From: Halopiger djelfimassiliensis
Lineage (GTDB): Archaea; Halobacteriota; Halobacteria; Halobacteriales; Natrialbaceae
DNA length: 64,000 bases
Direction of reading: 5' to 3'
Assembly (NCBI RefSeq): GCF_000455365.1
Contig: NZ_HG315686.1
Span: 1-64,000 of the forward strand
Shown: positions 1 through 64,000 of the stretch, in pieces
Layout of the letters: the number at the start of each line of letters is the position of its first letter
Position numbering within the stretch: the stretch's first letter is position 1
Made by a program: the position numbers and the translations under genes
Notes under the pieces: generated by a model
The model's input: the letters and a program-made list of their open reading frames with translations, nothing else
The model's database searches: none
What the model was told of the DNA's origin: nothing

Positions 1-72
1 TACACTTAAGGGCAACGGATCGCAACCGCGCCGGAATCCGCATCCGGCGACGGTTCCGCGTACCTGAGAAGA

Positions 73-97
73 GACGCCCTATCCATATAAGGGCGTC
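73..97. terminator. Inverted repeat, possible terminator
   Basis: The arms GACGCCCT (73-80) and AGGGCGTC (90-97) pair perfectly around a 9-base A/T-rich loop. It is followed by a short pyrimidine-rich stretch. No gene is seen between it and the window edge, so calling it a terminator is inference. Confidence 0.35.
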
Positions 98-378
98 GTC
101 TTCTGCCGGCGGTAAGCCGGCAATCGGACGCGTGTCGATCCGTCACCCCTCAAGCAGCCCGATCGTCGGTTCGGTCCGAGACCGAAGCAGTCGGGGAACG
201 GATGTAGTGCCTACCTCCGTGCCGGGGAACGGCCGGAGGGAACGTGGCGGCGTGCGCCACGTCGTTCGCATTAGTATCGAGTGCCGGGTACATATATAAG
301 ACCGTCGTCTCGAGTGACGTCTGGCCTACGTTGATCATTCTCGCGGTACCACCAACCAGCGACGGCTCGAACGGATAT

Positions 379-402
379 GGGCCGTCCCCGACGGGACGGC
401 CC
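379..402 (+). promoter_or_regulatory. Perfect 10-bp hairpin upstream of the beta-propeller gene
   Basis: GGGCCGTCCC (379-388), a CGAC loop (389-392) and GGGACGGCCC (393-402) make a perfect G+C-rich stem-loop ending 47 bases before the start at 450. If transcribed it would be a very stable 5' UTR structure. It could also be an operator or the end of an upstream transcript. Nothing in the sequence decides between these. Confidence 0.4.
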
Positions 403-449
403 TGCCGGGACCACAGGGGGCTGGTTTTAGTCGGCTGGACGGTGGAGCG

Positions 450-1763
450 ATGCGTATGGATTCGTCCCAGAGCCATCAGCCACCGAAAACAGCGCCGAGC
501 GATCCGTTCGCCGACGGCGTCGACCGTCGCAGACTCCTCCGGTCGTCGGCCACCGCGGGGGCAGCGGTCTCACTGACAGCGTGTCTCTCCGAAGCTACCG
601 AAGGCGACGCACGATCGCCGACCGTGTACGTGTTCAACAACGGCGATCGGACGGTCAGCGTCGTCGACGCCGAGGCCGACGAACGTCTCGAGACGACCTT
701 CATCGGAACAACGGCGTCGTTTCCGGCAAACCAGTACGGAACGGGCGCGGACTCGACGTACGACGTGCTGTGGCTCAACGTCGACGGCGGCGTCCGCGCG
801 TTCGATCAGCAGACGCTCAAGGAGTTGACAGCCGTCGAAACCGGCTACGGGTCGAATTACCCGAACCTGACGCCCGACGAGGAGCAGTTGCTCGTTGCCG
901 CGGGCGGGACGACGACGATACCGCCCGAACCGGATCCGGCGTCGGAAACGCCGACGACCCACAGGTACGTCCGGGTCGACGCGGACCGAACGAGCGATGA
1001 CTTCGGATCGGTAACCGGCGAAATCGAAACCGAGTACACGGGTCCATGCGACGTGACGCTCGGTCCCGACGGCGAGTACGCGTTCGCGGCCGAAATCACA
1101 AACGAAACGCTGGCAGTGCTTCGTGTCGATCCGTTCGAGGTCGCTACCCGGGTCGACGTGGGCGAGCCTGCCGACGACGGAAAGGTGTTGCCGTTCATGT
1201 GTACCGCCTCGTTCGACGGCGAGCGACTGCTCGTCGAGAACGGAGAGGGGGAACTCGGGCCCGATCCGGATGTCCCTCGCAACGGGTCGGAAAGTATCTG
1301 GGACGTCTCCGATCCGGAATCGCCGGTCGAACTCGAGCGCATCACACGCGACGGCGGGTTGCCAGCCATGCCGATCACGAGCGAGATCGGACCCGACAGC
1401 GAGGTAGCGTATCTCTTCACCCCAGACGCGGACGCCGTGACGGTGGTGGATCTCGAGGCGCAGGCGGTCGACCGCGAACTCGACGTGGGTGGGAGTTCGA
1501 TCGCGGGCGCGTGGGGACCGCACCGGGAGAAACTGTACGTCCCGGTCCAGACGGCAAACCACGTGGCGGTAATCGATCACGCCCAGCGGGCGGTCGTCGA
1601 GACGGTCGACGTCGGCGAATCGCCGACGGGAGCCGTCGGCGGGATGGTTCGGCCGGACACGGACGCGACCCGGCGGGCCCTCGGATCGCTTTCGAACCTC
1701 GGTATCGACGTTGGGGGTCAGGAAGCGACCCACTGCCCGGCCGGGAACTGCTACTGCGGCTAG
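450..1763 (+). CDS. Tat lipoprotein with YVTN-type beta-propeller repeats
   Basis: This 437-residue protein is probably exported and anchored outside the membrane. A twin-arginine signal (R26-R28) runs into a lipobox L-T-A-C with the lipid-attachment cysteine at position 45. The rest has repeated strands of the form V-x-V-V-D typical of YVTN/40-residue beta-propellers (near residues 65-75, 340-350 and 380-395), so a seven-bladed propeller fold is likely. The last ten residues are unusual: H428, C429, C434 and C436 form a Cys/His cluster that could bind metal or form disulfides. ATG 450 follows a purine-rich GGTGGA; ATG 456 is possible. The ligand or partner is unknown. Confidence 0.8.
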   Translation: MRMDSSQSHQPPKTAPSDPFADGVDRRRLLRSSATAGAAVSLTACLSEATEGDARSPTVYVFNNGDRTVSVVDAEADERLETTFIGTTASFPANQYGTGADSTYDVLWLNVDGGVRAFDQQTLKELTAVETGYGSNYPNLTPDEEQLLVAAGGTTTIPPEPDPASETPTTHRYVRVDADRTSDDFGSVTGEIETEYTGPCDVTLGPDGEYAFAAEITNETLAVLRVDPFEVATRVDVGEPADDGKVLPFMCTASFDGERLLVENGEGELGPDPDVPRNGSESIWDVSDPESPVELERITRDGGLPAMPITSEIGPDSEVAYLFTPDADAVTVVDLEAQAVDRELDVGGSSIAGAWGPHREKLYVPVQTANHVAVIDHAQRAVVETVDVGESPTGAVGGMVRPDTDATRRALGSLSNLGIDVGGQEATHCPAGNCYCG

Positions 1764-1838
1764 GGGCAGGTCTCGCGGACGACCGCAAACGGGGACGGAA
1801 GCCGATACGGTTTAGCGATCGAGGCCGTACGGCTACGC

Positions 1839-2060
1839 ATGGATCGATCGGGATTCGTCAAACTCGCGGTCGTTGCGTTCGGGCTGGTCATTGCGAGTTT
1901 CTTCGTGCGCGGGTTCGGGCAACTCGTCCTCGGTCGGGACACTGCGGAACTGCTCCAGGCACCGTTTGCCCTCGTCGGGTTCGCCCTCCTCGTCTATCTC
2001 TTCGTCAGGGCGACGCTCGATGCGGTCGGAATCTGGGACGTCGAGAACCCGGACGCGTAG
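1839..2060 (+). CDS. Small two-segment membrane protein
   Basis: A 73-residue hypothetical protein with two hydrophobic stretches (about residues 7-30 and 40-60) that should cross the membrane as a hairpin, ending in a short acidic tail. It lies 44 bases upstream of hisD on the same strand and may be co-transcribed with it, but nothing links it to histidine synthesis. The acidic tail and clean hydrophobic segments support real coding. Function unknown. Confidence 0.6.
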   Translation: MDRSGFVKLAVVAFGLVIASFFVRGFGQLVLGRDTAELLQAPFALVGFALLVYLFVRATLDAVGIWDVENPDA

Positions 2061-2104
2061 GCGGAAGGAAACCGTTTTTCGACCGCCGCGCGAACGCGGG
2101 TGTA

Positions 2105-3400
2105 ATGAGTACGAGCATCGAGGTGCAGGAGATCGCCGACCTCGGGCCGGACGACCGCGTCGCGTTCTTCGAGCGCGATGCCGGCATCGAGGCAGTTCGG
2201 ACGGACGTCCGGGAGATCGTCGAGCGCGTCCGCGAGGAGGGCGATGTCGCCGTCCGCGAGTTCACGAGCGAGTTCGACGACGTCGAGGTCGGCAATCTCG
2301 AGATCACCGACCAGTGCGAACGCGCACTCGACGAGATCGGCGACGACCGCCGCGAGGCAATCGAGACCGCAGCGGACAACGTCAGGGAGTTTCACCGCGC
2401 CCAGCGGCCGGAGGATTGGCGACGCGAGTTCGACGACGGCCGAGAGCTGGGCCGCCGGTTCCGCCCGCTCGAGCGGGTCGGGGTGTACGTCCCCGGCGGA
2501 TCCGCCGCGTATCCCTCGAGTGCGATCATGGGGATCGTGCCGGCGGTCGTCGCGGGCGTCGACCACGTCGCGGTCGTGACGCCCCCGGCCGAGGAACTGA
2601 ATCCGGTGACGCTGGCGGCGATTCACGTCGCGGGTGCGGACGCGGTCTACAGCGTCGGCGGCGCACAGGCGATCGCCGGACTCGCCTACGGGACCGAGAC
2701 GATCACCCGGGTCCAGAAGATCGTCGGCCCCGGGAACAAGTGGGTCACCGCAGCCAAAGCCGAGGTCAGGGGTGACGTCGAGATCGACTTCCTCGCGGGC
2801 CCGAGCGAGGTCGTCGTCGTCGCGGACGAAACGGCTGATCCCGAACTCGTCGCGGCGGAGCTGGTCGCCCAGGCCGAACACGATCCGAACGCTTCGGTCG
2901 TCGCCGTTACCGACGACGACGAAACGGCACGGGACATCGCCGCCGCCGTCGACGAGCAAGCCAACGCGCGCGAGCGCGAACAAACGATAACCGATGCACT
3001 CGACAACGACGCAAGCGGCGTCTTGCTCGCCCGGTCGATGAGCGAGGCGATCCTCTTTACCGAGGAGTACGCCCCGGAACACCTCTCGATTATCGCCGAC
3101 GACGACGAGTCGATCCTCGAGCGGATCGATAGTGCGGGCAGCGTCTTTCTCGGACCGAACACGCCCGTCGCTGCGGGCGATTACGCGAGCGGGACGAACC
3201 ACGTCCTGCCGACCAACGGCGGTGCGCGCGTGACCGGCGGACTCTCCGTCGAGACGTTCCTTCGGTCGACGACGGTCCAGCGTCTCTCCGCGGACGGGCT
3301 GGCGGAACTCGGCGGGACGATCACGGCCCTCGCCGACGCTGAAGGCCTCGAGGCCCACGCCGAGAGCGTCCGCAAGCGACTCGACGACGAAAACCGGTGA
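2105..3400 (+). CDS. hisD: Histidinol dehydrogenase
   Basis: Catalyses the last two steps of histidine synthesis, oxidising L-histidinol through histidinal to histidine with NAD and a bound zinc. The 431-residue product has normal family length. Visible motifs are YVPGG (128-132), VGGAQAIA (184-191), GPGN (208-211), Q256-A-E-H259 (zinc ligands), E325-H326 in APEHL (catalytic pair) and D359 with H366 in GDYASGTNH. The reading frame is open far upstream, but homology begins at ATG 2105 and the upstream part is arginine-rich shadow sequence. No other his gene is adjacent, so this is a stand-alone locus. Confidence 0.97.
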   Translation: MSTSIEVQEIADLGPDDRVAFFERDAGIEAVRTDVREIVERVREEGDVAVREFTSEFDDVEVGNLEITDQCERALDEIGDDRREAIETAADNVREFHRAQRPEDWRREFDDGRELGRRFRPLERVGVYVPGGSAAYPSSAIMGIVPAVVAGVDHVAVVTPPAEELNPVTLAAIHVAGADAVYSVGGAQAIAGLAYGTETITRVQKIVGPGNKWVTAAKAEVRGDVEIDFLAGPSEVVVVADETADPELVAAELVAQAEHDPNASVVAVTDDDETARDIAAAVDEQANAREREQTITDALDNDASGVLLARSMSEAILFTEEYAPEHLSIIADDDESILERIDSAGSVFLGPNTPVAAGDYASGTNHVLPTNGGARVTGGLSVETFLRSTTVQRLSADGLAELGGTITALADAEGLEAHAESVRKRLDDENR

Positions 3401-3502
3401 TCGACGACGCGGTCGAGGTGTAATCGGCTGCTACACCGCGGAATGGTGGCCTTACTAATGTAGCGAGTGCCGTTAGATAGATCCGTCCCGGAGTACGAAC
3501 CG

Positions 3503-3727
3503 ATGCAACCGCGTGAGGTCGATCCGACCGACGGTCGCGTCCTCGAGCGCAACTACGACTACGCACAGAAGAACGTCCGCCTGCTTTCGATGTGGTACGG
3601 CTGTGACATCGAGCGGATGCTCGAGTTGCTGGCACGGCACGACATCGAACTCTCGAGGAACGACAGGCTGCAGTTCGGATCCTACTATCGAGCAGCGCGC
3701 CGACGTTCGGCCCGGTCGGGCGAGTGA
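3503..3727 (+). CDS. Conserved-looking small protein
   Basis: About 74 residues, without a domain I can name. The sequence is mixed helical, with a tyrosine-rich N-terminal half and a basic C-terminus. A GTG at 3467 would add 12 residues; I prefer ATG 3503. It sits between hisD and the Fe-S carrier gene on the same strand. Codon use looks genuine, but its function cannot be told from sequence. Confidence 0.55.
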   Translation: MQPREVDPTDGRVLERNYDYAQKNVRLLSMWYGCDIERMLELLARHDIELSRNDRLQFGSYYRAARRRSARSGE

Positions 3728-3861
3728 GTTTCACGGGCGGGCTGTCGGCCGGATCGACGACGGGGAAATCCCCCGGAGAGAACGTGGCAAGCAGGTTTCG
3801 GGGAACGGAGAGCGGTTCCGATGGCGTCACAGTTAACATCGTTGCGCCGGAAAGGGAACCT

Positions 3862-4236
3862 ATGAGCACGGACAGCGTAGACGGCGGGCAGGCTGAGACG
3901 CGCCCCGAGATCGAAGTAACCGAAGACGCGGCCGAGCAGGCGCTCTCGCTGCTCGAAAACGAGGGGCTCGATGACGACGAAGCCGGGCTCCGACTGTTCG
4001 TTCAACAGGGCGGCTGTGCCGGGCTTTCCTATGGGATGCGGTTCGACGAGGAACCGGACGAGGACGATACGATCTACGAGCACCACGATCTACGGGTGTT
4101 CGTCGATCCGGCGAGTCTGAAGTACATCGAGGGGAGCATCCTCGATTACGAGAGCGGCCTTCAGGCCGAGGGGTTCCACGTCGAGAACCCGAACGTCGTC
4201 AGCGAGTGTGGCTGTGGCGAGTCGTTCCGGACGTAG
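3862..4236 (+). CDS. IscA/HesB-family iron-sulfur cluster carrier
   Basis: A 124-residue A-type carrier that receives or delivers Fe-S clusters during protein maturation in the cytoplasm. The three conserved cysteines are present: C52 in GGCAGLSYGM, and C116 and C118 in the C-terminal SECGCGESF. The core fits the normal length of about 105 residues, with an acidic N-terminal extension of about 15 residues. ATG 3862 is chosen because the frame upstream of it is glycine/serine-rich and unlike the family. It has no other Suf or Isc neighbour here. ErpA-like and IscA-like cannot be separated by eye. Confidence 0.9.
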   Translation: MSTDSVDGGQAETRPEIEVTEDAAEQALSLLENEGLDDDEAGLRLFVQQGGCAGLSYGMRFDEEPDEDDTIYEHHDLRVFVDPASLKYIEGSILDYESGLQAEGFHVENPNVVSECGCGESFRT

Positions 4237-4312
4237 CTAAGACCGACGACGCCGATCGCCCCGACTGTTCGTCTCGTTATCGCCTTCGTGAAGCCGAGTG
4301 GAAGGCTGGCGG

Positions 4313-4513
4313 TTACTCCTCGAGTTCGAAGGCCACGGTGACTTCCGCCTGATACTCGCGGTCCTCGACGCTGGCGAGTTCGACGCCGAGTTCGTCGATT
4401 TCGATCCAGTAGAGGTTCTCGAGGGTCGCCTCCGCACGATCGATAGCGTTGTCGGCCGCCGCGTCGAAGCTTTCGGGACTCGTTCCGATCAGGGTGATCT
4501 TCTTGAAGACCAT
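4313..4513 (-). CDS. Dodecin, flavin-storage protein
   Basis: A 66-residue dodecin. The family forms hollow dodecamers that bind riboflavin, lumichrome or FMN, and in haloarchaea they serve as flavin stores protecting the cell from flavin photochemistry. The N-terminus ([11 protein letters not shown]) and the centre (Y35-W36-I-E) match the family. W36 is at the number of the tryptophan that sandwiches flavins in the Halobacterium protein. The long upstream extension of the frame is arginine-rich shadow, so ATG at 4513 is the start. It is convergent with the IscA gene and divergent from the aminotransferase gene. Confidence 0.93.
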
Positions 4514-4659
4514 CGCCCGTAGCGGTACACCGCCGTGGCTCTTGAATATATGGCTGTTGATAGCATGGGTCATTGAACGGGTGGGGCCGCTCCGAAAGCG
4601 GAGACGCCGTGGGCCGGTCCGCGTGAACGCTTTTGGGGATCCCCGTACCACGTCATGGC

Positions 4660-5862
4660 ATGCCGGACGATATCGAACGCACCGTGTCGGGGATCGGAGA
4701 GTTGGCGCCGCCGGAACGAACGCTGATGGGTCCGGGACCGAGCGACGTCCATCCGCGCGTGCTGCGGGCGATGAGCACGCCGCTGGTGGGCCATCTCGAT
4801 CCGGCGTTCGTCGAGCTGATGGACGACGTGCAGGCGCTGTTGCGGGAGGCGTTTCGGACCGACAACGAGTGGACGATCCCCGTCTCCGGGACCGGATCGG
4901 CGGCGATGGAGGCCGCGATCGGAAACGTCGTCGAACCCGGCGAGACGGTACTCGTTCCGACGAACGGCTACTTCGGGGGTCGAATGGCATCGATGGCACG
5001 GCGTGCGGGCGGCGACGTCGTCGAGGTCGACGCTCCGTGGGGTGAGCCGCTCGATCCCGGCGACGTCGCGGACGCACTCGCCGACCACGAGCCCGACGTC
5101 TTCGGGTTCGTGCACGCGGAGACCAGCACCGGCGTCTGCCAGCCGAACGTCGCGGAACTCACCGCGGCGGCCCACGATCACGACGCCGTGGTGATCGCCG
5201 ACGCGGTCACCTCCCTCGGCGGGGTCGAGCTGCGCGTCGACGAGTGGGACATCGACGTCGCCTACGCGGGCCCACAGAAGTGCCTCTCCTGCCCGCCGGG
5301 GGCGAGCCCGCTCACGCTTTCGGACGCCGCCATGGACAAGGTCCTCTCGCGGGACGACCCACCCCGCTCGTGGTATCTCGACCTCTCCTTGCTCGAGGGG
5401 TACTGGGGGGACGACCGATCGTATCATCACACCGCACCGATCACGAACGTCTACGCGCTCCGGGAGGCGCTCCGGCTCGTCGCCGAGGAAGGTATCGAAA
5501 ACCGGTGGCAACGCCACGAACGGCTGGCCGGCGCGTTGAAAGCCGGCATCGAGGCGATGGGTCTCGAGATGAACGTCCCGGACGAGTACTGGCTCCCGAG
5601 TCTGAACGCGGTCCGCGTTCCGGACGGGATCGACGACGGAGACGTCTGTACTGCGTTGCTCGAGCGCTACGACCTCGAGATCGCGAGCGGACTGGGCGAC
5701 CTCGATGGCGACATCTTTCGGATCGGCTGTATGGGTCGGTCCGCACGGCCGGAGAACGTGATCTATACCGTGACCGCGCTCGGTGACGTCCTCGAGTCGA
5801 TGGGTGTGGCCGTCGATCCGGACGCTGGCGTGACGGCGGCCCGACGAGCGCTCGAAAATTAG
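4660..5862 (+). CDS. Class V PLP aminotransferase (alanine-glyoxylate / serine-pyruvate type)
   Basis: A 400-residue fold-type I aminotransferase close to the alanine-glyoxylate/serine-pyruvate group. It begins with the family signature L-M-G-P-G-P-S (22-28), has SGTGS (76-80) for phosphate binding and D181 for the pyridine nitrogen. The Schiff-base lysine is K207 in [11 protein letters not shown]. The likely role is amino-group transfer between alanine or serine and glyoxylate or pyruvate; the exact substrates cannot be fixed. ATG 4660 lies 9 codons inside the longest frame and begins the acidic, family-like N-terminus. Confidence 0.9.
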
Positions 5863-5877
5863 CCGCTTGTACCTGTA

Positions 5878-6186
5878 TTAGGCCGATACTCGAGGTCCTG
5901 GCGGGGCACGTTCGACCTGATAGTCGTCCCCGTCGACGACGATGATCGCCCACTCGTAGTCCGGGTCGACGCTGGTGAGTCGGTCCTCGAGCGCATCGGC
6001 GTCCTCGGGCTGTGCGACGAAACAGTGAAAGTCGTCCGTCGAGGACGGTGGAAGCTGTCCCCGCTCGATGATCGTATTGACGTGGACGACTTTCCACGCT
6101 CGTTCGGCGCGAAACTCGGGACCGTTACCTTCGACCGTGTATCCAAGCTCTGCGAAGATCGACCTGGCCTGCTCGACGAGCCTCAT
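5878..6186 (-). CDS. Conserved haloarchaeal protein of unknown function
   Basis: A 102-residue soluble acidic protein without a domain I can name for certain. It starts MRLVEQARSIF and contains a W-K-V-V-H-V-N segment and a C-terminal W-A-I-I-V-V-D-G-D-D-Y strand that suggest a small alpha/beta fold. An upstream ATG at 6201 would add five residues. It is convergent with the aminotransferase gene, with only 15 bases between the stops. Confidence 0.7.
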   Translation of the reverse strand: MRLVEQARSIFAELGYTVEGNGPEFRAERAWKVVHVNTIIERGQLPPSSTDDFHCFVAQPEDADALEDRLTSVDPDYEWAIIVVDGDDYQVERAPPGPRVSA

Positions 6187-6375
6187 GTTAACAGGACCCA
6201 TTCAACACTGACTACGTGCGGAACCATCATAAATGTTGTTCCCGCGATGAGTCCGTGCAGTTCGGTCGAAAATCTCGAGTTAGGCCCGATAATGACGGTT
6301 TTTGTCCTCCCAGCAGCGGGATTAGTGGACGGTAATCACCTATTGCGGTGGCGTGACGAGCGGCTGGCGACCCTG

Positions 6376-6615
6376 CTACTCGTGGGCGGCGTCCCACTCG
6401 GTCGGTTTGCGGAAGTTCCCACACCGGTTGCATTTGATCCGCCCCATCGAGTCCATCGCGTTGTCGAAGCTGTCGCAGTTCGTACAGAACCAGCCGTACC
6501 GGCGATCGGCGTCCCGGGACTCGTAGGCGACGAGAAACGGCCCTTTCGACCCCGTGTCGCCGTCCGTGTCCGAGACGTATACCGTCACGCCCTCCTCGGT
6601 TTCGGTCGGTCGCAT
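6376..6615 (-). CDS. DUF5816-type small zinc-ribbon protein
   Basis: A 79-residue haloarchaeal protein with two CxxC knuckles (WFCTNC and IKCNRC) expected to hold one zinc ion. It also has the family-typical segments GSKGPFLVAYES and SFDNAMDSMGR. I recognise it as DUF5816; the role is unknown. Nucleic-acid or protein binding is common for such small haloarchaeal zinc proteins but is inference here. It is separated from neighbours on both sides and probably monocistronic. Confidence 0.82.
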   Translation of the reverse strand: MRPTETEEGVTVYVSDTDGDTGSKGPFLVAYESRDADRRYGWFCTNCDSFDNAMDSMGRIKCNRCGNFRKPTEWDAAHE

Positions 6616-6782
6616 GTCCTCCTGTAGCCATGCCGCCGGTAAATGATTGTCCGTCCGTCTCGAGCATCATTCGGGGGAAAACGGAGGGAGGAACCGCCGG
6701 CATCGACACAGGTATGCTATCCTTACACACAAGCTCCGGCTACCTGAAACCTTTACCCGCGCGGGAACCGTTCGGTCGCGTA

Positions 6783-7193
6783 ATGGCGCTGGTCGTGGTT
6801 CCCGTTCGATATCCGCTCACCAAACACTCGCGACGAACCCTCGAGCGGGCGATCGAAGTCGCGCGTGAGCGAGACGCAGCGTTGACCGTCCTTCACGTCG
6901 ACCTCTATCAGAACGGGAAGAAAGTCACGCGAATCGACCTGAAAACCGCCGTCGAGCGAACGCTCGGTTCGCTCGAGAACGCTCGATACGTCGTTCGGAC
7001 GGGCTTTCTCGTCGAGGAGAGTATCCTCGAGGAAGTGGCGGCCGAAGAGGCGGACGTCGTCGTCATCGGAAGCCAGCAGGCGAGTCGGCTGCGGCGGATC
7101 TTCCGGCGGTTTACCGACAATCCCGACATCGAACGGTATCTGCGGACACACCTCGACTGTGAGGTCATTAGGGTCGAAAGCGCACGCGCCTGA
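6783..7193 (+). CDS. Universal stress protein (UspA family)
   Basis: A 136-residue single-domain Usp with the alpha/beta nucleotide-binding fold: first strand V-V-P-V-R-Y, helix, second strand L-T-V-L-H-V-D, and the D-V-V-V-I-G-S segment. The loop after it (SQQASRLRR) lacks the usual G-x2-G-x9-G(S/T) ATP motif, so this member may not bind ATP. ATG 6783 follows directly on a stretch that is non-coding in character; the longer frame from 6630 is not family-like. It converges with a second Usp gene two bases away. Confidence 0.85.
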   Translation: MALVVVPVRYPLTKHSRRTLERAIEVARERDAALTVLHVDLYQNGKKVTRIDLKTAVERTLGSLENARYVVRTGFLVEESILEEVAAEEADVVVIGSQQASRLRRIFRRFTDNPDIERYLRTHLDCEVIRVESARA

Positions 7194-7195
7194 GG

Positions 7196-7636
7196 TTACT
7201 CGTTTTCGCCCGCCCCGCGGACGACGAAGACGGGAACCGAGGCGTTATCCACGACGCGTTCCGAAACGCTTCCCAGCGACGTTACCTTTTCTCGCGGGCT
7301 CTTCCCGCGGGTACCGATAACGATCAGGTCGATCCCCCGTTCATCGGCGTACTCGAGGATCGTCTTCGCGGGCGTCCCCTCACGGACGTGGCCGGTCGTC
7401 TCGAGTCCCGCATCGGAAGCCCGTTTTTCGACCTTTGCGATCGCTTCCTGCCCCTCTTCCTCGAGCGTGCGCTCGAGATCAGTGCTATCATCGGTGGCCG
7501 CAGCGGTGATGCGACTGTCGACGACGTACAGCGCGTGAATCGTCGCGTCGTTGGAAACCGCGATCGGAACCCCGTGGGCAAGCGTTTCGGAGATCGTTTC
7601 GCTGCCGTCGGTCGGAACGAGGATATCGTCGTACAT
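7196..7636 (-). CDS. Universal stress protein (UspA family)
   Basis: A 146-residue Usp beginning MYDDILVPTDGS, the classic first strand and loop. The ATP-binding signature is complete: GTRGKSPREKVTSLGSVSERV, with V-P-V-F-V-V-R closing the fold. Proteins of this type bind ATP and help cells endure stress, often as dimers. An ATG at 7714 would add 26 residues, but homology begins at 7636. It is tail-to-tail with the neighbouring Usp gene (two bases between stops). The MscS channel gene lies upstream on the same strand. Confidence 0.9.
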   Translation of the reverse strand: MYDDILVPTDGSETISETLAHGVPIAVSNDATIHALYVVDSRITAAATDDSTDLERTLEEEGQEAIAKVEKRASDAGLETTGHVREGTPAKTILEYADERGIDLIVIGTRGKSPREKVTSLGSVSERVVDNASVPVFVVRGAGENE

Positions 7637-7722
7637 CCGTCGATCGAGATCGTGTTCGGACGGGACGGTGATAAAATACGGCTCCCGGGCGTGAATTTGC
7701 AGCGCCATCGTCACGTCCGCCG

Positions 7723-8700
7723 TTACTGATCACCGGATTCGAACGACCGCTCTCCCGAGTCGACGGACGGATCCGACCGCAACCGGTCGGTGTCCGCACC
7801 GTCGACGGCCATCCGTGCGACGCCGCTCGAGTCGTCGAAGACGTGATGGCGGCGGGGGTAGGCGAACTCGACGTCGATATCCACGAACCGTTCCCGGACC
7901 GCACCCAGAACCGCCGATCGTGACATGGCCTGTTTGAAGGGATGGTCGACCCAGAAGTACAACTCGAGGACGATGCCGTTGTCCCCGTACTCTTTGATGG
8001 CACAGACCGGGGCTGCGGCATAGCGTGCACTGCCGATTCGGATGTCCGGGCCGCCGGTGATGACGGGATCGACGCTCCGTGCCGCCCGTTCGGCGTGTCG
8101 GCGCGCGGCTTCGAGGTCACTCCCGTACGTGATCTCGAACTCGACGGAGAGTCGCGTCCGTTCGTCCTCCGCGGAGTAGTTGATGACGTCTCGGGTGTGG
8201 ATTTCGGAGTTCGGAACGACGATGAACGTGTTCTCGAGGGTGAAGATTTTGGTATATCGGATCGTGATGTCCTCGACGAACCCCCGGTGGCCTTCGTCGG
8301 TGATCTCGATCATATCACCGATCTCGTAGGGTCGGTCGGTGAGGACGAACACGCCGTTCACGAAACTGCTTACGAGCGGTGCGAGCACGACCGCCACGAC
8401 GGCCGAGATGACGGTCACCGAGAGGAGGATCTTCGTGTTGCCGACGCCGAGGATGTTGGCGACGGCGGCGAGCGTTATCAGCAAGACGGCAGCCCTGACG
8501 CCTCGCAGGACGGTTCGGGTGACGCTCGGGCGTTCGATCCGTCTGGCGACGGTCCGACCGGCGAGGCGAACGACGAGTTTCGAAAGATACCACCCGATTA
8601 CGAAGACCGCGACGGCGAGCGCGAGATCGATAAGCGAAGGAATCCGGGAGGAGACGACCTGATCGACGTCCGTGATCGTCTCCTGAAAAGCCCCGATCAT
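7723..8700 (-). CDS. Small-conductance mechanosensitive channel (MscS family)
   Basis: A 325-residue membrane channel that opens on membrane stretch and releases solutes after osmotic downshock. Three hydrophobic segments lie near residues 20-40, 60-80 and 85-115, the last being the pore helix. The MscS beta domain follows ([12 protein letters not shown], then [14 protein letters not shown] and the VPNS segment), then an alpha/beta region and an acidic tail. The family length (about 290) fits. The start at 8700 is chosen because the 53 residues that could precede it are cysteine- and histidine-rich and unlike the family. Confidence 0.92.
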
Positions 8701-8886
8701 GGCAACACACTCATGCCGGCAGTGGTTAAGGGTTCTGACCTGCTGTCCGTTCGGGACGACGATTACGACGGGAGAGTGTCCGTCCGCGCCGAACTGGGCG
8801 ATCGATCGAATAACAACCCGATTTCGAAAACAGGTGCTACTCGGTGCATAATAAATCATTTACCCGCCGGGATCGTACGGCCGTAT

Positions 8887-9951
8887 ATGGCACCAGACGA
8901 ACTTCGCTCGACCGTCGAGCGCGTCGGGGACCGATTCAACCTCGGCGAATACGAGATCGACGCCTACCTCACCGTTTTAGAGCAGGGCCAGCTTACCGCA
9001 AGCGAAATCGCGGATCGAACCGAGATCCCCCAACCCCGTGTCTACGACACCGTCCGTAGCCTCAGCGACCGCGGTCTGGTCGAACTTCGGGAATCCCGTC
9101 CGATGAAAGTCGTCGCCATCGATCCCGGGGAAGCGTTCGACGACGTCCAGAGCTCCCTAGAGCAGATGATCGACGAACTCGAGGCGCGGTACACGGCGCC
9201 GGCCCGGGATACGGAGGCCGTCTCGCTCGTCAAATCCCGGTCGACGATCCTGCGATACCTCGAGGAGGTCATCGACGCCGCGGAGTACGAACTCTCGTTG
9301 TCGTTGACGCCCGACCTGCTGACCCGGTTCGAGGACGAACTGAGCGCGGCCGTCGACGCCGGTGTCAGCGTCGACCTGATCGTGACGCCGGCGAGCGAGG
9401 CCCCCGATCCCGCGGAGTTCGACTACCTCGAAATCGCGACGACGGCCCGCGCTCGTCGCGGGATCACCACGCCGGTCGTTGCCGTCGCCGACGGCAACTA
9501 CTCGGTGTACGCGACACAGGACGCCCTGCGGGACGATCAGGACCGGTACGGCGTCATCTTCAACCGGTCCGCGCTTGGCTTTCTGGTGTCCGGGTTCTTC
9601 GGGACCGTCCTCTGGACGACCGCAGAACGGACGCTCGGCGAGGACGGTCAACCCCGCTCGTACCCGCGAAAGTACGCTTCGATCCGGCGGTGCGTGAAAG
9701 ACCTCATCGAGGCGGGCGGGGAGTTCTACGCCACGATCGAAGGGCGTGACGTCGAGGTCGGTGGGACACGCGTCGTTCGCGGCCGTATTCTCGACATCTC
9801 CTTCGAAGTCAGCGAGGAGGTCGCCAGCCTCACCATGGAGACCGAATCGGGCGAGGAGCTGACCGTCGGCGGTCGGGTCGCCGCACTGGAGGACATCGAG
9901 GCCCACGAGATCCACATCGGACGACACGAGCCGCCGGCCCTCGAGGACTAA
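8887..9951 (+). CDS. TrmB-family sugar-responsive transcription regulator
   Basis: A 354-residue regulator. The winged helix (about residues 15-75) contains [24 protein letters not shown], cut here only to note the recognition helix [10 protein letters not shown] short coiled coil (80-105) leads to the C-terminal TrmB sensor domain that binds a sugar. TrmB proteins control sugar uptake and glycolysis genes in archaea. It sits immediately upstream of a sugar ABC operon on the same strand, with a 137-base gap holding an AGTA-A-TACT palindrome, so local control of that operon is likely. ATG 8887 follows a TATA-like CCGTATATGG. Confidence 0.92.
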
Positions 9952-9987
9952 GCTGTATTTGCGCGCGAACGTCCGATCGCCGGACGA

Positions 9988-9996
9988 AGTAATACT
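9988..9996. promoter_or_regulatory. AGTAATACT palindrome, possible TrmB operator
   Basis: A nine-base palindrome (AGTA, one base, TACT) lies in the gap between the TrmB gene and the ABC operon, next to an inverted repeat GTCCG/CGGAC (9971-9985). The half-sites resemble the TACT/AGTA halves of the Halobacterium TrmB site, but the orientation and spacing differ. A possible TATA element, CGATTAAGG, follows near 10050. Confidence 0.3.
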
Positions 9997-10088
9997 CGAT
10001 TGTACCGGCACGGGATCCCGACTGTCCGTCGTAGTTACGTTCGTGCAAGCCAACCGATTAAGGCGCTGAATCGCGTGTGATTTCGCGG

Positions 10089-11552
10089 ATGGGAGAAGAG
10101 ACACCCCATCGTACTGGTGTGTCCCGTCGGTCGTTCGTGACGGCGTCCGCGTCGACGGCGGTCGGAGCAGTCGCGATCGCCGGCTGTGTCGGTCGCGGCC
10201 CGGGATCGAATACCGTCGTGATGACCGGTGCCACGGACTTCGAGGAGATCCTGCACACCGAGGCGGGGGAGCCGTCGGTACAGCAGGCGCTGTGGGATGC
10301 CGGCCTCGACGAAGAGATCAGAGTCGAGCTCCAGACGGTCGTCAGCGACTCGGTACAACGGATGCAAGAGGCCCAGTCGGCCCTGCAGGCCGGCCGCGCG
10401 CCGCCGGACATCCATATGATGGACACCGGCTGGACGATTCCCTTCATCCTCCGGGAGCAAACGACGAACCTGACCGAGGCGCTACCCGAAGGCGTCGTCG
10501 ACCGGATCGAATCCAACTATCTCGACGAGGCCCTCGAGACGGCAAAACACCCTGAAACGGGAGCGATACACGGAATCCCGCTCTTTCCGGATTTCGGAGT
10601 ACTGCTGTATCGACAGGATCTCATCGAAGAGGCCGGCTACGACACGAGTAGCTGGGGAACCGAGCCACCGTCCTGGGGGGAGTTCGCCGAGGCGGTGGCC
10701 GGAACGCGGTCGGAACACGGCCTCGATTTCGGCTTTACCACGCAAGCGGCAGCCTACGAGGGGCTCTCGTGTTGTACGTTCAACGAGGTCCTGTCGACGT
10801 GGGGCGGCAGTTACTTCGGCGGTACCGAGAACCTGTTTACGGCGGGTGACCGTCCCATCACCGTTACCGACGACTCGGCCCTCGATGCGATCCGTATGAT
10901 GCGGGCGTTCATCCACGGAAGCGACGACGAACACGCCTTGGACGGGTATCCGCAAATCTGCCCGTCGGCGATCGTCCAGTGGTCCGAAGAGGAGTCGCTC
11001 GGTCCCTTCGCGAACGGCGACGCGGTCGCCCACCGGAACTGGCCGTTTTCGATCGCCGAGACCGGCGACGACGAGACGTTCGGTGACGACCTCGGCGTGA
11101 CGACACAGCCCTTTGCGGTCCCCGAATCCGATACCGAATACGAGGGGGTCGGCGGAACCGCCGCCGCACTCGGCGGATGGAACCTCACGCTCAGCCCCTA
11201 CACCGACCGCAGGGACCAGGCGCTGCAGGTTCTCGAGGCGTTTACCCACGACGAGGTCATGCTCACGATCTTCGAACTGCAGGGGTTCCTTCCGCCGAAC
11301 CTCGAGCTGATCGAGGACGCCGATCCCGACGAGGTCGGGCCGGTGGCTCGCTACGTCGAGCAGATCCAGAGGGCGGGTGAGAACGCCGTCCCGCGGCCGG
11401 TAACGGACGTCTGGCCCGAACAGTCGGCGCTCATCTTTCAGGAGGTACACGCCGCCTACCGCGGGGCGAAAACACCGACGACAGCGATGAACGATCTGGC
11501 CGACCGCCTCGAACGAAGCGAATCGGAGGTCGCACAACAGCATGGCAACTGA
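10089..11552 (+). CDS. Sugar ABC transporter substrate-binding lipoprotein (family 1)
   Basis: A 487-residue extracellular binding protein. The Tat motif S-R-R-S-F-V (13-18) and lipobox I-A-G-C show Tat export and lipid anchoring, the normal haloarchaeal route. The rest has the family-1 (maltose/trehalose-type) layout, ending with GGTAAALGGWNLTLSP, a helix-rich C-terminal lobe and a W-P-E-Q segment. It probably captures a di- or oligosaccharide. A GTG at 10077 could be a leaderless start; ATG 10089 is preferred. Its last 11 bases overlap the first permease gene, so translation is coupled. Confidence 0.93.
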   Translation: MGEETPHRTGVSRRSFVTASASTAVGAVAIAGCVGRGPGSNTVVMTGATDFEEILHTEAGEPSVQQALWDAGLDEEIRVELQTVVSDSVQRMQEAQSALQAGRAPPDIHMMDTGWTIPFILREQTTNLTEALPEGVVDRIESNYLDEALETAKHPETGAIHGIPLFPDFGVLLYRQDLIEEAGYDTSSWGTEPPSWGEFAEAVAGTRSEHGLDFGFTTQAAAYEGLSCCTFNEVLSTWGGSYFGGTENLFTAGDRPITVTDDSALDAIRMMRAFIHGSDDEHALDGYPQICPSAIVQWSEEESLGPFANGDAVAHRNWPFSIAETGDDETFGDDLGVTTQPFAVPESDTEYEGVGGTAAALGGWNLTLSPYTDRRDQALQVLEAFTHDEVMLTIFELQGFLPPNLELIEDADPDEVGPVARYVEQIQRAGENAVPRPVTDVWPEQSALIFQEVHAAYRGAKTPTTAMNDLADRLERSESEVAQQHGN

Positions 11553-12549
11553 TACCGAAACCGGGCGCGACCGAACCGGCAACGCGGTCGTCAACTGGAT
11601 GGAGGGGTTGAGCGAGGCCGCTTACGCGTACCTGCTGTTGCTGCCGGCGTTTGCCCTGTTGACGCTGATCGCGTTCTACCCGTTGCTCAGAACGTTTCTC
11701 ACGTCGCTGCGCGAAGATCAAACCCGTGGAGCGGAACCGCTCGGGGGATTCGTTGGCATCGAAAACTACGTCGATATCCTCACGGGGAACGCGCGACTCG
11801 CGCGCCAGTTTCTTGACGTATCGGTGTCGGCCTCGTTCCCGTTCGTCGAATTCGGCGTCCCGATCTTTCAGCAAGCGCTGTTCGTGACGCTCGGGTTCGC
11901 TGTCATCAGCGTCTTCTTCGAGACGGTCATCGGGTTCGGACAGGCGTACGTGCTCGATCAGGACTTCCGAGGGCGGCGCTGGGTCCGCGTGGCGATTATC
12001 CTTCCGTGGGCCGTCCCGATCGTTATTCAGGGGATGATCTTCTTCCTGCTGTTTCAGCCCGAGGTCGGCTTCGGAAGCGATCTGATGCAGTGGCTGGGAA
12101 TCTTCGGGGCCAACCCGCTTGCCGACAGCCGTGACGCCTTCATCATCATCCTCGTCGCCGATATCTGGAAATCCTCGGCGTTCATGGCGCTGCTGATCCT
12201 CGCCGGACTCCAGAGCGTCGACCGAAGCCTGTACAACGTCGCACGCGTCGCAGGGGCGTCGCCGTGGCAACGGTTCAAGCTGATCACGCTGCCGCTTGTG
12301 ATGCCGGCACTGCTCGTCGCGATGTTGTTCCGGACGATGGACGCGATGCGCGTCTTCGGGTTGATCGAGTCGACCGCCGGCTGTACGACCGTTCCCTCGC
12401 TTACGTGTCTCGTCGTCGAGGCGATGTTCGGCGGCACCCGGATCTTCGCGACGGCCGCTGCCGTCGCGTTCGCGACCGCACTCGTGATCGGCCTGATCAT
12501 CTCGGTGTACGTGTTCTTCTTCCGCGACACCGAGGGAGGACTCTACTGA
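11542..12549 (+). CDS. Sugar ABC transporter permease (MalF type)
   Basis: A 335-residue inner-membrane subunit with six predicted membrane helices. The cytoplasmic EAA loop, which touches the ATPase, reads N-V-A-R-V-A-G-A-S-P-W-Q-R-F around residues 233-246. Between the first two helices it has an extracellular insertion of about 70 residues. It overlaps the binding-protein gene by 11 bases, and its TGA shares one base with the ATG of the next permease (ATGA arrangement), so the importer genes form one operon. It pairs with the next gene product to make the channel. Confidence 0.93.
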   Translation: MATDTETGRDRTGNAVVNWMEGLSEAAYAYLLLLPAFALLTLIAFYPLLRTFLTSLREDQTRGAEPLGGFVGIENYVDILTGNARLARQFLDVSVSASFPFVEFGVPIFQQALFVTLGFAVISVFFETVIGFGQAYVLDQDFRGRRWVRVAIILPWAVPIVIQGMIFFLLFQPEVGFGSDLMQWLGIFGANPLADSRDAFIIILVADIWKSSAFMALLILAGLQSVDRSLYNVARVAGASPWQRFKLITLPLVMPALLVAMLFRTMDAMRVFGLIESTAGCTTVPSLTCLVVEAMFGGTRIFATAAAVAFATALVIGLIISVYVFFFRDTEGGLY

Positions 12550-13625
12550 TGCACGACAGCGATCCCGACGATCGACACCCGAACCGCCAACGCGCACCCG
12601 GAGACGAGGGCTCGTCCCTCCCGGAACACTGGAACCGAACGCACCGACTGCCCGACGGCGGCCGATCGGCCGAACAGCCACGAAGCGGCGGACTGGCGGA
12701 CGACGAACGCGACGCCGAGCTGGATCGGGGACCGTTCCAGCGATGGGTCGCCGCCGCTATCTCCGATCCCGAACGCGCCTATCGGGCGATGTTCTACACC
12801 GCGACGATCTTCTTCCTCGTGACGACGCTGTTCCCGTTTTACTGGCTGCTCATGGTCGCCCTGACGCCGGAAGGACGACAGCAGGACATCATCCTCACGC
12901 CGAACGGGTTCAACCCGGGTGCGTTCGTCGAGGTCTTTCAGGTCCTTCCGTTTCACTGGTACATGTTCAACAGCTTCGTGATCGCGACGGTCTCGACGGC
13001 CGTTGTGCTGGTCATCGGCAGCCTCGCGGGCTATGCGTTCGGGCGACTCGAGTTCCCCGGCCGAACCCCGCTGATGTTGCTCGTGCTGGTGATCTCGTTT
13101 TTCCCGCCGGCCGCCTTCTTCATCCCGCTGAACGACCTGTTCAACACCCAGTTTTTCGCGCTCGAGCCGATCACCGGGGACGGAACGCTCTACAACACCC
13201 CGGGTGCGATGGTGTTGCCGCTGTCGGCGATTTTCATGCCGCTTGCGATCTTCATTCTGACGACCTTCTACGCACAGATCCCCGACGGACTCGAGGAAGC
13301 GGCCCGTGTCGAGGGAACGACCCGACTGGGCGCGCTGTTTCGGGTCATCATCCCGCTGTCGGCACCGGGCGTGGCGACTGCGGGTGTATTGACCTTCATC
13401 GCCGTCTACAACGAGTTTTTCTTCTCGTTTCTGATGACCGACGGCCAACCGGAAAACTGGGCCCCGATCCTCGAGGGAATCCTCGGCTATCAGGGCCAGT
13501 ACGAGGTGATGTATCACCTGATGGCCGCCTCGAGCATCATCGGCGTCATCCCGGTCGCGATCCTCGTGATCGTCGCACAGGAAAAGATCGTCAGCGGACT
13601 GACCGCAGGCGCACTCAAGGAGTAA
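12549..13625 (+). CDS. Sugar ABC transporter permease (MalG type)
   Basis: A 358-residue permease, the second half of the channel. It has an unusually long hydrophilic N-terminus (about 80 acidic and polar residues) before the first helix, then six helices. The EAA loop is E-E-A-A-R-V-E-G-T-T-R-L-G near residues 254-266, the best-conserved contact to the ATPase. Start ATG 12549 overlaps the stop of the preceding permease by one base; the open frame continues upstream only as shadow. Three bases separate its stop from the ATPase gene. Confidence 0.93.
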   Translation: MHDSDPDDRHPNRQRAPGDEGSSLPEHWNRTHRLPDGGRSAEQPRSGGLADDERDAELDRGPFQRWVAAAISDPERAYRAMFYTATIFFLVTTLFPFYWLLMVALTPEGRQQDIILTPNGFNPGAFVEVFQVLPFHWYMFNSFVIATVSTAVVLVIGSLAGYAFGRLEFPGRTPLMLLVLVISFFPPAAFFIPLNDLFNTQFFALEPITGDGTLYNTPGAMVLPLSAIFMPLAIFILTTFYAQIPDGLEEAARVEGTTRLGALFRVIIPLSAPGVATAGVLTFIAVYNEFFFSFLMTDGQPENWAPILEGILGYQGQYEVMYHLMAASSIIGVIPVAILVIVAQEKIVSGLTAGALKE

Positions 13626-13628
13626 CCT

Positions 13629-14816
13629 ATGGCACGAGTCAGACTCGAAAACGTCACGAAACGCTACGAAGACGTCATTGCAGTCGACGACATCAGCCTC
13701 GACATCGAGGACGGCGAGTTCGTCACCTTCGTCGGACCGTCGGGGTGTGGGAAATCCACGACGATGGAGGCGGTCGCGGGACTTACCCAGCCGACGGACG
13801 GCCGAGTGTTCATCGGCGACGACGATGTTACGACCCTCGCACCCAAGGACCGCGGGGTCGCGATGGTCTTCCAGAACATCGCGTTGTTCCCGCACATGGA
13901 CGTCTTCGACAACATCTCCTTTGGCCTTCGGCTTCGGAAATACGACGACGAGGAGATCAGCCGGCGCGTCGAGCAGGCGGCCGACATCGTCCAACTCGAG
14001 GGCATGCTCGATCGGATGCCGGACGAGATGTCCGGCGGACAACGACAGCGGGTCGCGATCGCTCGCGCGATCGTTCGCAACCCGGACGTCTTCCTGATGG
14101 ACGAGCCCCTCGCGAACCTGGACGCGAAGTTACGGGTCCACATGCGGACGGAACTGCAGCGACTCCACCGGGAGCTAGAGACGACGATCATCTACGTCAC
14201 GCACGATCAGGCCGAAGCGATGACGATGTCCGATCGAATCGCCGTCCTCAACGAGGGGGAACTCCAGCAGATCGCGCCGCCGTTGACCTGCTACAACGAA
14301 CCGGCAAACCTGTTCGTTGCGGGCTTTATCGGTTCTCCTTCGATGAACTTCGTCGACGGCGAACTGGTCGAGGAAGGAATACGGACGGACAACTTTACGG
14401 TCGAGTTCGACCACGGTATCGTTCCGGAAGCGGCCATCGGCGACGCCGTGACCCTCGGCGTCAGACCGGAGGACGTGCATCTCTCGGAGTACGCCGAAAG
14501 TCTCGCGAGTCCGACCGCACCGATCGATGCCCGAACGGACGTCTTGGAACCGATGGGCGATGAGGTCTTCGTCTACCTGTTGCTCGCCGAGGAGGAAACC
14601 CGATCGATGGAACAGGACCCCGCATCGTCGCCACACCAGTTGCTGATGAGCGTCACACCCGATACGGAGATCGGTGAAAACCAGCCCGTCGACGTCGTAT
14701 TAGATCGATCGAAGATCCACCTCTTCGATACGGCAACTGGCGACGCGCTGGCCCACGGAATCACCGGCCCCTCCGGACGAGAACCCGGGACGACTGCGAC
14801 CGAAGCGGATAGTTAA
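13629..14816 (+). CDS. Sugar ABC transporter ATPase (MalK/UgpC type)
   Basis: A 395-residue ATPase that powers the sugar importer. Walker A is GPSGCGKST (36-44), the Q-loop is VFQNIALFPHM, the signature is [15 protein letters not shown], and Walker B is VFLMDEPLANLD followed by the switch H in VTHDQAEA. After about residue 240 come TOBE-type regulatory strands (GVRPEDVHLSE). A polar insert in the C-terminal domain (near residues 320-335) and an acidic tail are haloarchaeal additions. It is the last importer gene; 186 bases separate it from the oxidoreductase gene. Confidence 0.95.
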   Translation: MARVRLENVTKRYEDVIAVDDISLDIEDGEFVTFVGPSGCGKSTTMEAVAGLTQPTDGRVFIGDDDVTTLAPKDRGVAMVFQNIALFPHMDVFDNISFGLRLRKYDDEEISRRVEQAADIVQLEGMLDRMPDEMSGGQRQRVAIARAIVRNPDVFLMDEPLANLDAKLRVHMRTELQRLHRELETTIIYVTHDQAEAMTMSDRIAVLNEGELQQIAPPLTCYNEPANLFVAGFIGSPSMNFVDGELVEEGIRTDNFTVEFDHGIVPEAAIGDAVTLGVRPEDVHLSEYAESLASPTAPIDARTDVLEPMGDEVFVYLLLAEEETRSMEQDPASSPHQLLMSVTPDTEIGENQPVDVVLDRSKIHLFDTATGDALAHGITGPSGREPGTTATEADS

Positions 14817-15002
14817 CTCTCACAGTCCCGGCCTCGAGTTTCGAGACACCGCTCCGAGACGACGATCGGCCCGTGCCGTGGCTTGGACCGGCCGACCATT
14901 GTTTGGCAATGGACAAAAGGAGATCCAGTACGAAGATTCGATATAGCGATAACGAGTGTATCGGTCCGAAATCACACGCTCCCACCCGACACTCATCTAT
15001 CG

Positions 15003-16070
15003 ATGACACCACCCCGAACTGACATCAAAACCGGTATCGTCGGCCTCGGCAACATCGGTCACTACCACGCGGAGCGACTCCGCGAACTCGACGTGTCCCT
15101 TGCCGGCGGGATGGACGTCGCCGCCGAAGCGCGGACGCGCTTTGCCCGGCGCTACGATGTCGACGTCTACGAGGACCATCAGGAACTGTACGACACCGTC
15201 GACGCCGTCATCATCACGACACCGAACAAGTACCACGAGGAGTACGCCATCGATGCCTTCGAACGTGGGCTCCACGTCCTCCTCGAGAAACCCCTCGCAC
15301 ACTCCCTCGAGAGCGCCGAACGGATCGCCGAAGCCGCTGCCGGCGCCGACTCCCACTGTATGGTCGGGTTCAACAACCGGTTTGCGAACACGGTGCGGAT
15401 CGTCAAAAACCGTATCGACCGCGGGGACCTCGGAACCGTCTCCCACATCGAGGCGAACTACGTTCGCCGGCGGGGAATCCCCGGCCGGGGGTCGTGGTTT
15501 ACCCGCCAACGGATCGCCGGCGGCGGCTCGCTCATCGACCTCGGGGTCCACGCGATCGATCTCACGCTGTTTTTGCTCGATTACCCGGACGTCATGGCGG
15601 TAAACGGCGTGACCCGCAGCGAGTTCGGATCCGACGAGGAGTACGCCTATCTCGAGATGTGGGCCGACGACGCCGGTCCCGCCGGCTTCGACGTCGACGA
15701 CTCCGCCAGCGCGTTCGTCCGGACGGCCGACGACCGAACGATCAGTCTCGAGGTCGCGTGGGCCACGAACCGGCCGGCGAATCACGAGTTCGTCGTCCGC
15801 GGGACCGGTTCCGCCGCCCGGTTCGATCTACTCGAGGGCGACCTCTCGTTTCACTCGGCGAGCAAGATCGGTCCCGACCACCTCGAAGATACGTCGATCG
15901 AAACGCGCCAGAACGACACCCACAGGGAAGAACAGCGGACGTTCTTCGATCGGATCGCCGCCGACGATCCCGACGACGACAGCATCGAACAGGCACTCGC
16001 CGTCCAGCGGATCATCGACGCGATCTACCGCTCGAGCGAAGAGGGCCGAACGATTCGGGTCGACGAGTGA
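15003..16070 (+). CDS. Gfo/Idh/MocA-family sugar oxidoreductase
   Basis: A 355-residue NAD(P)-dependent dehydrogenase. The Rossmann motif G-I-V-G-L-G-N-I-G-H-Y-H is at residues 11-22. The hallmark E-K-P-L-A follows near residue 95; its lysine is catalytic in the family. A second conserved stretch, GGGSLIDLGVHAIDL, carries the active-site D and H. Relatives oxidise sugars or glycosides, often at C3. Its place between the importer and a TIM-barrel isomerase suggests it acts on the imported sugar. ATG 15003 is the homologous start; the upstream frame is not family-like. Confidence 0.92.
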   Translation: MTPPRTDIKTGIVGLGNIGHYHAERLRELDVSLAGGMDVAAEARTRFARRYDVDVYEDHQELYDTVDAVIITTPNKYHEEYAIDAFERGLHVLLEKPLAHSLESAERIAEAAAGADSHCMVGFNNRFANTVRIVKNRIDRGDLGTVSHIEANYVRRRGIPGRGSWFTRQRIAGGGSLIDLGVHAIDLTLFLLDYPDVMAVNGVTRSEFGSDEEYAYLEMWADDAGPAGFDVDDSASAFVRTADDRTISLEVAWATNRPANHEFVVRGTGSAARFDLLEGDLSFHSASKIGPDHLEDTSIETRQNDTHREEQRTFFDRIAADDPDDDSIEQALAVQRIIDAIYRSSEEGRTIRVDE

Positions 16071-16179
16071 ACCGCATCCGCGTTCCCGTTCGCGTCGAGA
16101 CGCTTTGCCCGCTATCGCGGCGTGCTCGTCCGGTTGACGCCCCCGATTTTATCCGCCCGGCCGTGGTCGACCCTTCCGT

Positions 16180-17148
16180 ATGGACATCGGCGTACACACC
16201 CCGCCGCTGGCGGACGAATCGCTCGAGGGTGCGCTGTCCTTTCTCGACGATCAGGGCGTCGACGCGATCGAACCGGGGGTCGGCGGCCACCCGGGCGAGG
16301 ACCACCTGTCCCGCGAGGAGTACCTCGACGACGAGACCGCACAGGAAGAGCTCGATGATCTCCTCGAGGCATACGGGATGCGGATCAGCGCGCTGGCGAC
16401 CCACAACAATCCGCTCCATCCCGACGACGACCGGGCCGAGCGGGCCGACACCGAACTCCGCGAGGCCGTTCGGCTGGCTGGGCAACTCGAAGTCGGTGCA
16501 GTCACGTGTTTTTCGGGGCTTCCCGCCGGCGGACCGAACGACGCAGTCCCCAACTGGATTACGGCCCCGTGGCCACCCGAACACGACGAGGCGCTGGACT
16601 ATCAGTGGGATCGGGCCGGCGAGTACTGGAGTGAACTGGCCGAGTTCGCCGACGATCACGGCGTCGATATCGCCATCGAAATGCACCCGAACATGCTGGT
16701 CTACGAACCCCACGGGATGGCTAGACTCCGTGACGAAACCGGCGACCGGATCGGCGCGAACTTCGATCCGTCCCACCTCTACTGGCAGGGGATCTCGGTC
16801 ACCGACGCCATCCGGTACCTCGGCGAGCGGGATGCGATCCACCACGTTCATGCCAAGGATACCGGGATCTACGGGGCAAACGCCCGGGAAAAAGGTGTGC
16901 TGGATACGACGCCGTACGACGACGAACCGAACCGATCGTGGCTGTTTCGATCGGTCGGATACGGCCACGACGAGTCCCACTGGAAGGACATCGTCTCGAC
17001 GCTGCGCATGGTCGGCTACGACGACGTCTTGAGCATCGAACACGAGGACTCCCTGACCAGTTCGCGCGAGGGTCTCGAGAAGGCGATCGACGTACTCGAG
17101 CGGGCGACCTTCGAGACGGAGCCGGGCGAGGCCTACTGGGCGGAGTAG
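16180..17148 (+). CDS. Xylose-isomerase-like TIM-barrel sugar isomerase/epimerase
   Basis: A 322-residue TIM-barrel protein of the AP-endonuclease-2/xylose isomerase superfamily. The four usual metal ligands are visible: E in I-A-I-E-M-H, D (and H) in N-F-D-P-S-H, H in H-V-H-A-K-D and E in S-I-E-H-E-D. Relatives epimerise or isomerise sugars, or act on 3-keto-glycosides. Lying 109 bases after the Gfo/Idh gene on the same strand, it probably works on that enzyme's product. The precise substrate cannot be read from sequence. Confidence 0.9.
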   Translation: MDIGVHTPPLADESLEGALSFLDDQGVDAIEPGVGGHPGEDHLSREEYLDDETAQEELDDLLEAYGMRISALATHNNPLHPDDDRAERADTELREAVRLAGQLEVGAVTCFSGLPAGGPNDAVPNWITAPWPPEHDEALDYQWDRAGEYWSELAEFADDHGVDIAIEMHPNMLVYEPHGMARLRDETGDRIGANFDPSHLYWQGISVTDAIRYLGERDAIHHVHAKDTGIYGANAREKGVLDTTPYDDEPNRSWLFRSVGYGHDESHWKDIVSTLRMVGYDDVLSIEHEDSLTSSREGLEKAIDVLERATFETEPGEAYWAE

Positions 17149-17156
17149 TGGGTCAG

Positions 17157-17477
17157 CTACTCTTCGATCGGGCGAGTAAACGACTCGTCGGATGAGGACG
17201 GGTCGATCACGTCGACGCTGCCGTCGCCGTAAACGACGACGCGATAGCCTTCGTACTCGAACGTAACCCGTGAACCGGCGGCGCGGCCGGGGACGCGAGC
17301 GGGCGTTCGAAAGAGAGCATCGAGCGCAGTCGGGTTGACGACCGTGTACAGTGGATCGTACTCCGGCGGCTCGATTTCGGTCACGTCGACGCCCTCGTGA
17401 TCCGCGATCGCTTCGATGATGGTCTGGGTCGGTGGCCCCTCTCCCTCGGGCGACGACGTGTCATGCGGAGAGGACAT
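17157..17477 (-). CDS. HalOD1 output-domain protein
   Basis: A 106-residue acidic protein with the HalOD1 layout: an I-I-E-A-I-A-D-H-E-G-V helix, the D-P-L-Y-T-V-V-N-P-T-A-L-D-A-L-F core, and terminal strands V-T-F-E-Y-E-G-Y-R-V-V-V-Y and G-S-V-D-V. HalOD1 is a haloarchaeal domain often coupled to bacterioopsin-activator or response-regulator proteins; as a stand-alone protein its role is unknown. It is convergent with the sugar locus, nine bases from the isomerase stop. Confidence 0.85.
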   Translation of the reverse strand: MSSPHDTSSPEGEGPPTQTIIEAIADHEGVDVTEIEPPEYDPLYTVVNPTALDALFRTPARVPGRAAGSRVTFEYEGYRVVVYGDGSVDVIDPSSSDESFTRPIEE

Positions 17478-17670
17478 GCCGAAATCTAGGTGAGCAGACG
17501 GGATAAGTATGATGGCAGTTACTGACGGCGGCGACTGCGTGCGGTATGCGGTCGGAACTTCGATCGCTCACCGATGGACGAAACGGGGACGTTCAGTGTT
17601 CCGACTCGTCGTTCCGTGCCCGTTCGAGCGCTGCGATCGGTGCCCTTGCGAAGCCTGCGTGTAGACCGGG

Positions 17671-18555
17671 TCAGTCGAGTCGGCGATCGATGGAACGCCG
17701 GGTCGAATCGAGAGCGCCGCCGACGGTGTAGTTGGCTCCGACGTGGACGCTGATCAGGGCAAGTCCCGTCCCGGCGACGACGTCGGAGAACCAATGAATC
17801 CCGAGGTACATCGTCGAGACGACGACACCGACGGCGAAAACGCCGGAAACCGGGACCCACAGTGGATACTTGTCACGGGTGAGCCACGCGAGAAAGAACA
17901 CCGTCATCGAGAGTGACGTGTGCAACGACGGGAAGACGTTCGTGTTCTGGTTTACCTGTGTCGTAAGCATCCCGGCTCGCGGAAACACGTCGTAGAGGAG
18001 CCCGTCGAACAACAGCGGGTCGAAGTTCCGCGGCCCGTAGGAGATAAAGAGGACGTAACAGACGAGCCCGAGCGCGTAGTTCACCGTAAACGCAAGCAGC
18101 AACGACTCCAGGTCGTCCATCTCATCGAGTGCGAAGTACGCGATGATCGGAAACAGAAGGAGAAACGCGTACCCGTAGATGTAGACGAAGACGAACACCG
18201 ACGTGAGTTCGGGTGACTGAAACGACTGGAGCACGGCGACCGGATTCGCTGGAAAGAGCGTCCGCTCGAGTTCGAATAGGTGGGGCGTGATATTGTTCCC
18301 GAGGATCCGCCGTTCGATGCGGACGACGATATCCCCCGTCGACCACCGGAGTGTCAACACGAGAGCGAGCGCTACCAGCGGGAGGAAACACATCTCGAGT
18401 CGCCAGCGAAACTCCCGTAACGCGGCCGTGATTCGCCGCGGACCGACGATCACGAGCGTCGCCGTCACGAGCATCGTCGCGACGACGAGAGCGAGTTTCA
18501 GGACGATACCAGCGAAGGCCATACGGGTTACCGTCGGTGTACTCCTGCGAGACAT
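17671..18555 (-). CDS. PAP2-superfamily membrane phosphatase or phosphotransferase
   Basis: A 294-residue integral membrane protein with about six helices. The PAP2 active site is present as F-P-S-L-H-T-S (with SLH in place of SGH) and Y-L-G-I-H-W-F-S-D, whose His and Asp act in phosphoryl transfer. The PSLH variant is typical of the inositol-phosphotransferase-like (AUR1/Ipt1) branch, so it may act on phospholipid headgroups or polyprenyl phosphates rather than free phosphatidic acid. Start 18555 gives a short basic leader before the first helix; ATG 18522 is an alternative. Confidence 0.85.
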   Translation of the reverse strand: MSRRSTPTVTRMAFAGIVLKLALVVATMLVTATLVIVGPRRITAALREFRWRLEMCFLPLVALALVLTLRWSTGDIVVRIERRILGNNITPHLFELERTLFPANPVAVLQSFQSPELTSVFVFVYIYGYAFLLLFPIIAYFALDEMDDLESLLLAFTVNYALGLVCYVLFISYGPRNFDPLLFDGLLYDVFPRAGMLTTQVNQNTNVFPSLHTSLSMTVFFLAWLTRDKYPLWVPVSGVFAVGVVVSTMYLGIHWFSDVVAGTGLALISVHVGANYTVGGALDSTRRSIDRRLD

Positions 18556-18645
18556 TAATAGCGACCGGTATCGGTGTCGCTCGCGGGCGGTCCGATGATC
18601 GGCGACACCGGAGGCCCAAGCGATCAAACACATCGCAGGCAGCCG

Positions 18646-20406
18646 TCAGTGAAGCAACGCATCCTCGTCGTACCGGTACCCGGCCTCTTCGAACAGGGTC
18701 CGAACTCGCTCGGTATCGATCTCGCCGTCGGATCCCGGAAACGTCGCGATACGGGAGTCGACCGCTCGCTCCCACTGGTCGTCACGGACGCCGACGAGCG
18801 AGTTTCGTGTCGCCGCCGGGTCCGCGAACCCACCGAAGAACTCGGAGACGACGTGTTCACGATCGATCAACCGCGAGAGGATCCGCCGGAAATGGGGGTT
18901 TCCGAGGACGGGATGATGAAGGTTGTAGCCGATCATGTAAAACGAGCTCGTCGGGCCGGTGATCGTCGAGGTTCCCGGTACTTCGCGGATTCGGTCGGTC
19001 ATCTCCGGCGGGACGTCGCTGCCGGTAATGTCGATCTCACCGTCCCGAAGCGCGTCGATCATCGCCCCCGCGTTCGGATCGACCCGGTATCTGAGCCCCG
19101 AGAACTGTGAAAACCCGTCGAGGATATCCGGTCTCTCGGCGACCCTGTCGCGGAAGACGTGGTCGTCGAACGGCTCGAGGACGAGTTCGGTAGCCGTGGC
19201 GTCGCCGAACCGGAAGAGCCCGGAGCCGATCGGCGCTTCGTTGTTGGTCACGAGCGCTTCCGTCCGGCGCTCGGCGACGACCGCCGACCGTGGCTCCCAG
19301 ACGTGTTCGGGGAGAAGGGGGATCGAAAGGACGCGTGCCGCGGCCGGACGAGCGGTGCTTCCGAACGAGAGCTGAACGGTTCGCTCGTCGAGAACGGCGA
19401 CGTTCTCGACGAGCGTCTGTCGACCCCGGTACCGCGGCGCGGGAACCCCGGCTTCGAGTTCGCCCAGCGACGTATCCCCCAAAAACCGGAGGGTGAAGGC
19501 GACGTCGTCCGCATCGAGCGAGTGGCCGTCGTGCCACGCGACGTCCGGGCGGAGCGTGATCGTCGCCCGTAGTCGGCCCGAGTCCTCCCACTCGATGTCC
19601 TCGGCCAGCCACGGAACGTACTCGTCGGCACCGCCACGGTACTCGTCGGTCCGGCGCGCGAGTGGATCGTACAGCAGTTCAAGCACGCCGTGGATTCTGT
19701 TACGATCGACCACGAGCGGATTCAGCCGCTCGGTCAACCCCTCCCCGTAGACGCCGACCGTGAGCGGTTCGTCGCGCGATCCATCGGCCGGTTCCCTCGA
19801 GAGGAGATCGATGTACTCGAGCGGTCGCCGCGGCGGCCTCGGCGCGTCGAGGGATCGCCTGACACCACCGATCTGGTGGGGGTACGCGACGACGGTATAC
19901 GGGGCCGTTTCCTCGAGGAAATCGAAGAGTTCGGAGAGGTGATCGCGACGCTCGCTTCCGGTGGACGTTCGCTGGGACTGAAGGTAGTTATCGGCCGTGA
20001 CGTTGGTGAAGTGAAACGGGTTTTGCCACCCTCGTTCGTTGACGAACTGCGAGTGGAGGAGTCCGCGAATCGCGTCGTACTCATCGAACCCGGGGTGTCT
20101 GAGAACGAAGACGTCGTAGTCGCCCTCGATGAGGACGTCCCGGTACAGTTCCGGCTCCGGCATCGGCTCGTGAGTCGTATCGATCCCCGCTTCCCGGAAG
20201 TTCTCCCGGAGCCGGCTCATGATCTTCGCGGCGATCGCGTCGTCGTCCGTTGGAACCGTCTTGATAGTGAGTTCGATCCGGTCGGGACCGGAGTTTTCGG
20301 CCCGCGACCAGAGTCGCTCCGAACAGCCGGCCAGCATACTGGCACCGAGACCGCTTGCACCCGCCAGCAACCGACGCCGTGTCATCGACGAAGCGACATC
20401 TTCCAT
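18646..20406 (-). CDS. Circularly permuted family-5 solute-binding lipoprotein
   Basis: A 586-residue Tat lipoprotein (R10-R12, lipobox L-A-G-C with C28) of the oligopeptide/nickel-type SBP_bac_5 family. The order of its parts is unusual. Residues about 43-186 look like the family's normal C-terminal segment (AGID strand, GDYDVF, the D-Y-L and P-Y-T-V-V-A-Y end). The usual N-terminal lobe starts only near 215 (LTVGVYGE, LYDPLAR, then ITLRPDVAWHDG). The chain ends at EEAGYRYDED, where normal members would continue into the segment here placed first. It stands alone, without permease or ATPase genes. The ligand is unknown. Confidence 0.85.
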   Translation of the reverse strand: MEDVASSMTRRRLLAGASGLGASMLAGCSERLWSRAENSGPDRIELTIKTVPTDDDAIAAKIMSRLRENFREAGIDTTHEPMPEPELYRDVLIEGDYDVFVLRHPGFDEYDAIRGLLHSQFVNERGWQNPFHFTNVTADNYLQSQRTSTGSERRDHLSELFDFLEETAPYTVVAYPHQIGGVRRSLDAPRPPRRPLEYIDLLSREPADGSRDEPLTVGVYGEGLTERLNPLVVDRNRIHGVLELLYDPLARRTDEYRGGADEYVPWLAEDIEWEDSGRLRATITLRPDVAWHDGHSLDADDVAFTLRFLGDTSLGELEAGVPAPRYRGRQTLVENVAVLDERTVQLSFGSTARPAAARVLSIPLLPEHVWEPRSAVVAERRTEALVTNNEAPIGSGLFRFGDATATELVLEPFDDHVFRDRVAERPDILDGFSQFSGLRYRVDPNAGAMIDALRDGEIDITGSDVPPEMTDRIREVPGTSTITGPTSSFYMIGYNLHHPVLGNPHFRRILSRLIDREHVVSEFFGGFADPAATRNSLVGVRDDQWERAVDSRIATFPGSDGEIDTERVRTLFEEAGYRYDEDALLH

Positions 20407-20550
20407 ACTGAGACCGGTACGCCACCACAGCGTATAGGACTTACTCTCGAGACGACAGCTCTCGCCCGACCCGCAGATTGATCGAAATCGCCGTTTCGAT
20501 GGGGTCGCGGTGCGACAATCGGACCGGTTCGCGTATTACCGACCGCGTCT

Positions 20551-20575
20551 TTTCCATATTATTATAGTATGGAAA
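20551..20575. promoter_or_regulatory. Perfect inverted repeat between the binding-protein gene and cetZ
   Basis: TTTCCATA (20551-20558) and TATGGAAA (20568-20575) face each other across nine A/T bases, in the most A+T-rich part of the divergent gap. It runs into AATATATA, a good TATA element for rightward transcription. The layout suits a dimeric regulator controlling one or both flanking genes. Confidence 0.45.
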
Positions 20576-20633
20576 TATATACTACGTAGTTCGGCGAATG
20601 TAATCGGTCGATGACGCTCTTTTCTTCGTTGGT

Positions 20634-20765
20634 ATGTCGAGCATAACAATACACGGAGAGGGTGGTGGTGAAGGCGTGGTACCCGTTCCGACTCCGGCCG
20701 AACGGATCGGCGTCTGCGGTTCGGTCCCGTTCGCATCGGGGGACGGCCACGAGAGAGAACCATGA
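20634..20765 (+). CDS. Possible 43-residue leader ORF overlapping the cetZ start
   Basis: An ATG at 20634 opens 43 codons whose TGA overlaps the cetZ start codon (ATGA at 20762-20765), the usual haloarchaeal sign of translational coupling. The product is glycine- and proline-rich with one cysteine and has no recognised domain. Composition does not prove coding, and cetZ itself may have an untranslated leader of about 160 bases. I keep it as a candidate only. Confidence 0.25.
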   Translation: MSSITIHGEGGGEGVVPVPTPAERIGVCGSVPFASGDGHEREP

Positions 20766-21919
20766 AGCTCGCACTCATCGGTTTCGGTCAGGCAGGTGGA
20801 AAGATCGTCGACGAGTTCCTGGCGTACGACGACGCGATCGACGGCGGCTTCGTCGAGGCGGCGGTCGCAGTCAACTCCGCGACGACGGATCTCAAAGGCC
20901 TCGAGAACGTCGCACGGAAGGATCGCGTTCTCGTCGGGCAGGCGCGCGTCAAAGGCCACGGCGTCGGTGCCGACAACGAACTCGGCGCACAGGTCACCGA
21001 GGCGGACATCGACGAGATACAGGGAGCGATCGACCGGATTCCGGTCCACGAAATCGACGCGTTCCTCGTCGTCGCCGGCATGGGCGGCGGTACCGGGTCC
21101 GGCGGCGCACCCGTCCTCGCGAAACACCTCAAGCGGATCTATACCCAACCCGTCTACGGGCTCGGGATCCTCCCGGCGACCGACGAGGGCGGGATCTATA
21201 CGCTCAACGCGGCCCGCTCGTTCCAGACGTTCGTCCGGGAAGTCGACAACCTCCTCGTCTTCGACAACGACGTCTGGCGCAGCGCCGGCGAGTCCGTCGC
21301 CGACGGCTACGGGCGGATCAATCGCGAAATCGTCGAACGGTTCGGGCTGTTGTTCGCCGCCGGCGAGGTACAGGCGGGGGATCACGTCGCCGAAAGCGTC
21401 GTCGACTCCTCGGAGATCATCAACACCCTCTGTGACGGCGTCTCGACGATCGGATACGCGCGGGAAGGCGTCGAGACCAACGACGGGCTGTTGTCGACGC
21501 TCCGAGATACCGAGGAGTTCGACGAAGGCGCGGCGACGAACCGAATGACGAGTCTCGTTCGGAAGGCCGCACTCGGGCGACTGACGCTCCCGTGTGACGT
21601 CTCGAGCGCCAATCGCGGGCTCGTCGTCGCGACCGGACCACCCGAACACCTAAACCGGAAAGGGGTCGAACGGGGCCGCCAGTGGCTCGAGGACGAGACC
21701 GGCAGCATGGAGATCCGCGGCGGCGATCACCCCCGGCCGGGACGCGAGGAGGTCGGCGCGATCGTGCTTCTCTCGGGCGTGACGGACGTTCCGCGGGTCG
21801 ATCAACTCCAGCAGGTCGCGATCGAGGCCCAGGAGACGACCGAGGCAGTACAGGCGAACGCCGAGGAGGAGTTTACGTCGCTTATGGATACCGGCGGAGA
21901 GATCGACGCGCTGTTTTGA
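20762..21919 (+). CDS. cetZ: CetZ tubulin-like cytoskeletal GTPase
   Basis: A 385-residue tubulin-superfamily GTPase that polymerises near the membrane and controls haloarchaeal cell shape and motility. It starts MKLALIGFGQAGGKI, the family N-terminus, and has the tubulin signature GGGTGSG at 108-114. The central DNDVWRSAGES and GYGRINREI segments correspond to the nucleotide-contact loops. It lacks the divisome-binding C-terminal tail of FtsZ1/FtsZ2, ending instead in an acidic E-I-D-A-L-F. It appears monocistronic; a GGCGG/CCGCC hairpin at 21941-21958 may end the transcript. Which CetZ group it belongs to needs a tree. Confidence 0.94.
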   Translation: MKLALIGFGQAGGKIVDEFLAYDDAIDGGFVEAAVAVNSATTDLKGLENVARKDRVLVGQARVKGHGVGADNELGAQVTEADIDEIQGAIDRIPVHEIDAFLVVAGMGGGTGSGGAPVLAKHLKRIYTQPVYGLGILPATDEGGIYTLNAARSFQTFVREVDNLLVFDNDVWRSAGESVADGYGRINREIVERFGLLFAAGEVQAGDHVAESVVDSSEIINTLCDGVSTIGYAREGVETNDGLLSTLRDTEEFDEGAATNRMTSLVRKAALGRLTLPCDVSSANRGLVVATGPPEHLNRKGVERGRQWLEDETGSMEIRGGDHPRPGREEVGAIVLLSGVTDVPRVDQLQQVAIEAQETTEAVQANAEEEFTSLMDTGGEIDALF

Positions 21920-22012
21920 GGCGGGCATCAGGCCTCACGTGGCGGCTTCGAGACCGCCGCTGTGGTCGGTAATCCACCCTTACCGTCCGAAAGCGCATCC
22001 CGGCAGTAATCA

Positions 22013-22046
22013 GTTCTTGTGATAGTAATCGTAAAGAGACAAGAAC
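22013..22046. promoter_or_regulatory. Inverted repeat upstream of a small zinc protein
   Basis: GTTCTTGT (22013-22020) and ACAAGAAC (22039-22046) form a perfect 8-base inverted repeat with an A/T-rich 18-base spacer. The direct repeat TGTGATAG (22019-22026 and 22051-22058) overlaps and follows it. Position just before ATG 22075 suggests an operator or a structured leader. Confidence 0.4.
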
Positions 22047-22074
22047 GAACTGTGATAGCTTCGTTGGACGGGCG

Positions 22075-22269
22075 ATGATCGGCCAACGACGGACGAACCG
22101 CGAATCGCTGGGGACGACGATGCACAATGCGGTAACGTCGGTGCTGTTCGGACGAACGGACGCCACGACGATCGAGGAGTGTCGCCGCTGCGGGAACGCG
22201 GCCGCTCCGACGGAGACCGCATGTCCCGTCTGTGGCTGTGACGACATCGTTACGTACCGGATCGGCTGA
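22075..22269 (+). CDS. Small zinc-ribbon protein
   Basis: A 64-residue protein with two knuckles, CRRCG and CPVCG, followed by CDDIV, as in rubredoxin-type zinc microproteins common in haloarchaea. ATG 22120 would give a 49-residue version that still has the whole zinc site. Function unknown. It is convergent with mptE (12 bases between stops) and preceded by a striking inverted repeat. Confidence 0.65.
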   Translation: MIGQRRTNRESLGTTMHNAVTSVLFGRTDATTIEECRRCGNAAAPTETACPVCGCDDIVTYRIG

Positions 22270-22281
22270 CGGCGGGACCGC

Positions 22282-22980
22282 TCACTCGAGCGGGAGCGCG
22301 TCCGTCTCGATCCCGTCCCGGCGGCCACGGAGGACGTCGAACCGGTCGTCCCGTCGCGACTCGAGCCAGTACAGCAACCGCGTTGCCCACTCGAGTTTCC
22401 GCGCTTTCGGCTCGCCGACGGACGGATCGTCGACGTCCCAGCCGACGAAGACGAGTCGATCGGCACCCAGATGATCGGCGAGAAACGCCGCCCGGTCGCC
22501 GTCGGTGAACCCGCCGAAGTTCCGGACGGGACCGCGTGGTGCTGCCTGCGTCGTCGGAAGGACGTACTCGTCGACACAGGTCGGGACGACGGACCGAACC
22601 GCAGGGATGTTGTCACCGTGAGCGTGGACCGCGACCGGAACGTCGCGTTCGGTCAGCCGGCGAACCGTCTCCGGGTTCTTGTCGAGATCAGTGACCATGC
22701 AGTCGACACCGATGCCGTGTTCCTCGAGCGTATCCGCCGCCGTCGAGGCCGCAAAGACGACGTCCGCCTCGCGGGCGCGTTCGAGTTCGGGTTCGGTCTC
22801 GAGCGACGGCCCCGCCCCTGCGATGGCGACGGTCGCCCCACGAGCGGCCGCGACCAACTCGAGGTCGAACGGGTCGGTCAGCGAAACGAGAACGTCACGG
22901 GCTTGCTCGTCGGCGGTTCGATCGTATCCGAACTCACGAAGGATAGCTTCGTAAACCGGTTCCCAGTCGTCGAATTCCAT
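22282..22980 (-). CDS. mptE: MptE-like 6-hydroxymethyl-7,8-dihydropterin pyrophosphokinase (DUF115)
   Basis: A 232-residue protein of the DUF115 family, the archaeal replacement for FolK: it transfers pyrophosphate from ATP to hydroxymethyl-dihydropterin for pterin cofactor synthesis. Family features are visible: I-A-G-A-G-P-S-L near residue 53, V-T-D-L-D-K-N-P (the metal-binding D-L-D), V-H-A-H-G-D-N and G-F-T-D-G-D-R-A. The neighbouring gene upstream on the same strand is folP, the next pathway step. A 258-base gap between them suggests mptE has its own promoter. Confidence 0.9.
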   Translation of the reverse strand: MEFDDWEPVYEAILREFGYDRTADEQARDVLVSLTDPFDLELVAAARGATVAIAGAGPSLETEPELERAREADVVFAASTAADTLEEHGIGVDCMVTDLDKNPETVRRLTERDVPVAVHAHGDNIPAVRSVVPTCVDEYVLPTTQAAPRGPVRNFGGFTDGDRAAFLADHLGADRLVFVGWDVDDPSVGEPKARKLEWATRLLYWLESRRDDRFDVLRGRRDGIETDALPLE

Positions 22981-23238
22981 GGTTTCGATCGTGTTTCGCC
23001 GTCAGATTCGCGATCCGGCGGTATTGCCGGGGCTATCCGACGTTGGACCTCGAGCCGTAACTATCCGTGCATTCGAATCGGCACGCCGTGTCCGTCGCGT
23101 CGACGGCGTCGTCACTGGGTGACACAATACCACAATAATTCCGTGTTGTGGGCCGGGGGTCGCCTCCAAAGTACCCCTACCCGGGAGGCCGCCCGGCGTC
23201 CACTCCCTCATTTCGAAGCCTCCGGTATAAGCTTTCTC

Positions 23239-24432
23239 TTACTGTAGTAGCCCGGCAAGCTCTTCGCCAACACGGCGTAGATCGCCGTCTCGGTCGGTAA
23301 TTCGCCGGGAAACATCGGCGAGTGAGATCGTCGTTCCGAGTAACAGATCGGAACCGGTGGCCCCGCCGTACAGTTCGGCGTCGGTGTCGGCAACGATCGC
23401 CGACAGTCGCTTGCGCCGGTCGCCGGAGAGGCCATCGAGTTCGATGATCAGGGGCTGGTACTCGTCGGCGACCTCGGGGTCGATGCCGCGCTCGGCGAGG
23501 TGGGTACGAAACTCCCGGCTCGAGCGAATATCCAGCCGCGTGGCCGTGACGTCGTCGCCGGTGACGCGTTCCCGTTCGGTAAACGCTGCGCCGATCAACG
23601 CCGCATCGCGCGTTTCGGCGACGTCGTGGGTTCGAATCACGTGTGCGCCGCGCTCGACGGCCATCGACGTCGCCGCTAGACTGACCGGTAACCGCGCGTC
23701 GGTCTCGCGGTCGGCGATCTCGCCGAGGAAGTTCTTCCGGTTGATCGAGACCAGCATCGGCCGCTCGAGCGCACGGAACTCCCGGAGCCGGCGGAACGTT
23801 TCGCGGTCGTCGGCGAGGGTCTGAGCCTCGCTCCACCCGCCGAAGGCGGGATCGACGATCGTCTTGTCCGTCAGGCCGTTCTGTTTCAGCGCCTCGTACA
23901 CCTGGTCGACGTAGTCGGCGTCGGCCGCCCACTTGGGGGACTTCCGGGTCTCCCAGTCGGTTTCCTCCACCGCACCGGGTCGGTCGAGATCCGGCGGACT
24001 CGCCATCTTCGCGACGGCGGCGTCGTGTTCCTCACAGACGGTCGGCATCTCGGGGTCGGCGAACCCACAGATGTCGTTGACCATGTCGAACCCCTTCGAG
24101 AGCGCCTCGTCCGCGACCGCGGCGTATCGGGTTTCGATCGAGAACACCGCGTCGCCGGAAACGCTTTCGATGGTCTCGAGCGCGACGTGGAGCCGCTCGA
24201 GTTCCTCCTCGGCAGAGAGAACCTCGAACCGCTTGTTGGCCGACTCGAGGCCGATATCGACGATGTCGGCCCCTTCGTCGATGAGTTCCTCGTCGACGTA
24301 CTGCGCTGCTTCGCCGGGGTCGTCGTAGACGCTCGGATCGTAGGGGGATTCCTCGCTAACGTTTAAGACGCCCATGATCCGGGGCGGATAATCGTCACCG
24401 ATCCCCAGCCCGGCCGCATCGACGTTGTGCAT
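23239..24432 (-). CDS. folP: Dihydropteroate synthase
   Basis: A 397-residue TIM-barrel enzyme that joins dihydropterin pyrophosphate to p-aminobenzoate for folate-type cofactors. Markers are I-M-G-V-L-N-V-S near residue 20, ADIVDIGLESAN, F-D-M-V-N-D-I-C-G (the pterin-binding N-D), V-S-I-N-R-K-N-F-L-G, and H-V-I-R-T-H-D-V near the end of the barrel (the usual R-V-H-D). It is longer than a bacterial DHPS (about 280 residues); the C-terminal 100 residues form an extra acidic domain typical of the haloarchaeal form. It is followed by mptE. A hairpin-rich stretch after the stop (23160-23200) may be a terminator. Confidence 0.92.
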   Translation of the reverse strand: MHNVDAAGLGIGDDYPPRIMGVLNVSEESPYDPSVYDDPGEAAQYVDEELIDEGADIVDIGLESANKRFEVLSAEEELERLHVALETIESVSGDAVFSIETRYAAVADEALSKGFDMVNDICGFADPEMPTVCEEHDAAVAKMASPPDLDRPGAVEETDWETRKSPKWAADADYVDQVYEALKQNGLTDKTIVDPAFGGWSEAQTLADDRETFRRLREFRALERPMLVSINRKNFLGEIADRETDARLPVSLAATSMAVERGAHVIRTHDVAETRDAALIGAAFTERERVTGDDVTATRLDIRSSREFRTHLAERGIDPEVADEYQPLIIELDGLSGDRRKRLSAIVADTDAELYGGATGSDLLLGTTISLADVSRRITDRDGDLRRVGEELAGLLQ

Positions 24433-24587
24433 ACCTCGACTGGGGAGAGGAGACGGAAAGGCACCGCGATTGCGGCGAAGGAGGCCCCGTCCCGCGACGG
24501 CGAACGGGCGTCGCTCGAGCTGTAGGCAGTGAACTCGAGAGAGCGGATCGTCTGCGAGTGCGTTCGTCGACGGAGACGAGCGCCCGT

Positions 24588-25859
24588 TTAGGTTCGCTGG
24601 CCGACGTTCGACCGTCGATCGTCGGGATTCGGCTCCGCGTCTTCGAGGGGGGCAAGCCGCGAGTCCCGCAGCAGTACTTTCTTGACGATCGATGGGTTCT
24701 CGAGCAGGCGGTGTTTCGCGTGGGCACCGCGCCCGCGGCCGCGACCCTCGCGTTCGGACTGGATCACGTTGAGGAAGTTCTGTTCCTGCAGGATCTCCTG
24801 GACGCGACGCTCCGAGAGCACGTCGAAATCGAGTTGTCGAGCGACTTCCTTGTACTGGTTGTAGATGATCTTCGTCGGGAATTCCTTTTCCGTGCTGTTC
24901 TCGGTCAGCAACGTCAGCGAGTAGAGGATCGCCTTGGCCTGCTGTGGGGAGCCTTCGATCAACTCGTTGAACCGGTCGGCCTCGGTTTTTTCCTTCGCGT
25001 CGCGGACGTGGTCGGCGGTGACGCGAGTATCGTTTTGCTTCTTTGCGATCCGGCCCGCGTTTCGAAGGATGTCGATCGCTTTGCGCGCATCACCGTGTTC
25101 CTGGGCGGCGAGCGCGGCGGTCAGCGGAATCACGTCGTCGGAGAGCACGCCGTCGTGGAACGCGTCGCGGCGTTTCTCGAGGATCTCGACGAGTTGATTC
25201 GCGTCGTACGGCGAGAAGACGAGTTCGTCCCGCGAGAGGCTCGATTTGACCCGTTCCGAGAGATGGTCGGGGAAGTCGATCTTGTTCGAAATGCCGATGA
25301 TACCGATGCTCGAATCCGAGATGCGCCGGTTCTCGCCGGCCCGAGAGAGTTTGCGCAACACCTCGTCGTCCTCGAGCATGTCGATCTCGTCGAGGATGAC
25401 GATCGTCACGTCGGTACACTGATCGACGGCCTGCCAGAGCCGTTTGTAGTAATCCCCCGTCCCGAGACCACGGTCGGGAACGGTCGTCCCGCTCCGGTCG
25501 GGTTCGTTGACGATCTGGGCGATCGTCTTGATGATCGACGCCTCAGTGTTCTGTTCGCCACAGTCGATAAACGCGTACTTCACCGTGACGTCGTCGCGTC
25601 TGGCCTCCGAGATCACCCGTTTGGTGACCGACCGCGAGATGAGCGACTTCCCCGTCCCGGTCTTTCCGAAGATGAACAGGTGGTTGGGCTCGCTCCCGAA
25701 GATCGCCGGATTCAGGGCGTCCGCAACCCGCTGCATTTGCTCGTCGCGTCCGACGATCCGGTCCGGACCGGGAAGATGTGTGATCTCGAGCAGGCGCTCG
25801 TCGGCAAAGACCGGATCGTCGTACCGAAAGAGTGGATCACGATCGTCGTTGGCGGACAT
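24588..25859 (-). CDS. cdc6: Orc1/Cdc6 replication initiator
   Basis: A 423-residue AAA+ origin-recognition protein. Walker A is GKTGTGKS (65-72), Walker B is ILDEID (155-160), sensor 1 follows at GISNKI, and the arginine-rich sensor 2 helix at HGDARKAIDILRNAG. The winged-helix DNA-binding domain fills about residues 310-400 (FPTKIIYNQYKEV, LSERRVQEIL). It binds origin repeats and loads MCM. Its gene starts right beside a 976-base intergenic region with five copies of a shared repeat, so it is likely the initiator for that origin. Haloarchaea carry several such genes. Confidence 0.96.
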   Translation of the reverse strand: MSANDDRDPLFRYDDPVFADERLLEITHLPGPDRIVGRDEQMQRVADALNPAIFGSEPNHLFIFGKTGTGKSLISRSVTKRVISEARRDDVTVKYAFIDCGEQNTEASIIKTIAQIVNEPDRSGTTVPDRGLGTGDYYKRLWQAVDQCTDVTIVILDEIDMLEDDEVLRKLSRAGENRRISDSSIGIIGISNKIDFPDHLSERVKSSLSRDELVFSPYDANQLVEILEKRRDAFHDGVLSDDVIPLTAALAAQEHGDARKAIDILRNAGRIAKKQNDTRVTADHVRDAKEKTEADRFNELIEGSPQQAKAILYSLTLLTENSTEKEFPTKIIYNQYKEVARQLDFDVLSERRVQEILQEQNFLNVIQSEREGRGRGRGAHAKHRLLENPSIVKKVLLRDSRLAPLEDAEPNPDDRRSNVGQRT

Positions 25860-25910
25860 TGCAGTACCGGGTGTCTTCCGGCTGGATTGAAATAAAGGTA
25901 TGGAGATCGA

Positions 25911-25922
25911 TCGCGGATGTAA
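25911..25922 (+). repeat. Origin repeat core, copy 1 (partial)
   Basis: Only the 12-base core TCGCGGATGTAA is kept; the C-run upstream of it is missing. It lies about 50 bases from the orc1/cdc6 start codon, inside that gene's probable promoter, so binding could also autoregulate the gene. Confidence 0.6.
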
Positions 25923-26043
25923 ATAGACCGGTATATGGACTGAGGCGCACGTTTTCGGGCATCGATCCGTTACCGATCAGTAACGCCGGCATCGCGCTTC
26001 TAACCGGAGCGAAACGCTGCCTCGAGACCGCCGTTCGAACACG

Positions 26044-26065
26044 GACACCCCCGTCGCGGATGTAA
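26044..26065 (+). repeat. Origin repeat, copy 2
   Basis: A 22-base unit: ACACCCCC, then G and the core TCGCGGATGTAA. It differs from copy 3 at the first base only. Confidence 0.75.
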
Positions 26066-26230
26066 CGGCGTTGACGACCGTTCGACGGGGCAAATCGGGA
26101 CCGACGGAATTCGAATCCGATCGGGGAACCGAGTTCCGATCTCGAGTGACCGAAGAATCCAGCCCGTTCGATCCGGAAAACTACCATCTGACTCTCGGCG
26201 ACCGGCGGACATCGATGGCCGTTCGGGGCA

Positions 26231-26252
26231 CACACCCCCGTCGCGGATGTAA
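26231..26252 (+). repeat. Origin repeat, copy 3 (reference copy)
   Basis: The 22-base unit starts CACACCCCC and ends with the core TCGCGGATGTAA. It faces the inverted copies 72 and 126 bases to its right, the back-to-back layout expected around an origin core. Confidence 0.75.
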
Positions 26253-26323
26253 CGCCGAACGGGTGGGGTGTCTTCGATCTGATCGTGGAATATCCGAGAA
26301 AGCAGCCCCGAAATCGCACGATT

Positions 26324-26345
26324 TTACATCCGCGACAAAGGTGTG
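26324..26345 (-). repeat. Origin repeat, copy 4 (inverted)
   Basis: Read on the minus strand, it matches the reference copy at 19 of 22 positions, with TTT in place of CCC just before the G and the intact core. Confidence 0.7.
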
Positions 26346-26377
26346 TTCCGAAACAGGGGTCCCCCACCGACGAGGGC

Positions 26378-26399
26378 TTACAAACGCGAGGGGGGTGTG
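26378..26399 (-). repeat. Origin repeat, copy 5 (inverted)
   Basis: Read on the minus strand, it matches the reference copy at 19 of 22 positions: the C-run is one longer and the core has TT for GA. It still ends TGTAA. Confidence 0.6.
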
Positions 26400-26835
26400 T
26401 CCGTCTCACATCACACGCACGGCCGTTTCGATGCGTACCACGGCGGCTGTTTTCGAGTGGTTTCGACACACAGGCGGCTCCCCTGGATCACCGGACTACT
26501 CGAGCGATCGCACCGCTACAACAGGATCCACAACTCATCATCTACTAGCTATCTACTAGCTAGTTCCGAGGCCAAGAAGAAAGAAAGGAAGACAGAAACA
26601 GCACAGCAAGAACCGAACAGGGAATCCTCGAGAACCCGTTCTTTCCAGTCTCCGACCCTATCACTTCCCGCAACGGTCTCGAGCGCGCTCCTTTTGGACG
26701 TGCGCTCGATAGTTCGCGTATGCTCCGGACTGGAATCGACGTTCCTTACCGCTGGAAACGCTTGCAACCGTTCCCCCTCGGACGGACGGTCGGTTTGCTT
26801 ACTCGTGCCTTCGAGACGACAGCGGTGAGACAGCA

Positions 26836-27603
26836 ATGAGTACGGACGACTCCAACGCCGAGCGGCAGGCGCATCGCACGTCCCCTGCAGTCGCCGTCGT
26901 CGATGCCCAGTCTCCCGGCAACGTCGGGACCATCGCTCGAGCGATGAAGAACTTCGGATTCGAGGACCTCCTGCTCGTCGACCCGCCGGAACTGGATCCC
27001 GACGGCGAGGCCTACGGTTTCGCAGGGCACGCTCGAGAGGACGTGTTGCCGAACGCGACCGAAGTTACCTTCGACCACCTCGTCGAGAACTACCATACGA
27101 TCGGCTGTACGGCGGTCACGAACGAAGACGACCGTAGCCACGTCCGGTTTCCGTTCTCGACGCCGGCGGATCTCGCGGCTCGATTGCCGACCGTCGAAGC
27201 GCCGACCGCACTCGTCTTCGGGCGCGAGCGTGTCGGACTAACCAACGAGGAGCTCGCCCGGATCGACGAGATCTGTTCGATTCCGGCAAGCGCCGAGTAT
27301 CCCGTTCTCAACCTCGGACAGGCTGCCACCGTTACCCTCTATGAACTTCGGTCGGTAACTCTCGCGGACGACGAGACCCAGCTTCCCGACCTCGAGCGCG
27401 TTCGGGCTCCCGAACCGACGATCGATCGGCTCTACGAACAGTGGGCGGCCCTGCTTGAGGAGATCAACCACCCGCCCGAAAAACGCGAGAAGACGATGCG
27501 GATGCTTCGGCGGGTGTACGGACGGGCCGATCTGACCGAACGCGAGGCCAACACGCTCATCGGATTGCTCCGTCGGGCGACGGAGCGGCCGGCCGAACGG
27601 TAG
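26836..27603 (+). CDS. trmJ: tRNA 2'-O-methyltransferase TrmJ (SPOUT family)
   Basis: A 255-residue SpoU-type methyltransferase that in archaea methylates the ribose of C32 in tRNA. It has the N-terminal P-G-N-V-G-T-I-A-R-A-M-K-N-F-G motif (29-43), L-V-F-G-R-E-R-V-G-L near residue 120, and the knot segment S-I-P-A-S-A-E-Y-P-V-L-N-L-G-Q-A (about 150-165) that holds S-adenosylmethionine. A helical C-terminal extension (about 190-250) matches TrmJ. It is transcribed away from the candidate origin. Confidence 0.92.
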   Translation: MSTDDSNAERQAHRTSPAVAVVDAQSPGNVGTIARAMKNFGFEDLLLVDPPELDPDGEAYGFAGHAREDVLPNATEVTFDHLVENYHTIGCTAVTNEDDRSHVRFPFSTPADLAARLPTVEAPTALVFGRERVGLTNEELARIDEICSIPASAEYPVLNLGQAATVTLYELRSVTLADDETQLPDLERVRAPEPTIDRLYEQWAALLEEINHPPEKREKTMRMLRRVYGRADLTEREANTLIGLLRRATERPAER

Positions 27604-27701
27604 GTCGATCCCACGTCACACGACGGGGTCGGTTGCGGCCGGCACCGGCACGGCCGGCAGGGCCATCACAGTGATGTAGCCGTAGCGACCAGCAACACGG
27701 G

Positions 27702-28733
27702 ATGACCACCCTCGACCGACGAACGACCCTGTGTCTGCTGGGCACGGGAACGGCAGCGCTGGCCGGCTGTTCGGAGACGACGGACGATACTGACGGAGCG
27801 ACCCAGTCGGACCCATCCGGGTCCGACGGCGATCCGGAGCCGACGATCGACGGCGATGGGAACATCCCGCCGTACGCGTCGATCTTCCCCCGAACCGACC
27901 GCTCCGAATCCCTCTACGGGACGATCGACGTCGGCACGATGCGGTCGTTACTCGAGGACGAACCTGCCGCGGAAGGCGAGGAACCGACGGACCCGCTCGT
28001 CAGGAACCCGGTCGTCATGGCGTTTCGTTGCCTGTACGGCCTCGGCGTGCTGGGGAATACGGACGGGTATCCCGCCTACAACGAACACAACGAGACTACC
28101 GACGGCGAGGAAACGTTCATCTTCGCCGACGGAGTCTATGCCCTCGTCGGCCGATACGATTTCGACGGGGTGACGGCCGCCCTCGAGTCGGCAGGGTACG
28201 TTCCGGAGACCGCCGAAGAGACGTACGCCGTCTACACCACCGACTCCGGCGGCGTCGTCGGCGTGACCGACGAGGTGTACGCCTTCGTCGATCCGACCGA
28301 CGATTCCGTGTCGGAACCGGTCGCTACCGTCGAGCGGACCGTCGCGACGGCGACAGGTGGACAGGAGCCGAAACACGAGACCGACGAGGCGTTCGAGCGA
28401 CTCCTTCGACTCGGTCGCTCCGACGGGATCACGGTCTGTCTCTCCGCCGCCGACGAGTTCTCGTCGACGAGCCTCGAGACGCTCGCGGAAACGGACGAGG
28501 ACGCGATCCCGTTCGCGTTCGACGCCTTCGACGGCGCGACCGGCGTCCACCAGCACCTCTCGATCGAGAACGAGGACGCCACTGCCCGGGCTGTCGTGAC
28601 CTTCGAGGAGTCTATCGACGCGGATCGACTCGAAGCGGAACTCGGATCCGAGGCCGATTCGACGACCGTCGTTCGCGACGACACCGCCGTCTCGGTCGAG
28701 GCCGAATACGCTGGCGACTTCGGGGACGGATGA
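27702..28733 (+). CDS. Haloarchaeal lipoprotein of unknown function
   Basis: A 343-residue exported protein with an N-terminal Tat-like signal (D-R-R-T-T-L) and lipobox L-A-G-C (cysteine about residue 23), followed by a low-complexity acidic linker. The mature part, from about residue 60, has two similar alpha/beta halves (near 110-170 and 270-330, each with a V-T/F-E-x-S/D-V type strand pattern) but no domain I can name. It may be a surface binding protein. It is 98 bases after trmJ on the same strand. Confidence 0.7.
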   Translation: MTTLDRRTTLCLLGTGTAALAGCSETTDDTDGATQSDPSGSDGDPEPTIDGDGNIPPYASIFPRTDRSESLYGTIDVGTMRSLLEDEPAAEGEEPTDPLVRNPVVMAFRCLYGLGVLGNTDGYPAYNEHNETTDGEETFIFADGVYALVGRYDFDGVTAALESAGYVPETAEETYAVYTTDSGGVVGVTDEVYAFVDPTDDSVSEPVATVERTVATATGGQEPKHETDEAFERLLRLGRSDGITVCLSAADEFSSTSLETLAETDEDAIPFAFDAFDGATGVHQHLSIENEDATARAVVTFEESIDADRLEAELGSEADSTTVVRDDTAVSVEAEYAGDFGDG

Positions 28734-28838
28734 CGATCGCGTGCCGACGCCGACCGCGTCGCGGACGCCGCTCACTCGAGAACAGTAGGCAGCGCTGACC
28801 CGGATCGGTTCTCCGTTCGGTCAGCCGGCTCCGCTCGT

Positions 28839-29522
28839 CTATAGCTGTGGTTTCGTCGTCGAAACCCCCGGCTTCTCGTCTGCTTCCGTGTCGCCGAGTT
28901 CGGTCCGTTTCGGCCGTGAGACGAACTGTCCCGACTCGGTGACAGTGCCGACCCAGCCACAGTCCGGACAGGCGAACGTTCCCTGTCCGTCGATGAGGTC
29001 GTTTCCGCAGTCGGGACAGGAACAGCCGTTGGAGGGGGCAGACGTAGCCTGAACGGACGTCTCCGCTTTCGTTTCGCCCTCCAGCGGGGTCGGGAACTCG
29101 CCGGTCCGGAGTTTGGCGATCGCTTCGTCGGTCGTATACGTCGTCTCGCCGTCAGTGTGGGGGAACACGCCGACGAGTTCGTCGTCTCGATAGAGTTCGA
29201 GGCACAGAAGCGGCGTCACGAGTAACTCCGTTGTTTCGCCGGTCACCTGCGACGTTCTCGTGCGCTCTCTGAACGGCGGTCGGATGCTCACGCCGTGGCG
29301 GTCGGCCCAGTCGAGAAACCGATCGTATCGCTCTCGAACCTCCTGATGGGGGCTCGAGTCCGACCGGGAGACTTCCTTGGGCCAGCTCCGGATCAGGAGA
29401 TCGTCGATCGTCCCCTCCGATTCACACACCTGCAACGTTTCGATCTGGCTGTCGATCGGTTCCAGGAGTAACGGTGCACGGACGTGGCAGACGACGGTTA
29501 GCTCGGGTGACGCGTCGCTCAT
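28839..29522 (-). CDS. Haloarchaeal protein with C-terminal zinc ribbon
   Basis: A 227-residue acidic protein. The N-terminal half (residues about 8-130) is an alpha/beta domain starting L-T-V-V-C-H-V-R-A-P found in haloarchaeal proteins often annotated as HTH-like, though I cannot see a helix-turn-helix with confidence. Residues about 165-190 carry a zinc ribbon, C-S-C-P-D-C-G and C-P-D-C-G-W. A polar tail ends the protein. Its function is unknown; DNA or RNA binding through the ribbon is a guess. Confidence 0.65.
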   Translation of the reverse strand: MSDASPELTVVCHVRAPLLLEPIDSQIETLQVCESEGTIDDLLIRSWPKEVSRSDSSPHQEVRERYDRFLDWADRHGVSIRPPFRERTRTSQVTGETTELLVTPLLCLELYRDDELVGVFPHTDGETTYTTDEAIAKLRTGEFPTPLEGETKAETSVQATSAPSNGCSCPDCGNDLIDGQGTFACPDCGWVGTVTESGQFVSRPKRTELGDTEADEKPGVSTTKPQL

Positions 29523-29652
29523 TGGTTCTCGTCGGATTGTCCAACGTCTCCACTAATAAACGTTCCCGGGTGAGAATATGTGACAAGAGGCGGTATCGAC
29601 GGGACCTCGTACGGTTTTCGAGATCACACGAAATGACGCCGCTCCGTCGCGG

Positions 29653-30681
29653 TTATTGCTCGATATCGGCCGATTCGGCGTCGGCGGATACGCCGCCATC
29701 GGTTCGGGGCTGAGCACGGTCGTGCGCCCCGTCGTGTGACGGTGCCGTCGTCGGCTCTCTCCACGACCGCAGGAGTCGACGGAGCGCGCGCCGCTTGACG
29801 AGGCTGAAACCTGCCAGGATCGTCACGAGGCCGACGATCGTCAGCGAGTCGACGACCGATCCGAGAACGAGCCAGCTGACGAGGATAGCCACCGCTGGCT
29901 CGGCGTAGCCGACGAGGTTGACCTGAATCGCGCCGCTTCGATCGAGCAGCTGGAAGTACAGCAGGAACGCGAAGACCCCGGAGACGAGGGTGAGATAGAG
30001 ATACGAGAGGATCGCTGTCGACGTAGCCTCGATCGCTGCTATCGATTCCCCGCGCAGGAGTGCCCACCCGAGCAACACGCCGGCCCCGATCAGCATCGCC
30101 CACGCTTCCAGCGACTCGAGCGGGAGCTCCGATTCGATCGGTCTAACGAGCACGCCGCCGAGCGCGAACGCGACCGCAGCGCCGAAGACGAGCGCAGCAC
30201 CGACCGTCATGGTATCCCCGAGGATGGCCGGATCCGGTCGAACGACGAGGACGACGCCGATCAGTCCCAGGGCGAACCCAACGAGACCGAGCCGACCCAG
30301 TCGCTCGTCCGGAAGCAACACGCTGGCGAAGGCCACGGTGAGGATCGGCGCGGTGCTGATGATCGTCGCGGCGACCGCACCGGAAACGTACAGTTCGCCG
30401 ATATACAGCAGGCCGTGATAGAGCGCGATCACGAAGACGCCGGCGACGGTTACGGCGAGCCACTCCCCTCGACCCTGCGGCCACACCCGATCGGCGACGA
30501 GAGACGCGTATCCGAGGACGATCAGCCCCGCCAGAGCGTACCGTAGACCCGCGAACAGCAGCGGTGGAACGTGCTCGAGTCCGACTTCGATCGCCACGAA
30601 CGAACTTCCCCAACAGAGTGCCAGCATCGAAAAGAGTACCGCGTCGCGGTACCCGGCTGGCAGGATCTTCGAGTGAGTCAT
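29653..30681 (-). CDS. EamA/DMT-family transporter
   Basis: A 342-residue membrane protein with ten predicted helices in two EamA repeats (about 15-150 and 160-300), followed by a charged cytoplasmic tail. Signature positions are W-G-S-S-F-V-A-I-E near residue 24 and the L-G-E/D-type pattern L-L-P-D-E-R-L-G after helix 4. The family exports amino acids, nucleosides or other metabolites. It is divergent from an Lrp/AsnC regulator gene with 179 bases between them, which hints at amino-acid-linked control. Confidence 0.88.
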   Translation of the reverse strand: MTHSKILPAGYRDAVLFSMLALCWGSSFVAIEVGLEHVPPLLFAGLRYALAGLIVLGYASLVADRVWPQGRGEWLAVTVAGVFVIALYHGLLYIGELYVSGAVAATIISTAPILTVAFASVLLPDERLGRLGLVGFALGLIGVVLVVRPDPAILGDTMTVGAALVFGAAVAFALGGVLVRPIESELPLESLEAWAMLIGAGVLLGWALLRGESIAAIEATSTAILSYLYLTLVSGVFAFLLYFQLLDRSGAIQVNLVGYAEPAVAILVSWLVLGSVVDSLTIVGLVTILAGFSLVKRRALRRLLRSWREPTTAPSHDGAHDRAQPRTDGGVSADAESADIEQ

Positions 30682-30715
30682 ATCCAGTTCGAAGCTATCT
30701 CTCGTATTTAGGTCC

Positions 30716-30805
30716 TTCTACAACGAACGCCGAATATCTGAATTGAAAACCACACATATGGATCAGACACAAACAGAACCCGAATACCGGTATAAAGTTG
30801 TAGAA
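30716..30805. promoter_or_regulatory. Paired 9-base sites in the divergent EamA/Lrp promoter
   Basis: TTCTACAAC (30716-30724) recurs in reverse orientation as GTTGTAGAA (30797-30805). One site lies 35 bases before the transporter start and the other 56 bases before the regulator start. A perfect palindrome, ATACCGGTAT (30784-30793), sits between them. These are good candidates for operators of the adjacent Lrp-type protein. Confidence 0.4.
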
Positions 30806-30860
30806 ACCTCCAATTACCTCAGTCGGGAGATATTTGTATCGCACCGCCGATCGTCCACGT

Positions 30861-31343
30861 ATGGACGAGCGCGACGTTCGATTGTTGAAGGCCATCTCCG
30901 AACTCGGAACGGGGAGTCCCGAACGACTCCACGAAGAAACGGGCATCCCCGTCTCGACCATTCACTACCGCCTCTCGAACCTCCGGGAGGAGGGAGTGAT
31001 TACGAACGATCGGTACGACATCGACCTCGAGAAACTCGGACTCGGCGTCACCGTGATCGTCGAGGTGCACGCCGATTATCAGGGTTCCTACGAGACGTTC
31101 GCGGATCGACTGCTCACGGTCGAAGGGGTCACCAACGTCTTCTTTACGATGGGGAAGACGGACTTCATCGTCGTGGCCCGACTGAGCGACAGCGACATGG
31201 TCGAGCGACTCATCGCGGACTTCGAGCAGCTAGAGGGCGTCGAACGGACCGACTCGACGTTCGTGATCTCCGCAATCGAGGAACGGGATGCGCTCCAGAG
31301 TTACGAGTTAGAGACGTTGCTCGAGGAACTGGTCGACGCGTAG
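30861..31343 (+). CDS. Lrp/AsnC-family transcription regulator
   Basis: A 160-residue regulator. The N-terminal winged helix (1-60) has D-E-R-D-V-R-L-L-K-A-I and the recognition helix V-S-T-I-H-Y-R-L-S-N-L. The C-terminal RAM/AsnC ligand domain (65-150) has V-E-V-H-A-D-Y, V-F-F-T-M-G-K-T-D and V-V-A-R. Such proteins sense amino acids or other small ligands as octamers. A TATA-like GATATTTG at 30829-30836 lies about 25 bases upstream, so the mRNA is probably leaderless from ATG 30861. The adjacent exporter gene is the natural target. Confidence 0.9.
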   Translation: MDERDVRLLKAISELGTGSPERLHEETGIPVSTIHYRLSNLREEGVITNDRYDIDLEKLGLGVTVIVEVHADYQGSYETFADRLLTVEGVTNVFFTMGKTDFIVVARLSDSDMVERLIADFEQLEGVERTDSTFVISAIEERDALQSYELETLLEELVDA

Positions 31344-31470
31344 CGCACCATCCGTCGATGTTCGAAACCATCCATCGGTATGAGTCGTTCTCGAAGGTGA
31401 CTGGCTCGTCCTGGCACAGCAGTGGTCGCCGTATCACCGACGGGTGTAAGGCACGCCAGATGACCGTGAG

Positions 31471-32649
31471 TCACGTCGAATCCGGCTCGGTGTTGCGAAG
31501 ACACCGTTTCAGGACGTATGTTCCTCCGCCGATTCCTGCGAACGTCCCCACGACGCCGAATCCAGGGAGACCATCGCCAGCGCCGTCGGTGGTGCCGTCG
31601 TCCTGCCATTGAAGAACCGGATAGTCGTCAGGAGCGGTCTGAACCGCCCACGTTTCCTCGAAATCGAGGCCTTCCATAGCATCTCTCGCAGTCTTGCCTT
31701 GCATTTCGGCCGCCGTGAGACCAGTGACGTCACCGTCGCCCGATCCAATTCCTTCGGACTGGCCTGATGATTCGGTGTCCCAGTACCCGGCTGTCACCAG
31801 ATCATCTTCATGAGATCCAACGAAGCCGCCGATATTCTCCTCGCCAGTCACGTCGCCAGCCACCCATGACTCCGCCACCTCGCCATTGTGGTTCCACCCA
31901 ACGAGGCCGCCAACGTTCCGGTTGCCAGTGATTTGGACATCACTTACAGACGACTCTCCCACCTCGCTGGGGTTGTACCCGACGAGGCCGCCGACATGCC
32001 GGTTGCCAGTGATTTGGACGTCATTCACAGACGATTCCGTTACCTTGCCATAGTTCCCCCCGACGAGGCCGCCGACCTCCTCGTTGCCGTCAGTTATTTC
32101 GGCGATACTCACGGATGACTCCGCCACTTCACCGGAGCTGCCGTTCGACCCAACGAGGCCGCCGACCCGCTTGTTCCCAGCAATCTCAGCGTCAGTAATA
32201 ATTACATTCTTAACTGTTCCACCGTTTCCACCGAAGAACCCAACACAATTCGCTGCTGATCGTTTGATCTCCAGATCAGCGATCTCGTGGCCGTTTCCGT
32301 CGAACGTTCCGGTAAACTCGAGACCTGGGCAGATCCCACCATCACCGATCGGCTCCCATCCATCCTCGGGGTCGCCGACGTGCTCGTCGTACCCCGCCGT
32401 CTCCTCGTCGAGATCAGTCACCAGCACGTAGTCGCCATAGAGATCGTTCCGGATGGCGTTCAGGTCGTTCCAGTCTTCGATCTCGGTGGCATTTTCCTGT
32501 GTGTCCTCGTCGTCCGTGGTCGCGGCACGGACGGCCCCACCAGTGGTTCCAACGCCCAACGCGGTCCCAAACCCGGCTGCTCCGACCCCGTGGAGAACAC
32601 TTCGACGGTCGACGTGCGATATACTCGAATCAGCAGCGTCGTCGCTCAT
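31471..32649 (-). CDS. Exported GLUG-repeat surface protein with PGF-type anchor
   Basis: A 392-residue exported protein. The leader has D-R-R-S-V-L-H-G, a Tat signal, with a non-lipid cut near A-V-R-A-A. The middle carries at least five GLUG-type repeats (V-G-G-L-V-G about every 26-27 residues), which form beta-solenoids in adhesins. Near the end, P-G-F-G-V-V followed by a hydrophobic segment and basic residues resembles a PGF-CTERM archaeosortase signal, though a further 8-residue polar tail is odd. The DNA of the repeats is a tandem array with an 81-base period. Start 32649 has a TATA-like ATAATTAT at 32668-32675. Confidence 0.85.
   Translation of the reverse strand: MSDDAADSSISHVDRRSVLHGVGAAGFGTALGVGTTGGAVRAATTDDEDTQENATEIEDWNDLNAIRNDLYGDYVLVTDLDEETAGYDEHVGDPEDGWEPIGDGGICPGLEFTGTFDGNGHEIADLEIKRSAANCVGFFGGNGGTVKNVIITDAEIAGNKRVGGLVGSNGSSGEVAESSVSIAEITDGNEEVGGLVGGNYGKVTESSVNDVQITGNRHVGGLVGYNPSEVGESSVSDVQITGNRNVGGLVGWNHNGEVAESWVAGDVTGEENIGGFVGSHEDDLVTAGYWDTESSGQSEGIGSGDGDVTGLTAAEMQGKTARDAMEGLDFEETWAVQTAPDDYPVLQWQDDGTTDGAGDGLPGFGVVGTFAGIGGGTYVLKRCLRNTEPDST
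31880..32170. repeat. 81-base tandem repeat inside the GLUG protein gene
   Basis: The segment GTTGCCAGTGATTTGGAC recurs at 31921 and 32002, 81 bases apart, with its flanks largely conserved; more diverged units lie on both sides. Each unit encodes one 27-residue V-G-G-L-V-G repeat. Confidence 0.75.
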
Positions 32650-32982
32650 GAATGTAATACTGCTAAGATAATTATGATAGGTGTTGCGATACGAACCGAG
32701 GGTATTTTCTCTCTGGGTGACCTGCAGTCGACCCGCTCGCACGGCTTGAGAGAGGGTTCCTTTCCCCGTGGCACAAACCATCTGCCCCCTCTGAATTGCG
32801 CCCTTCGAGGAGGCCCACGAAAAAAGCCGAACCACACTGCGTTCGGCGTCTGTTCTCACTACCATTCCACACTGAAGAATATCACGGCCCGGGGCCTTCG
32901 TATCGTCTGAGTAGCGGGACAGTCCGAAAGCGAAAAACGGACCGATCGTCAGCGGTTTCGACGCTACCCGGTCACACGGGGT
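32650..32982. other. Intergenic region, promoter of the GLUG gene
   Basis: This 333-base gap holds the A/T-rich promoter of the leftward GLUG gene at its left end and the 5'-distal space after the gatE stop on the right. The open frames here give cysteine/arginine-rich products and are not called. I see no RNA gene. Confidence 0.6.
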
Positions 32983-34857
32983 TCAGGCTCGCTTCTGAAT
33001 CTCCTCGCGGAGCAACTGGCTCACGAGGTCGCCGTCGGCTTTCCCGCGGAGCGCGCCCATGCACTCGCCCATGAGCCCCGAGAACGCCTGCATGCCTTCT
33101 TCTCGGACCTGCGTTTCGTTCCGTTCGACGACCTCCACGACGGCTTCGCGGACTTCTTCCTCGTCGGCCCCGCCGAGACCCGCTTCCTCGGCCGCCGCCT
33201 CGGCGGTCAGGTCGGGATCCTTCGCGAGCGCCGTCAGGAGGTCCGGCACGCCTTCGTTCGGCAGGTCGCCGTTCTCGACCATCTCGAGGGTCTCCGCGAG
33301 GTGGTCGTCCGTCAGGTTCTCGACGGTCACCTCGTCCCGCCGCAGTTCCGTCAGGGTCGATTCCAGCGTCGTCGCGGCCAGCGTCGGGTCGATCCCGTCG
33401 GCGACGACGTCCTCGAACAGCGGCATATACTCGCCGTAGGCGACCTGTTCGGCCAGTCCCGCGTCGAGTCCGTACTCGTCCTGGTAGCGGTCGACCTTCT
33501 CGGTCAGCAACTCGGGTTCGGGCACGTCGCTCGGATCCGGTTCCACCGGCGGGACGTCCGTCTCGGGGTACATCCGCGCCGCACCGGGAAGCGGCCGCAG
33601 GTAGCGGGTCGTTCCGTCGTCGTTCGCGCCGCGGGTCTCCTCGGGGACGCCCTCGAACGCGGTTTCGGCCCGCTCGGCGGCGGCTTCGATCGCGGCCTCG
33701 GCGACGTCCGTGTCGTCGGCGACGATGGCGACGGCGTCCTCCGAACCGGTGCCGACCGCCTCGTGCAGCGCCGCGACCTCGTCTTCGGTGACGCCGTAGG
33801 CGGGCAACTCGTCCGTATGGAAGATGCCGCCAGCGCCGTGGCGTTTCGCGTGGTCGGAAAGTTCCGTCCCGAGACGGCGGTCCGGCGCGATCTCGCGGCC
33901 GACGAGACCGTCGAAGCCGTAGAGGGGGACGGCCATCACGGTGCCTCCCGCGTTCAACGCACCGGCGATAACGCCGCTGTCGGTGTCCTCGAACACGCCG
34001 GTCACGTCCTGTACCTCGCCAACCGATCCGTCGCGGTCCCGTAGCTCCTCGGCGATCTCGACCAGTTCGACCTGCCGGGCGACCTCGTTGCGGACGATGT
34101 CGTCGATGTCGTCCAAGCTCTGGACGCCCTTGATCTCGACGCGAGCGCCCTCCTCGATCGAGACGTTGACGTCCTGTCGGATCGTCCCGAGACCGCGCTT
34201 GACTTTCCCCGTCGAGCGAAGCAGCATGCCGATGCGTTCGGCGGCCTCGAGTGCCTGGTCGGGCGTCGAGATGTCCGGACTCGTCCCGATCTCGACCAGC
34301 GGAATCCCGAGCCGATCGAGGCTATAGCGGACGCCGTCGTCGGTTTCCGCGACGCGCTGGGCGCTTTCCTCCTCGAGCATGAGGTCCTCGATGCCGACCG
34401 GCCCGTCGCTGGTCTCGATCTCGCCGTCGGTCGCGATCAACGTCGAGCGCTGGAACCCCGACGTGTTGGAGCCGTCAACGACGATCTTTCGCATGACGTG
34501 GGCCTGATCGACTGGCTCCATATCGAGCAGCTGGGCGATCTCGAGCGTCGTTTCGAGGGCCTCGGCGTCGAGTTGGTGGGGCGGCTCGTCGTCTTCCTCG
34601 ACCAGACAGGTCGAATCGTACGCGAGGTACTCGAACTCGCGGTCGACCTTGCTCTCCTCGAGGGCGGCCTCGTCGATCTCGCCCAGTTCGCTTCGGGTCG
34701 GATGGAGGTACCGCGTGAACGTCCGCGTCGACTCCTCGGGTTCGCGAAGGGTGGTCGGACACTGACAGAACAGCTTCGTCGCCGTCTCGAGTTGCTGGTG
34801 GATCTCCAGCCCGGCGACGAGTCCGAGCTCGTCGTAGTCGTACTCGGTTTCGGTCAT
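32983..34857 (-). CDS. gatE: Glutamyl-tRNA(Gln) amidotransferase subunit E
   Basis: A 624-residue archaeal subunit that, with GatD, converts Glu-tRNA(Gln) into Gln-tRNA(Gln). It starts Y-D-Y-D-E-L-G-L-V-A-G-L-E-I-H-Q-Q-L, the family N-terminus, and contains T-S-G-F-Q-R-S, V-E-I-G-T-S-P-D-I and the R-Q-D-V-N-V-S-I stretch typical of GatB/GatE. An AspRS-like insertion lies in the middle, and the helical YqeY-type tail ends G-E-C-M-G-A-L-R-G-K-A-D-G, which grips the tRNA. GatD is not in the window. The length is normal. Confidence 0.97.
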   Translation of the reverse strand: MTETEYDYDELGLVAGLEIHQQLETATKLFCQCPTTLREPEESTRTFTRYLHPTRSELGEIDEAALEESKVDREFEYLAYDSTCLVEEDDEPPHQLDAEALETTLEIAQLLDMEPVDQAHVMRKIVVDGSNTSGFQRSTLIATDGEIETSDGPVGIEDLMLEEESAQRVAETDDGVRYSLDRLGIPLVEIGTSPDISTPDQALEAAERIGMLLRSTGKVKRGLGTIRQDVNVSIEEGARVEIKGVQSLDDIDDIVRNEVARQVELVEIAEELRDRDGSVGEVQDVTGVFEDTDSGVIAGALNAGGTVMAVPLYGFDGLVGREIAPDRRLGTELSDHAKRHGAGGIFHTDELPAYGVTEDEVAALHEAVGTGSEDAVAIVADDTDVAEAAIEAAAERAETAFEGVPEETRGANDDGTTRYLRPLPGAARMYPETDVPPVEPDPSDVPEPELLTEKVDRYQDEYGLDAGLAEQVAYGEYMPLFEDVVADGIDPTLAATTLESTLTELRRDEVTVENLTDDHLAETLEMVENGDLPNEGVPDLLTALAKDPDLTAEAAAEEAGLGGADEEEVREAVVEVVERNETQVREEGMQAFSGLMGECMGALRGKADGDLVSQLLREEIQKRA

Positions 34858-34922
34858 TGACGGCCACTCGGTGGCGGAGGGGTAAAAAACCGTCCAGTCC
34901 GGGTTCGGACGCAGGCGTCCGG

Positions 34923-35459
34923 CTAGTCGTCCATCGACAGGTCGAACCCACCCTCGAACACGACGTCGCCGCGCATCGTCTCCGGATGATACTCGCAGTA
35001 GTACTCGGCCGCGTCCTCGCTCGCCTCGAAGGTCATCGAAACGGCCTCTCCCGCCGTCTCCGACGAGTCGGACTCCTCGAGTTCCTCGCCGTCCGCCGAC
35101 TCGACGATCAGTTCGTGTTCCGCGCCGTCGACGTTGATCCAGACGAGTTCGTACTCCCGGCCGGCCTCGAGGTTCAACGGCGGATTCTCCTCGCCTTCGA
35201 TCTCCGCCGGCGCGATGCCGTACCAGTACTCGGTTCGACCGGCGAGGATGATCGACAGGCGGTCGCCGTCACCCGCTGTTCCGGAGCCATCGGTCTCACT
35301 CCCGTCGGACCCGTGGTGCTCGTTGTGATGCCCGTCATCGTGGTGGGTTCCGTCTCCGTCGTCACCTTGAGCGCCTGCAGTGCCTGCGATCCCGGCAGTC
35401 GCGGCTATCGCACCGACACGTTTCATCGCCGTTCGCCGAGTGTGTCCGGGTTCGTTCAT
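34923..35459 (-). CDS. Tat-exported cupredoxin (halocyanin-like copper protein)
   Basis: A 178-residue blue-copper-type protein. The Tat signal has R8-R9 and ends near A-G-A-Q-G (about 32), with no lipobox cysteine. A linker rich in His and Asp (38-60, with H-H pairs at 39-40, 44-45 and 48-49) is followed by the cupredoxin domain. Copper ligands are H115, C155, H158 and M162, in C-E-Y-H-P-E-T-M. Electron transfer outside the membrane is the likely role. The start MNEPG (35459) is preferred to an upstream ATG six codons away. It lies 65 bases upstream of nothing related; gatE is the neighbour. Confidence 0.88.
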   Translation of the reverse strand: MNEPGHTRRTAMKRVGAIAATAGIAGTAGAQGDDGDGTHHDDGHHNEHHGSDGSETDGSGTAGDGDRLSIILAGRTEYWYGIAPAEIEGEENPPLNLEAGREYELVWINVDGAEHELIVESADGEELEESDSSETAGEAVSMTFEASEDAAEYYCEYHPETMRGDVVFEGGFDLSMDD

Positions 35460-35638
35460 ACGACTCGCTCGAGGCACCGGTCGAAGAAAAACACGAACGT
35501 TCGTTTCTCGCCCCAGACTGACATTGAGAGCCGAACCGGCTGGCCCCAGTCGCTACCCCCGAATGGAATCGATTCGCGGTTTCCGTAGCGGACTATTACG
35601 CCCACTCGAGCGCTTCGAGCCGTCGCGAAGTGATGTTT

Positions 35639-36919
35639 TCAACCGCGTCGTTCCCCCGTCGAGCCGACCGTCGTCGGCTGTGACCGGCTCTCGACCGCGT
35701 TGCCGACCGTGTCGAGTACCGTCTCCGGTGTCACCTCGGGCACCGTCTCCGGCGTCGTTTCGAGCGCCGTTGACTCGTCGACCCGCTCGAGTATCGTTCC
35801 GCCGACTCCGTCGCGGTCGACACAGACGGCCACGTCGGCTTTGCGAACCAATCGTTCGGCTGTCGTCCGTGCCCCGGCGGAGAGCGGTTCGAACGGCTCG
35901 ACTGCGAGCGCATCGACGCCGAGCGAGCCAGCGGTTTCGGCCGCCATCCCCCCGTCCGGAACCGGCCCGAGAGTGGGTTCGATTCCGGCTGCCTCGAGTC
36001 GAGCAACGACGCCAACGGCGGCGCTCCCCGTGCCGAAAACGTGAACCCTGTTCGGAAGCCGGTCCGTCTCGCGGCCGTCTCCGAGCGCGGTCACCGTCTC
36101 GGTCCCCGTGACCGGGTTCGCCAGCACGACCGCGTTCGCGCCGAAGGCATCGGCGAGCGCCTCCCCCGTCATCACCGTCGACGGCGGTCCCGACCGATCG
36201 ATCGACCCGTCGGCGAGCAACGCCAGCCGATCGCAGTACCGGGCGGCAAGCTCGAGGTCGTGGATCGCCGCCACGACCGTCTTCCCCTCGTCGACCAGCC
36301 GGCGGACTAGCTCGAGCGTTCCGATCTGGTGGTTGACGTCGAGGTTCGCGGTCGGCTCGTCGAGCACTAGGACGGGCGTCTCCTGTGCGATGGCGCGAGC
36401 GAGCACGACCCGCTGTCGCTGGCCGCCGCTTACCTCGTCGATCGGCCGGTCGGCCAGATCGGCCGTCCGGGTTCGCTCGAGGGCCGACTCGACTGCGGCC
36501 CGGTCGGCCGCCGTCGGCGAGGAGAACCGCGACCGATGGGGGTGGCGACCCATCTCCACGACGTCGCGGACGGGGAAGGAAAACGACAGCGTCGTGTCCT
36601 GTGGCACGGTCGCCACGAGCCGACTCGAGGTCCGCGACGAGACCCCGTGGATCTCCACGCCGTCGACCTCGACGGTACCCGAATCCGGATCGAGCGCGCC
36701 GCTGATTGCCCGTAACAGCGTCGTTTTCCCGGCCCCGTTGGGACCGACGAGGCCGACGAACTCGCCGGCCTTGACGGTCAGTGAAACGCCCTCGAGCACC
36801 GAGAGGTCCCCGAACGACAGCGAGAGGTCGTCGACGGTGATCGTCGCCGGTTCGGGGGCCGACGGCTCGGCGTCGGGTGCTGACCTGCGGTCGTCGTCGG
36901 GCCGATCGGCCCCCGTCAC
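35639..36919 (-). CDS. btuD: Cobalamin (or heme) importer ATPase with extra C-terminal domain
   Basis: A 426-residue ATPase of the BtuCDF importer. Walker A is GPNGAGKTT, the signature is [14 protein letters not shown], Walker B is [12 protein letters not shown] and the switch His is in AAIHDLE. The ATPase ends near residue 265; the remaining 160 residues form a second alpha/beta domain ([28 protein letters not shown]) also seen in haloarchaeal BtuD proteins, of unclear role. It overlaps btuC by four bases. The operon is divergent from btuF. Iron-siderophore or heme uptake is a possible alternative. Confidence 0.9.
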
Positions 36920-38013
36920 AGCGAGTGCACCTCCCGGCGGACGAGCAGGAACAGGAAAAACGGGGCTCCGAACGCCGCCGTCACGATGCCGACCGGGACG
37001 ACCGCCGGGCCGATCCGAGCGATCGTATCGGTCACGACCAGAAACGACGCCCCGGCGATCGCGCTGGTCGGCAACAGGATTCGGTGGTCGGGTCCGACGA
37101 CCAGCCGCATGATATGCGGGACGACGAGGCCGACGAAGCCGATAACGCCCGCGACCGCGACCCCGGCGGCGGTGACGACGCTCGCAAGCGCGAGCAGAAG
37201 GAGTTTGGTCCGTTCGACTTCGACGCCGAGGTGGTGAGCGTCCTCCTCCCCGAGCAACAGGACGTTCAGATCACGTGTAAACGCACAGAGGACGAGCACG
37301 CCGCCGAGTGCGATCGGCAACGCGAACCGGACGTCGCTCCACTGGCTGTCGTTGAGATGGCCCATCAGCCAGAAGACGGCCTCCCTGAGCGAGTCGCCGC
37401 TGTGGACGAGCATATACGAGATCATCGCGCCGAGAAAGGCCTGGACGGCGACGCCGGCGAGCAACAGCGTTGCGACCGGCGTTCGGCCCCCCTCGGTCGC
37501 GATCGCGTAGACGAGAAACGCCGTCGCCAGCGCGCCGACGAACGCGGAGAGTTGCAGGCTTCCGAACGGGACCAGCGCGGGAAACGCGATCGCGGCGACC
37601 GCACCGGCGGCGGCACCCGAGGAGACGCCGATGATCGACGGATCGGCGAGCGGGTTCCGAAAGAACCCCTGCATGACCGTTCCCGCGGCGGCCAGCGCGA
37701 ACCCGACCGTCGCCGCCAGCGCGATCCGCGGCAATCTGATGTCCGCGACGATGGCCTGTCTGGTCTCGGGGACGTCGAACGAAAAGACCGGTGCGTACTC
37801 GAGCGCGGGCACCGGAACGGCGACACCGAGCACTGGAACCGACGCACTCGAGACGGTCACGCCGGCGGGAACGACGATCGCGTTCAGCGTCGCCATCGCG
37901 ACGGTCGCGAGGTCGATCCTGACCGGGCCGAGTGCGGCGCTTGTGAGAACGACGGCGAGCAGTACGACGAGCAACCCCGCCGACCACGCCGCCGTCCGGG
38001 CCGGCCGGTACAT
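36916..38013 (-). CDS. btuC: Cobalamin importer permease
   Basis: A 365-residue FecCD/BtuC-type permease with about ten helices. The family's conserved cytoplasmic loops are present: L-R-L/I-P-R-I near residue 95, G-V-S-S-G-A-A-A-G, and [13 protein letters not shown] near residue 305, which contacts the ATPase. A 40-residue extracellular loop follows the first helix. Start ATG 38013 gives a family-like N-terminus; the long frame upstream is shadow of btuF. It comes first in the btuC-btuD operon. Confidence 0.93.
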
Positions 38014-38073
38014 ACACGCCAACCTAGCTTGCAGTAGGCAAATATTTGTTGACGTACGGTGGAGGTCAACCCG
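38014..38073. promoter_or_regulatory. Shared promoter of btuCD and btuF
   Basis: Only 60 bases separate the divergent starts. An A/T-rich CAAATATTTG (38039-38048 region) sits in the middle, is palindromic, and could serve as the TATA element in both directions. There is no room for a cobalamin riboswitch. Confidence 0.5.
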
Positions 38074-39135
38074 ATGCGAAGACACGTTTCCGTCCTTCTG
38101 GCAGCGTTGCTCGTCGTTTCGTCGTTCGCTCCCGTCGCAACTGCCCAGTCGGACGACGAGCCCGGATCGACCGTCGAGTGTGCGTTCCCGCTCGAGGTGA
38201 CCGACGCCACGGGCGAGACGATCACGCTCGAGGAGGCACCCGAGTCGGTCGTGGCGCTCCAGCCGAGCGACGCCCAGACGATGTTCGAGATCGGTGCCGA
38301 GGACCGTCTCGTCGGCATGCCCGACAACCCGGCGACGAGCGGTCTCGAGAGCGGCGATCGAACTGCCGTGACCGATGGCTACGAGGTGCTCTCCGAGCGG
38401 GTGGTCGACCTCGATCCGGATCTCGTGTTGGCCGCCAACGTAACGCGGGACGGGACCATCGACCAGCTTCGTAGTGCCGGACTCACCGTCTATCACTTCG
38501 CGGACGCCGAGTCGCTCGCGGACGTCCGCGAAAACGTAGCGACGACCGGTCGGCTCACCGACGAGTGCGACGGGGCCGCCGAAACGATCGACTGGATGGA
38601 CGAGCAACTCGGGATCGTCGAACGGGCGCTCGAGGGCGAGGACCGACCGCTGGCGTACTACGCGATGGGTGACGACGGGCAGACGGCCGGTACCGAGACG
38701 TTCATCCACGAGGTCCTGACGACCGCCGGCGTCGAGAACGTCGCCGAGCGGGCGGGCATCTCCTCATGGGAGCAGCTCAACCCCGAAACGGTCGTCGACG
38801 AGAACCCAGACTGGATCATCTACCCGGACCACAGGGACGAACCGCCGATTCCGGCTTCGGTCGAGGCGACGACAGCCTATCGGGACGATAACGTCCTCGC
38901 GGTCGACGCGAACCGGATCAGCCAGCCCGCGCCGCAGGTCGTCTCCGCCGTCGTCGAAATCGTCGAGACGATCCACCCCGATGCCTACGAGCAGGCCAGT
39001 GCGGACCTCGAGACGACCGACGCCGGCGACGAGCGGGGCGACGCCGAAGGTGGCGAGAACGCGATCCCCGGATTCGGGGTCCCCGCCGCCGTCGTCGCCC
39101 TGCTGGCCGTCGGGTTCGTCGCACGGCGGCGATAA
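38074..39135 (+). CDS. btuF: Cobalamin-binding protein with PGF-CTERM anchor
   Basis: A 353-residue periplasmic-type binding protein of the BtuF/FepB fold, supplying btuCD. It has a Sec signal peptide cut near A-T-A-Q, two alpha/beta lobes (E-S-V-V-A-L-Q-P-S, and [16 protein letters not shown]) and a long linker helix. It is not a lipoprotein: the C-terminus has P-G-F-G-V, a hydrophobic segment and R-R-R, the PGF-CTERM archaeosortase signal for lipid attachment at the other end. A Shine-Dalgarno-like GGAGGT (38061-38066) seven bases before ATG 38074 fixes the start over GTG 38059. Confidence 0.92.
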
Positions 39136-39253
39136 CCCGAACTCGGCCGCCGGCAACGGTTCTACGCGACGTTCGACTCGACTCCAGTCCCTCGTTTCGG
39201 CTGATCGTCTCGCTTTGAAAAGCGTTTACTCGCCTGACCTCCCAGGAAAGCGC

Positions 39254-39535
39254 ATGGTCGAGAACGTCATCTGGCCCGCCTATCTCGACGCGAGCCTCTC
39301 GCGGTCGGAGGGCCGACGCGTGTCCGAGGATCTGGCGGTCGAGGAACCGACGGTCGACGAGATCGCAAAGGCAGTCCAGCAGATCGGCTACGACGCCACG
39401 ATCGAGCGGGACAAAGCCTACTCCCGGGAGCACTGGGCCGACCGCGGCCGGGTCGTCGTCCGCGGGGCCGACGACTCGACGAAAAACGACCTCGTCCAGG
39501 CCGTCGCGGCGTACGTCGTCGCGATGCGCGAGTGA
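39254..39535 (+). CDS. srp19: Signal recognition particle 19-kDa protein
   Basis: A 93-residue SRP19, which binds the tip of 7S RNA helices 6 and 8 and lets SRP54 bind. The start [13 protein letters not shown] matches the family; G-R-R-V follows (family G-R-K/R-I/V), and the second half has [12 protein letters not shown]-x-x-R-G-R-V-V-V. The frame is open upstream but begins inside btuF's region, so ATG 39254 is chosen. It is followed at once by gar1. Confidence 0.94.
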
Positions 39536-39540
39536 GCCCG

Positions 39541-39792
39541 ATGCGTCGGATCGGCGGGGTCGTCCGCACCGCACAGGGCCTTGCAGTCCTGCGGGCGGAC
39601 GCCCCGGACGACGACCGCGGAACCGATCGGTACCGCGACGAGATCGGGACCGTCGTCCTCGACGATTCGCTCGAGGAGGTCGGCCGGGTCGTGGACGTGT
39701 TCGGCCCGGTCGCCGAACCCTATCTGGCGGTGACCCCGGACGACGACGTCCACCTGCCGTCGCTCGTCGGTGCGACACTGTACGCACGGTAG
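39541..39792 (+). CDS. gar1: H/ACA ribonucleoprotein protein Gar1
   Basis: An 83-residue Gar1, part of the H/ACA RNP that guides pseudouridine formation in RNA. The fold is a small beta-barrel; conserved pieces are I-G-x-V-x-x-x-A-Q-G, G-T-V-V-L-D-D-S-L-E-E-V-G-R-V-V-D-V-F-G-P-V and P-Y-L-A-V. A GTG at 39532 would overlap the srp19 stop (GTGA), so coupling is possible; ATG 39541 is the more usual start. The srp19-gar1 pair is a common haloarchaeal arrangement. Confidence 0.93.
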   Translation: MRRIGGVVRTAQGLAVLRADAPDDDRGTDRYRDEIGTVVLDDSLEEVGRVVDVFGPVAEPYLAVTPDDDVHLPSLVGATLYAR

Positions 39793-39870
39793 GTTCGATC
39801 GACGCCGACGCGAGGACGGTTCTCGAGCGGTAACAAAAGCACCATAGGAACGGGGTGCAAACGGCGCGCT

Positions 39871-40896
39871 ATGAACGATCGGACGCGGGTTTTCCTCGCC
39901 GTCGGGCTAACAGTACTGCTGTTTCTCGGCGTGCAGCTCGGTGCGCTTGCACTGATCGAGCCGTTCCACGAATCGGAACGGCAGGCCGTCGAGAACCCGG
40001 ACGACCCGACGAACAGCATCATCTACTTTGGGATCATCCTCGTCGCGACCGCGCTCATGCTCGCGGCGTTCAAATACGACCTCCAGTGGCTCATCCGCGC
40101 GCTCATCGTCGGCGTCAGCGTGATGCTCGCGTGGTTCGTCTTCTCGGAGTTCGTGCCATCCGTCCTCACGGTCGGTGGGGTAAACGCCGCCGCCGCCCTC
40201 GCCGCCGCCGGCGTCGGGGCCGCGCTGCTGTGGTATCCCGAGTGGTACGTCATCGACGGGACGGGAGTGTTGATGGGGGCAGGGGCCGCCGCCCTCTTCG
40301 GGATCAGCTTCGGGCTTCTCCCGGCGATCCTGTTGCTGGGCGTGCTCGCCGTCTACGACGCGATCAGCGTGTACGGCACCGAACACATGCTCGATCTCGC
40401 CGAGGGCGTGATGGATCTCAAGATTCCCGTCGTGCTCGTGGTCCCGACGACGCTTTCGTACTCGTATCTCGCCCCGAACAGCGGGGCGGACACGCTCGAG
40501 GACGAAACCGCGACCGATGGGGACGGACAGTCGGATCCGAACGCAAACGCCGATTCCGCCTCGAACGCGACCGAAACCGACGACGAACAGGACGGCTCCC
40601 TCGATCGGGACGCCCTGTTCATCGGCCTCGGTGACGCGGTCATTCCGACGATTCTGGTCGTGAGCGCGGCCTTTTTCCTCGAGGCCGGCACGCTTTCGGT
40701 TCCGATACTCACGGTGAACCTGCCGGCACTGGGTGCGTTGCTCGGGACGATCGCCGGACTGATCGTGCTCATGTATATGGTTCTCGAAGGGCGGGCACAC
40801 GCGGGGCTGCCGCTGCTCAACGGCGGTGCGATCGGCGGCTATCTGCTCGGTGCGGTCGCGAGCGGTCTCTCCGTTGTGAGTGCACTGGGCCTCTAG
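39871..40896 (+). CDS. Presenilin-like intramembrane aspartyl protease (PSH)
   Basis: A 341-residue membrane protein with nine predicted helices, of the presenilin/signal-peptide-peptidase family that cuts substrates inside the membrane. The two catalytic aspartates are D163 in V-Y-D-A and D255 in G-L-G-D. An acidic loop of about 45 residues (205-248) separates helices 6 and 7, as in presenilin. The usual PAL motif near helix 9 is replaced by G-L-P-L-L-N-G-G. The gene lies 78 bases after gar1, and its stop overlaps that of the convergent lipoprotein gene by four bases. Confidence 0.9.
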   Translation: MNDRTRVFLAVGLTVLLFLGVQLGALALIEPFHESERQAVENPDDPTNSIIYFGIILVATALMLAAFKYDLQWLIRALIVGVSVMLAWFVFSEFVPSVLTVGGVNAAAALAAAGVGAALLWYPEWYVIDGTGVLMGAGAAALFGISFGLLPAILLLGVLAVYDAISVYGTEHMLDLAEGVMDLKIPVVLVVPTTLSYSYLAPNSGADTLEDETATDGDGQSDPNANADSASNATETDDEQDGSLDRDALFIGLGDAVIPTILVVSAAFFLEAGTLSVPILTVNLPALGALLGTIAGLIVLMYMVLEGRAHAGLPLLNGGAIGGYLLGAVASGLSVVSALGL

Positions 40897-41582
40897 AATT
40901 CCCCGGTGACGAGCGTCACGTCCACGTCCGATCCGTGTCTCAACCCCGCGATCATGGTGTCGATCCGTTCCGCTTCGGCTTCCCGCTGGAATCCCGGGTG
41001 ATCGGGATAGATACCGACGACCACGACGTGATCGCCGTCGTGATCGGGCTGTGAAATGTCGACGAAGGCGTCGACCTCCAACGCCCCCTGAAACGACGCT
41101 TCGGCTTCGAACGTATCGACCGTGATCGCCCCTCCGAAGGCGTCGACCGTTCGCCGGTGTGTCACCTCGTCTGCGACCTCGAGTTCGTCGTACTGACTCT
41201 GGACGCGCTCGGCGATCTCGGCGTGGGTCATGTCGCCGACCGGATTGAAGTGTTCGTCGCCGAGGCTCGCCTTCGGCGTCGTGATAACGCCGAAGACGCC
41301 GGATTCGGTTTCGTCTTCGAACGGACCGAGGGCCACGTCGATGGTTCGATGGTAGCCGCTGATGTAGTTCGTCGCTTCGACGCGGGTGCCGAACACGTCT
41401 TTCGTCTCGACCGTCCGTTCGGTGCCCTGATAGTCGTACCCGGCCTCGTCCGTGGCCGGTTCGGCGACGGCCGCCGGCGACGCAGCGAACGACGTGAGAT
41501 CGTCGAGGTACCCGCCGAGACAACCGGCCGAGGCGCTGAGGCCGCCGACGGCAACCGTCGAAACGAACAACCGTCGGTCCAT
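40893..41582 (-). CDS. DUF6517-type haloarchaeal lipoprotein
   Basis: A 229-residue exported protein with an N-terminal D-R-R-L-F-V Tat-like signal and lipobox S-A-G-C (cysteine 21). The mature domain is a single beta-rich unit (V-F-G-V-I-T-T-P-K-A near residue 95, then a T-H-A-E-I-A-E-R helix) I recognise as DUF6517. Its function is unknown; it is a haloarchaeal surface lipoprotein. The last four bases overlap the presenilin-like gene tail-to-tail. Confidence 0.8.
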   Translation of the reverse strand: MDRRLFVSTVAVGGLSASAGCLGGYLDDLTSFAASPAAVAEPATDEAGYDYQGTERTVETKDVFGTRVEATNYISGYHRTIDVALGPFEDETESGVFGVITTPKASLGDEHFNPVGDMTHAEIAERVQSQYDELEVADEVTHRRTVDAFGGAITVDTFEAEASFQGALEVDAFVDISQPDHDGDHVVVVGIYPDHPGFQREAEAERIDTMIAGLRHGSDVDVTLVTGEF

Positions 41583-41870
41583 ACCGCCTGAACCACCGAT
41601 CGGCGTATAAATACCCTGTCGCTCCTCACGCCGTGACTACATTCACACATTCCGTCATGAGTTTACCGGGCGTCCCCTCAGCTGCAAATCCAAGTATCGC
41701 GAGAGATAGTGGATCTTACCGACTTCTACTGATAGCACCACCCCATCGTTCACGAACCCATGACTGTATTATGATGGTTTCTGTAGAGGATTCGGATATA
41801 AGTATAGATTGGAATTGTGGAGGGAGTCTTTCCGATCAACCGAGCGAGGCTATCGTCGTCGGTTCGTGTG

Positions 41871-43364
41871 TTATCCGTCCGTCGGCAGTCGGTACGTCGG
41901 TCCGTCGTCGGTGTCCTGTACCTCGATGCCGAGCGTCTCGAGTTCGTCGCGCAACTCGTCGGCTCGTTCGTAGTTGCCGTCCGCACGCTCCCGTTCGCGG
42001 ACGTCGAGGACGAGTTCGACGACGTCGCCGGCGAGATCCGCCGACCCGGTCGTCTCGCCGGTAAAGGACAGCCCGAGGACGTCGCCGAGTTCCTCGAGGG
42101 TCTCGACGGCGTCCCGGAGGCCCCGGTAGTCGTACTCGGCGTTCGCGTCGACGTGGGAGTTGACCTCGCTCGCGATCGACAGCAGCGCGGACTGGGCCTC
42201 TCGGGTGTTGAAGTCGTCGTTCATCGCCTCGACGAACGCCTCGCGGGCGTCTTCGACGGCCGCGCGGAACGTTTCGTCTTCGACTTTCGTCCGCGCGGCC
42301 GGCGAATCCAGCGCGTTGACGGCGGTTTCGTAGGCACGCTCGAGGCGCTCCCAGCGCTCCTCGGCCTCGGCGATCGTCTCGTCGGAGTAGAGCTGTTTGC
42401 TGTTGTAGGACCCGGCGGTCAGGAAGGTCCGCAGGACGTTCGTCCCCCACTGCTCGACCGCGTCCTCGACGGTGACGAAGTTGCCAAGACTCGAGGACAT
42501 CTTTTCGTCGTCCATCTGGAACAGTTCGCAGTGGAGCCAGTACTTCGCGAACTCCTCGTCGGTCGCGGCCTCGGACTGGGCGATCTCGTTTTCGTGGTGG
42601 GGGAAGACCAGATCGCGTCCGCCGACGTGGATGTCGAGCGTCTCGTCCAGATGTGTCATGCTCATCGCCGAGCACTCGATGTGCCAGCCGGGCCGTCCCT
42701 CGCCCCACGGCGACTCCCATGTCTGGCCCGCCGGCGGGTCGCCGCCGTGATCGACGCCCTCGTGTCGGTGCTCTTCGACCGCGTCGGCGTCGACGCCGCC
42801 GGCTTTCCAGAGCGCGAAGTCGGCCGGATTGCGCTTTTCAGCGCGCTCGTCGGGCTCCCCCTGAGACTCGATCTCCTCGAGTTCCTGATTCGAGAGTTTG
42901 CCGTACTCGTCGAACGCGGTCACGTCGAAGTAGACCGAGCCGTTTGACTCGTAGGCGTACCCCTTTTCGACGAGCGTTTCGACGAGGTCGATGATCTCCG
43001 GAACGTGCTCGGAGACGCGAGGGTAGACCTCCGCCCGCAGGAGATTGAGCGCGCGCATATCGGCGAGGGTCCGCTCGATGTACGTCTCCGCGACCGCCGC
43101 CTCGTCGGCACCGAGGTCGTCCTCGCCGACGCGGGCGACGATCTTCTCGTTGACGTCGGTGAAGTTCTCGACGTGACGAACGTCGTAGCCGAGATACTCG
43201 AGCCAGCGGTGCATGACGTCGACGTGAACCCACGACCGGGCGTGGCCCAGGTGGGGCGGGTCCGAGACCGTCAGGCCACAGTAGTACAGCAACACGTTCT
43301 CGGGGTCCTGTGGCTCGAACGGCTCTTTCTCGCCCGTCAACGTATTCGTCACGTGCAGGGTCAT
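41871..43364 (-). CDS. cysS: Cysteinyl-tRNA synthetase
   Basis: A 497-residue class I synthetase that charges tRNA(Cys). The HIGH motif is H-L-G-H in PPHLGHARSW (about 37-46), preceded by the zinc cysteine in Y-C-G-L. The KMSKS motif is K-M-S-S-S in DEKMSSSLGNF. The zinc site also includes H-I-E-C-S-A-M and the later H-x-x-E (FPHHENE). An acidic DALR-type anticodon-binding tail ends the protein. The length is normal. Confidence 0.97.
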   Translation of the reverse strand: MTLHVTNTLTGEKEPFEPQDPENVLLYYCGLTVSDPPHLGHARSWVHVDVMHRWLEYLGYDVRHVENFTDVNEKIVARVGEDDLGADEAAVAETYIERTLADMRALNLLRAEVYPRVSEHVPEIIDLVETLVEKGYAYESNGSVYFDVTAFDEYGKLSNQELEEIESQGEPDERAEKRNPADFALWKAGGVDADAVEEHRHEGVDHGGDPPAGQTWESPWGEGRPGWHIECSAMSMTHLDETLDIHVGGRDLVFPHHENEIAQSEAATDEEFAKYWLHCELFQMDDEKMSSSLGNFVTVEDAVEQWGTNVLRTFLTAGSYNSKQLYSDETIAEAEERWERLERAYETAVNALDSPAARTKVEDETFRAAVEDAREAFVEAMNDDFNTREAQSALLSIASEVNSHVDANAEYDYRGLRDAVETLEELGDVLGLSFTGETTGSADLAGDVVELVLDVRERERADGNYERADELRDELETLGIEVQDTDDGPTYRLPTDG

Positions 43365-43489
43365 TACGCACGTCTATCCGCGGGCCGAAGTTAAACGCTG
43401 TTATCGCCGCAGTTTCCCGCCTTGCGGCGGCCGTGAGCGGTAATCCTCGACGCCCCGTCGATTCGAGAACCGCGATCGGCCGCCGGCAC

Positions 43490-43984
43490 TCACTCGGACG
43501 GAACGCCCGCGAGCGCGTCCTCGACCGCACGGAGGGCGTTTGCGCCCTCGAGTCGGTCCACGATGACGATCATCGTCCCGTCGGCGACGGCCGCTGCGGT
43601 CGGTGAGTGTCCCGCGGCGGAGAGTCGCTCGAGCGTCGTCGCGAGCGCGGCGGCGTCGACGGTCCCCGCCGCAACGATCGCTGTCAGGTCGCCGCCGCAG
43701 TCACCGAACCCGGCCCCGCCGACGGTAAGCAGCGGCTCGCAGTCGCCGCCGGCGTCGACCGGGCCGATCCCGCTTTCCATCCGGACGCTGGCGTCACGCG
43801 ACTCGGCCGCGTAGTCCGGCAGGTCCTCGGCGTAGCGTCGCAGTGCCGTCGCGATCGCGTCGGTTTCGCCCTCGACATCGAGAAACCGAGCGGCGGCGGT
43901 GTAGTTGACGACGCCGGCACGCAACGCCATCCGGAGGAAGGGATGGGCCTCGACGGCGCGACGGGTCTCGGCTGCCAGTGACAT
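43490..43984 (-). CDS. Conserved haloarchaeal protein with ACT-like C-terminus
   Basis: A 164-residue soluble protein. It begins M-S-L-A-A-E-T-R-R-A-V-E-A-H-P-F-L, then R-A-G-V-V-N-Y-T-A-A-A-R-F-L, a helical N-terminal region seen in haloarchaeal proteins that I recall as DUF7523. The C-terminal 75 residues have beta-alpha-beta character (V-I-V-D-R-L-E-G-A-N-A-L-R-A-V-E) resembling an ACT regulatory domain. An ATG at 44011 would add nine residues. The role is unknown; small-molecule sensing is a guess. Confidence 0.7.
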   Translation of the reverse strand: MSLAAETRRAVEAHPFLRMALRAGVVNYTAAARFLDVEGETDAIATALRRYAEDLPDYAAESRDASVRMESGIGPVDAGGDCEPLLTVGGAGFGDCGGDLTAIVAAGTVDAAALATTLERLSAAGHSPTAAAVADGTMIVIVDRLEGANALRAVEDALAGVPSE

Positions 43985-44154
43985 ATCCTCGAGGGCGGGC
44001 CGCGTCGACATAACAGTTGTCGAAATCCCACTGCGGGAAGAGCCTGCCCCGTGGGATGGTGCTATTTCGACTTGTCCGAGACAGTTCCGGCGTGACGGCG
44101 GCGACGGAGACACGGACCACGGTGTTTTTGCCTCGAGCACTCCACCGATCGGGT

Positions 44155-44406
44155 ATGGATCTCGCAGCCATCGAGGAGCTCATCGAATCGGAGCTCGAGG
44201 ACGCCGAAGCGACGGTCACGCACGCACGCGATGAACACGACGACGACCATCTGGCGGCGACGGTCGTCTCGCCCGCCTTCGAGGGCCAGTCGCTGGTCCA
44301 GCAACACCAGCAGGTCTACGACGCCCTCGATGAGCACATGACGACCGACATCCACGCCCTCGAACTCTCGACGTACACGCCCGACGAGTACGAGGACGAA
44401 CGGTAA
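44155..44406 (+). CDS. BolA-family protein
   Basis: An 83-residue BolA-like protein, a family that partners monothiol glutaredoxins in Fe-S cluster and iron handling. The key features are A-x-V-x-H-A-R-D-E-H-D-D-D-H-L-A-A-T-V-V-S-P-A-F-E-G-Q-S-L, given here only as spaced residues, and the invariant histidine in M-T-T-D-I-H-A-L-E-L, a cluster ligand in relatives. ATG 44155 is the family start. No glutaredoxin gene is close by. Confidence 0.9.
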   Translation: MDLAAIEELIESELEDAEATVTHARDEHDDDHLAATVVSPAFEGQSLVQQHQQVYDALDEHMTTDIHALELSTYTPDEYEDER

Positions 44407-44459
44407 TCCAACCGGCCCGGAACCACAGGTTTCTCCTTTCAGCCTGTGTGGATATCCGT

Positions 44460-44927
44460 ATGGAATCGCTTCATCCCCGGATCAGGTTGCTCTGGGTCGC
44501 ACAGGCCGCTATCGTGGCGATCGTTCTCGGCGTCGCGATCGCGGCCGTCGACCAGTGGCTCGACTTCGTTACCGTCCCGACGGCTGTCCAAGGCGGCGTG
44601 GTTGCCCTCGGACTCGTCCTCGGGGCCGTCTATGCCGTGCGGCTCTATCAGGTCTGGCGGTTCGAACTCCAGTCCGACGCGCTATACCTCGAGCGCGGCG
44701 TGATTACGTTCGTCGAGACCGCCGTCCCGTTCGTCCGCGTCCAGCACGTCGATACGCAGTTCGGGCCGATCGAACGCGCGCTCGGGCTCTCGAGTGTCGT
44801 CGTCTACACGGCTGGTTCCCGGAACGCGGACGTCCGAATTCCGGGGCTACCGCCCGCTCGGGCACGGGAGCTACAGGATACCCTCCGGGATCTCGCGATC
44901 GAAAGCGAGGCCGACGACGCCGTCTAA
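44460..44927 (+). CDS. bPH2-domain membrane protein (YdbS type)
   Basis: A 155-residue membrane protein with two helices (about 12-35 and 42-62) and one bacterial pleckstrin-homology domain (bPH2/DUF304): W-R-F-E-L-Q-S-D-A-L-Y-L-E-R-G-V-I, then the R-V-Q-H-V-D-T segment and G-L-S-S-V-V-V-Y-T-A-G. It is one base from the next gene, a larger relative with three such domains. This is the usual ydbS-ydbT pair, found in bacteria and haloarchaea and of unknown function. Confidence 0.88.
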   Translation: MESLHPRIRLLWVAQAAIVAIVLGVAIAAVDQWLDFVTVPTAVQGGVVALGLVLGAVYAVRLYQVWRFELQSDALYLERGVITFVETAVPFVRVQHVDTQFGPIERALGLSSVVVYTAGSRNADVRIPGLPPARARELQDTLRDLAIESEADDAV

Positions 44928-44928
44928 C

Positions 44929-46497
44929 ATGAAGCGGCTTCACCCATTCAGTGCGGTCATAATGGCCCTTCAGCACGGCGTTACCGGGCTCTCAGTTCCG
45001 TTTTTCTTCACCACGTTTCTGGCCGGGATCTTCGATTTCGTCTCCGTCTCGTGGACGTTCGTACTCGCGCCGCTCGGGTTCGTCGTCGGCGTTGCTTACG
45101 GCGTCGGCTACTACTATCGGTTCGAGTACGGGATCACGCCGGATACGTTCGACGTTCGATCGGGCGTCCTCTCGCGGCGATCCCGCGAGATTCCGTACCG
45201 CCGGATCCAGAACGTCGACATCGCACAGGGTGTCGTTCAGCGGCTCCTCGGCCTCGCCGTCGTCTCGATCGAGACCGCCGGTGGCGGCGAGACCGAAGCG
45301 ACGCTCTCTTTCGTCAGCGAGAGCGAAGCGAAACGGCTTCAGGAACGGATCCGTCGGCGGACCGCCGAACTGAAAGACAGACGACGGACGGCCGACGCTT
45401 CCGGGGACTCCGAAACCGACGACCGCGCGTCGACGATAGCCGACTCCCCCGATTCGACCGCCGAACGCCCGCCGAAACCCGACGACGAGCCGACGCCGAC
45501 CCCTCGACGACGGCAGCTGTTCGCCCTCGAGCCCACGGAGTTGTTCCTGTATGCGTTTACCTCGTTTCAGCCCGCCGCCGTCGCCGGAGTCCTGTTCGTC
45601 GGTTTCCTCGTGATGGACCCGGATTCGGGAGGCGGGATGATTCAGCGGTTCGAGATACTGGCGCTGCTCCCGCTGCTCTACGGGGCCGTTATCACGTACC
45701 TTCTCAGCGTCGCGTACACGTTCGTTACCTACTACGGGTTTCAGTTGGGGCGGGTCGGCGAGGACTTCGTCTACGAACGTGGACTGATCCAGCGCTACAG
45801 CGGTTCCATCCCCGCCGAAAAGGTACAGTCGGTGACCGTCACCGACAATCCGGCCCAGCGACTGTTCGGATACGCGGGGCTCTGGATCGAGACCGCCGGC
45901 TACGGTCCCGAGGGCGACGGCGGCAGCCAGTCGGCCGTCCCGCTGGCCGAGCGCGAGCGGGTTCGGACGTTTACTGAAAACCTCACGGGTGTCGAATCCC
46001 CGCAGTTCAACGGCCCGTCGCCGGTGGCCCGACGGCGCTATCTGGTCCGGTACTCGTTGATCGCTGCCGGGGTCGTCGCGGTCGCCGCCGCGGTCTCTCT
46101 CGTTATCGGCTTCGAGCGCTGGTATCTCGCGGCGGTCGTCTTCGCGGCGGTTCCGCCGGCGGCACACCTGCGGTATGCCCATCTCGGGTATTTCGTCGGG
46201 GAGGACCATCTCGTGATCCGTCGTGGATTCTGGCGGCGGCGCACGACGGTCGTCCCCTACTACCGCATTCAGACGGTCTCGACGCGGCGGTCGATCTTCC
46301 AGCGCCGGCTCGGGCTGGCATCGCTGGTCGTCGATACCGCGAGTTCGCGGACGTTCTCCCGGGCGACGCCGACGATCCATGACGTCGACCTCGAGGACGC
46401 TCGGGATGTCCACGGGACCGGGCGAAAACGCCTTCAATCGGCACTTCGGGACCGATCGCGGGCGAACGATACCGGCCTCTCCGTCGATTTTACCTGA
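44929..46497 (+). CDS. Multi-bPH2-domain membrane protein (YdbT type)
   Basis: A 522-residue protein with three bPH2 domains, each after a helix pair: near residues 60-140 (Y-R-R-I-Q-N-V-D-I), 265-345 (A-E-K-V-Q-S-V-T-V) and 420-490 (Y-Y-R-I-Q-T-V-S-T). A long acidic-and-proline linker (150-200) follows the first. The stop of the smaller bPH2 gene is one base before this ATG (44929), so the two are co-translated and probably form one complex in the membrane. Possible roles, taken from bacterial relatives, include antimicrobial resistance, but this is not known here. Confidence 0.88.
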   Translation: MKRLHPFSAVIMALQHGVTGLSVPFFFTTFLAGIFDFVSVSWTFVLAPLGFVVGVAYGVGYYYRFEYGITPDTFDVRSGVLSRRSREIPYRRIQNVDIAQGVVQRLLGLAVVSIETAGGGETEATLSFVSESEAKRLQERIRRRTAELKDRRRTADASGDSETDDRASTIADSPDSTAERPPKPDDEPTPTPRRRQLFALEPTELFLYAFTSFQPAAVAGVLFVGFLVMDPDSGGGMIQRFEILALLPLLYGAVITYLLSVAYTFVTYYGFQLGRVGEDFVYERGLIQRYSGSIPAEKVQSVTVTDNPAQRLFGYAGLWIETAGYGPEGDGGSQSAVPLAERERVRTFTENLTGVESPQFNGPSPVARRRYLVRYSLIAAGVVAVAAAVSLVIGFERWYLAAVVFAAVPPAAHLRYAHLGYFVGEDHLVIRRGFWRRRTTVVPYYRIQTVSTRRSIFQRRLGLASLVVDTASSRTFSRATPTIHDVDLEDARDVHGTGRKRLQSALRDRSRANDTGLSVDFT

Positions 46498-46527
46498 CCC
46501 GGGGTTTTCGGTGGATTTTACCTGACC
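46483..46527. repeat. 17-base direct repeat at the end of the YdbT-type gene
   Basis: GTCGATTTTACCTGACC (46483-46499) recurs at 46511-46527 with one change (C to G). The period is 28 bases. The first copy encodes the protein's last residues (V-D-F-T-stop); the second lies just upstream of the fumC start, near its promoter. Confidence 0.7.
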
Positions 46528-46545
46528 GGCCGAGAGCCTCCGCGT

Positions 46546-47961
46546 ATGGGAGCCGAAGACGACTACCGAATCGAGGAGGACAGCCTCGGGGAAATGGAGG
46601 TTCCGGCCGATGCGTACTGGGGCGCACAGACCCAGCGTGCGATCGGGAACTTCCCGATCTCGGGAATCACGTTCAGTCGCCGGTTCATCCGCGCGCTCGG
46701 CGTCGTCAAGAAAGCCGCCGCGCAGGCGAACCGCGATCTCGGACTGCTCGAAGACGATATCGCGGAGGCGATCATCGAAGCTGCCGACGAGGTCATCGCG
46801 GGCGAACACGACGACCAGTTCCCGGTCGATATCTTCCAGACCGGCTCCGGTACGTCCTCGAACATGAACGCAAACGAGGTCATCGCAAACCGCGCCGCCG
46901 AACTCATGGGAGCCGAAATCGGAGACCGTGTCGTCCACCCGAACGACCACGTCAACTACGGGCAGTCGTCAAACGACGTCATCCCGACCGCGATGCACGT
47001 TGCAGCCCTCGAAGCCGTCGAGAAAGACGTCACGCCTGCACTCGACACCCTCCGTGAGTCGCTCGAGGACAAGGAAGCGGCGTTCGACGACGTCGTCAAG
47101 ACCGGCCGCACGCACCTGCAGGATGCGACGCCGGTTACGCTCGGACAGGAGTTCTCCGGCTACCGCACGCAGATCGAGAAAGGACTCTCCCGTGTCGACA
47201 AGGTCCGCGAACACCTCGCCGAACTCGCCCTCGGTGGGACCGCGACCGGGACGGGTCTGAACACCCATCCCGAGTTCCCCGGTCGCGCCGCCGAGTACAT
47301 CACCAAAGAGACCGGCGTCCAGTTCCGCGAGGCCGACAACCACTTCGAGGCACAGGCCGCTCACGACGCCATGGCCGAGGCACACGGTGCGCTCAGAGTC
47401 GTCGCTGGCTCGCTCAACAAGATCGCGAACGATCTGCGACTGCTCGCGTCCGGCCCGCGAAACGGGCTCGGCGAGATCGAACAGCCCGAAAACCAGCCCG
47501 GCTCCTCGATCATGCCGGGCAAGATCAACCCCGTCGTCGCCGAGGCGGTCAACCAGGTCCACAAACAGGTCGTCGGCAACGACGCCGCCGTCTCCGCCGG
47601 CGCTGCCGAGGGACAGATCGATCTCAACCTCTACAAACCCGTGCTCGCGCACAACTTCCTCGAGTCCGCGGAACTGATCTCGAACGCGAGTCAGGTTTTC
47701 GCCGATCGGTTCGTCGATCCGCTCGAGGCCAACCGTGAGCACTGCGAACAGCAGGTCGAACAGTCGATGGCCCTTGCGACCTCGCTGAACGTCCACATCG
47801 GCTACGACAAGGCAAGCGAAGTCGCCAAGACCGCACTCAAAGAGGGGAAGACGGTTCGGGAGGTCGTCCTCGAGAAGGGCTACCTCGACGAGGAAGAGGC
47901 CGACGAGGTGCTCGATCCCGAAAAGATGACCGAACGCGGCATCCTCGGTCAGGACGACTGA
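46546..47961 (+). CDS. fumC: Fumarate hydratase, class II
   Basis: A 471-residue fumarase of the citric acid cycle, converting fumarate to malate without an iron-sulfur cluster. It has the superfamily signature G-S-S-I-M-P-G-K-I-N-P-V (about 326-337), the T-G-S-G-T-S-S-N-M-N region (binding site A) and H-P-N-D-H-V-N (binding site B). The catalytic H lies in T-G-R-T-H-L-Q-D-A-T. The length is normal for a homotetrameric class II enzyme. It stands alone, 49 bases after the bPH2 gene. Confidence 0.97.
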   Translation: MGAEDDYRIEEDSLGEMEVPADAYWGAQTQRAIGNFPISGITFSRRFIRALGVVKKAAAQANRDLGLLEDDIAEAIIEAADEVIAGEHDDQFPVDIFQTGSGTSSNMNANEVIANRAAELMGAEIGDRVVHPNDHVNYGQSSNDVIPTAMHVAALEAVEKDVTPALDTLRESLEDKEAAFDDVVKTGRTHLQDATPVTLGQEFSGYRTQIEKGLSRVDKVREHLAELALGGTATGTGLNTHPEFPGRAAEYITKETGVQFREADNHFEAQAAHDAMAEAHGALRVVAGSLNKIANDLRLLASGPRNGLGEIEQPENQPGSSIMPGKINPVVAEAVNQVHKQVVGNDAAVSAGAAEGQIDLNLYKPVLAHNFLESAELISNASQVFADRFVDPLEANREHCEQQVEQSMALATSLNVHIGYDKASEVAKTALKEGKTVREVVLEKGYLDEEEADEVLDPEKMTERGILGQDD

Positions 47962-48265
47962 CGACTTACCGGTTGTCACCCGCCGATCGCAGTCGGTTCA
48001 CGTCGGCGACGGCCATCCCGCTGGCCGCTCACCTATCACTTCTTGGAGGAACGAGTTTCCCGGCCCAAACGAGTATCGACACGGGCCTGTGTCGAGCCCA
48101 ACTGACAGAAAACGAAGTACCCGTGAATGAGTAAACTGTAATTCCGGACGTTCTTTCTTCAGCAGCAATCGACCCCAAATCCGTCGAATGAGGCCGAATC
48201 ACCGCCGATTACGGCGTAATAAAAGAACCCAAGCAGTTTTGTGGGAGGCTCGCGTCAGACGAAAT
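47962..48265. other. Intergenic region before the zinc-finger gene
   Basis: These 304 bases hold a near-palindrome GACACGGGCCTGTGTC (48078-48093) that could be an operator or terminator. A TATA-like AATAAAAG (48229-48236) lies about 30 bases before ATG 48266. I see no gene here. Confidence 0.6.
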
Positions 48266-48499
48266 ATGCACACCTGTCGTAACTGCAACCAGTCTTTCCA
48301 GACCGAACTCGACCTCGAGTTACACCGCGATACGTGTACGAAAGGACAACTCTTCTGCCAGGTATGTGGTGACCGATTCCGAGAGGCCGACGCCACACAG
48401 GACGGCTGGCACTACGAGTGTCCCGACGAGGACTGCGACGGAGATGGACTGCAAGAGGACCTGTATCGCGTCGAAGACGTCCGCGCGGCGACACACTGA
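48266..48499 (+). CDS. HVO_2901-type small zinc-finger protein
   Basis: A 77-residue protein with a C2H2-like finger (C4, C7, H20, C24 in C-R-N-C ... L-H-R-D-T-C) followed by a second cysteine set (C-Q-V-C-G, C-P-D-E-D-C). I recognise it as the HVO_2901 family of haloarchaeal zinc-finger microproteins. The role is unproven; related small zinc proteins of haloarchaea act in regulation. The 26 upstream in-frame codons are basic and not part of the family, so ATG 48266 is the start. Confidence 0.88.
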   Translation: MHTCRNCNQSFQTELDLELHRDTCTKGQLFCQVCGDRFREADATQDGWHYECPDEDCDGDGLQEDLYRVEDVRAATH

Positions 48500-49803
48500 C
48501 ACGGCGTCTCAGTATCGATCCGAGAAGACGGCCGAGCGTTCGTCCGATTCGAACCCCGTCGGGTTGCTCGTTTCTCTGCTGTAGAACGCGTGAGATGCAC
48601 GAATTACGGAGCGGATAGCTCAGTAGTGGGGTCCCCAATTGCGTATAGCGATATGCAATTTATGAGTCCGTGCTCGGACGCGGCCTGCAAGCCACAAATG
48701 ACGGTATCCAAACAACAAGTTGGCCTCCCACCTCCTGGACTGGCGCTAGCTGGCGTGTACGGACATCGTCCCTTCGGGATCGTCTCGGTCGCTTCGAGCA
48801 ACCCGTCCGACGTGTGTGGAAAGCGGCTCCGCCTTCGGACGCTCGGGCGAGACGGGGCCTGTGAACGGCCCGTTGTCCCGCTTGGTTCCGGTCGAAGTAT
48901 CGAAGCGCCGGTCTCTCACCCGCCCTGTTGCCATCCGACGATCCGTTTTCGGCCGTACCCCGTAATCGGGCGTTCCGCGGTCGCAAAACTGTGTCGCTGT
49001 CGTTGGATCGTATGACGATCCTTCGATGCCGTTGAATCGTCGCTATCGGTTCGTAAATCGGACTCCTCCCGGTCGAACCAGTGGACGCTGGTCCGAGCGA
49101 TGGACCGGTTCTCGACCGGATACGGCCGAACTGGGCCGGTGTCTTGTCCGGCCGAAACCGACTCCGGTACACGGGGATCCGTCGGTAACGAGCCTCGTTT
49201 CGGGCGAGTCGTTTCGGTTCCGGTGCCGTCTCGAGTGGTGAAACGCCGACCCGATCGAATCGTAGAACGACCAGCCGTCCGATCGGTAGCACCTTGATCG
49301 TGAACCGTCCCCACTTTCTTCGGTGGGGTGAATCTACTTCGAGGTCCGAACGTCCCTCAGTCGAACCAGTGTATTCCGGACAGCCACTCCCTTGGACTGG
49401 GACTTCCACCCGCTGGGGTGACAGTCAAATCACACTATTTCCGATCGCTGGCCGTTTCGAGGACCCGTCTCTTCGGGCCGCAACCCCAAGGGTTCGAGCA
49501 CTGAAAACGCGCTTCAAATATTGCCGCTTTCTCGAGGATCGGCGTGGTGTGGACGGCCGCCGTCGGCGACGGTTGGTCGTGAGCGTGGGTTCATCGCTCG
49601 GCCCGAATTGGGATAGTAACACACACCAGCCAGTCGCCGAGTGGTTTATTTTCTAATCTAGCACCACACACTGCCGATAGGTGGTGATATACTCACATCT
49701 AATTGAATTCTTTGCCTTCAAACAAGGAGCTACTCTCCCAAATAAGGATGTTTATTTGTGAATGTGGGTTAGATTGAAGTGTACGGGCTGAGTGGTGGCG
49801 GGT
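48500..49803. other. 1.3-kb gene-poor region before the recombinase cassette
   Basis: The open frames here give arginine/serine-rich, non-acidic products and start or stop without pattern, so I call no gene. Several stem-loops are present: an imperfect ACGGGGCC/GGCCCGT pair near 48850-48885, CCCCAC/GTGGGG at 49309-49328, and CACCC/GGGTG at 49407-49420. The last 180 bases are A/T-rich. It may be decayed mobile-element sequence or hold a structured RNA; neither is shown. Confidence 0.6.
49739..49758. promoter_or_regulatory. Inverted repeat upstream of the recombinase cassette
   Basis: CAAATAA (49739-49745) and TTATTTG (49752-49758) face each other across six bases, 46 bases before ATG 49804. 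The right arm could be the TATA element itself. A ribbon-helix-helix dimer, as encoded next door, binds sites of this shape, so autoregulation is plausible. Confidence 0.45.
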
Positions 49804-50214
49804 ATGACCGACGACGAGCGAGTCGCCGTGAAAACGTACGTTCCCCGATACCAGAAGGACGCCTGGAAGGACCACGCCGACGACCTCGAGATGAGCCAGA
49901 GCGAGTTCGTCCGGACGATGGTTCAGGCGGGCCGAAGCGATTTCGAACTGCCCTCGTCCTTGAACGACACGCCAGTCCAGCCGAGCGAGACGGATGCGGA
50001 CGGTGATGGGACATCCGGCGGGGATGACGGCTTTGCCGACAGGATTCTCGAGGTCCTCGAACGCGACGGCGTCCACAACTGGGACGAACTCGTCGACGCG
50101 CTAATCGACGATGTCGAGGACGACCTCGACGCGGCACTACAGCAGTTGCAGGACGAGAACAAGGTCCGGTACAGCGGTCGAGACGGGGGCTACGTGGTGA
50201 CCGACGATGAGTGA
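49804..50214 (+). CDS. DUF5805-type DNA-binding protein (RHH plus winged helix)
   Basis: A 136-residue acidic protein. The N-terminal 45 residues (V-A-V-K-T-Y-V-P strand, K-D-H-A-D-D-L helix, S-Q-S-E-F-V-R-T-M-V-Q-A-G helix) have the ribbon-helix-helix pattern. After a charged linker, the C-terminal 60 residues (I-L-E-V-L-E-R-D-G, L-D-A-A-L-Q-Q-L, V-R-Y-S-G-R-D-G-G-Y) look like a small winged helix. Its last eight bases overlap the recombinase gene, so the two act together, perhaps as regulator or accessory factor of recombination. I recall the family as DUF5805. Confidence 0.82.
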   Translation: MTDDERVAVKTYVPRYQKDAWKDHADDLEMSQSEFVRTMVQAGRSDFELPSSLNDTPVQPSETDADGDGTSGGDDGFADRILEVLERDGVHNWDELVDALIDDVEDDLDAALQQLQDENKVRYSGRDGGYVVTDDE

Positions 50215-51241
50215 GGGCCGCCAGCAGGCGAACACGGTCGAGTACTTCCTGCAGGACATCGAGCACCACGGCCGCAACGAACGGACCGCAGCGGCCTATC
50301 AACGGGTGCTCACGGACTACGAATCCTTCCTCGCCGAGCGGTTCGATAAAGCGCCGCCGGAGGCGAGCTATCGGGACTGTATGGCCTGGATTCACGAGCT
50401 TCGGTCCACGCACTCCGAGAGCACCGTCGCGACGTATGCGTCGTATCTCAACCGGTTTTACAGCTATCTCGAGCGGGTGGGACACGCCGACGAGAATCCC
50501 ATGACCGTCGTGCTCGAGGAGATGAACGAATCGATCGAATCGAACCCGACGCGACGCGACGTGACGCTTTCGGAGATGCGATCGTTCGTCGCTGCAATCC
50601 GCCATCCGCTCCACCGAGCGATCGTCGTCACGCTGTTGAAAACCGGAATCAGGGCCGGGGAGCTCTGTAACCTCGATTTGATCGACCTCCATCTCGATCA
50701 CGAGGCCGGAACGTGGCAACCGCGGGCCCACATCGCCGGACGTCCGGATTCGCTGTTTATCTCCACGGAGCACACGTACGGCCAGGAGTCCGGGGGCGAA
50801 CGCCGGACGGCCTCGAACAAACGAAAGCGCGAGACCGTCGTTCCGATCGACGAGGAGCTACGGACCGCGCTGGTTCGCTGGCTCGCGGTCCGGCCCGATA
50901 TCCCCGGCTCAACGCCGTCAGGGGCGGCCACGGAGCCGTTGTTCGTCGGCACGGCCGATAGCTGGGGGCAGCGACTCACCCCCAACGTGGTCCATCACGT
51001 GGTCGAACAGTACGCGAGGGCTCGCGGCTGGTATCGTACCGGCGGCGGCGCGTCCGAGAACGTCACGCCCCACTACTTTCGGCACTTCTTCACCACGCAC
51101 CTCAGGGATCGAACGGGAGATCGAGGGATCGTCCAGTATCTCCGGGGTGACGTCGCCAGCGACGTGATCGATACCTACACGCACAACTGGGGCGATCGCG
51201 TTCGGGAGACCTACCTCGAGAACATCTATTCCCTGACGTAG
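50207..51241 (+). CDS. Tyrosine recombinase/integrase
   Basis: A 344-residue site-specific recombinase. The SAM-like core-binding domain fills 1-110. The catalytic domain has R149 in G-I-R-A-G-E-L, H289-x-x-R292 in H-Y-F-R-H-F, and the nucleophile Y324 in D-T-Y-T-H. The usual second histidine box L-G-H is replaced by L-R-G-D (312-315), as in many haloarchaeal members. Because it overlaps a DNA-binding partner gene and shows no phage genes around it, it may be a resident Xer-like enzyme or the last part of an integrated element. Confidence 0.9.
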   Translation: MSEGRQQANTVEYFLQDIEHHGRNERTAAAYQRVLTDYESFLAERFDKAPPEASYRDCMAWIHELRSTHSESTVATYASYLNRFYSYLERVGHADENPMTVVLEEMNESIESNPTRRDVTLSEMRSFVAAIRHPLHRAIVVTLLKTGIRAGELCNLDLIDLHLDHEAGTWQPRAHIAGRPDSLFISTEHTYGQESGGERRTASNKRKRETVVPIDEELRTALVRWLAVRPDIPGSTPSGAATEPLFVGTADSWGQRLTPNVVHHVVEQYARARGWYRTGGGASENVTPHYFRHFFTTHLRDRTGDRGIVQYLRGDVASDVIDTYTHNWGDRVRETYLENIYSLT

Positions 51242-51690
51242 CTGAGCGGCAACGCCCTCGAGCGCTTCGTGGGGTTTCGGACACCGACGACTGATTGATC
51301 CCGTTGGGCCGCTTCCCGTCTTCGACCCGGGTTGCTAGTTGTATTTACTATCATCGTACTCACTATCAGTGGTCCCTTCCGAACGGATAAATCATATAAT
51401 GATATATCCAACTGTGCGTCCGAAGGGGACGCCTTACGGTCGGATCCAGCAGTAGGACCTGCACTCGGCGAAAAAGCGTTACAAAAGCCGTCCGCTCTCA
51501 CTGGTTATTCTCTCGACTCGAGCAGTGGTACGACCTCCCGTTGTGGGCAGGCACGGCGATCCCCGTTACTGTCGGTGTCGTGTGCCGCAATGCTCTCGCG
51601 TATTCCCACAATCCGACTCCGAGGAACGAAGATTCGGAACCTGCCGCCCGGAGAAATCGAACGCGGCCTGCCTACAGCGTCCCCGTAGCG
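51242..51690. other. Intergenic region after the recombinase gene
   Basis: These 449 bases hold no convincing gene. The middle (51340-51410) is A/T-rich and contains ATCAT-ATA-ATGAT (51391-51403), a short inverted repeat that could be a recombination or regulatory site. Confidence 0.6.
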
Positions 51691-52617
51691 TTACGTCCCT
51701 ACCGCGAGCTCCGTCTCGAGGTCGCCGCCGTTCAATAGCGTTCGAACGTCGGCGATCGGATCGGTGACCTCCGGCGTGCTCTCGAGCAACACCGTCTCGC
51801 TCGGGAACAACTGTTCGCCGAGCAGGAGGCCGTGTTCGCGGGCTGTCGAGCCCGTTACCGTCAGATAGACGCCAAGCCCCGTGTCGGCGATGGCCGCCTC
51901 CTCCTCGCGCCCGTCCTCGGGGTATCGAAACTCGATCCCCTCGAGCGTGCGCGTTCCGAGGACGGCCTGAACGAGCCGCTCGTACCGCGGCTCGATACAC
52001 AGCGGCCCGTCGTAGCTCTCGAGAAACTCCCGGTCGAGGGACTCGGCCGCCGACGTGACATCGGGGGTCGCCATCAGCGTGTGATAGACCGTATCTCCGA
52101 GTCCGGTCACGACGCTGACGTCGGTATCGGCGGGGTTGATCCGCGCGTTGACGTCGGCGATCCGGTTGAGCGGCTCCGGTCGGAGTTCGACGACCTCTTC
52201 GAGTACGAGGTCCGCGCTGTCGAACCCGAGCGCGAACTCGTGGGTTCGAAGCGCCCGGAAGGGTTCCTCCCGTCCGACCAGTTGCACCTCGGTATCGTCG
52301 GCGACGCCGTCGACATCATCGAGGGGAATCGTAACGCTGTCGAAGACGATTCGGCGCGGCTTTCCGCTTCGGGTGTCTCTGACGAGCGTATACTCCGGTG
52401 CGGTCGGATCGTCGATGGTGCTGTAGTCGGCGAGACGATGGTAGACGTTCTCTTCGTCGGGCTCGAGTGACCCTTTCGTGAGTGCTTTCTCGTGGCGAAG
52501 CGTCGACGTCACGTCGTCGGCCAGTTCCGGAACGTCGATCCGCCGTGCGAGTCGATCGAGTACCGACTCGAGCGGTCGGCCTTTGCGAGGAACGGCGATC
52601 GGAATCGTCTCGCCCAT
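51691..52617 (-). CDS. HisG-like protein of unknown function
   Basis: A 308-residue protein whose ends resemble ATP phosphoribosyltransferase (HisG). The start I-P-I-A-V-P-R-K-G-R-P-L matches the HisG first strand and P-K-G-R-L loop. The middle F-A-L-G-F-D-S-A-D-L-V-L-E-E resembles its D-L-G-I-T-G-x-D segment, and the C-terminus A-I-A-D-T-G-L-G-V-Y-L-T-V-T-G-S-T-A resembles A-D-A-I-V-D-x-x-x-T-G-x-T-L. The true phosphate-binding residues are partly changed, so it may bind a different nucleotide or sugar phosphate. ATG 52617 is chosen; ATG 52665 is possible. Confidence 0.65.
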   Translation of the reverse strand: MGETIPIAVPRKGRPLESVLDRLARRIDVPELADDVTSTLRHEKALTKGSLEPDEENVYHRLADYSTIDDPTAPEYTLVRDTRSGKPRRIVFDSVTIPLDDVDGVADDTEVQLVGREEPFRALRTHEFALGFDSADLVLEEVVELRPEPLNRIADVNARINPADTDVSVVTGLGDTVYHTLMATPDVTSAAESLDREFLESYDGPLCIEPRYERLVQAVLGTRTLEGIEFRYPEDGREEEAAIADTGLGVYLTVTGSTAREHGLLLGEQLFPSETVLLESTPEVTDPIADVRTLLNGGDLETELAVGT

Positions 52618-52672
52618 CGGACGGTCATCTGCCGGCGACGGATAAACGAGTTGCGTTTCCCGCAAGCGCCGG

Positions 52673-54610
52673 TTAGGAATCCGAGAACATCGATCCCAGC
52701 TGGTCGCGCCAGTCCTGGATGTCCGTCACCTCTTCGCGGACGCTCTCCAGATCGGATTCGACTGATTCGAGGTCGCTTTCGACCGATTCGACGTCGGCTT
52801 CGACGGCTTCCAGATCGGTTTCGAGGGATTCGACGGTTTCGTCGACGTCGGTGACAGTCCCTTCGAGACCGTCGACCGTCGTTTCGACGCTGTCGACGTC
52901 GCTTTCGACCGCCCGGATGTCGTCCTCGACGGCGTCGGTTCGACCACCGAGCGAGTCGACCTCGTCCGTGACGTGGTCGAGATCGTCCTCGAGATCGGTC
53001 GTCCACTCGGTGAGAGTGTCAACCTCGCTTTCGACGTCGTCGACGCGGGCCTGTGTCCCCTCGATTCGGTCGTCCATCGACTCGAGGTCGTCCTCGAACG
53101 CGGACAGTTCGGTTCGGAACTCCTCGATGAGTTGTTCGCCGGTGCCGTTGTCACCGAGGAACGCCTCGAGCGCGTCGGTGTAGGCGGCGACTTCCTCGAC
53201 GCGGGACTGGAGATGATCGATCTTTGCGAGTTTCGGCCCGGCGGCGGTGGCCTCCTGATCGGTCAACTCGGCCCGAAGCAGTTCGAGGTCGTCGTCGTCG
53301 ACGGTTCCGTCTCGGACCTCGGCAGCGAGTCGTTCGACGAGCGTCCCGTCCGGTTCGGCGACGGGTTCGGAGTCGGCCGTCACCGACGACTCGGGTGTGG
53401 ACGATTCGGCCGGTTCGGCGACGGGTTCGGTCGGTTCCGGTTCCGGTTCCGGCTCCGGCTCGGTATCCGCGTCGGCTGTCGAGTCGGCGTCCCGGCGATC
53501 ACTCGAGGGCGACGACGGCGGGGGAGTCGGGTCCCCGTCGTCCGGCTCCGGTTCCGGCTCGGTGTCCGACACCGGCTCGGTCCCGAGTTCGGATTCCGCG
53601 GGTTCGTCGGCGTCGTCTACAGCATCGGTTTCGGAGTCCGCGGTCGACTCCGGCGCGTCCTCGTCGTCGGCGTCGTCGAGTTCGAGCTCGAGATCCTCGT
53701 CGGGGCTGGGTTCGACCGATTCGTCGGACTCGTCGTCGGCGTCGTCGAGGCCGGCTGCGCCGCTCTCGAGGTCGAGGTCGAGGTCCTCCCCATCGGGGGT
53801 CGGGTCCGACGGGGTCGCTTCGGACGCCGCGTCCTCGTCGCCCTCGAGATCGAGTTCGATATCGGTCTCGTCCGCGGCCACTGCATCGAGATCGTCGGTG
53901 TCCGCGGCCGGGTTGGGTTCCGGAATCTCCTCCTCTTCGAACCCGAGATCGATGTCCGGCGCGTCGTCCTCGTCGTCCGCGTCGGATTCGGCGTCGGGCG
54001 TTTCGACCGGATCGGTGTCGACGTCTTCGAGATCGAGATCGAGCCCGGAGCCATCGTCCGCGTCGGCCGCGTCCTCGCCGGTTGCTTCCTCGTCGGCCGT
54101 CTCGTCGTCCTCGTCCTCGAGTCCCGGAACCGATCCGGAGTCGCCGGAGATCATGTCCTTGACGGCCTGGTTGCGGTCTTCGGAGACGATGCTACCGATG
54201 ACGTCGTCGTCGACCTCCGCGCCGCCCGAGCCGACGTCGTCTTCGGAGTTGACTTCGACGATCGTCGGTTCGACCATAAACTCCGCAACGTCGCTCTCGT
54301 CGTCGATTCGAATACCGTAGACGGTTACGATCCGTTCGTCCGGATCGAGGCTGGTGGTAAACTCGACGTGATTGTCCTGGAACGCGGTCCAGTCGTCACT
54401 GCGATAATCAGGGTGGAACCCGACCTTGTCCATCGGGAACGATTCCGGAATCTCTTCGGAGAGGCGAAACGCCACCTGATCGTCGCGCTCCGATTCGATT
54501 TCGAAGCGGATCGCGGGCACGGGGAACTCGTCCGCCGCGAACGTCTTCCGGACGGTTAACCCGTCAGCACTGACCTCGATCACGTCGTCCGTGTCGGCGG
54601 TGCTACTCAT
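52673..54610 (-). CDS. Large acidic coiled-coil protein
   Basis: A 645-residue soluble protein in three parts: a beta-rich N-terminal domain (about 1-130); a very acidic, repetitive linker rich in D, E, P and T (about 160-430, with blocks such as L-D-L-E-D and E-P-E-P-E-P-E-P); and a long coiled coil (about 470-635) with a 7-residue period (V-E-S-D, L-E-S-V, V-E-A-D). No signal peptide or membrane segment is visible. It could bridge chromosomes or filaments, but I know of no assigned role. It is 55 bases upstream of the HisG-like gene on the same strand. Confidence 0.85.
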   Translation of the reverse strand: MSSTADTDDVIEVSADGLTVRKTFAADEFPVPAIRFEIESERDDQVAFRLSEEIPESFPMDKVGFHPDYRSDDWTAFQDNHVEFTTSLDPDERIVTVYGIRIDDESDVAEFMVEPTIVEVNSEDDVGSGGAEVDDDVIGSIVSEDRNQAVKDMISGDSGSVPGLEDEDDETADEEATGEDAADADDGSGLDLDLEDVDTDPVETPDAESDADDEDDAPDIDLGFEEEEIPEPNPAADTDDLDAVAADETDIELDLEGDEDAASEATPSDPTPDGEDLDLDLESGAAGLDDADDESDESVEPSPDEDLELELDDADDEDAPESTADSETDAVDDADEPAESELGTEPVSDTEPEPEPDDGDPTPPPSSPSSDRRDADSTADADTEPEPEPEPEPTEPVAEPAESSTPESSVTADSEPVAEPDGTLVERLAAEVRDGTVDDDDLELLRAELTDQEATAAGPKLAKIDHLQSRVEEVAAYTDALEAFLGDNGTGEQLIEEFRTELSAFEDDLESMDDRIEGTQARVDDVESEVDTLTEWTTDLEDDLDHVTDEVDSLGGRTDAVEDDIRAVESDVDSVETTVDGLEGTVTDVDETVESLETDLEAVEADVESVESDLESVESDLESVREEVTDIQDWRDQLGSMFSDS

Positions 54611-54666
54611 GCGGCCAACGTTATCTTACCATTACTATAAATGGTACGACCGGTATCAGGGGGCCG

Positions 54667-55506
54667 TCACTTCGTGAGGTCGACCCGGTCCCCGATCTCG
54701 ACGATCTCGAGTCGCCGCGGATGTTCGAAGCTCTTCGTGTGGTGGTGGAGTACCTTCGGATCGGACGTCAGCCCGCGCCACATGTCCCAGTGGCTCGGCA
54801 GGAGCCGCTCGAGTTCGAGGGCGGCGGCCGCCTCGACGATCTGGTTTTCGTCGTTGTACCAGCGGGTGCGTTTCGGCTCCCGGGTTTCCTTGTCCGGAAT
54901 TCGACCGACGGTCCCGAACGCGAGAATCCCCAGATCGATGTCGTACTCGTCGCCGATCCGTTCGAACTCGTCGGTCGGCTTCGTGTCGCCGCCGTGGAAG
55001 ACGGTGCCGGCCTCGTGCTCGAGGACGTAGCTCACCGGATGGGTCGCGTCGGGATCGTGGGCGTCCTCGATGTGCACCGTGAACTCGCCGATATCGAGTG
55101 TCTCGCCCGCTTCGACCGCGACGAGTTGGTCCTCGTCGACGGCCCACTCGTCGGCCCATGCCTCCTCCTCGCGCGCAACCGCGAGGCTGTCGTCGGGTGC
55201 GTAGAAGTTCGCGTCCGTGTTCGCGAGGATCGGGGCCTGACTCGGCCCGTGGACGTGATCGGTGTGCTCGTGGGTCGCGAGCACGGCGTCGGCCTCGCTG
55301 ACGTCCGCGGGATCGAACGGGACGGGGATCATCCGGACGGTTCGTGGTGGATCGCCCAGCCCGAGGTACGGATCGATATAAAGCGTCGTTCCGTCGGCAC
55401 CCTTCACGACGAAGCCGTTACAGCCGAGATACCAGACTGCCACGCCGTCGGGTGTGGCGTCTTCGACGTCGCGAACGAGCCAGTCTCCCCAGTCGCTCTG
55501 GATCAT
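54667..55506 (-). CDS. Metallo-beta-lactamase-fold hydrolase (UlaG-like)
   Basis: A 279-residue enzyme with a two-zinc MBL fold. The metal motif T-H-E-H-T-D-H (about 78-84) is followed by a histidine in I-E-D-A-H-D-P, a D in F-H-G-G-D-T-K, and a late H in L-P-S-H-W-D. It resembles the UlaG/L-ascorbate-lactonase branch. The substrate is unknown; phosphodiester or lactone hydrolysis is typical. It stands alone, 56 bases upstream of the coiled-coil gene on the same strand. Confidence 0.9.
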   Translation of the reverse strand: MIQSDWGDWLVRDVEDATPDGVAVWYLGCNGFVVKGADGTTLYIDPYLGLGDPPRTVRMIPVPFDPADVSEADAVLATHEHTDHVHGPSQAPILANTDANFYAPDDSLAVAREEEAWADEWAVDEDQLVAVEAGETLDIGEFTVHIEDAHDPDATHPVSYVLEHEAGTVFHGGDTKPTDEFERIGDEYDIDLGILAFGTVGRIPDKETREPKRTRWYNDENQIVEAAAALELERLLPSHWDMWRGLTSDPKVLHHHTKSFEHPRRLEIVEIGDRVDLTK

Positions 55507-55891
55507 GTGCCAGCGTGGGAGGACCGACTGGGTAAGTGTTGTTGTCTCGGGCCCCGTTTCGGACGTCGCGGTGTTCGGCTCGCGATCCCAGCATCCGGCG
55601 AAACAGGACGACGAGCCCGTTTTCGGCTCCGGTCCCCGGAATTGCCGTTTCCTCGTATTGCCGGTCGTCCGACTTCGGGGCCTCGAGCAGCCCGAGCAAC
55701 ACCGCGTTGCGATCCGCGAATACGAGCCGTCCGATCGACGTCCCGGTGAGTGGGAGGGGCAGCCGGTTCAGTTTCGGCTCCCAGCAGTTGCCCGCCGGCG
55801 TTCGGTCTCGAACGACAGCACGGACCCGCGAATCGCACGAGCCAAGCGAGATGTCGACGCCGCGATCGAGTGCGTTCTCGATCCGGCGGAA
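55418..55891 (-). pseudogene. In-frame continuation of the wHTH regulator after an amber stop
   Basis: Directly after the TAG at 55892-55894 the same frame continues without a break for over 100 codons that read as good protein: F-R-R-I-E-N-A-L-D-R-G-V-D-I-S, then I-G-R-L-V-F-A-D-R-N-A-V-L-L-G, then G-A-E-N-G-L-V-V-L-F-R-R-M-L. This matches what I expect for the second half of a TrmB-like sensor domain joined to the regulator upstream. The frame's own stop is at 55418, inside the MBL gene, so the true end is unclear (probably near 55520). Confidence 0.6.
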
Positions 55892-56755
55892 CTATCCCTC
55901 CTCGAGCAGCCCGGTCGTCGTAAACAACACGAACAGTTCGTCTTCCGCCCGTTCACGGAGCGATTGCCCGGCGGTGACGATCGGTTCTCGGCCCTCGAGC
56001 GTCCGAACCTCGTGGGTGCCCGCATCGGACGTCATCCCACCGTCGGCCGATCGCTTGGCGGTCGTCTCGCCCGAATCGGAACGTGACCGGTCGGTCTCCA
56101 GCCAGTCGATCCGCAGGGCCGGATGGCCCTCGTAAGCGACGCGGTTCGCGTCGGCGTCGTAGTCGACGAGTCCGGCGTCCGCCAAGCACGGCAGATGCAC
56201 GTGGACGAGCGAACACTGGACCTGCATGACGGACTCGGCCGACACGTCCCGCTCGTTCGCCCCCGCTTCGCGGGCCGCGACGTCTCGAGCCAGCGTTTCG
56301 ACCGAGAGGGAATGATACTGGTTCCCGAGAACGGAGAGGATCGTCCGTCGTCGGGCGTCGGCTACCGCCTCGAACACCGCATCGATTTCGTCGTCCGTGT
56401 ACTCGGTTCGGTCCCCGAGAAGCGCCCGGGTGTCGGGATCGTCGAAGAGCCAGTGGTCCCGCGTGACGACCGCCCCGTCATCCGTTTCCTCGAGCAGCCC
56501 CGCGTCGGTCAGGGCTGGCAGCGCGTCGTGGTGACATTCGAGACGCGCACGTCGATGGTCGTCTTCGGTCACGGCGGCGAGCCGGTTATCGGTGGTTACT
56601 GCTGCAAGCCTGAACGCAAGCTCGTCTTTCTCGATGCCCGTCGGCGACTGCTCGTCGACGATACGGACGATATCGCGCCGCGTCGCGTCCGCGAGTGCCC
56701 GGAAGCAATTCCCTCGAGAGCCGGTCGATCGTCCGCTACCGTCTGGGTTACTCAT
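55892..56755 (-). CDS. Tandem winged-helix regulator (DUF7344 type), truncated by an amber codon
   Basis: A 287-residue protein with two similar winged-helix domains (about 15-105 and 115-200), each starting with an A-D-A-x-R-R-x-I-V/L helix as in DUF7344/ArsR-like haloarchaeal regulators. After an acidic linker, a further domain begins (E-L-F-V-L-F-T-T-T-G-L-L-E-E-G) and is cut off by TAG at 55892, where the frame then continues. The amber codon probably inactivates the sensor half, though the DNA-binding half could still be made. Confidence 0.75.
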   Translation of the reverse strand: MSNPDGSGRSTGSRGNCFRALADATRRDIVRIVDEQSPTGIEKDELAFRLAAVTTDNRLAAVTEDDHRRARLECHHDALPALTDAGLLEETDDGAVVTRDHWLFDDPDTRALLGDRTEYTDDEIDAVFEAVADARRRTILSVLGNQYHSLSVETLARDVAAREAGANERDVSAESVMQVQCSLVHVHLPCLADAGLVDYDADANRVAYEGHPALRIDWLETDRSRSDSGETTAKRSADGGMTSDAGTHEVRTLEGREPIVTAGQSLRERAEDELFVLFTTTGLLEEG

Positions 56756-57071
56756 CGACTACTGGTCGGGGCGTATCGGGCAAAAGCACTCCTCCAAACT
56801 GCTTTGGAATCAGTGTCTGTTTACCCCTATTCGATTGAATATCGTCTAATAGATACGAAGATATGCTGAATAGTAGTGTTCGTTTCCGGATATAGAGTGG
56901 CGTCTGTAAGGTAACCCAGATACTCAGTCTCGGCCGAGTGTCGATCACATCGAACGATTGCCGCTGTAACTCGCGTTCGGCTCTCGAGTCTCGATCGGTA
57001 GCCCAGTATTTCCGTCGCCTTCGCTTGCCGGGCGAACGCTGAGGGACGTTACCATCGGGTATTACGGTTGC
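56756..57071. other. Divergent gap between the wHTH regulator and the SOD gene
   Basis: These 316 bases are A/T-rich near 56820-56880 and hold the promoters of the leftward regulator and the rightward SOD gene. No gene is seen here. Confidence 0.6.
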
Positions 57072-57845
57072 ATGTCCCACGAGTCCCTCGGTGCGACTCT
57101 TCAACGGCGTGGCATCCTGCAGGCCCTGGGCGGCACAGCGGGCGTGGCACTGCTTGGAACGACTTCGACGGTAGCGACGCCGGACGACCACGGCGACGAA
57201 ACCACACGGCAGTCGAGATACCGGCTTCCGGAACTCCCCTACGCCGTCGACGCACTCGAGCCACACATCGACGAACGGATCATGGAACTCCACCACGACG
57301 AACACCACCAGTCGTACGTCGACAGCGCGAACGAGGCCCTCGAAGCGTTCGCGGCCATGCGTCGTGGCGGTGCGTTCGAGGACATCCGGGCGGCGAAACG
57401 CGATTTCTCGTTCAACCTGTCCGGACACGTCAATCACACGATTTTCTGGGAGAACATGAGTCCGGACGGGGGTGGGACTCCCGGCGGTGACCTCGGGGCG
57501 GCCATCCGGCGGGAGTTCGGCTCGTTCGAAACCTTCCGAGACGAGTTTACGGCGACTGCAACCGCGGTCGAGGGCGACGGCTGGGCGATGTTGTTCTACG
57601 AACCGCTCGCCGAGACGTTGGTGATCGGACAGGTCGAAGGCCAGAACGAACTCGCACACCAGCGCGCGGTTCCGATCCTGACGCTCGACGTCTGGGAACA
57701 CGCCTACTACCTCCAGTACGAGAACGACCGCGAGGCCTACGTCGAGGAGTGGTGGCACGTCGTCGACTGGGACGACGTCGAGCGCCGCTATGAGGCGCTT
57801 GCGGAAGCGAGAACGGATATCGACCTCGAGAGCGGGACGGTGTGA
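57072..57845 (+). CDS. sod: Tat-exported Fe/Mn superoxide dismutase
   Basis: A 257-residue SOD with a signal peptide. An R12-R13 pair, a hydrophobic stretch and a cut near S-T-V-A-T-P (about 38) precede the enzyme. The metal ligands are the usual three histidines and aspartate: the H in L-H-H-D-E-H-H, H in S-G-H-V-N-H, and D and H in L-D-V-W-E-H-A-Y-Y. The sequence F-W-E-N-M and the W-A-M-L-F-Y stretch are also typical. SODs are normally cytoplasmic; an exported one would protect surface proteins from superoxide. It is convergent with dph2. Confidence 0.9.
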   Translation: MSHESLGATLQRRGILQALGGTAGVALLGTTSTVATPDDHGDETTRQSRYRLPELPYAVDALEPHIDERIMELHHDEHHQSYVDSANEALEAFAAMRRGGAFEDIRAAKRDFSFNLSGHVNHTIFWENMSPDGGGTPGGDLGAAIRREFGSFETFRDEFTATATAVEGDGWAMLFYEPLAETLVIGQVEGQNELAHQRAVPILTLDVWEHAYYLQYENDREAYVEEWWHVVDWDDVERRYEALAEARTDIDLESGTV

Positions 57846-57893
57846 GACGCGCCGGCCCCTCGCGGTCGCGACGAGAAGGCGATCCGTCGCCGA

Positions 57894-58943
57894 CTACCAG
57901 GTGCCGTGGAACGTATCGAACGAGAGACTGTCGAGGGGTTCGTCGCCGACGGCGATGCGGTACTCGCCGGGGGTGAGCATCGGCTTGTGGAACTGCGGGC
58001 CGTCGTCGGTCGTGATCCGCGGACAGCCGGTGTTGACGAACGCGTCCATGTCGAAGTTGCGCAGTCGGTCCGGGGTCACCTCGTCCATCGTGATGAGGTA
58101 GGCGTCGTCGTTGTCCTCGAGGATCTCCTGGGCGGTCTCCCACCGGCCCTGTCCGATCTTGGTACAGAAGATGACGCCCCACTTCTCCGCGTCCATCGCG
58201 CGGTGGACCGCGGCGTAGCGCTGTTTCATGAACTGCTCGGTATCGGCGACGGTGACGACGTTGTTGACGGGGTCGGCGATGACGACGTGTTTGTCCGGAT
58301 GCTCCATCGCCAGCCCGAGCGGGTGGAACTTGCCGCCGCCGACGTAGAGGACCTGCTCCGCGGGAACGTCCGCGCTCGCGTAGTTACAGCCGAGGACCTG
58401 CCCCTCGTGGGTGAGCCGCTCGTCGCCACGACGGCTGTAGACTTCGTAGCCCTCCGCTTCGAGAAACGCGGTCATTTCCTCGTAGCGGTTCATGTGCTGG
58501 GCGGTGGTGACGAGGCCGACCCCGTCGGTCTCCTCGGGCGGCTCGAGGGTGTCGAGCGCTTCCTCCATGATCGGGGTCACGTCGACGTTCGAGAACAGCG
58601 GCACGTAGATCACCTTGTCCGTGTCCTTCATCGGCGAGTGGCCGAAGTGGACGAACACGTCGGTACGTTTCATCAGATACGTATCGAGGTCACAGGCCCC
58701 GTAACACGGCTGTCCCGAGAGCATGAACGTCACGTCGTCGTCGGTCAACGCCCGCAGGTCGTCGGCGACGGCCGGGCCGCGCCGTTTGAGTCCCTCGGGG
58801 AACTGCAGGCCGACCTTCGTCGCGTCTCGCTCCTCGATCGCGTCCACGATCTGCTCGAGTTCGTAGTCCCACTCGCGATCGTGTTTGAGACGCATTCCGG
58901 TGTTCCGGAGGTCCCCCTCGGTGTACTCCGACTCCTGACTCAT
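57894..58943 (-). CDS. dph2: Diphthamide biosynthesis enzyme Dph2
   Basis: A 349-residue radical enzyme that makes the first C-C bond of diphthamide on elongation factor 2, using S-adenosylmethionine and a [4Fe-4S] cluster. The three cluster cysteines lie in separate domains: G-Q-P-C-Y-G-A-C (near residue 80), V-L-G-C-N-Y (near 187) and N-T-G-C-P-R (near 308). Conserved stretches such as L-Q-F-P-E-G-L and V-G-G-G-K-F-H-P support the call. The archaeal enzyme works as a homodimer. It is convergent with the SOD gene. Confidence 0.95.
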   Translation of the reverse strand: MSQESEYTEGDLRNTGMRLKHDREWDYELEQIVDAIEERDATKVGLQFPEGLKRRGPAVADDLRALTDDDVTFMLSGQPCYGACDLDTYLMKRTDVFVHFGHSPMKDTDKVIYVPLFSNVDVTPIMEEALDTLEPPEETDGVGLVTTAQHMNRYEEMTAFLEAEGYEVYSRRGDERLTHEGQVLGCNYASADVPAEQVLYVGGGKFHPLGLAMEHPDKHVVIADPVNNVVTVADTEQFMKQRYAAVHRAMDAEKWGVIFCTKIGQGRWETAQEILEDNDDAYLITMDEVTPDRLRNFDMDAFVNTGCPRITTDDGPQFHKPMLTPGEYRIAVGDEPLDSLSFDTFHGTW

Positions 58944-59231
58944 TGGCCGTCCTAACGGCCACGGACGTATAACGGCGACGCTTCGTCCAGCCGCGGGATC
59001 GCGGTCGTCCCGCGGGCCGATCCAGCGTGGTTCCCTCGAGTTGTTCTCACGCGACTCGTCGCTTATTCCTCGCTTCGATGAATCGAATCGATTCGGTGTG
59101 GGATCCGGGCGTATCGTCTCCGTACGTGCTCACGCGCGGATTTTCTACACCAGCACTGCTCGATCGACCGTCTGACGTGACCGGTCGCTTCGACCCAACA
59201 GTCATAGTACTGGAGTGTAAACGAGGTGTTA

Positions 59232-60149
59232 ATGCCAGCGGAACAGCCCGTAGATGGCTATCTCTTCGACCTCTACCGCCGATACATCGGCGAGCCGGAG
59301 AACCGAACCGACGTGTACCTCGGATTCGGCCTGTTTCTCGGCGGTATCGGCCTAGCGGTCGTTGCACTGGTCCTCTTTCTCTGGAGTAGTACGTTCGACA
59401 GATCGAATCAGGCGTATTTCATGTGGGTGCGCCCGGCCTACGCGCTCGGAATGCTCTCGCTTCCGGCGATGATCCTCGGGGTCGTGGTGTTGCTCCCGTC
59501 GGATCGAAAAGTCCTCGGCGTCTCGACGGCGGGTGCCGTCGTCACCGTCGCCGCAACGGTCGGGTTCGTCCTCGTCTACCCCGAGAACTGGAACTTCATG
59601 AACGAGACCGACTACACCGTCGAAGTGACCGCCACCTACGCGGTCGGACTGGCGGGCGTCACCGCGTCGACGGGTGCGGCCTTGATCGCCCACTACCTCG
59701 ATATGGCTCGGGAGGTCGAGCGGATCGAGGTCGGCTCGGACGACGACGAGTCGGAGTCGTACTCCGACGAGGAGATCCAGCAGGACATCGACGAAGCGAT
59801 GGACGGCGTCGAACTCTCCTGGGGCGGCGTCGAAAAGACCGAACACCGGCAACTCCGCTTCTCCGAGGACGAGTTCGACGACGTCTCAGTCAGCACGAGC
59901 GCCGGCACGAAGACGGTCCGGTCGTCGGGCGTCGACGATCAGGTTGCCGGCCTCAAGGGACTGAAAGGCGGCGAAACGAAAACGACCACCTCGAGTTCCA
60001 CGGTCGACGACCAGACTGCGAAACTGCGGGAACTCCGCGAGCAACAACGCGACCAGCAGGCACCCGAAAGCCCAGCCGACGACGAGGGGCTTCGCGGAAC
60101 GGTGTCGGGACTGCTTGAGCGCTTCCGAGTGCTGGTAACGCGTAATTAA
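59232..60149 (+). CDS. Four-helix membrane protein with acidic tail, upstream of salactin
   Basis: A 305-residue protein. Four membrane helices span about residues 25-165. The cytoplasmic half (about 170-305) is acidic and holds a near-repeat, V-D-D-Q-V-A-G-L-K-G-L and V-D-D-Q-T-A-K-L-R-E-L, about 30 residues apart. The family is conserved in haloarchaea (perhaps DUF7139) but of unknown function. The next gene, 97 bases on and in the same direction, encodes salactin, so a membrane partner or anchor for that filament is a fair guess. ATG 59232 is preferred to GTG 59226. Confidence 0.8.
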   Translation: MPAEQPVDGYLFDLYRRYIGEPENRTDVYLGFGLFLGGIGLAVVALVLFLWSSTFDRSNQAYFMWVRPAYALGMLSLPAMILGVVVLLPSDRKVLGVSTAGAVVTVAATVGFVLVYPENWNFMNETDYTVEVTATYAVGLAGVTASTGAALIAHYLDMAREVERIEVGSDDDESESYSDEEIQQDIDEAMDGVELSWGGVEKTEHRQLRFSEDEFDDVSVSTSAGTKTVRSSGVDDQVAGLKGLKGGETKTTTSSSTVDDQTAKLRELREQQRDQQAPESPADDEGLRGTVSGLLERFRVLVTRN

Positions 60150-60216
60150 TGATCGTTACGCGGCGGAAACACTATATTGTTACTATTATTTACACAATGG
60201 AATTTATGCACATAGA

Positions 60217-60224
60217 TTTATAAT
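60217..60224 (+). promoter_or_regulatory. TATA box of the salactin gene
   Basis: TTTATAAT lies in a very A/T-rich gap, with its start 30 bases before ATG 60247. This gives a leaderless or near-leaderless transcript, the usual haloarchaeal arrangement. It shows that salactin has its own promoter in addition to any readthrough from the membrane-protein gene. Confidence 0.6.
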
Positions 60225-60246
60225 CCGTCAGTGACCTTGCTCAACT

Positions 60247-61281
60247 ATGGCGAAAGGCCTAGACGTTGGAACGATGAACATCCTGTCCGCACAGCAGGAT
60301 GGAAACGATACGGTTTTCGTGCAACAGCGTAACTCCTTCGTAGAAATCGAGTACTCGGATATGGCCGAGCAGATGCTCTCGCGAAGCGAAGTTCTCCACA
60401 TCCGCAAGGACGACAAGGTTTACGTCGTCGGCGACGACGCCCTCAACTTCGCGAACATCTTCAACAAGGAAACGCGGCGTCCGATGAAACACGGGATCCT
60501 CTCGAACGACGAGAAGAGCGCGATCCCGATGATGAAGCTCATCATCGAACAGGTCGTCGGCGAACCCGCGTATCCGGACGAGAAACTCTACTTCTCGACG
60601 CCCGCGGACCCGATCGACTCTGACCTCTCGACGCTGTACCACCAGAAGACGATCGAGTCCTTCCTCGACGACATGGGGTACGACGCCGAACCCATCAACG
60701 AGGGGATGTCCGTCATCTACAGCGAACTGGCGGACAACAACTTCACCGGACTCGGAATCAGCTTCGGTGCCGGCATGACGAACGTCTGTCTGGCCTACTA
60801 CGCGGTGCCGGTCATGAAGTTCTCCGTCGCCCGCGGTGGCGACTGGGTCGACGAACAGGCCGCCCGCGCGACGGGCACGCCCGTCGACAAGGTCACCTCG
60901 ATCAAGGAGGACGACTTCGAACTCGACTTCACGACCGACGTCGGCGGCGTCGAAGGGGCGCTGTCGATCTACTACGAGAACCTGCTCGACTACGTTATCG
61001 ACAACATCGTTCAGGAAGTCGACGAGGAGGACGTCGAGGAAGGACTGGACGTCCCCGTCGTCGTCACGGGCGGCACTTCGAGCCCCGACGGCTTCGAAGC
61101 GCTGTTCCGTGACCACCTCGACGACGCGAACATTCCGTTCTCGATCAGCGACGTGACCCACGCGAACGAACCGCTCTACAGCGTGGCCCGCGGTGGGCTC
61201 GTCGCCGCTCGCTCCGACGAGGACGTCGACCACGATCACGACGACGAGGCGGAGGCCGAAGCGGCCGCCGCAAGCGAGTAA
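60247..61281 (+). CDS. Salactin, actin-like filament protein
   Basis: A 344-residue actin-superfamily ATPase. The phosphate-1 loop is G-L-D-V-G-T-M-N (4-11), the phosphate-2 loop is [10 protein letters not shown] (near 172) and the adenosine motif is [11 protein letters not shown] (near 272). It closely follows the layout of salactin of Halobacterium, a dynamically unstable filament that grows from the cell poles and is linked to DNA distribution. The acidic C-terminal tail (about 320-344) is disordered in character. A TATA-like element at 60217-60224 supports its own promoter. Confidence 0.92.
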
Positions 61282-61376
61282 CGGCTCGGAACTGCGATCC
61301 TTTTCGACTCGAGACTGAACGAATAGCGCGGCGACCCGTCGGAGTGGCGGCGAAACGTGCGTTCCGAGGACGCGGC

Positions 61377-61547
61377 TTACTGATCGTAGAAGCGGTTGAA
61401 GGCGTCCCGCCAGGATTCCGTCTCCTCGCGGATCCGTTCGTGTTCGACGGGGATATCAGCGTACTCACAGTGGGGGCACGTGACCGTCGAAACCTCTCCG
61501 AGCGAGAGTTCCTCGAGCGAGCCCTGACACCGTGGACACTCGTCCAT
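61377..61547 (-). CDS. 56-residue zinc-ribbon protein
   Basis: A short gene starting M-D-E-C-P-R-C-Q-G and carrying a second knuckle C-P-H-C-E-Y, so four cysteines for one zinc. The acidic, helical C-terminal half (E-R-I-R-E-E-T-E-S-W-R-D-A-F) resembles the tail of zf-TFIIB-like microproteins. It is 95 bases after salactin on the opposite strand. Function unknown. Confidence 0.8.
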   Translation of the reverse strand: MDECPRCQGSLEELSLGEVSTVTCPHCEYADIPVEHERIREETESWRDAFNRFYDQ

Positions 61548-61712
61548 ACCGAGCGTTCACACGGACAGCCCTTAACTCTATTCGATCCCGCACCGAAACT
61601 AGCGGCTCGGTCGAGTCGCGTTCGGCGGCGAAACGGCCGCGGCATTCCCCGCGGTGTATTACTACTGCGTATCTAACAAGCTTTTTGTATGCGGCATATG
61701 TATTTGGTGGTG

Positions 61713-62114
61713 ATGAGTACCACCCCGTCTTCCGACCGGACCCCGACGATCGAACACTGCCAGCCCGCCGACGAGACGCCCGTTATCCTCGATGCCGCAG
61801 CGCTCGAGTCGACGGCGCCGGAATACCTCCGCGATCTCAGACGCGAGTTCGCCGAGGAAGGGCTGGCTCCGACCGGACTTACCGTCGAGGCGTGTTTCGA
61901 CGCGGACTGTTCGCTTGCAACCCAAGAGGAGGTCGACCGGATCCGGAGCTACGTCCGGGCCGGCTCTTTCCTTGGCGTCGGGTCGATTACGGTCACCGTC
62001 GACGACGTCGCCGATCCGGAGAAGGTTCGCCCCGCGCTTGCGGCCTGTGCCGAGCGGGCCGAGCGCGAGGGACTCGTCCTCGATCTCGAGGGACCCATCA
62101 CGCTCGAGCGGTAA
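61713..62114 (+). CDS. Conserved haloarchaeal protein upstream of a METTL5-like gene
   Basis: A 133-residue soluble acidic protein with E-C/A-C-F-D-A-D-C-S cysteines near residue 70 and a beta strand I-T-V-T-V-D-D-V. I recall it as DUF7112 in haloarchaea; the role is unknown. Its stop is nine bases before the methyltransferase gene, so the two form an operon. ATG 61713 is chosen because the eight upstream codons are not acidic. Confidence 0.72.
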   Translation: MSTTPSSDRTPTIEHCQPADETPVILDAAALESTAPEYLRDLRREFAEEGLAPTGLTVEACFDADCSLATQEEVDRIRSYVRAGSFLGVGSITVTVDDVADPEKVRPALAACAERAEREGLVLDLEGPITLER

Positions 62115-62123
62115 GGCCCGGTA

Positions 62124-62765
62124 ATGGCAGCCCCCTCTCGACGGACGATCGCCCGACAACTCGAGTCGCTCGCGGACTTTTCCGATCCCTCTCCGGCGCT
62201 GGAGCAGTACCTGACGCCGCCGGAGATCGCCGCCCACGTCTGTCACCTCGCCGGATTACAGGGTGATCTCGACCGCCCGGTACTCGATCTCGGGACCGGG
62301 ACGGGAATGCTCGCCGTCGGGGCGACCCTCGCCGGCGGCGATCGGGTCGCGGGCATCGACGTCGACCGGGACGCGCTGGCGGTGGCCCGCGCGAACGCCC
62401 GTCGCATCGACGGTGCGTCCGGGATCGACTGGATTCAGGGTGATGTCGCCCGTCATCCGTTTTCGTCGGCCGGTGTGACCGTCGTCTCGAACCCGCCGTT
62501 CGGCGCACAGCGAGGGAACCGCCACGCAGACAGGCGGTTTCTCGAGACGGCGCGGTCGATCGCCGCCGTTTCGTACACGATCCACAACGCGGGCAGTCAG
62601 TCGTTCGTCGAGTCGTTCGCGGCCGACGAAGGCGGGACGGTAACACACGCGTTCAGGGCACCGTTCCCGATCGAACGGCGATTCGAGTTCCACACCGAGG
62701 CGAGCGAGACGCTCGAGGCGGAGGTGTTCCGGATCGAGTGGTCCCGCTTCGAGCCGCCGGCCTGA
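62124..62765 (+). CDS. METTL5-like RNA N6-adenine methyltransferase
   Basis: A 213-residue Rossmann methyltransferase. It has L-D-L-G-T-G-T-G-M-L (54-63, S-adenosylmethionine binding), G-I-D-V-D-R-D-A and the catalytic N-P-P-F (129-132) typical of N6-adenine enzymes. In eukaryotes METTL5 methylates one adenosine of 18S rRNA, and archaeal relatives are thought to act on 16S rRNA; that is inference here. It is in an operon with the gene before it and convergent with the ABC permease. Confidence 0.88.
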   Translation: MAAPSRRTIARQLESLADFSDPSPALEQYLTPPEIAAHVCHLAGLQGDLDRPVLDLGTGTGMLAVGATLAGGDRVAGIDVDRDALAVARANARRIDGASGIDWIQGDVARHPFSSAGVTVVSNPPFGAQRGNRHADRRFLETARSIAAVSYTIHNAGSQSFVESFAADEGGTVTHAFRAPFPIERRFEFHTEASETLEAEVFRIEWSRFEPPA

Positions 62766-63998
62766 CTATCGCTCGAGGTGTTCGATGCGCGCGTAGCGGC
62801 CGGCCCGCCAGCCGGTGACGACCGCCACGATCGTTCCGACGCCGATCGCGAGGGCGAAGCCGGCGGCGTAGACCGCCGGCGACGTCCGGAGGAGGCCGTC
62901 GAAGCCGACGACCGACGCCGCGAATCGGTCCAGTCCCGTCGCGAGCGGTGGCGTGGCGGCGAGACCGACGAGGCCGCCGAGCAGCCCGATGAGCAGTCCC
63001 TGCGCGCCGACCGTGCCCGCAAGAACCCACCGAGAGAGCCCGAGTGCGCGCAACGCTGCGAGTTCCGTCCGCTGCTGGGCGGCGACGAGGACGAACAGGT
63101 TGACGGTGAGGACGATCCCACCGACGACGGCGAGGCCGATCAACGTCGCGCCGCTCGCGAGGACGATCGGCCGCTCCTCGAACATCGCCGTGACCTGCTC
63201 GTCGCTGGTCCGGACGTCGTACTCGGGGTAGGCCTCGTCGAGGTCGTCCCGAACCGCGTCGGGGTCGGCGTCGTCGGCCACGCTTGCCGTGATGAACGTC
63301 GCGCGGTCCGTCCCCGTCGTTCCGACGACCGCCTGCAGGTCGGCAAGCGGCATCGTCACCGCCTCCGATCCCAGATACTGCGAGTGATGCGCCGAGATTC
63401 CGACGACGGTAAACTCGGCTTCCGGTGCCGTTTCCCGGCTGCTCCCGAGGTAGACGGTATCGCCGACGGATACATCGAGGGCCGCAGCGAGCCGCGGGTC
63501 GAGTACGAGCTCGCCGGTCGTCGGTTCCGTCGGCCGTGCACCGTCGGCCGGCGACGCCGCCTGCTCGAATCCCCGTCCGTCCTCGAAGTCGTATCCGCCG
63601 TGCGTTTCGTGGACGCCGACAGCGGCCGTTCGCTCTAGGTCGTCGGATGCCGTCCCCACGTACACCTCGTGCATCGCGATCGGGCTGGCGAAGGGGACGT
63701 CCTCGCGGGACGTGATCTCCCGTGTCACTCCGTGGGCGTCGGCGATCGGGTTCGCCGTCCCGCTGGCGGACGGGTCGACCGGGTCCCTCGAGATCCAGAT
63801 ATCCCGGCCGGCGGTTTCGATCCCGTCCTCGCCTTGTTCGACGACGCCAACCCCGAGGCTCGCGAGCAGCGTTACCGAAAGCACTGCAAGCGCCACCGCA
63901 AGGATCGAGAGGACGGTGCGACCGGGAGAGCGACGGAGCTGTGCGAACGCGATGCCGACGACGGCGCTTGCCCGTCCTATCGCGCGTCGCACGCTCAT
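62766..63998 (-). CDS. ABC transporter permease (MacB/FtsX type)
   Basis: A 410-residue membrane protein. One helix near residue 30 is followed by a long extracellular MacB-type domain (about 50-250, with I-W-I-S-R-D and V-V-G-I-S-A) and then three helices with the FtsX core (A-L-R-A-L-G-L-S near 310). Such permeases export lipoproteins, peptides or surface components with an ATPase, or act as mechanotransmission units. It starts two bases before the window edge, so its ATPase and partner permease may lie just outside. It overlaps nothing. Confidence 0.85.
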   Translation of the reverse strand: MSVRRAIGRASAVVGIAFAQLRRSPGRTVLSILAVALAVLSVTLLASLGVGVVEQGEDGIETAGRDIWISRDPVDPSASGTANPIADAHGVTREITSREDVPFASPIAMHEVYVGTASDDLERTAAVGVHETHGGYDFEDGRGFEQAASPADGARPTEPTTGELVLDPRLAAALDVSVGDTVYLGSSRETAPEAEFTVVGISAHHSQYLGSEAVTMPLADLQAVVGTTGTDRATFITASVADDADPDAVRDDLDEAYPEYDVRTSDEQVTAMFEERPIVLASGATLIGLAVVGGIVLTVNLFVLVAAQQRTELAALRALGLSRWVLAGTVGAQGLLIGLLGGLVGLAATPPLATGLDRFAASVVGFDGLLRTSPAVYAAGFALAIGVGTIVAVVTGWRAGRYARIEHLER

Positions 63999-64000
63999 CG

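Follow-up and report, generated by a model that had tools for sequence, protein, structure and literature searches.

The window, a stretch of 64,000 nucleotides from Halopiger djelfimassiliensis, contains a gene for a family-5 solute-binding protein (SBP) with an N-terminal lipid anchor, directly followed by a gene for a PAP2_3 membrane protein (Table 1). On the other side of the SBP gene lies a divergent CetZ tubulin-like gene (20762-21919). A CUT1-type sugar ABC operon on the forward strand (10077-14816) encodes a family-1/8 SBP, two permeases and a MalK-like ATPase and is followed by Gfo/Idh-type and isomerase-like genes. An earlier reading, made from the letters of the sequence only (the sequence-only reading), had stated that the vicinity lacks permease and ATPase genes; this was mistaken, as the sugar operon lies about 4-8 kb away, with its own SBP. 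It contains the only nearby permeases in the window, and because it already has a family-1/8 SBP it was rejected as the cognate transporter. The CetZ, MptE, DHPS and Cdc6 neighbours, conserved in close relatives only, were rejected as partners.

Table 1. Features of the SBP gene and of the adjoining PAP2_3 gene, in window coordinates.
Feature	Position	Strand	Basis
Whole gene, circularly permuted SBP_bac_5 Tat lipoprotein, 586 aa	18646..20406	-	ORF, Pfam, split profile
Tat signal (R10 R11) and lipobox ending in G27-C28, residues 1-28	20323..20406	-	Alignment of relatives
Moved piece, normally the C-terminal part of SBP5s, residues ~43-204	19795..20280	-	Pfam, split-profile and PDB matches
Linker from old C-terminus to old N-terminus, residues ~205-213	19768..19794	-	Sequence and alignment
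N-lobe and middle domain, residues ~214-580	18667..19767	-	Pfam, split-profile and PDB matches
PAP2_3 (Aur1/LpxE-like) membrane protein, 320 aa, 12 bp downstream of the SBP gene	17671..18633	-	Pfam, 1.2e-17
PAP2 motif C2 histidine H238 (FPSLH)	17920..17922	-	Invariant, 59/59
PAP2 motif C3, H280 to D284	17782..17796	-	Invariant, 59/59

The SBP belongs to the SBP_bac_5 family (PF00496), with a score of 145.9 bits against a cut-off of 32.4. Residues 262-580 match positions 1-281 of the 368 in the Pfam profile, in two stretches (E=2.3e-42), while the N-terminal segment, searched alone, gives a weak match of residues 46-104 to profile positions 288-346 (E=0.032). A profile of 33 conventional SBP5s from haloarchaea was divided at the presumed cut and run against all open reading frames in the set. 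In the window SBP the C-piece comes first, at residues 51-187 (E=6e-7), and the N-piece comes after it (E=6e-40), ending at residue 580. Over the whole set, the C-piece comes first in 112 open reading frames (some loci being present twice) and the order is normal in 37. Sequence matches to the PDB place the two pieces in the same way: positions 230-546 of the whole-family profile correspond to chain positions 35-319 of entry 1xoc, and the profile of the moved piece alone to 373-499 of 1xoc and 368-516 of 5u4o. BLASTP comparison of permuted with conventional proteins yields two segments in swapped order for loci L144, L155 and L196; for the window SBP, only the larger segment is found.

The AF2 model of the SBP (pLDDT 89.9, pTM 0.87) has SBP5-type proteins as its best Foldseek matches in the PDB, mostly with 390-420 aligned columns covering part of the chain and a target TM of ~0.5, as would be expected if one piece only aligns in order. 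No profile or structure search returned a full-length match in normal order. The domain order is reversed, which makes the protein a permuted variant of the SBP_bac_5 family. The sequence-only reading had proposed just such a swap, and had expected the family profile to be split in reversed order; this is how it matched, and no clean N-to-C profile match was found. With the Pfam stretches, the split profile and the PDB matches in agreement, the window SBP is confirmed, at the level of sequence comparison, as a naturally circularly permuted family-5 solute-binding protein. A truncated gene, a frameshift or an assembly error can be rejected, as the reading frame is uninterrupted and matching relatives occur in 58 of 77 genera; most of the relatives listed are colinear with the window SBP over nearly the whole length.

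The new C-terminus is the EEAGYRYD loop, the point where normal members of the family go on. The PDB positions (about 360-373), combined with the known domain layout of OppA, would put the new termini in a loop just ahead of the final portion of domain III. The lipid anchor would therefore be attached to a different lobe, in line with the proposal of the sequence-only reading that the permutation moves it. The N-terminus has the characteristics of an archaeal Tat lipoprotein, with R10, R11, G27 and C28 invariant in all 68 aligned relatives, and the signal and lipobox should tether the protein on the outer face of the membrane. Other conserved elements are the GWQNPF motif, His292 and Asp301.

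The swapped order is widely shared: relatives of the window SBP are present in 191 of the 292 genomes sampled from the class, distributed over the 58 genera mentioned above. More distant permuted SBP5s make up a wider set (most of L140-L159, plus L198-L204 and L207). In Alphaproteobacteria (Nitratireductor, Neorhizobium, Ketogulonicigenium and Roseomonas), SBP5s with the same cut are found with standard operons. Among the matches listed from other classes of the phylum, nearly all span the N-lobe and middle part only, like conventional proteins. One of them, the SBP5 of a non-haloarchaeal archaeon (L196, 5821-7563), is permuted; permease and ATPase genes are linked to it, and its new C-terminus carries a PGF-CTERM anchor. 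A match from Cetobacterium (L211), considered as a permuted protein, is conventional.

A search for duplicated intermediates with two whole C-pieces found none and uncovered a second cut site. Two haloarchaeal SBP5s, L138 (1396-3246) and L127 (961-2817), are cut about 100 positions deeper in the C-piece, with the ~75-90 residues that normally end the chain placed shortly after the lipobox. The alignment of L138 with its conventional relative L099, which belongs to the same genome as the window, falls into two blocks of exchanged order, one of 483 columns (53%) and one of 77 (61%). L139 (1426-3078) and L137 (925-2658) possibly represent a third cut site, near position 117 of the C-piece. A single origin, modelled as one split that separates all permuted from all conventional SBP5s, was rejected with a tree of 57 proteins (AU p=0.005, a value to be read with the long branches of this tree in mind), in which L196 and L142/L204 nest among conventional SBP5s. 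With the same caveat, it is likely that SBP5s were permuted more than once.

Outside the clade of the window SBP, a permease gene is located directly downstream in 20 of the permuted loci, and in many of them a full permease/permease/ATPase/ATPase series comes after an SBP5 with the same cut. The permutation itself is therefore compatible with coupling to a permease. A failure of the window SBP to dock with a standard permease, as suggested by the sequence-only reading, would consequently be no effect of the permutation; what holds for the clade is the lack of a linked Opp permease, with none within 6 kb in 61 of 62 loci.

This clade, linked to PAP2, forms one separate branch (support 100), and the single locus with an Opp-type permease within 6 kb is its exception to the absence of a linked PF00528 permease and ATPase. 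The sequence-only reading was right about the missing standard permease and overlooked the gene that fills its place in the operon. In 74 of 80 non-redundant haloarchaeal loci, the SBP gene is directly followed by a PAP2_3 gene of the same strand. This linkage spans ten family-level groups, and the SBP stop and PAP2 start often overlap by 1-4 bp. Conventional SBP5 loci with enough flanking sequence have a PAP2 neighbour in 0 of 32 cases. At the cut-offs used, 190 of the 292 genomes have both genes, one has the SBP only (G131), none has PAP2 only and 101 have neither; these numbers come from two genome lists compared by eye, and the genomes are non-independent samples. Several genera (e.g., g19, g22, g26, g29, g30 and g31) mix both states, with SBP and PAP2 always together. 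In G178, G033 and G136 the SBP gene does not adjoin a PAP2 gene, yet a PAP2 match is present elsewhere in the genome. In the genome of the window, the three best PAP2_3 genes adjoin exactly the three SBP5s whose match stops at profile position ~283-286, i.e., the permuted ones. Gene order and distribution thus support well the view that the clade has departed from a linked ABC transporter and that SBP and PAP2_3 would form a two-gene module, although neither linkage nor shared distribution need mean physical interaction.

The partner is a PAP2_3 enzyme by its Pfam match and by its catalytic His, His and Asp residues; its GPRN motif is also invariant (59 of 59 members). Its AF2 model (pLDDT 91.1) has Aur1 and LpxE as best Foldseek matches, the similarity to Aur1 being at superfamily level (TM 0.5-0.65, with high rmsd). 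From the conserved residues and the model, we infer an active enzyme. The active site of the partner may face outward, judging by what is known of the PAP2 family and by a weak charge pattern, a modest excess of Lys and Arg in the 252-258 loop.

We consider it about as probable as not (around 0.5) that the lipid-anchored, permuted SBP serves an outward-facing lipid phosphatase or phosphotransferase, either by binding a ligand for it or by regulating it, through a presumed contact, substrate and mechanism. The active site of PAP2 would open to the outer face, where the anchored SBP would be located. The SBP might capture a phosphorylated or amphiphilic ligand, such as a lipid headgroup, a lipid-linked sugar or a phosphate ester, and either pass it to PAP2 or, once bound to it, switch PAP2, which may then remove or transfer a phosphate-containing group. 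Of 39 diverse loci, 8 (e.g., L062, 8240-11542) have arylsulfotransferase-like and PMT_2-like genes close to the permuted SBP; these would fit extracytoplasmic glycan/sugar or sulfate/sulfolipid chemistry, and may be a hint of it. In a broader and somewhat more tentative picture, SBP5s would have been permuted repeatedly, at two or three cut sites and in both archaea and bacteria, and one lineage would have become the ligand-binding subunit of an Aur1-like PAP2 protein, a new extracytoplasmic module for lipid or lipid-linked phosphotransfer that roughly two of every three sampled haloarchaeal species possess.

The SBP could also be part of an importer, feeding an Opp-type permease encoded elsewhere, with PAP2 dephosphorylating the substrate before its capture. 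The genome of the window has several Opp permease pairs, and the ordinary Opp operons that contain SBP5s with the same cut are consistent with this. However, the six other SBP5s of this genome all have permeases of their own, within about 4 kb, and the PAP2-linked proteins form their own well-supported branch, with the near-absence of Opp permeases described above. We consider import rather unlikely.

A slightly less probable option is a regulator that neither transports nor delivers a ligand, similar to LpqW, an SBP5-like lipoprotein of mycobacteria with a channelling role in lipoglycan synthesis at the membrane (PMC3229680). LpqW (2grv) is among the best PDB matches of the moved-piece profile (E=3.9e-5), and both proteins would work with a membrane lipid enzyme, not with a transporter. 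The match is short and at family level, its position (residues 407-471 of 621) shows LpqW to be in normal order, and the partner enzymes differ. We know of no PAP2 partner for LpqW. Moreover, the conservation of GWQNPF, His292 and Asp301 would equally fit a retained binding function. Mere hitch-hiking of two independently acting proteins in one operon, for which the six loci without an adjacent PAP2 gene (L055, L058, L060, L062, L088 and one copy in L090) might be cited, is highly improbable in view of the linkage across ten family-level groups, the frequent start/stop overlap, the intact pairs in tandem arrays (L089 and L094) and the shared presence or absence of both genes even where they are unlinked.

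The SBP and its PAP2 partner have partial parallels in known systems. By profile, and by fold over the part of the chain that aligns, the SBP is of the same family as OppA, DppA, AppA and NikA, from which it differs by the swapped order of its pieces and, as a clade, in having neither permease nor ATPase genes linked to it. A precedent for a naturally permuted solute-binding lipoprotein of ABC type is the glucose-binding Tp0684 (MglB-2) of Treponema pallidum, for which the name "Type Ic / cluster Bc" was proposed; binding is retained, and this type of permutation is spread over several bacteria (PMC4990184). Unlike the window SBP, MglB-2 belongs to the cluster B sugar-binding class, has another cut site and lacks a PAP2 partner. 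In the window SBP, Pfam found SBP_bac_5 as the only domain and no cluster B sugar-binding sequence, placing it outside cluster Bc. The PAP2 protein resembles yeast Aur1 (inositol phosphorylceramide synthase) and LpxE in its catalytic His/His/Asp residues and in its Foldseek match; here it pairs with an SBP-type lipoprotein, whereas Aur1 pairs with Kei1. In the open literature (subscription papers being outside the scope), our searches turned up neither a permuted SBP_bac_5 protein nor a pairing of an SBP with PAP2.

The SBP_bac_5 transporter family is very large. Domain databases rate its permuted members as simple partial matches, so the rearrangement is easily overlooked. With permuted SBPs in ordinary ABC operons, nature provides a test of how much docking depends on chain order and anchor position. 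The clade of the window, in turn, links a binding protein which appears to have lost its transporter to a specific partner that can be tested. The SBP-PAP2 pair may also provide a way into the outer-leaflet lipid chemistry of haloarchaea.

On the same contig as the window, L094 contains a tandem SBP-PAP2-SBP-PAP2 array (7687-12216). A 398-residue protein without a Pfam match (L067, 4728-5924) recurs in 9 of the 39 diverse loci.
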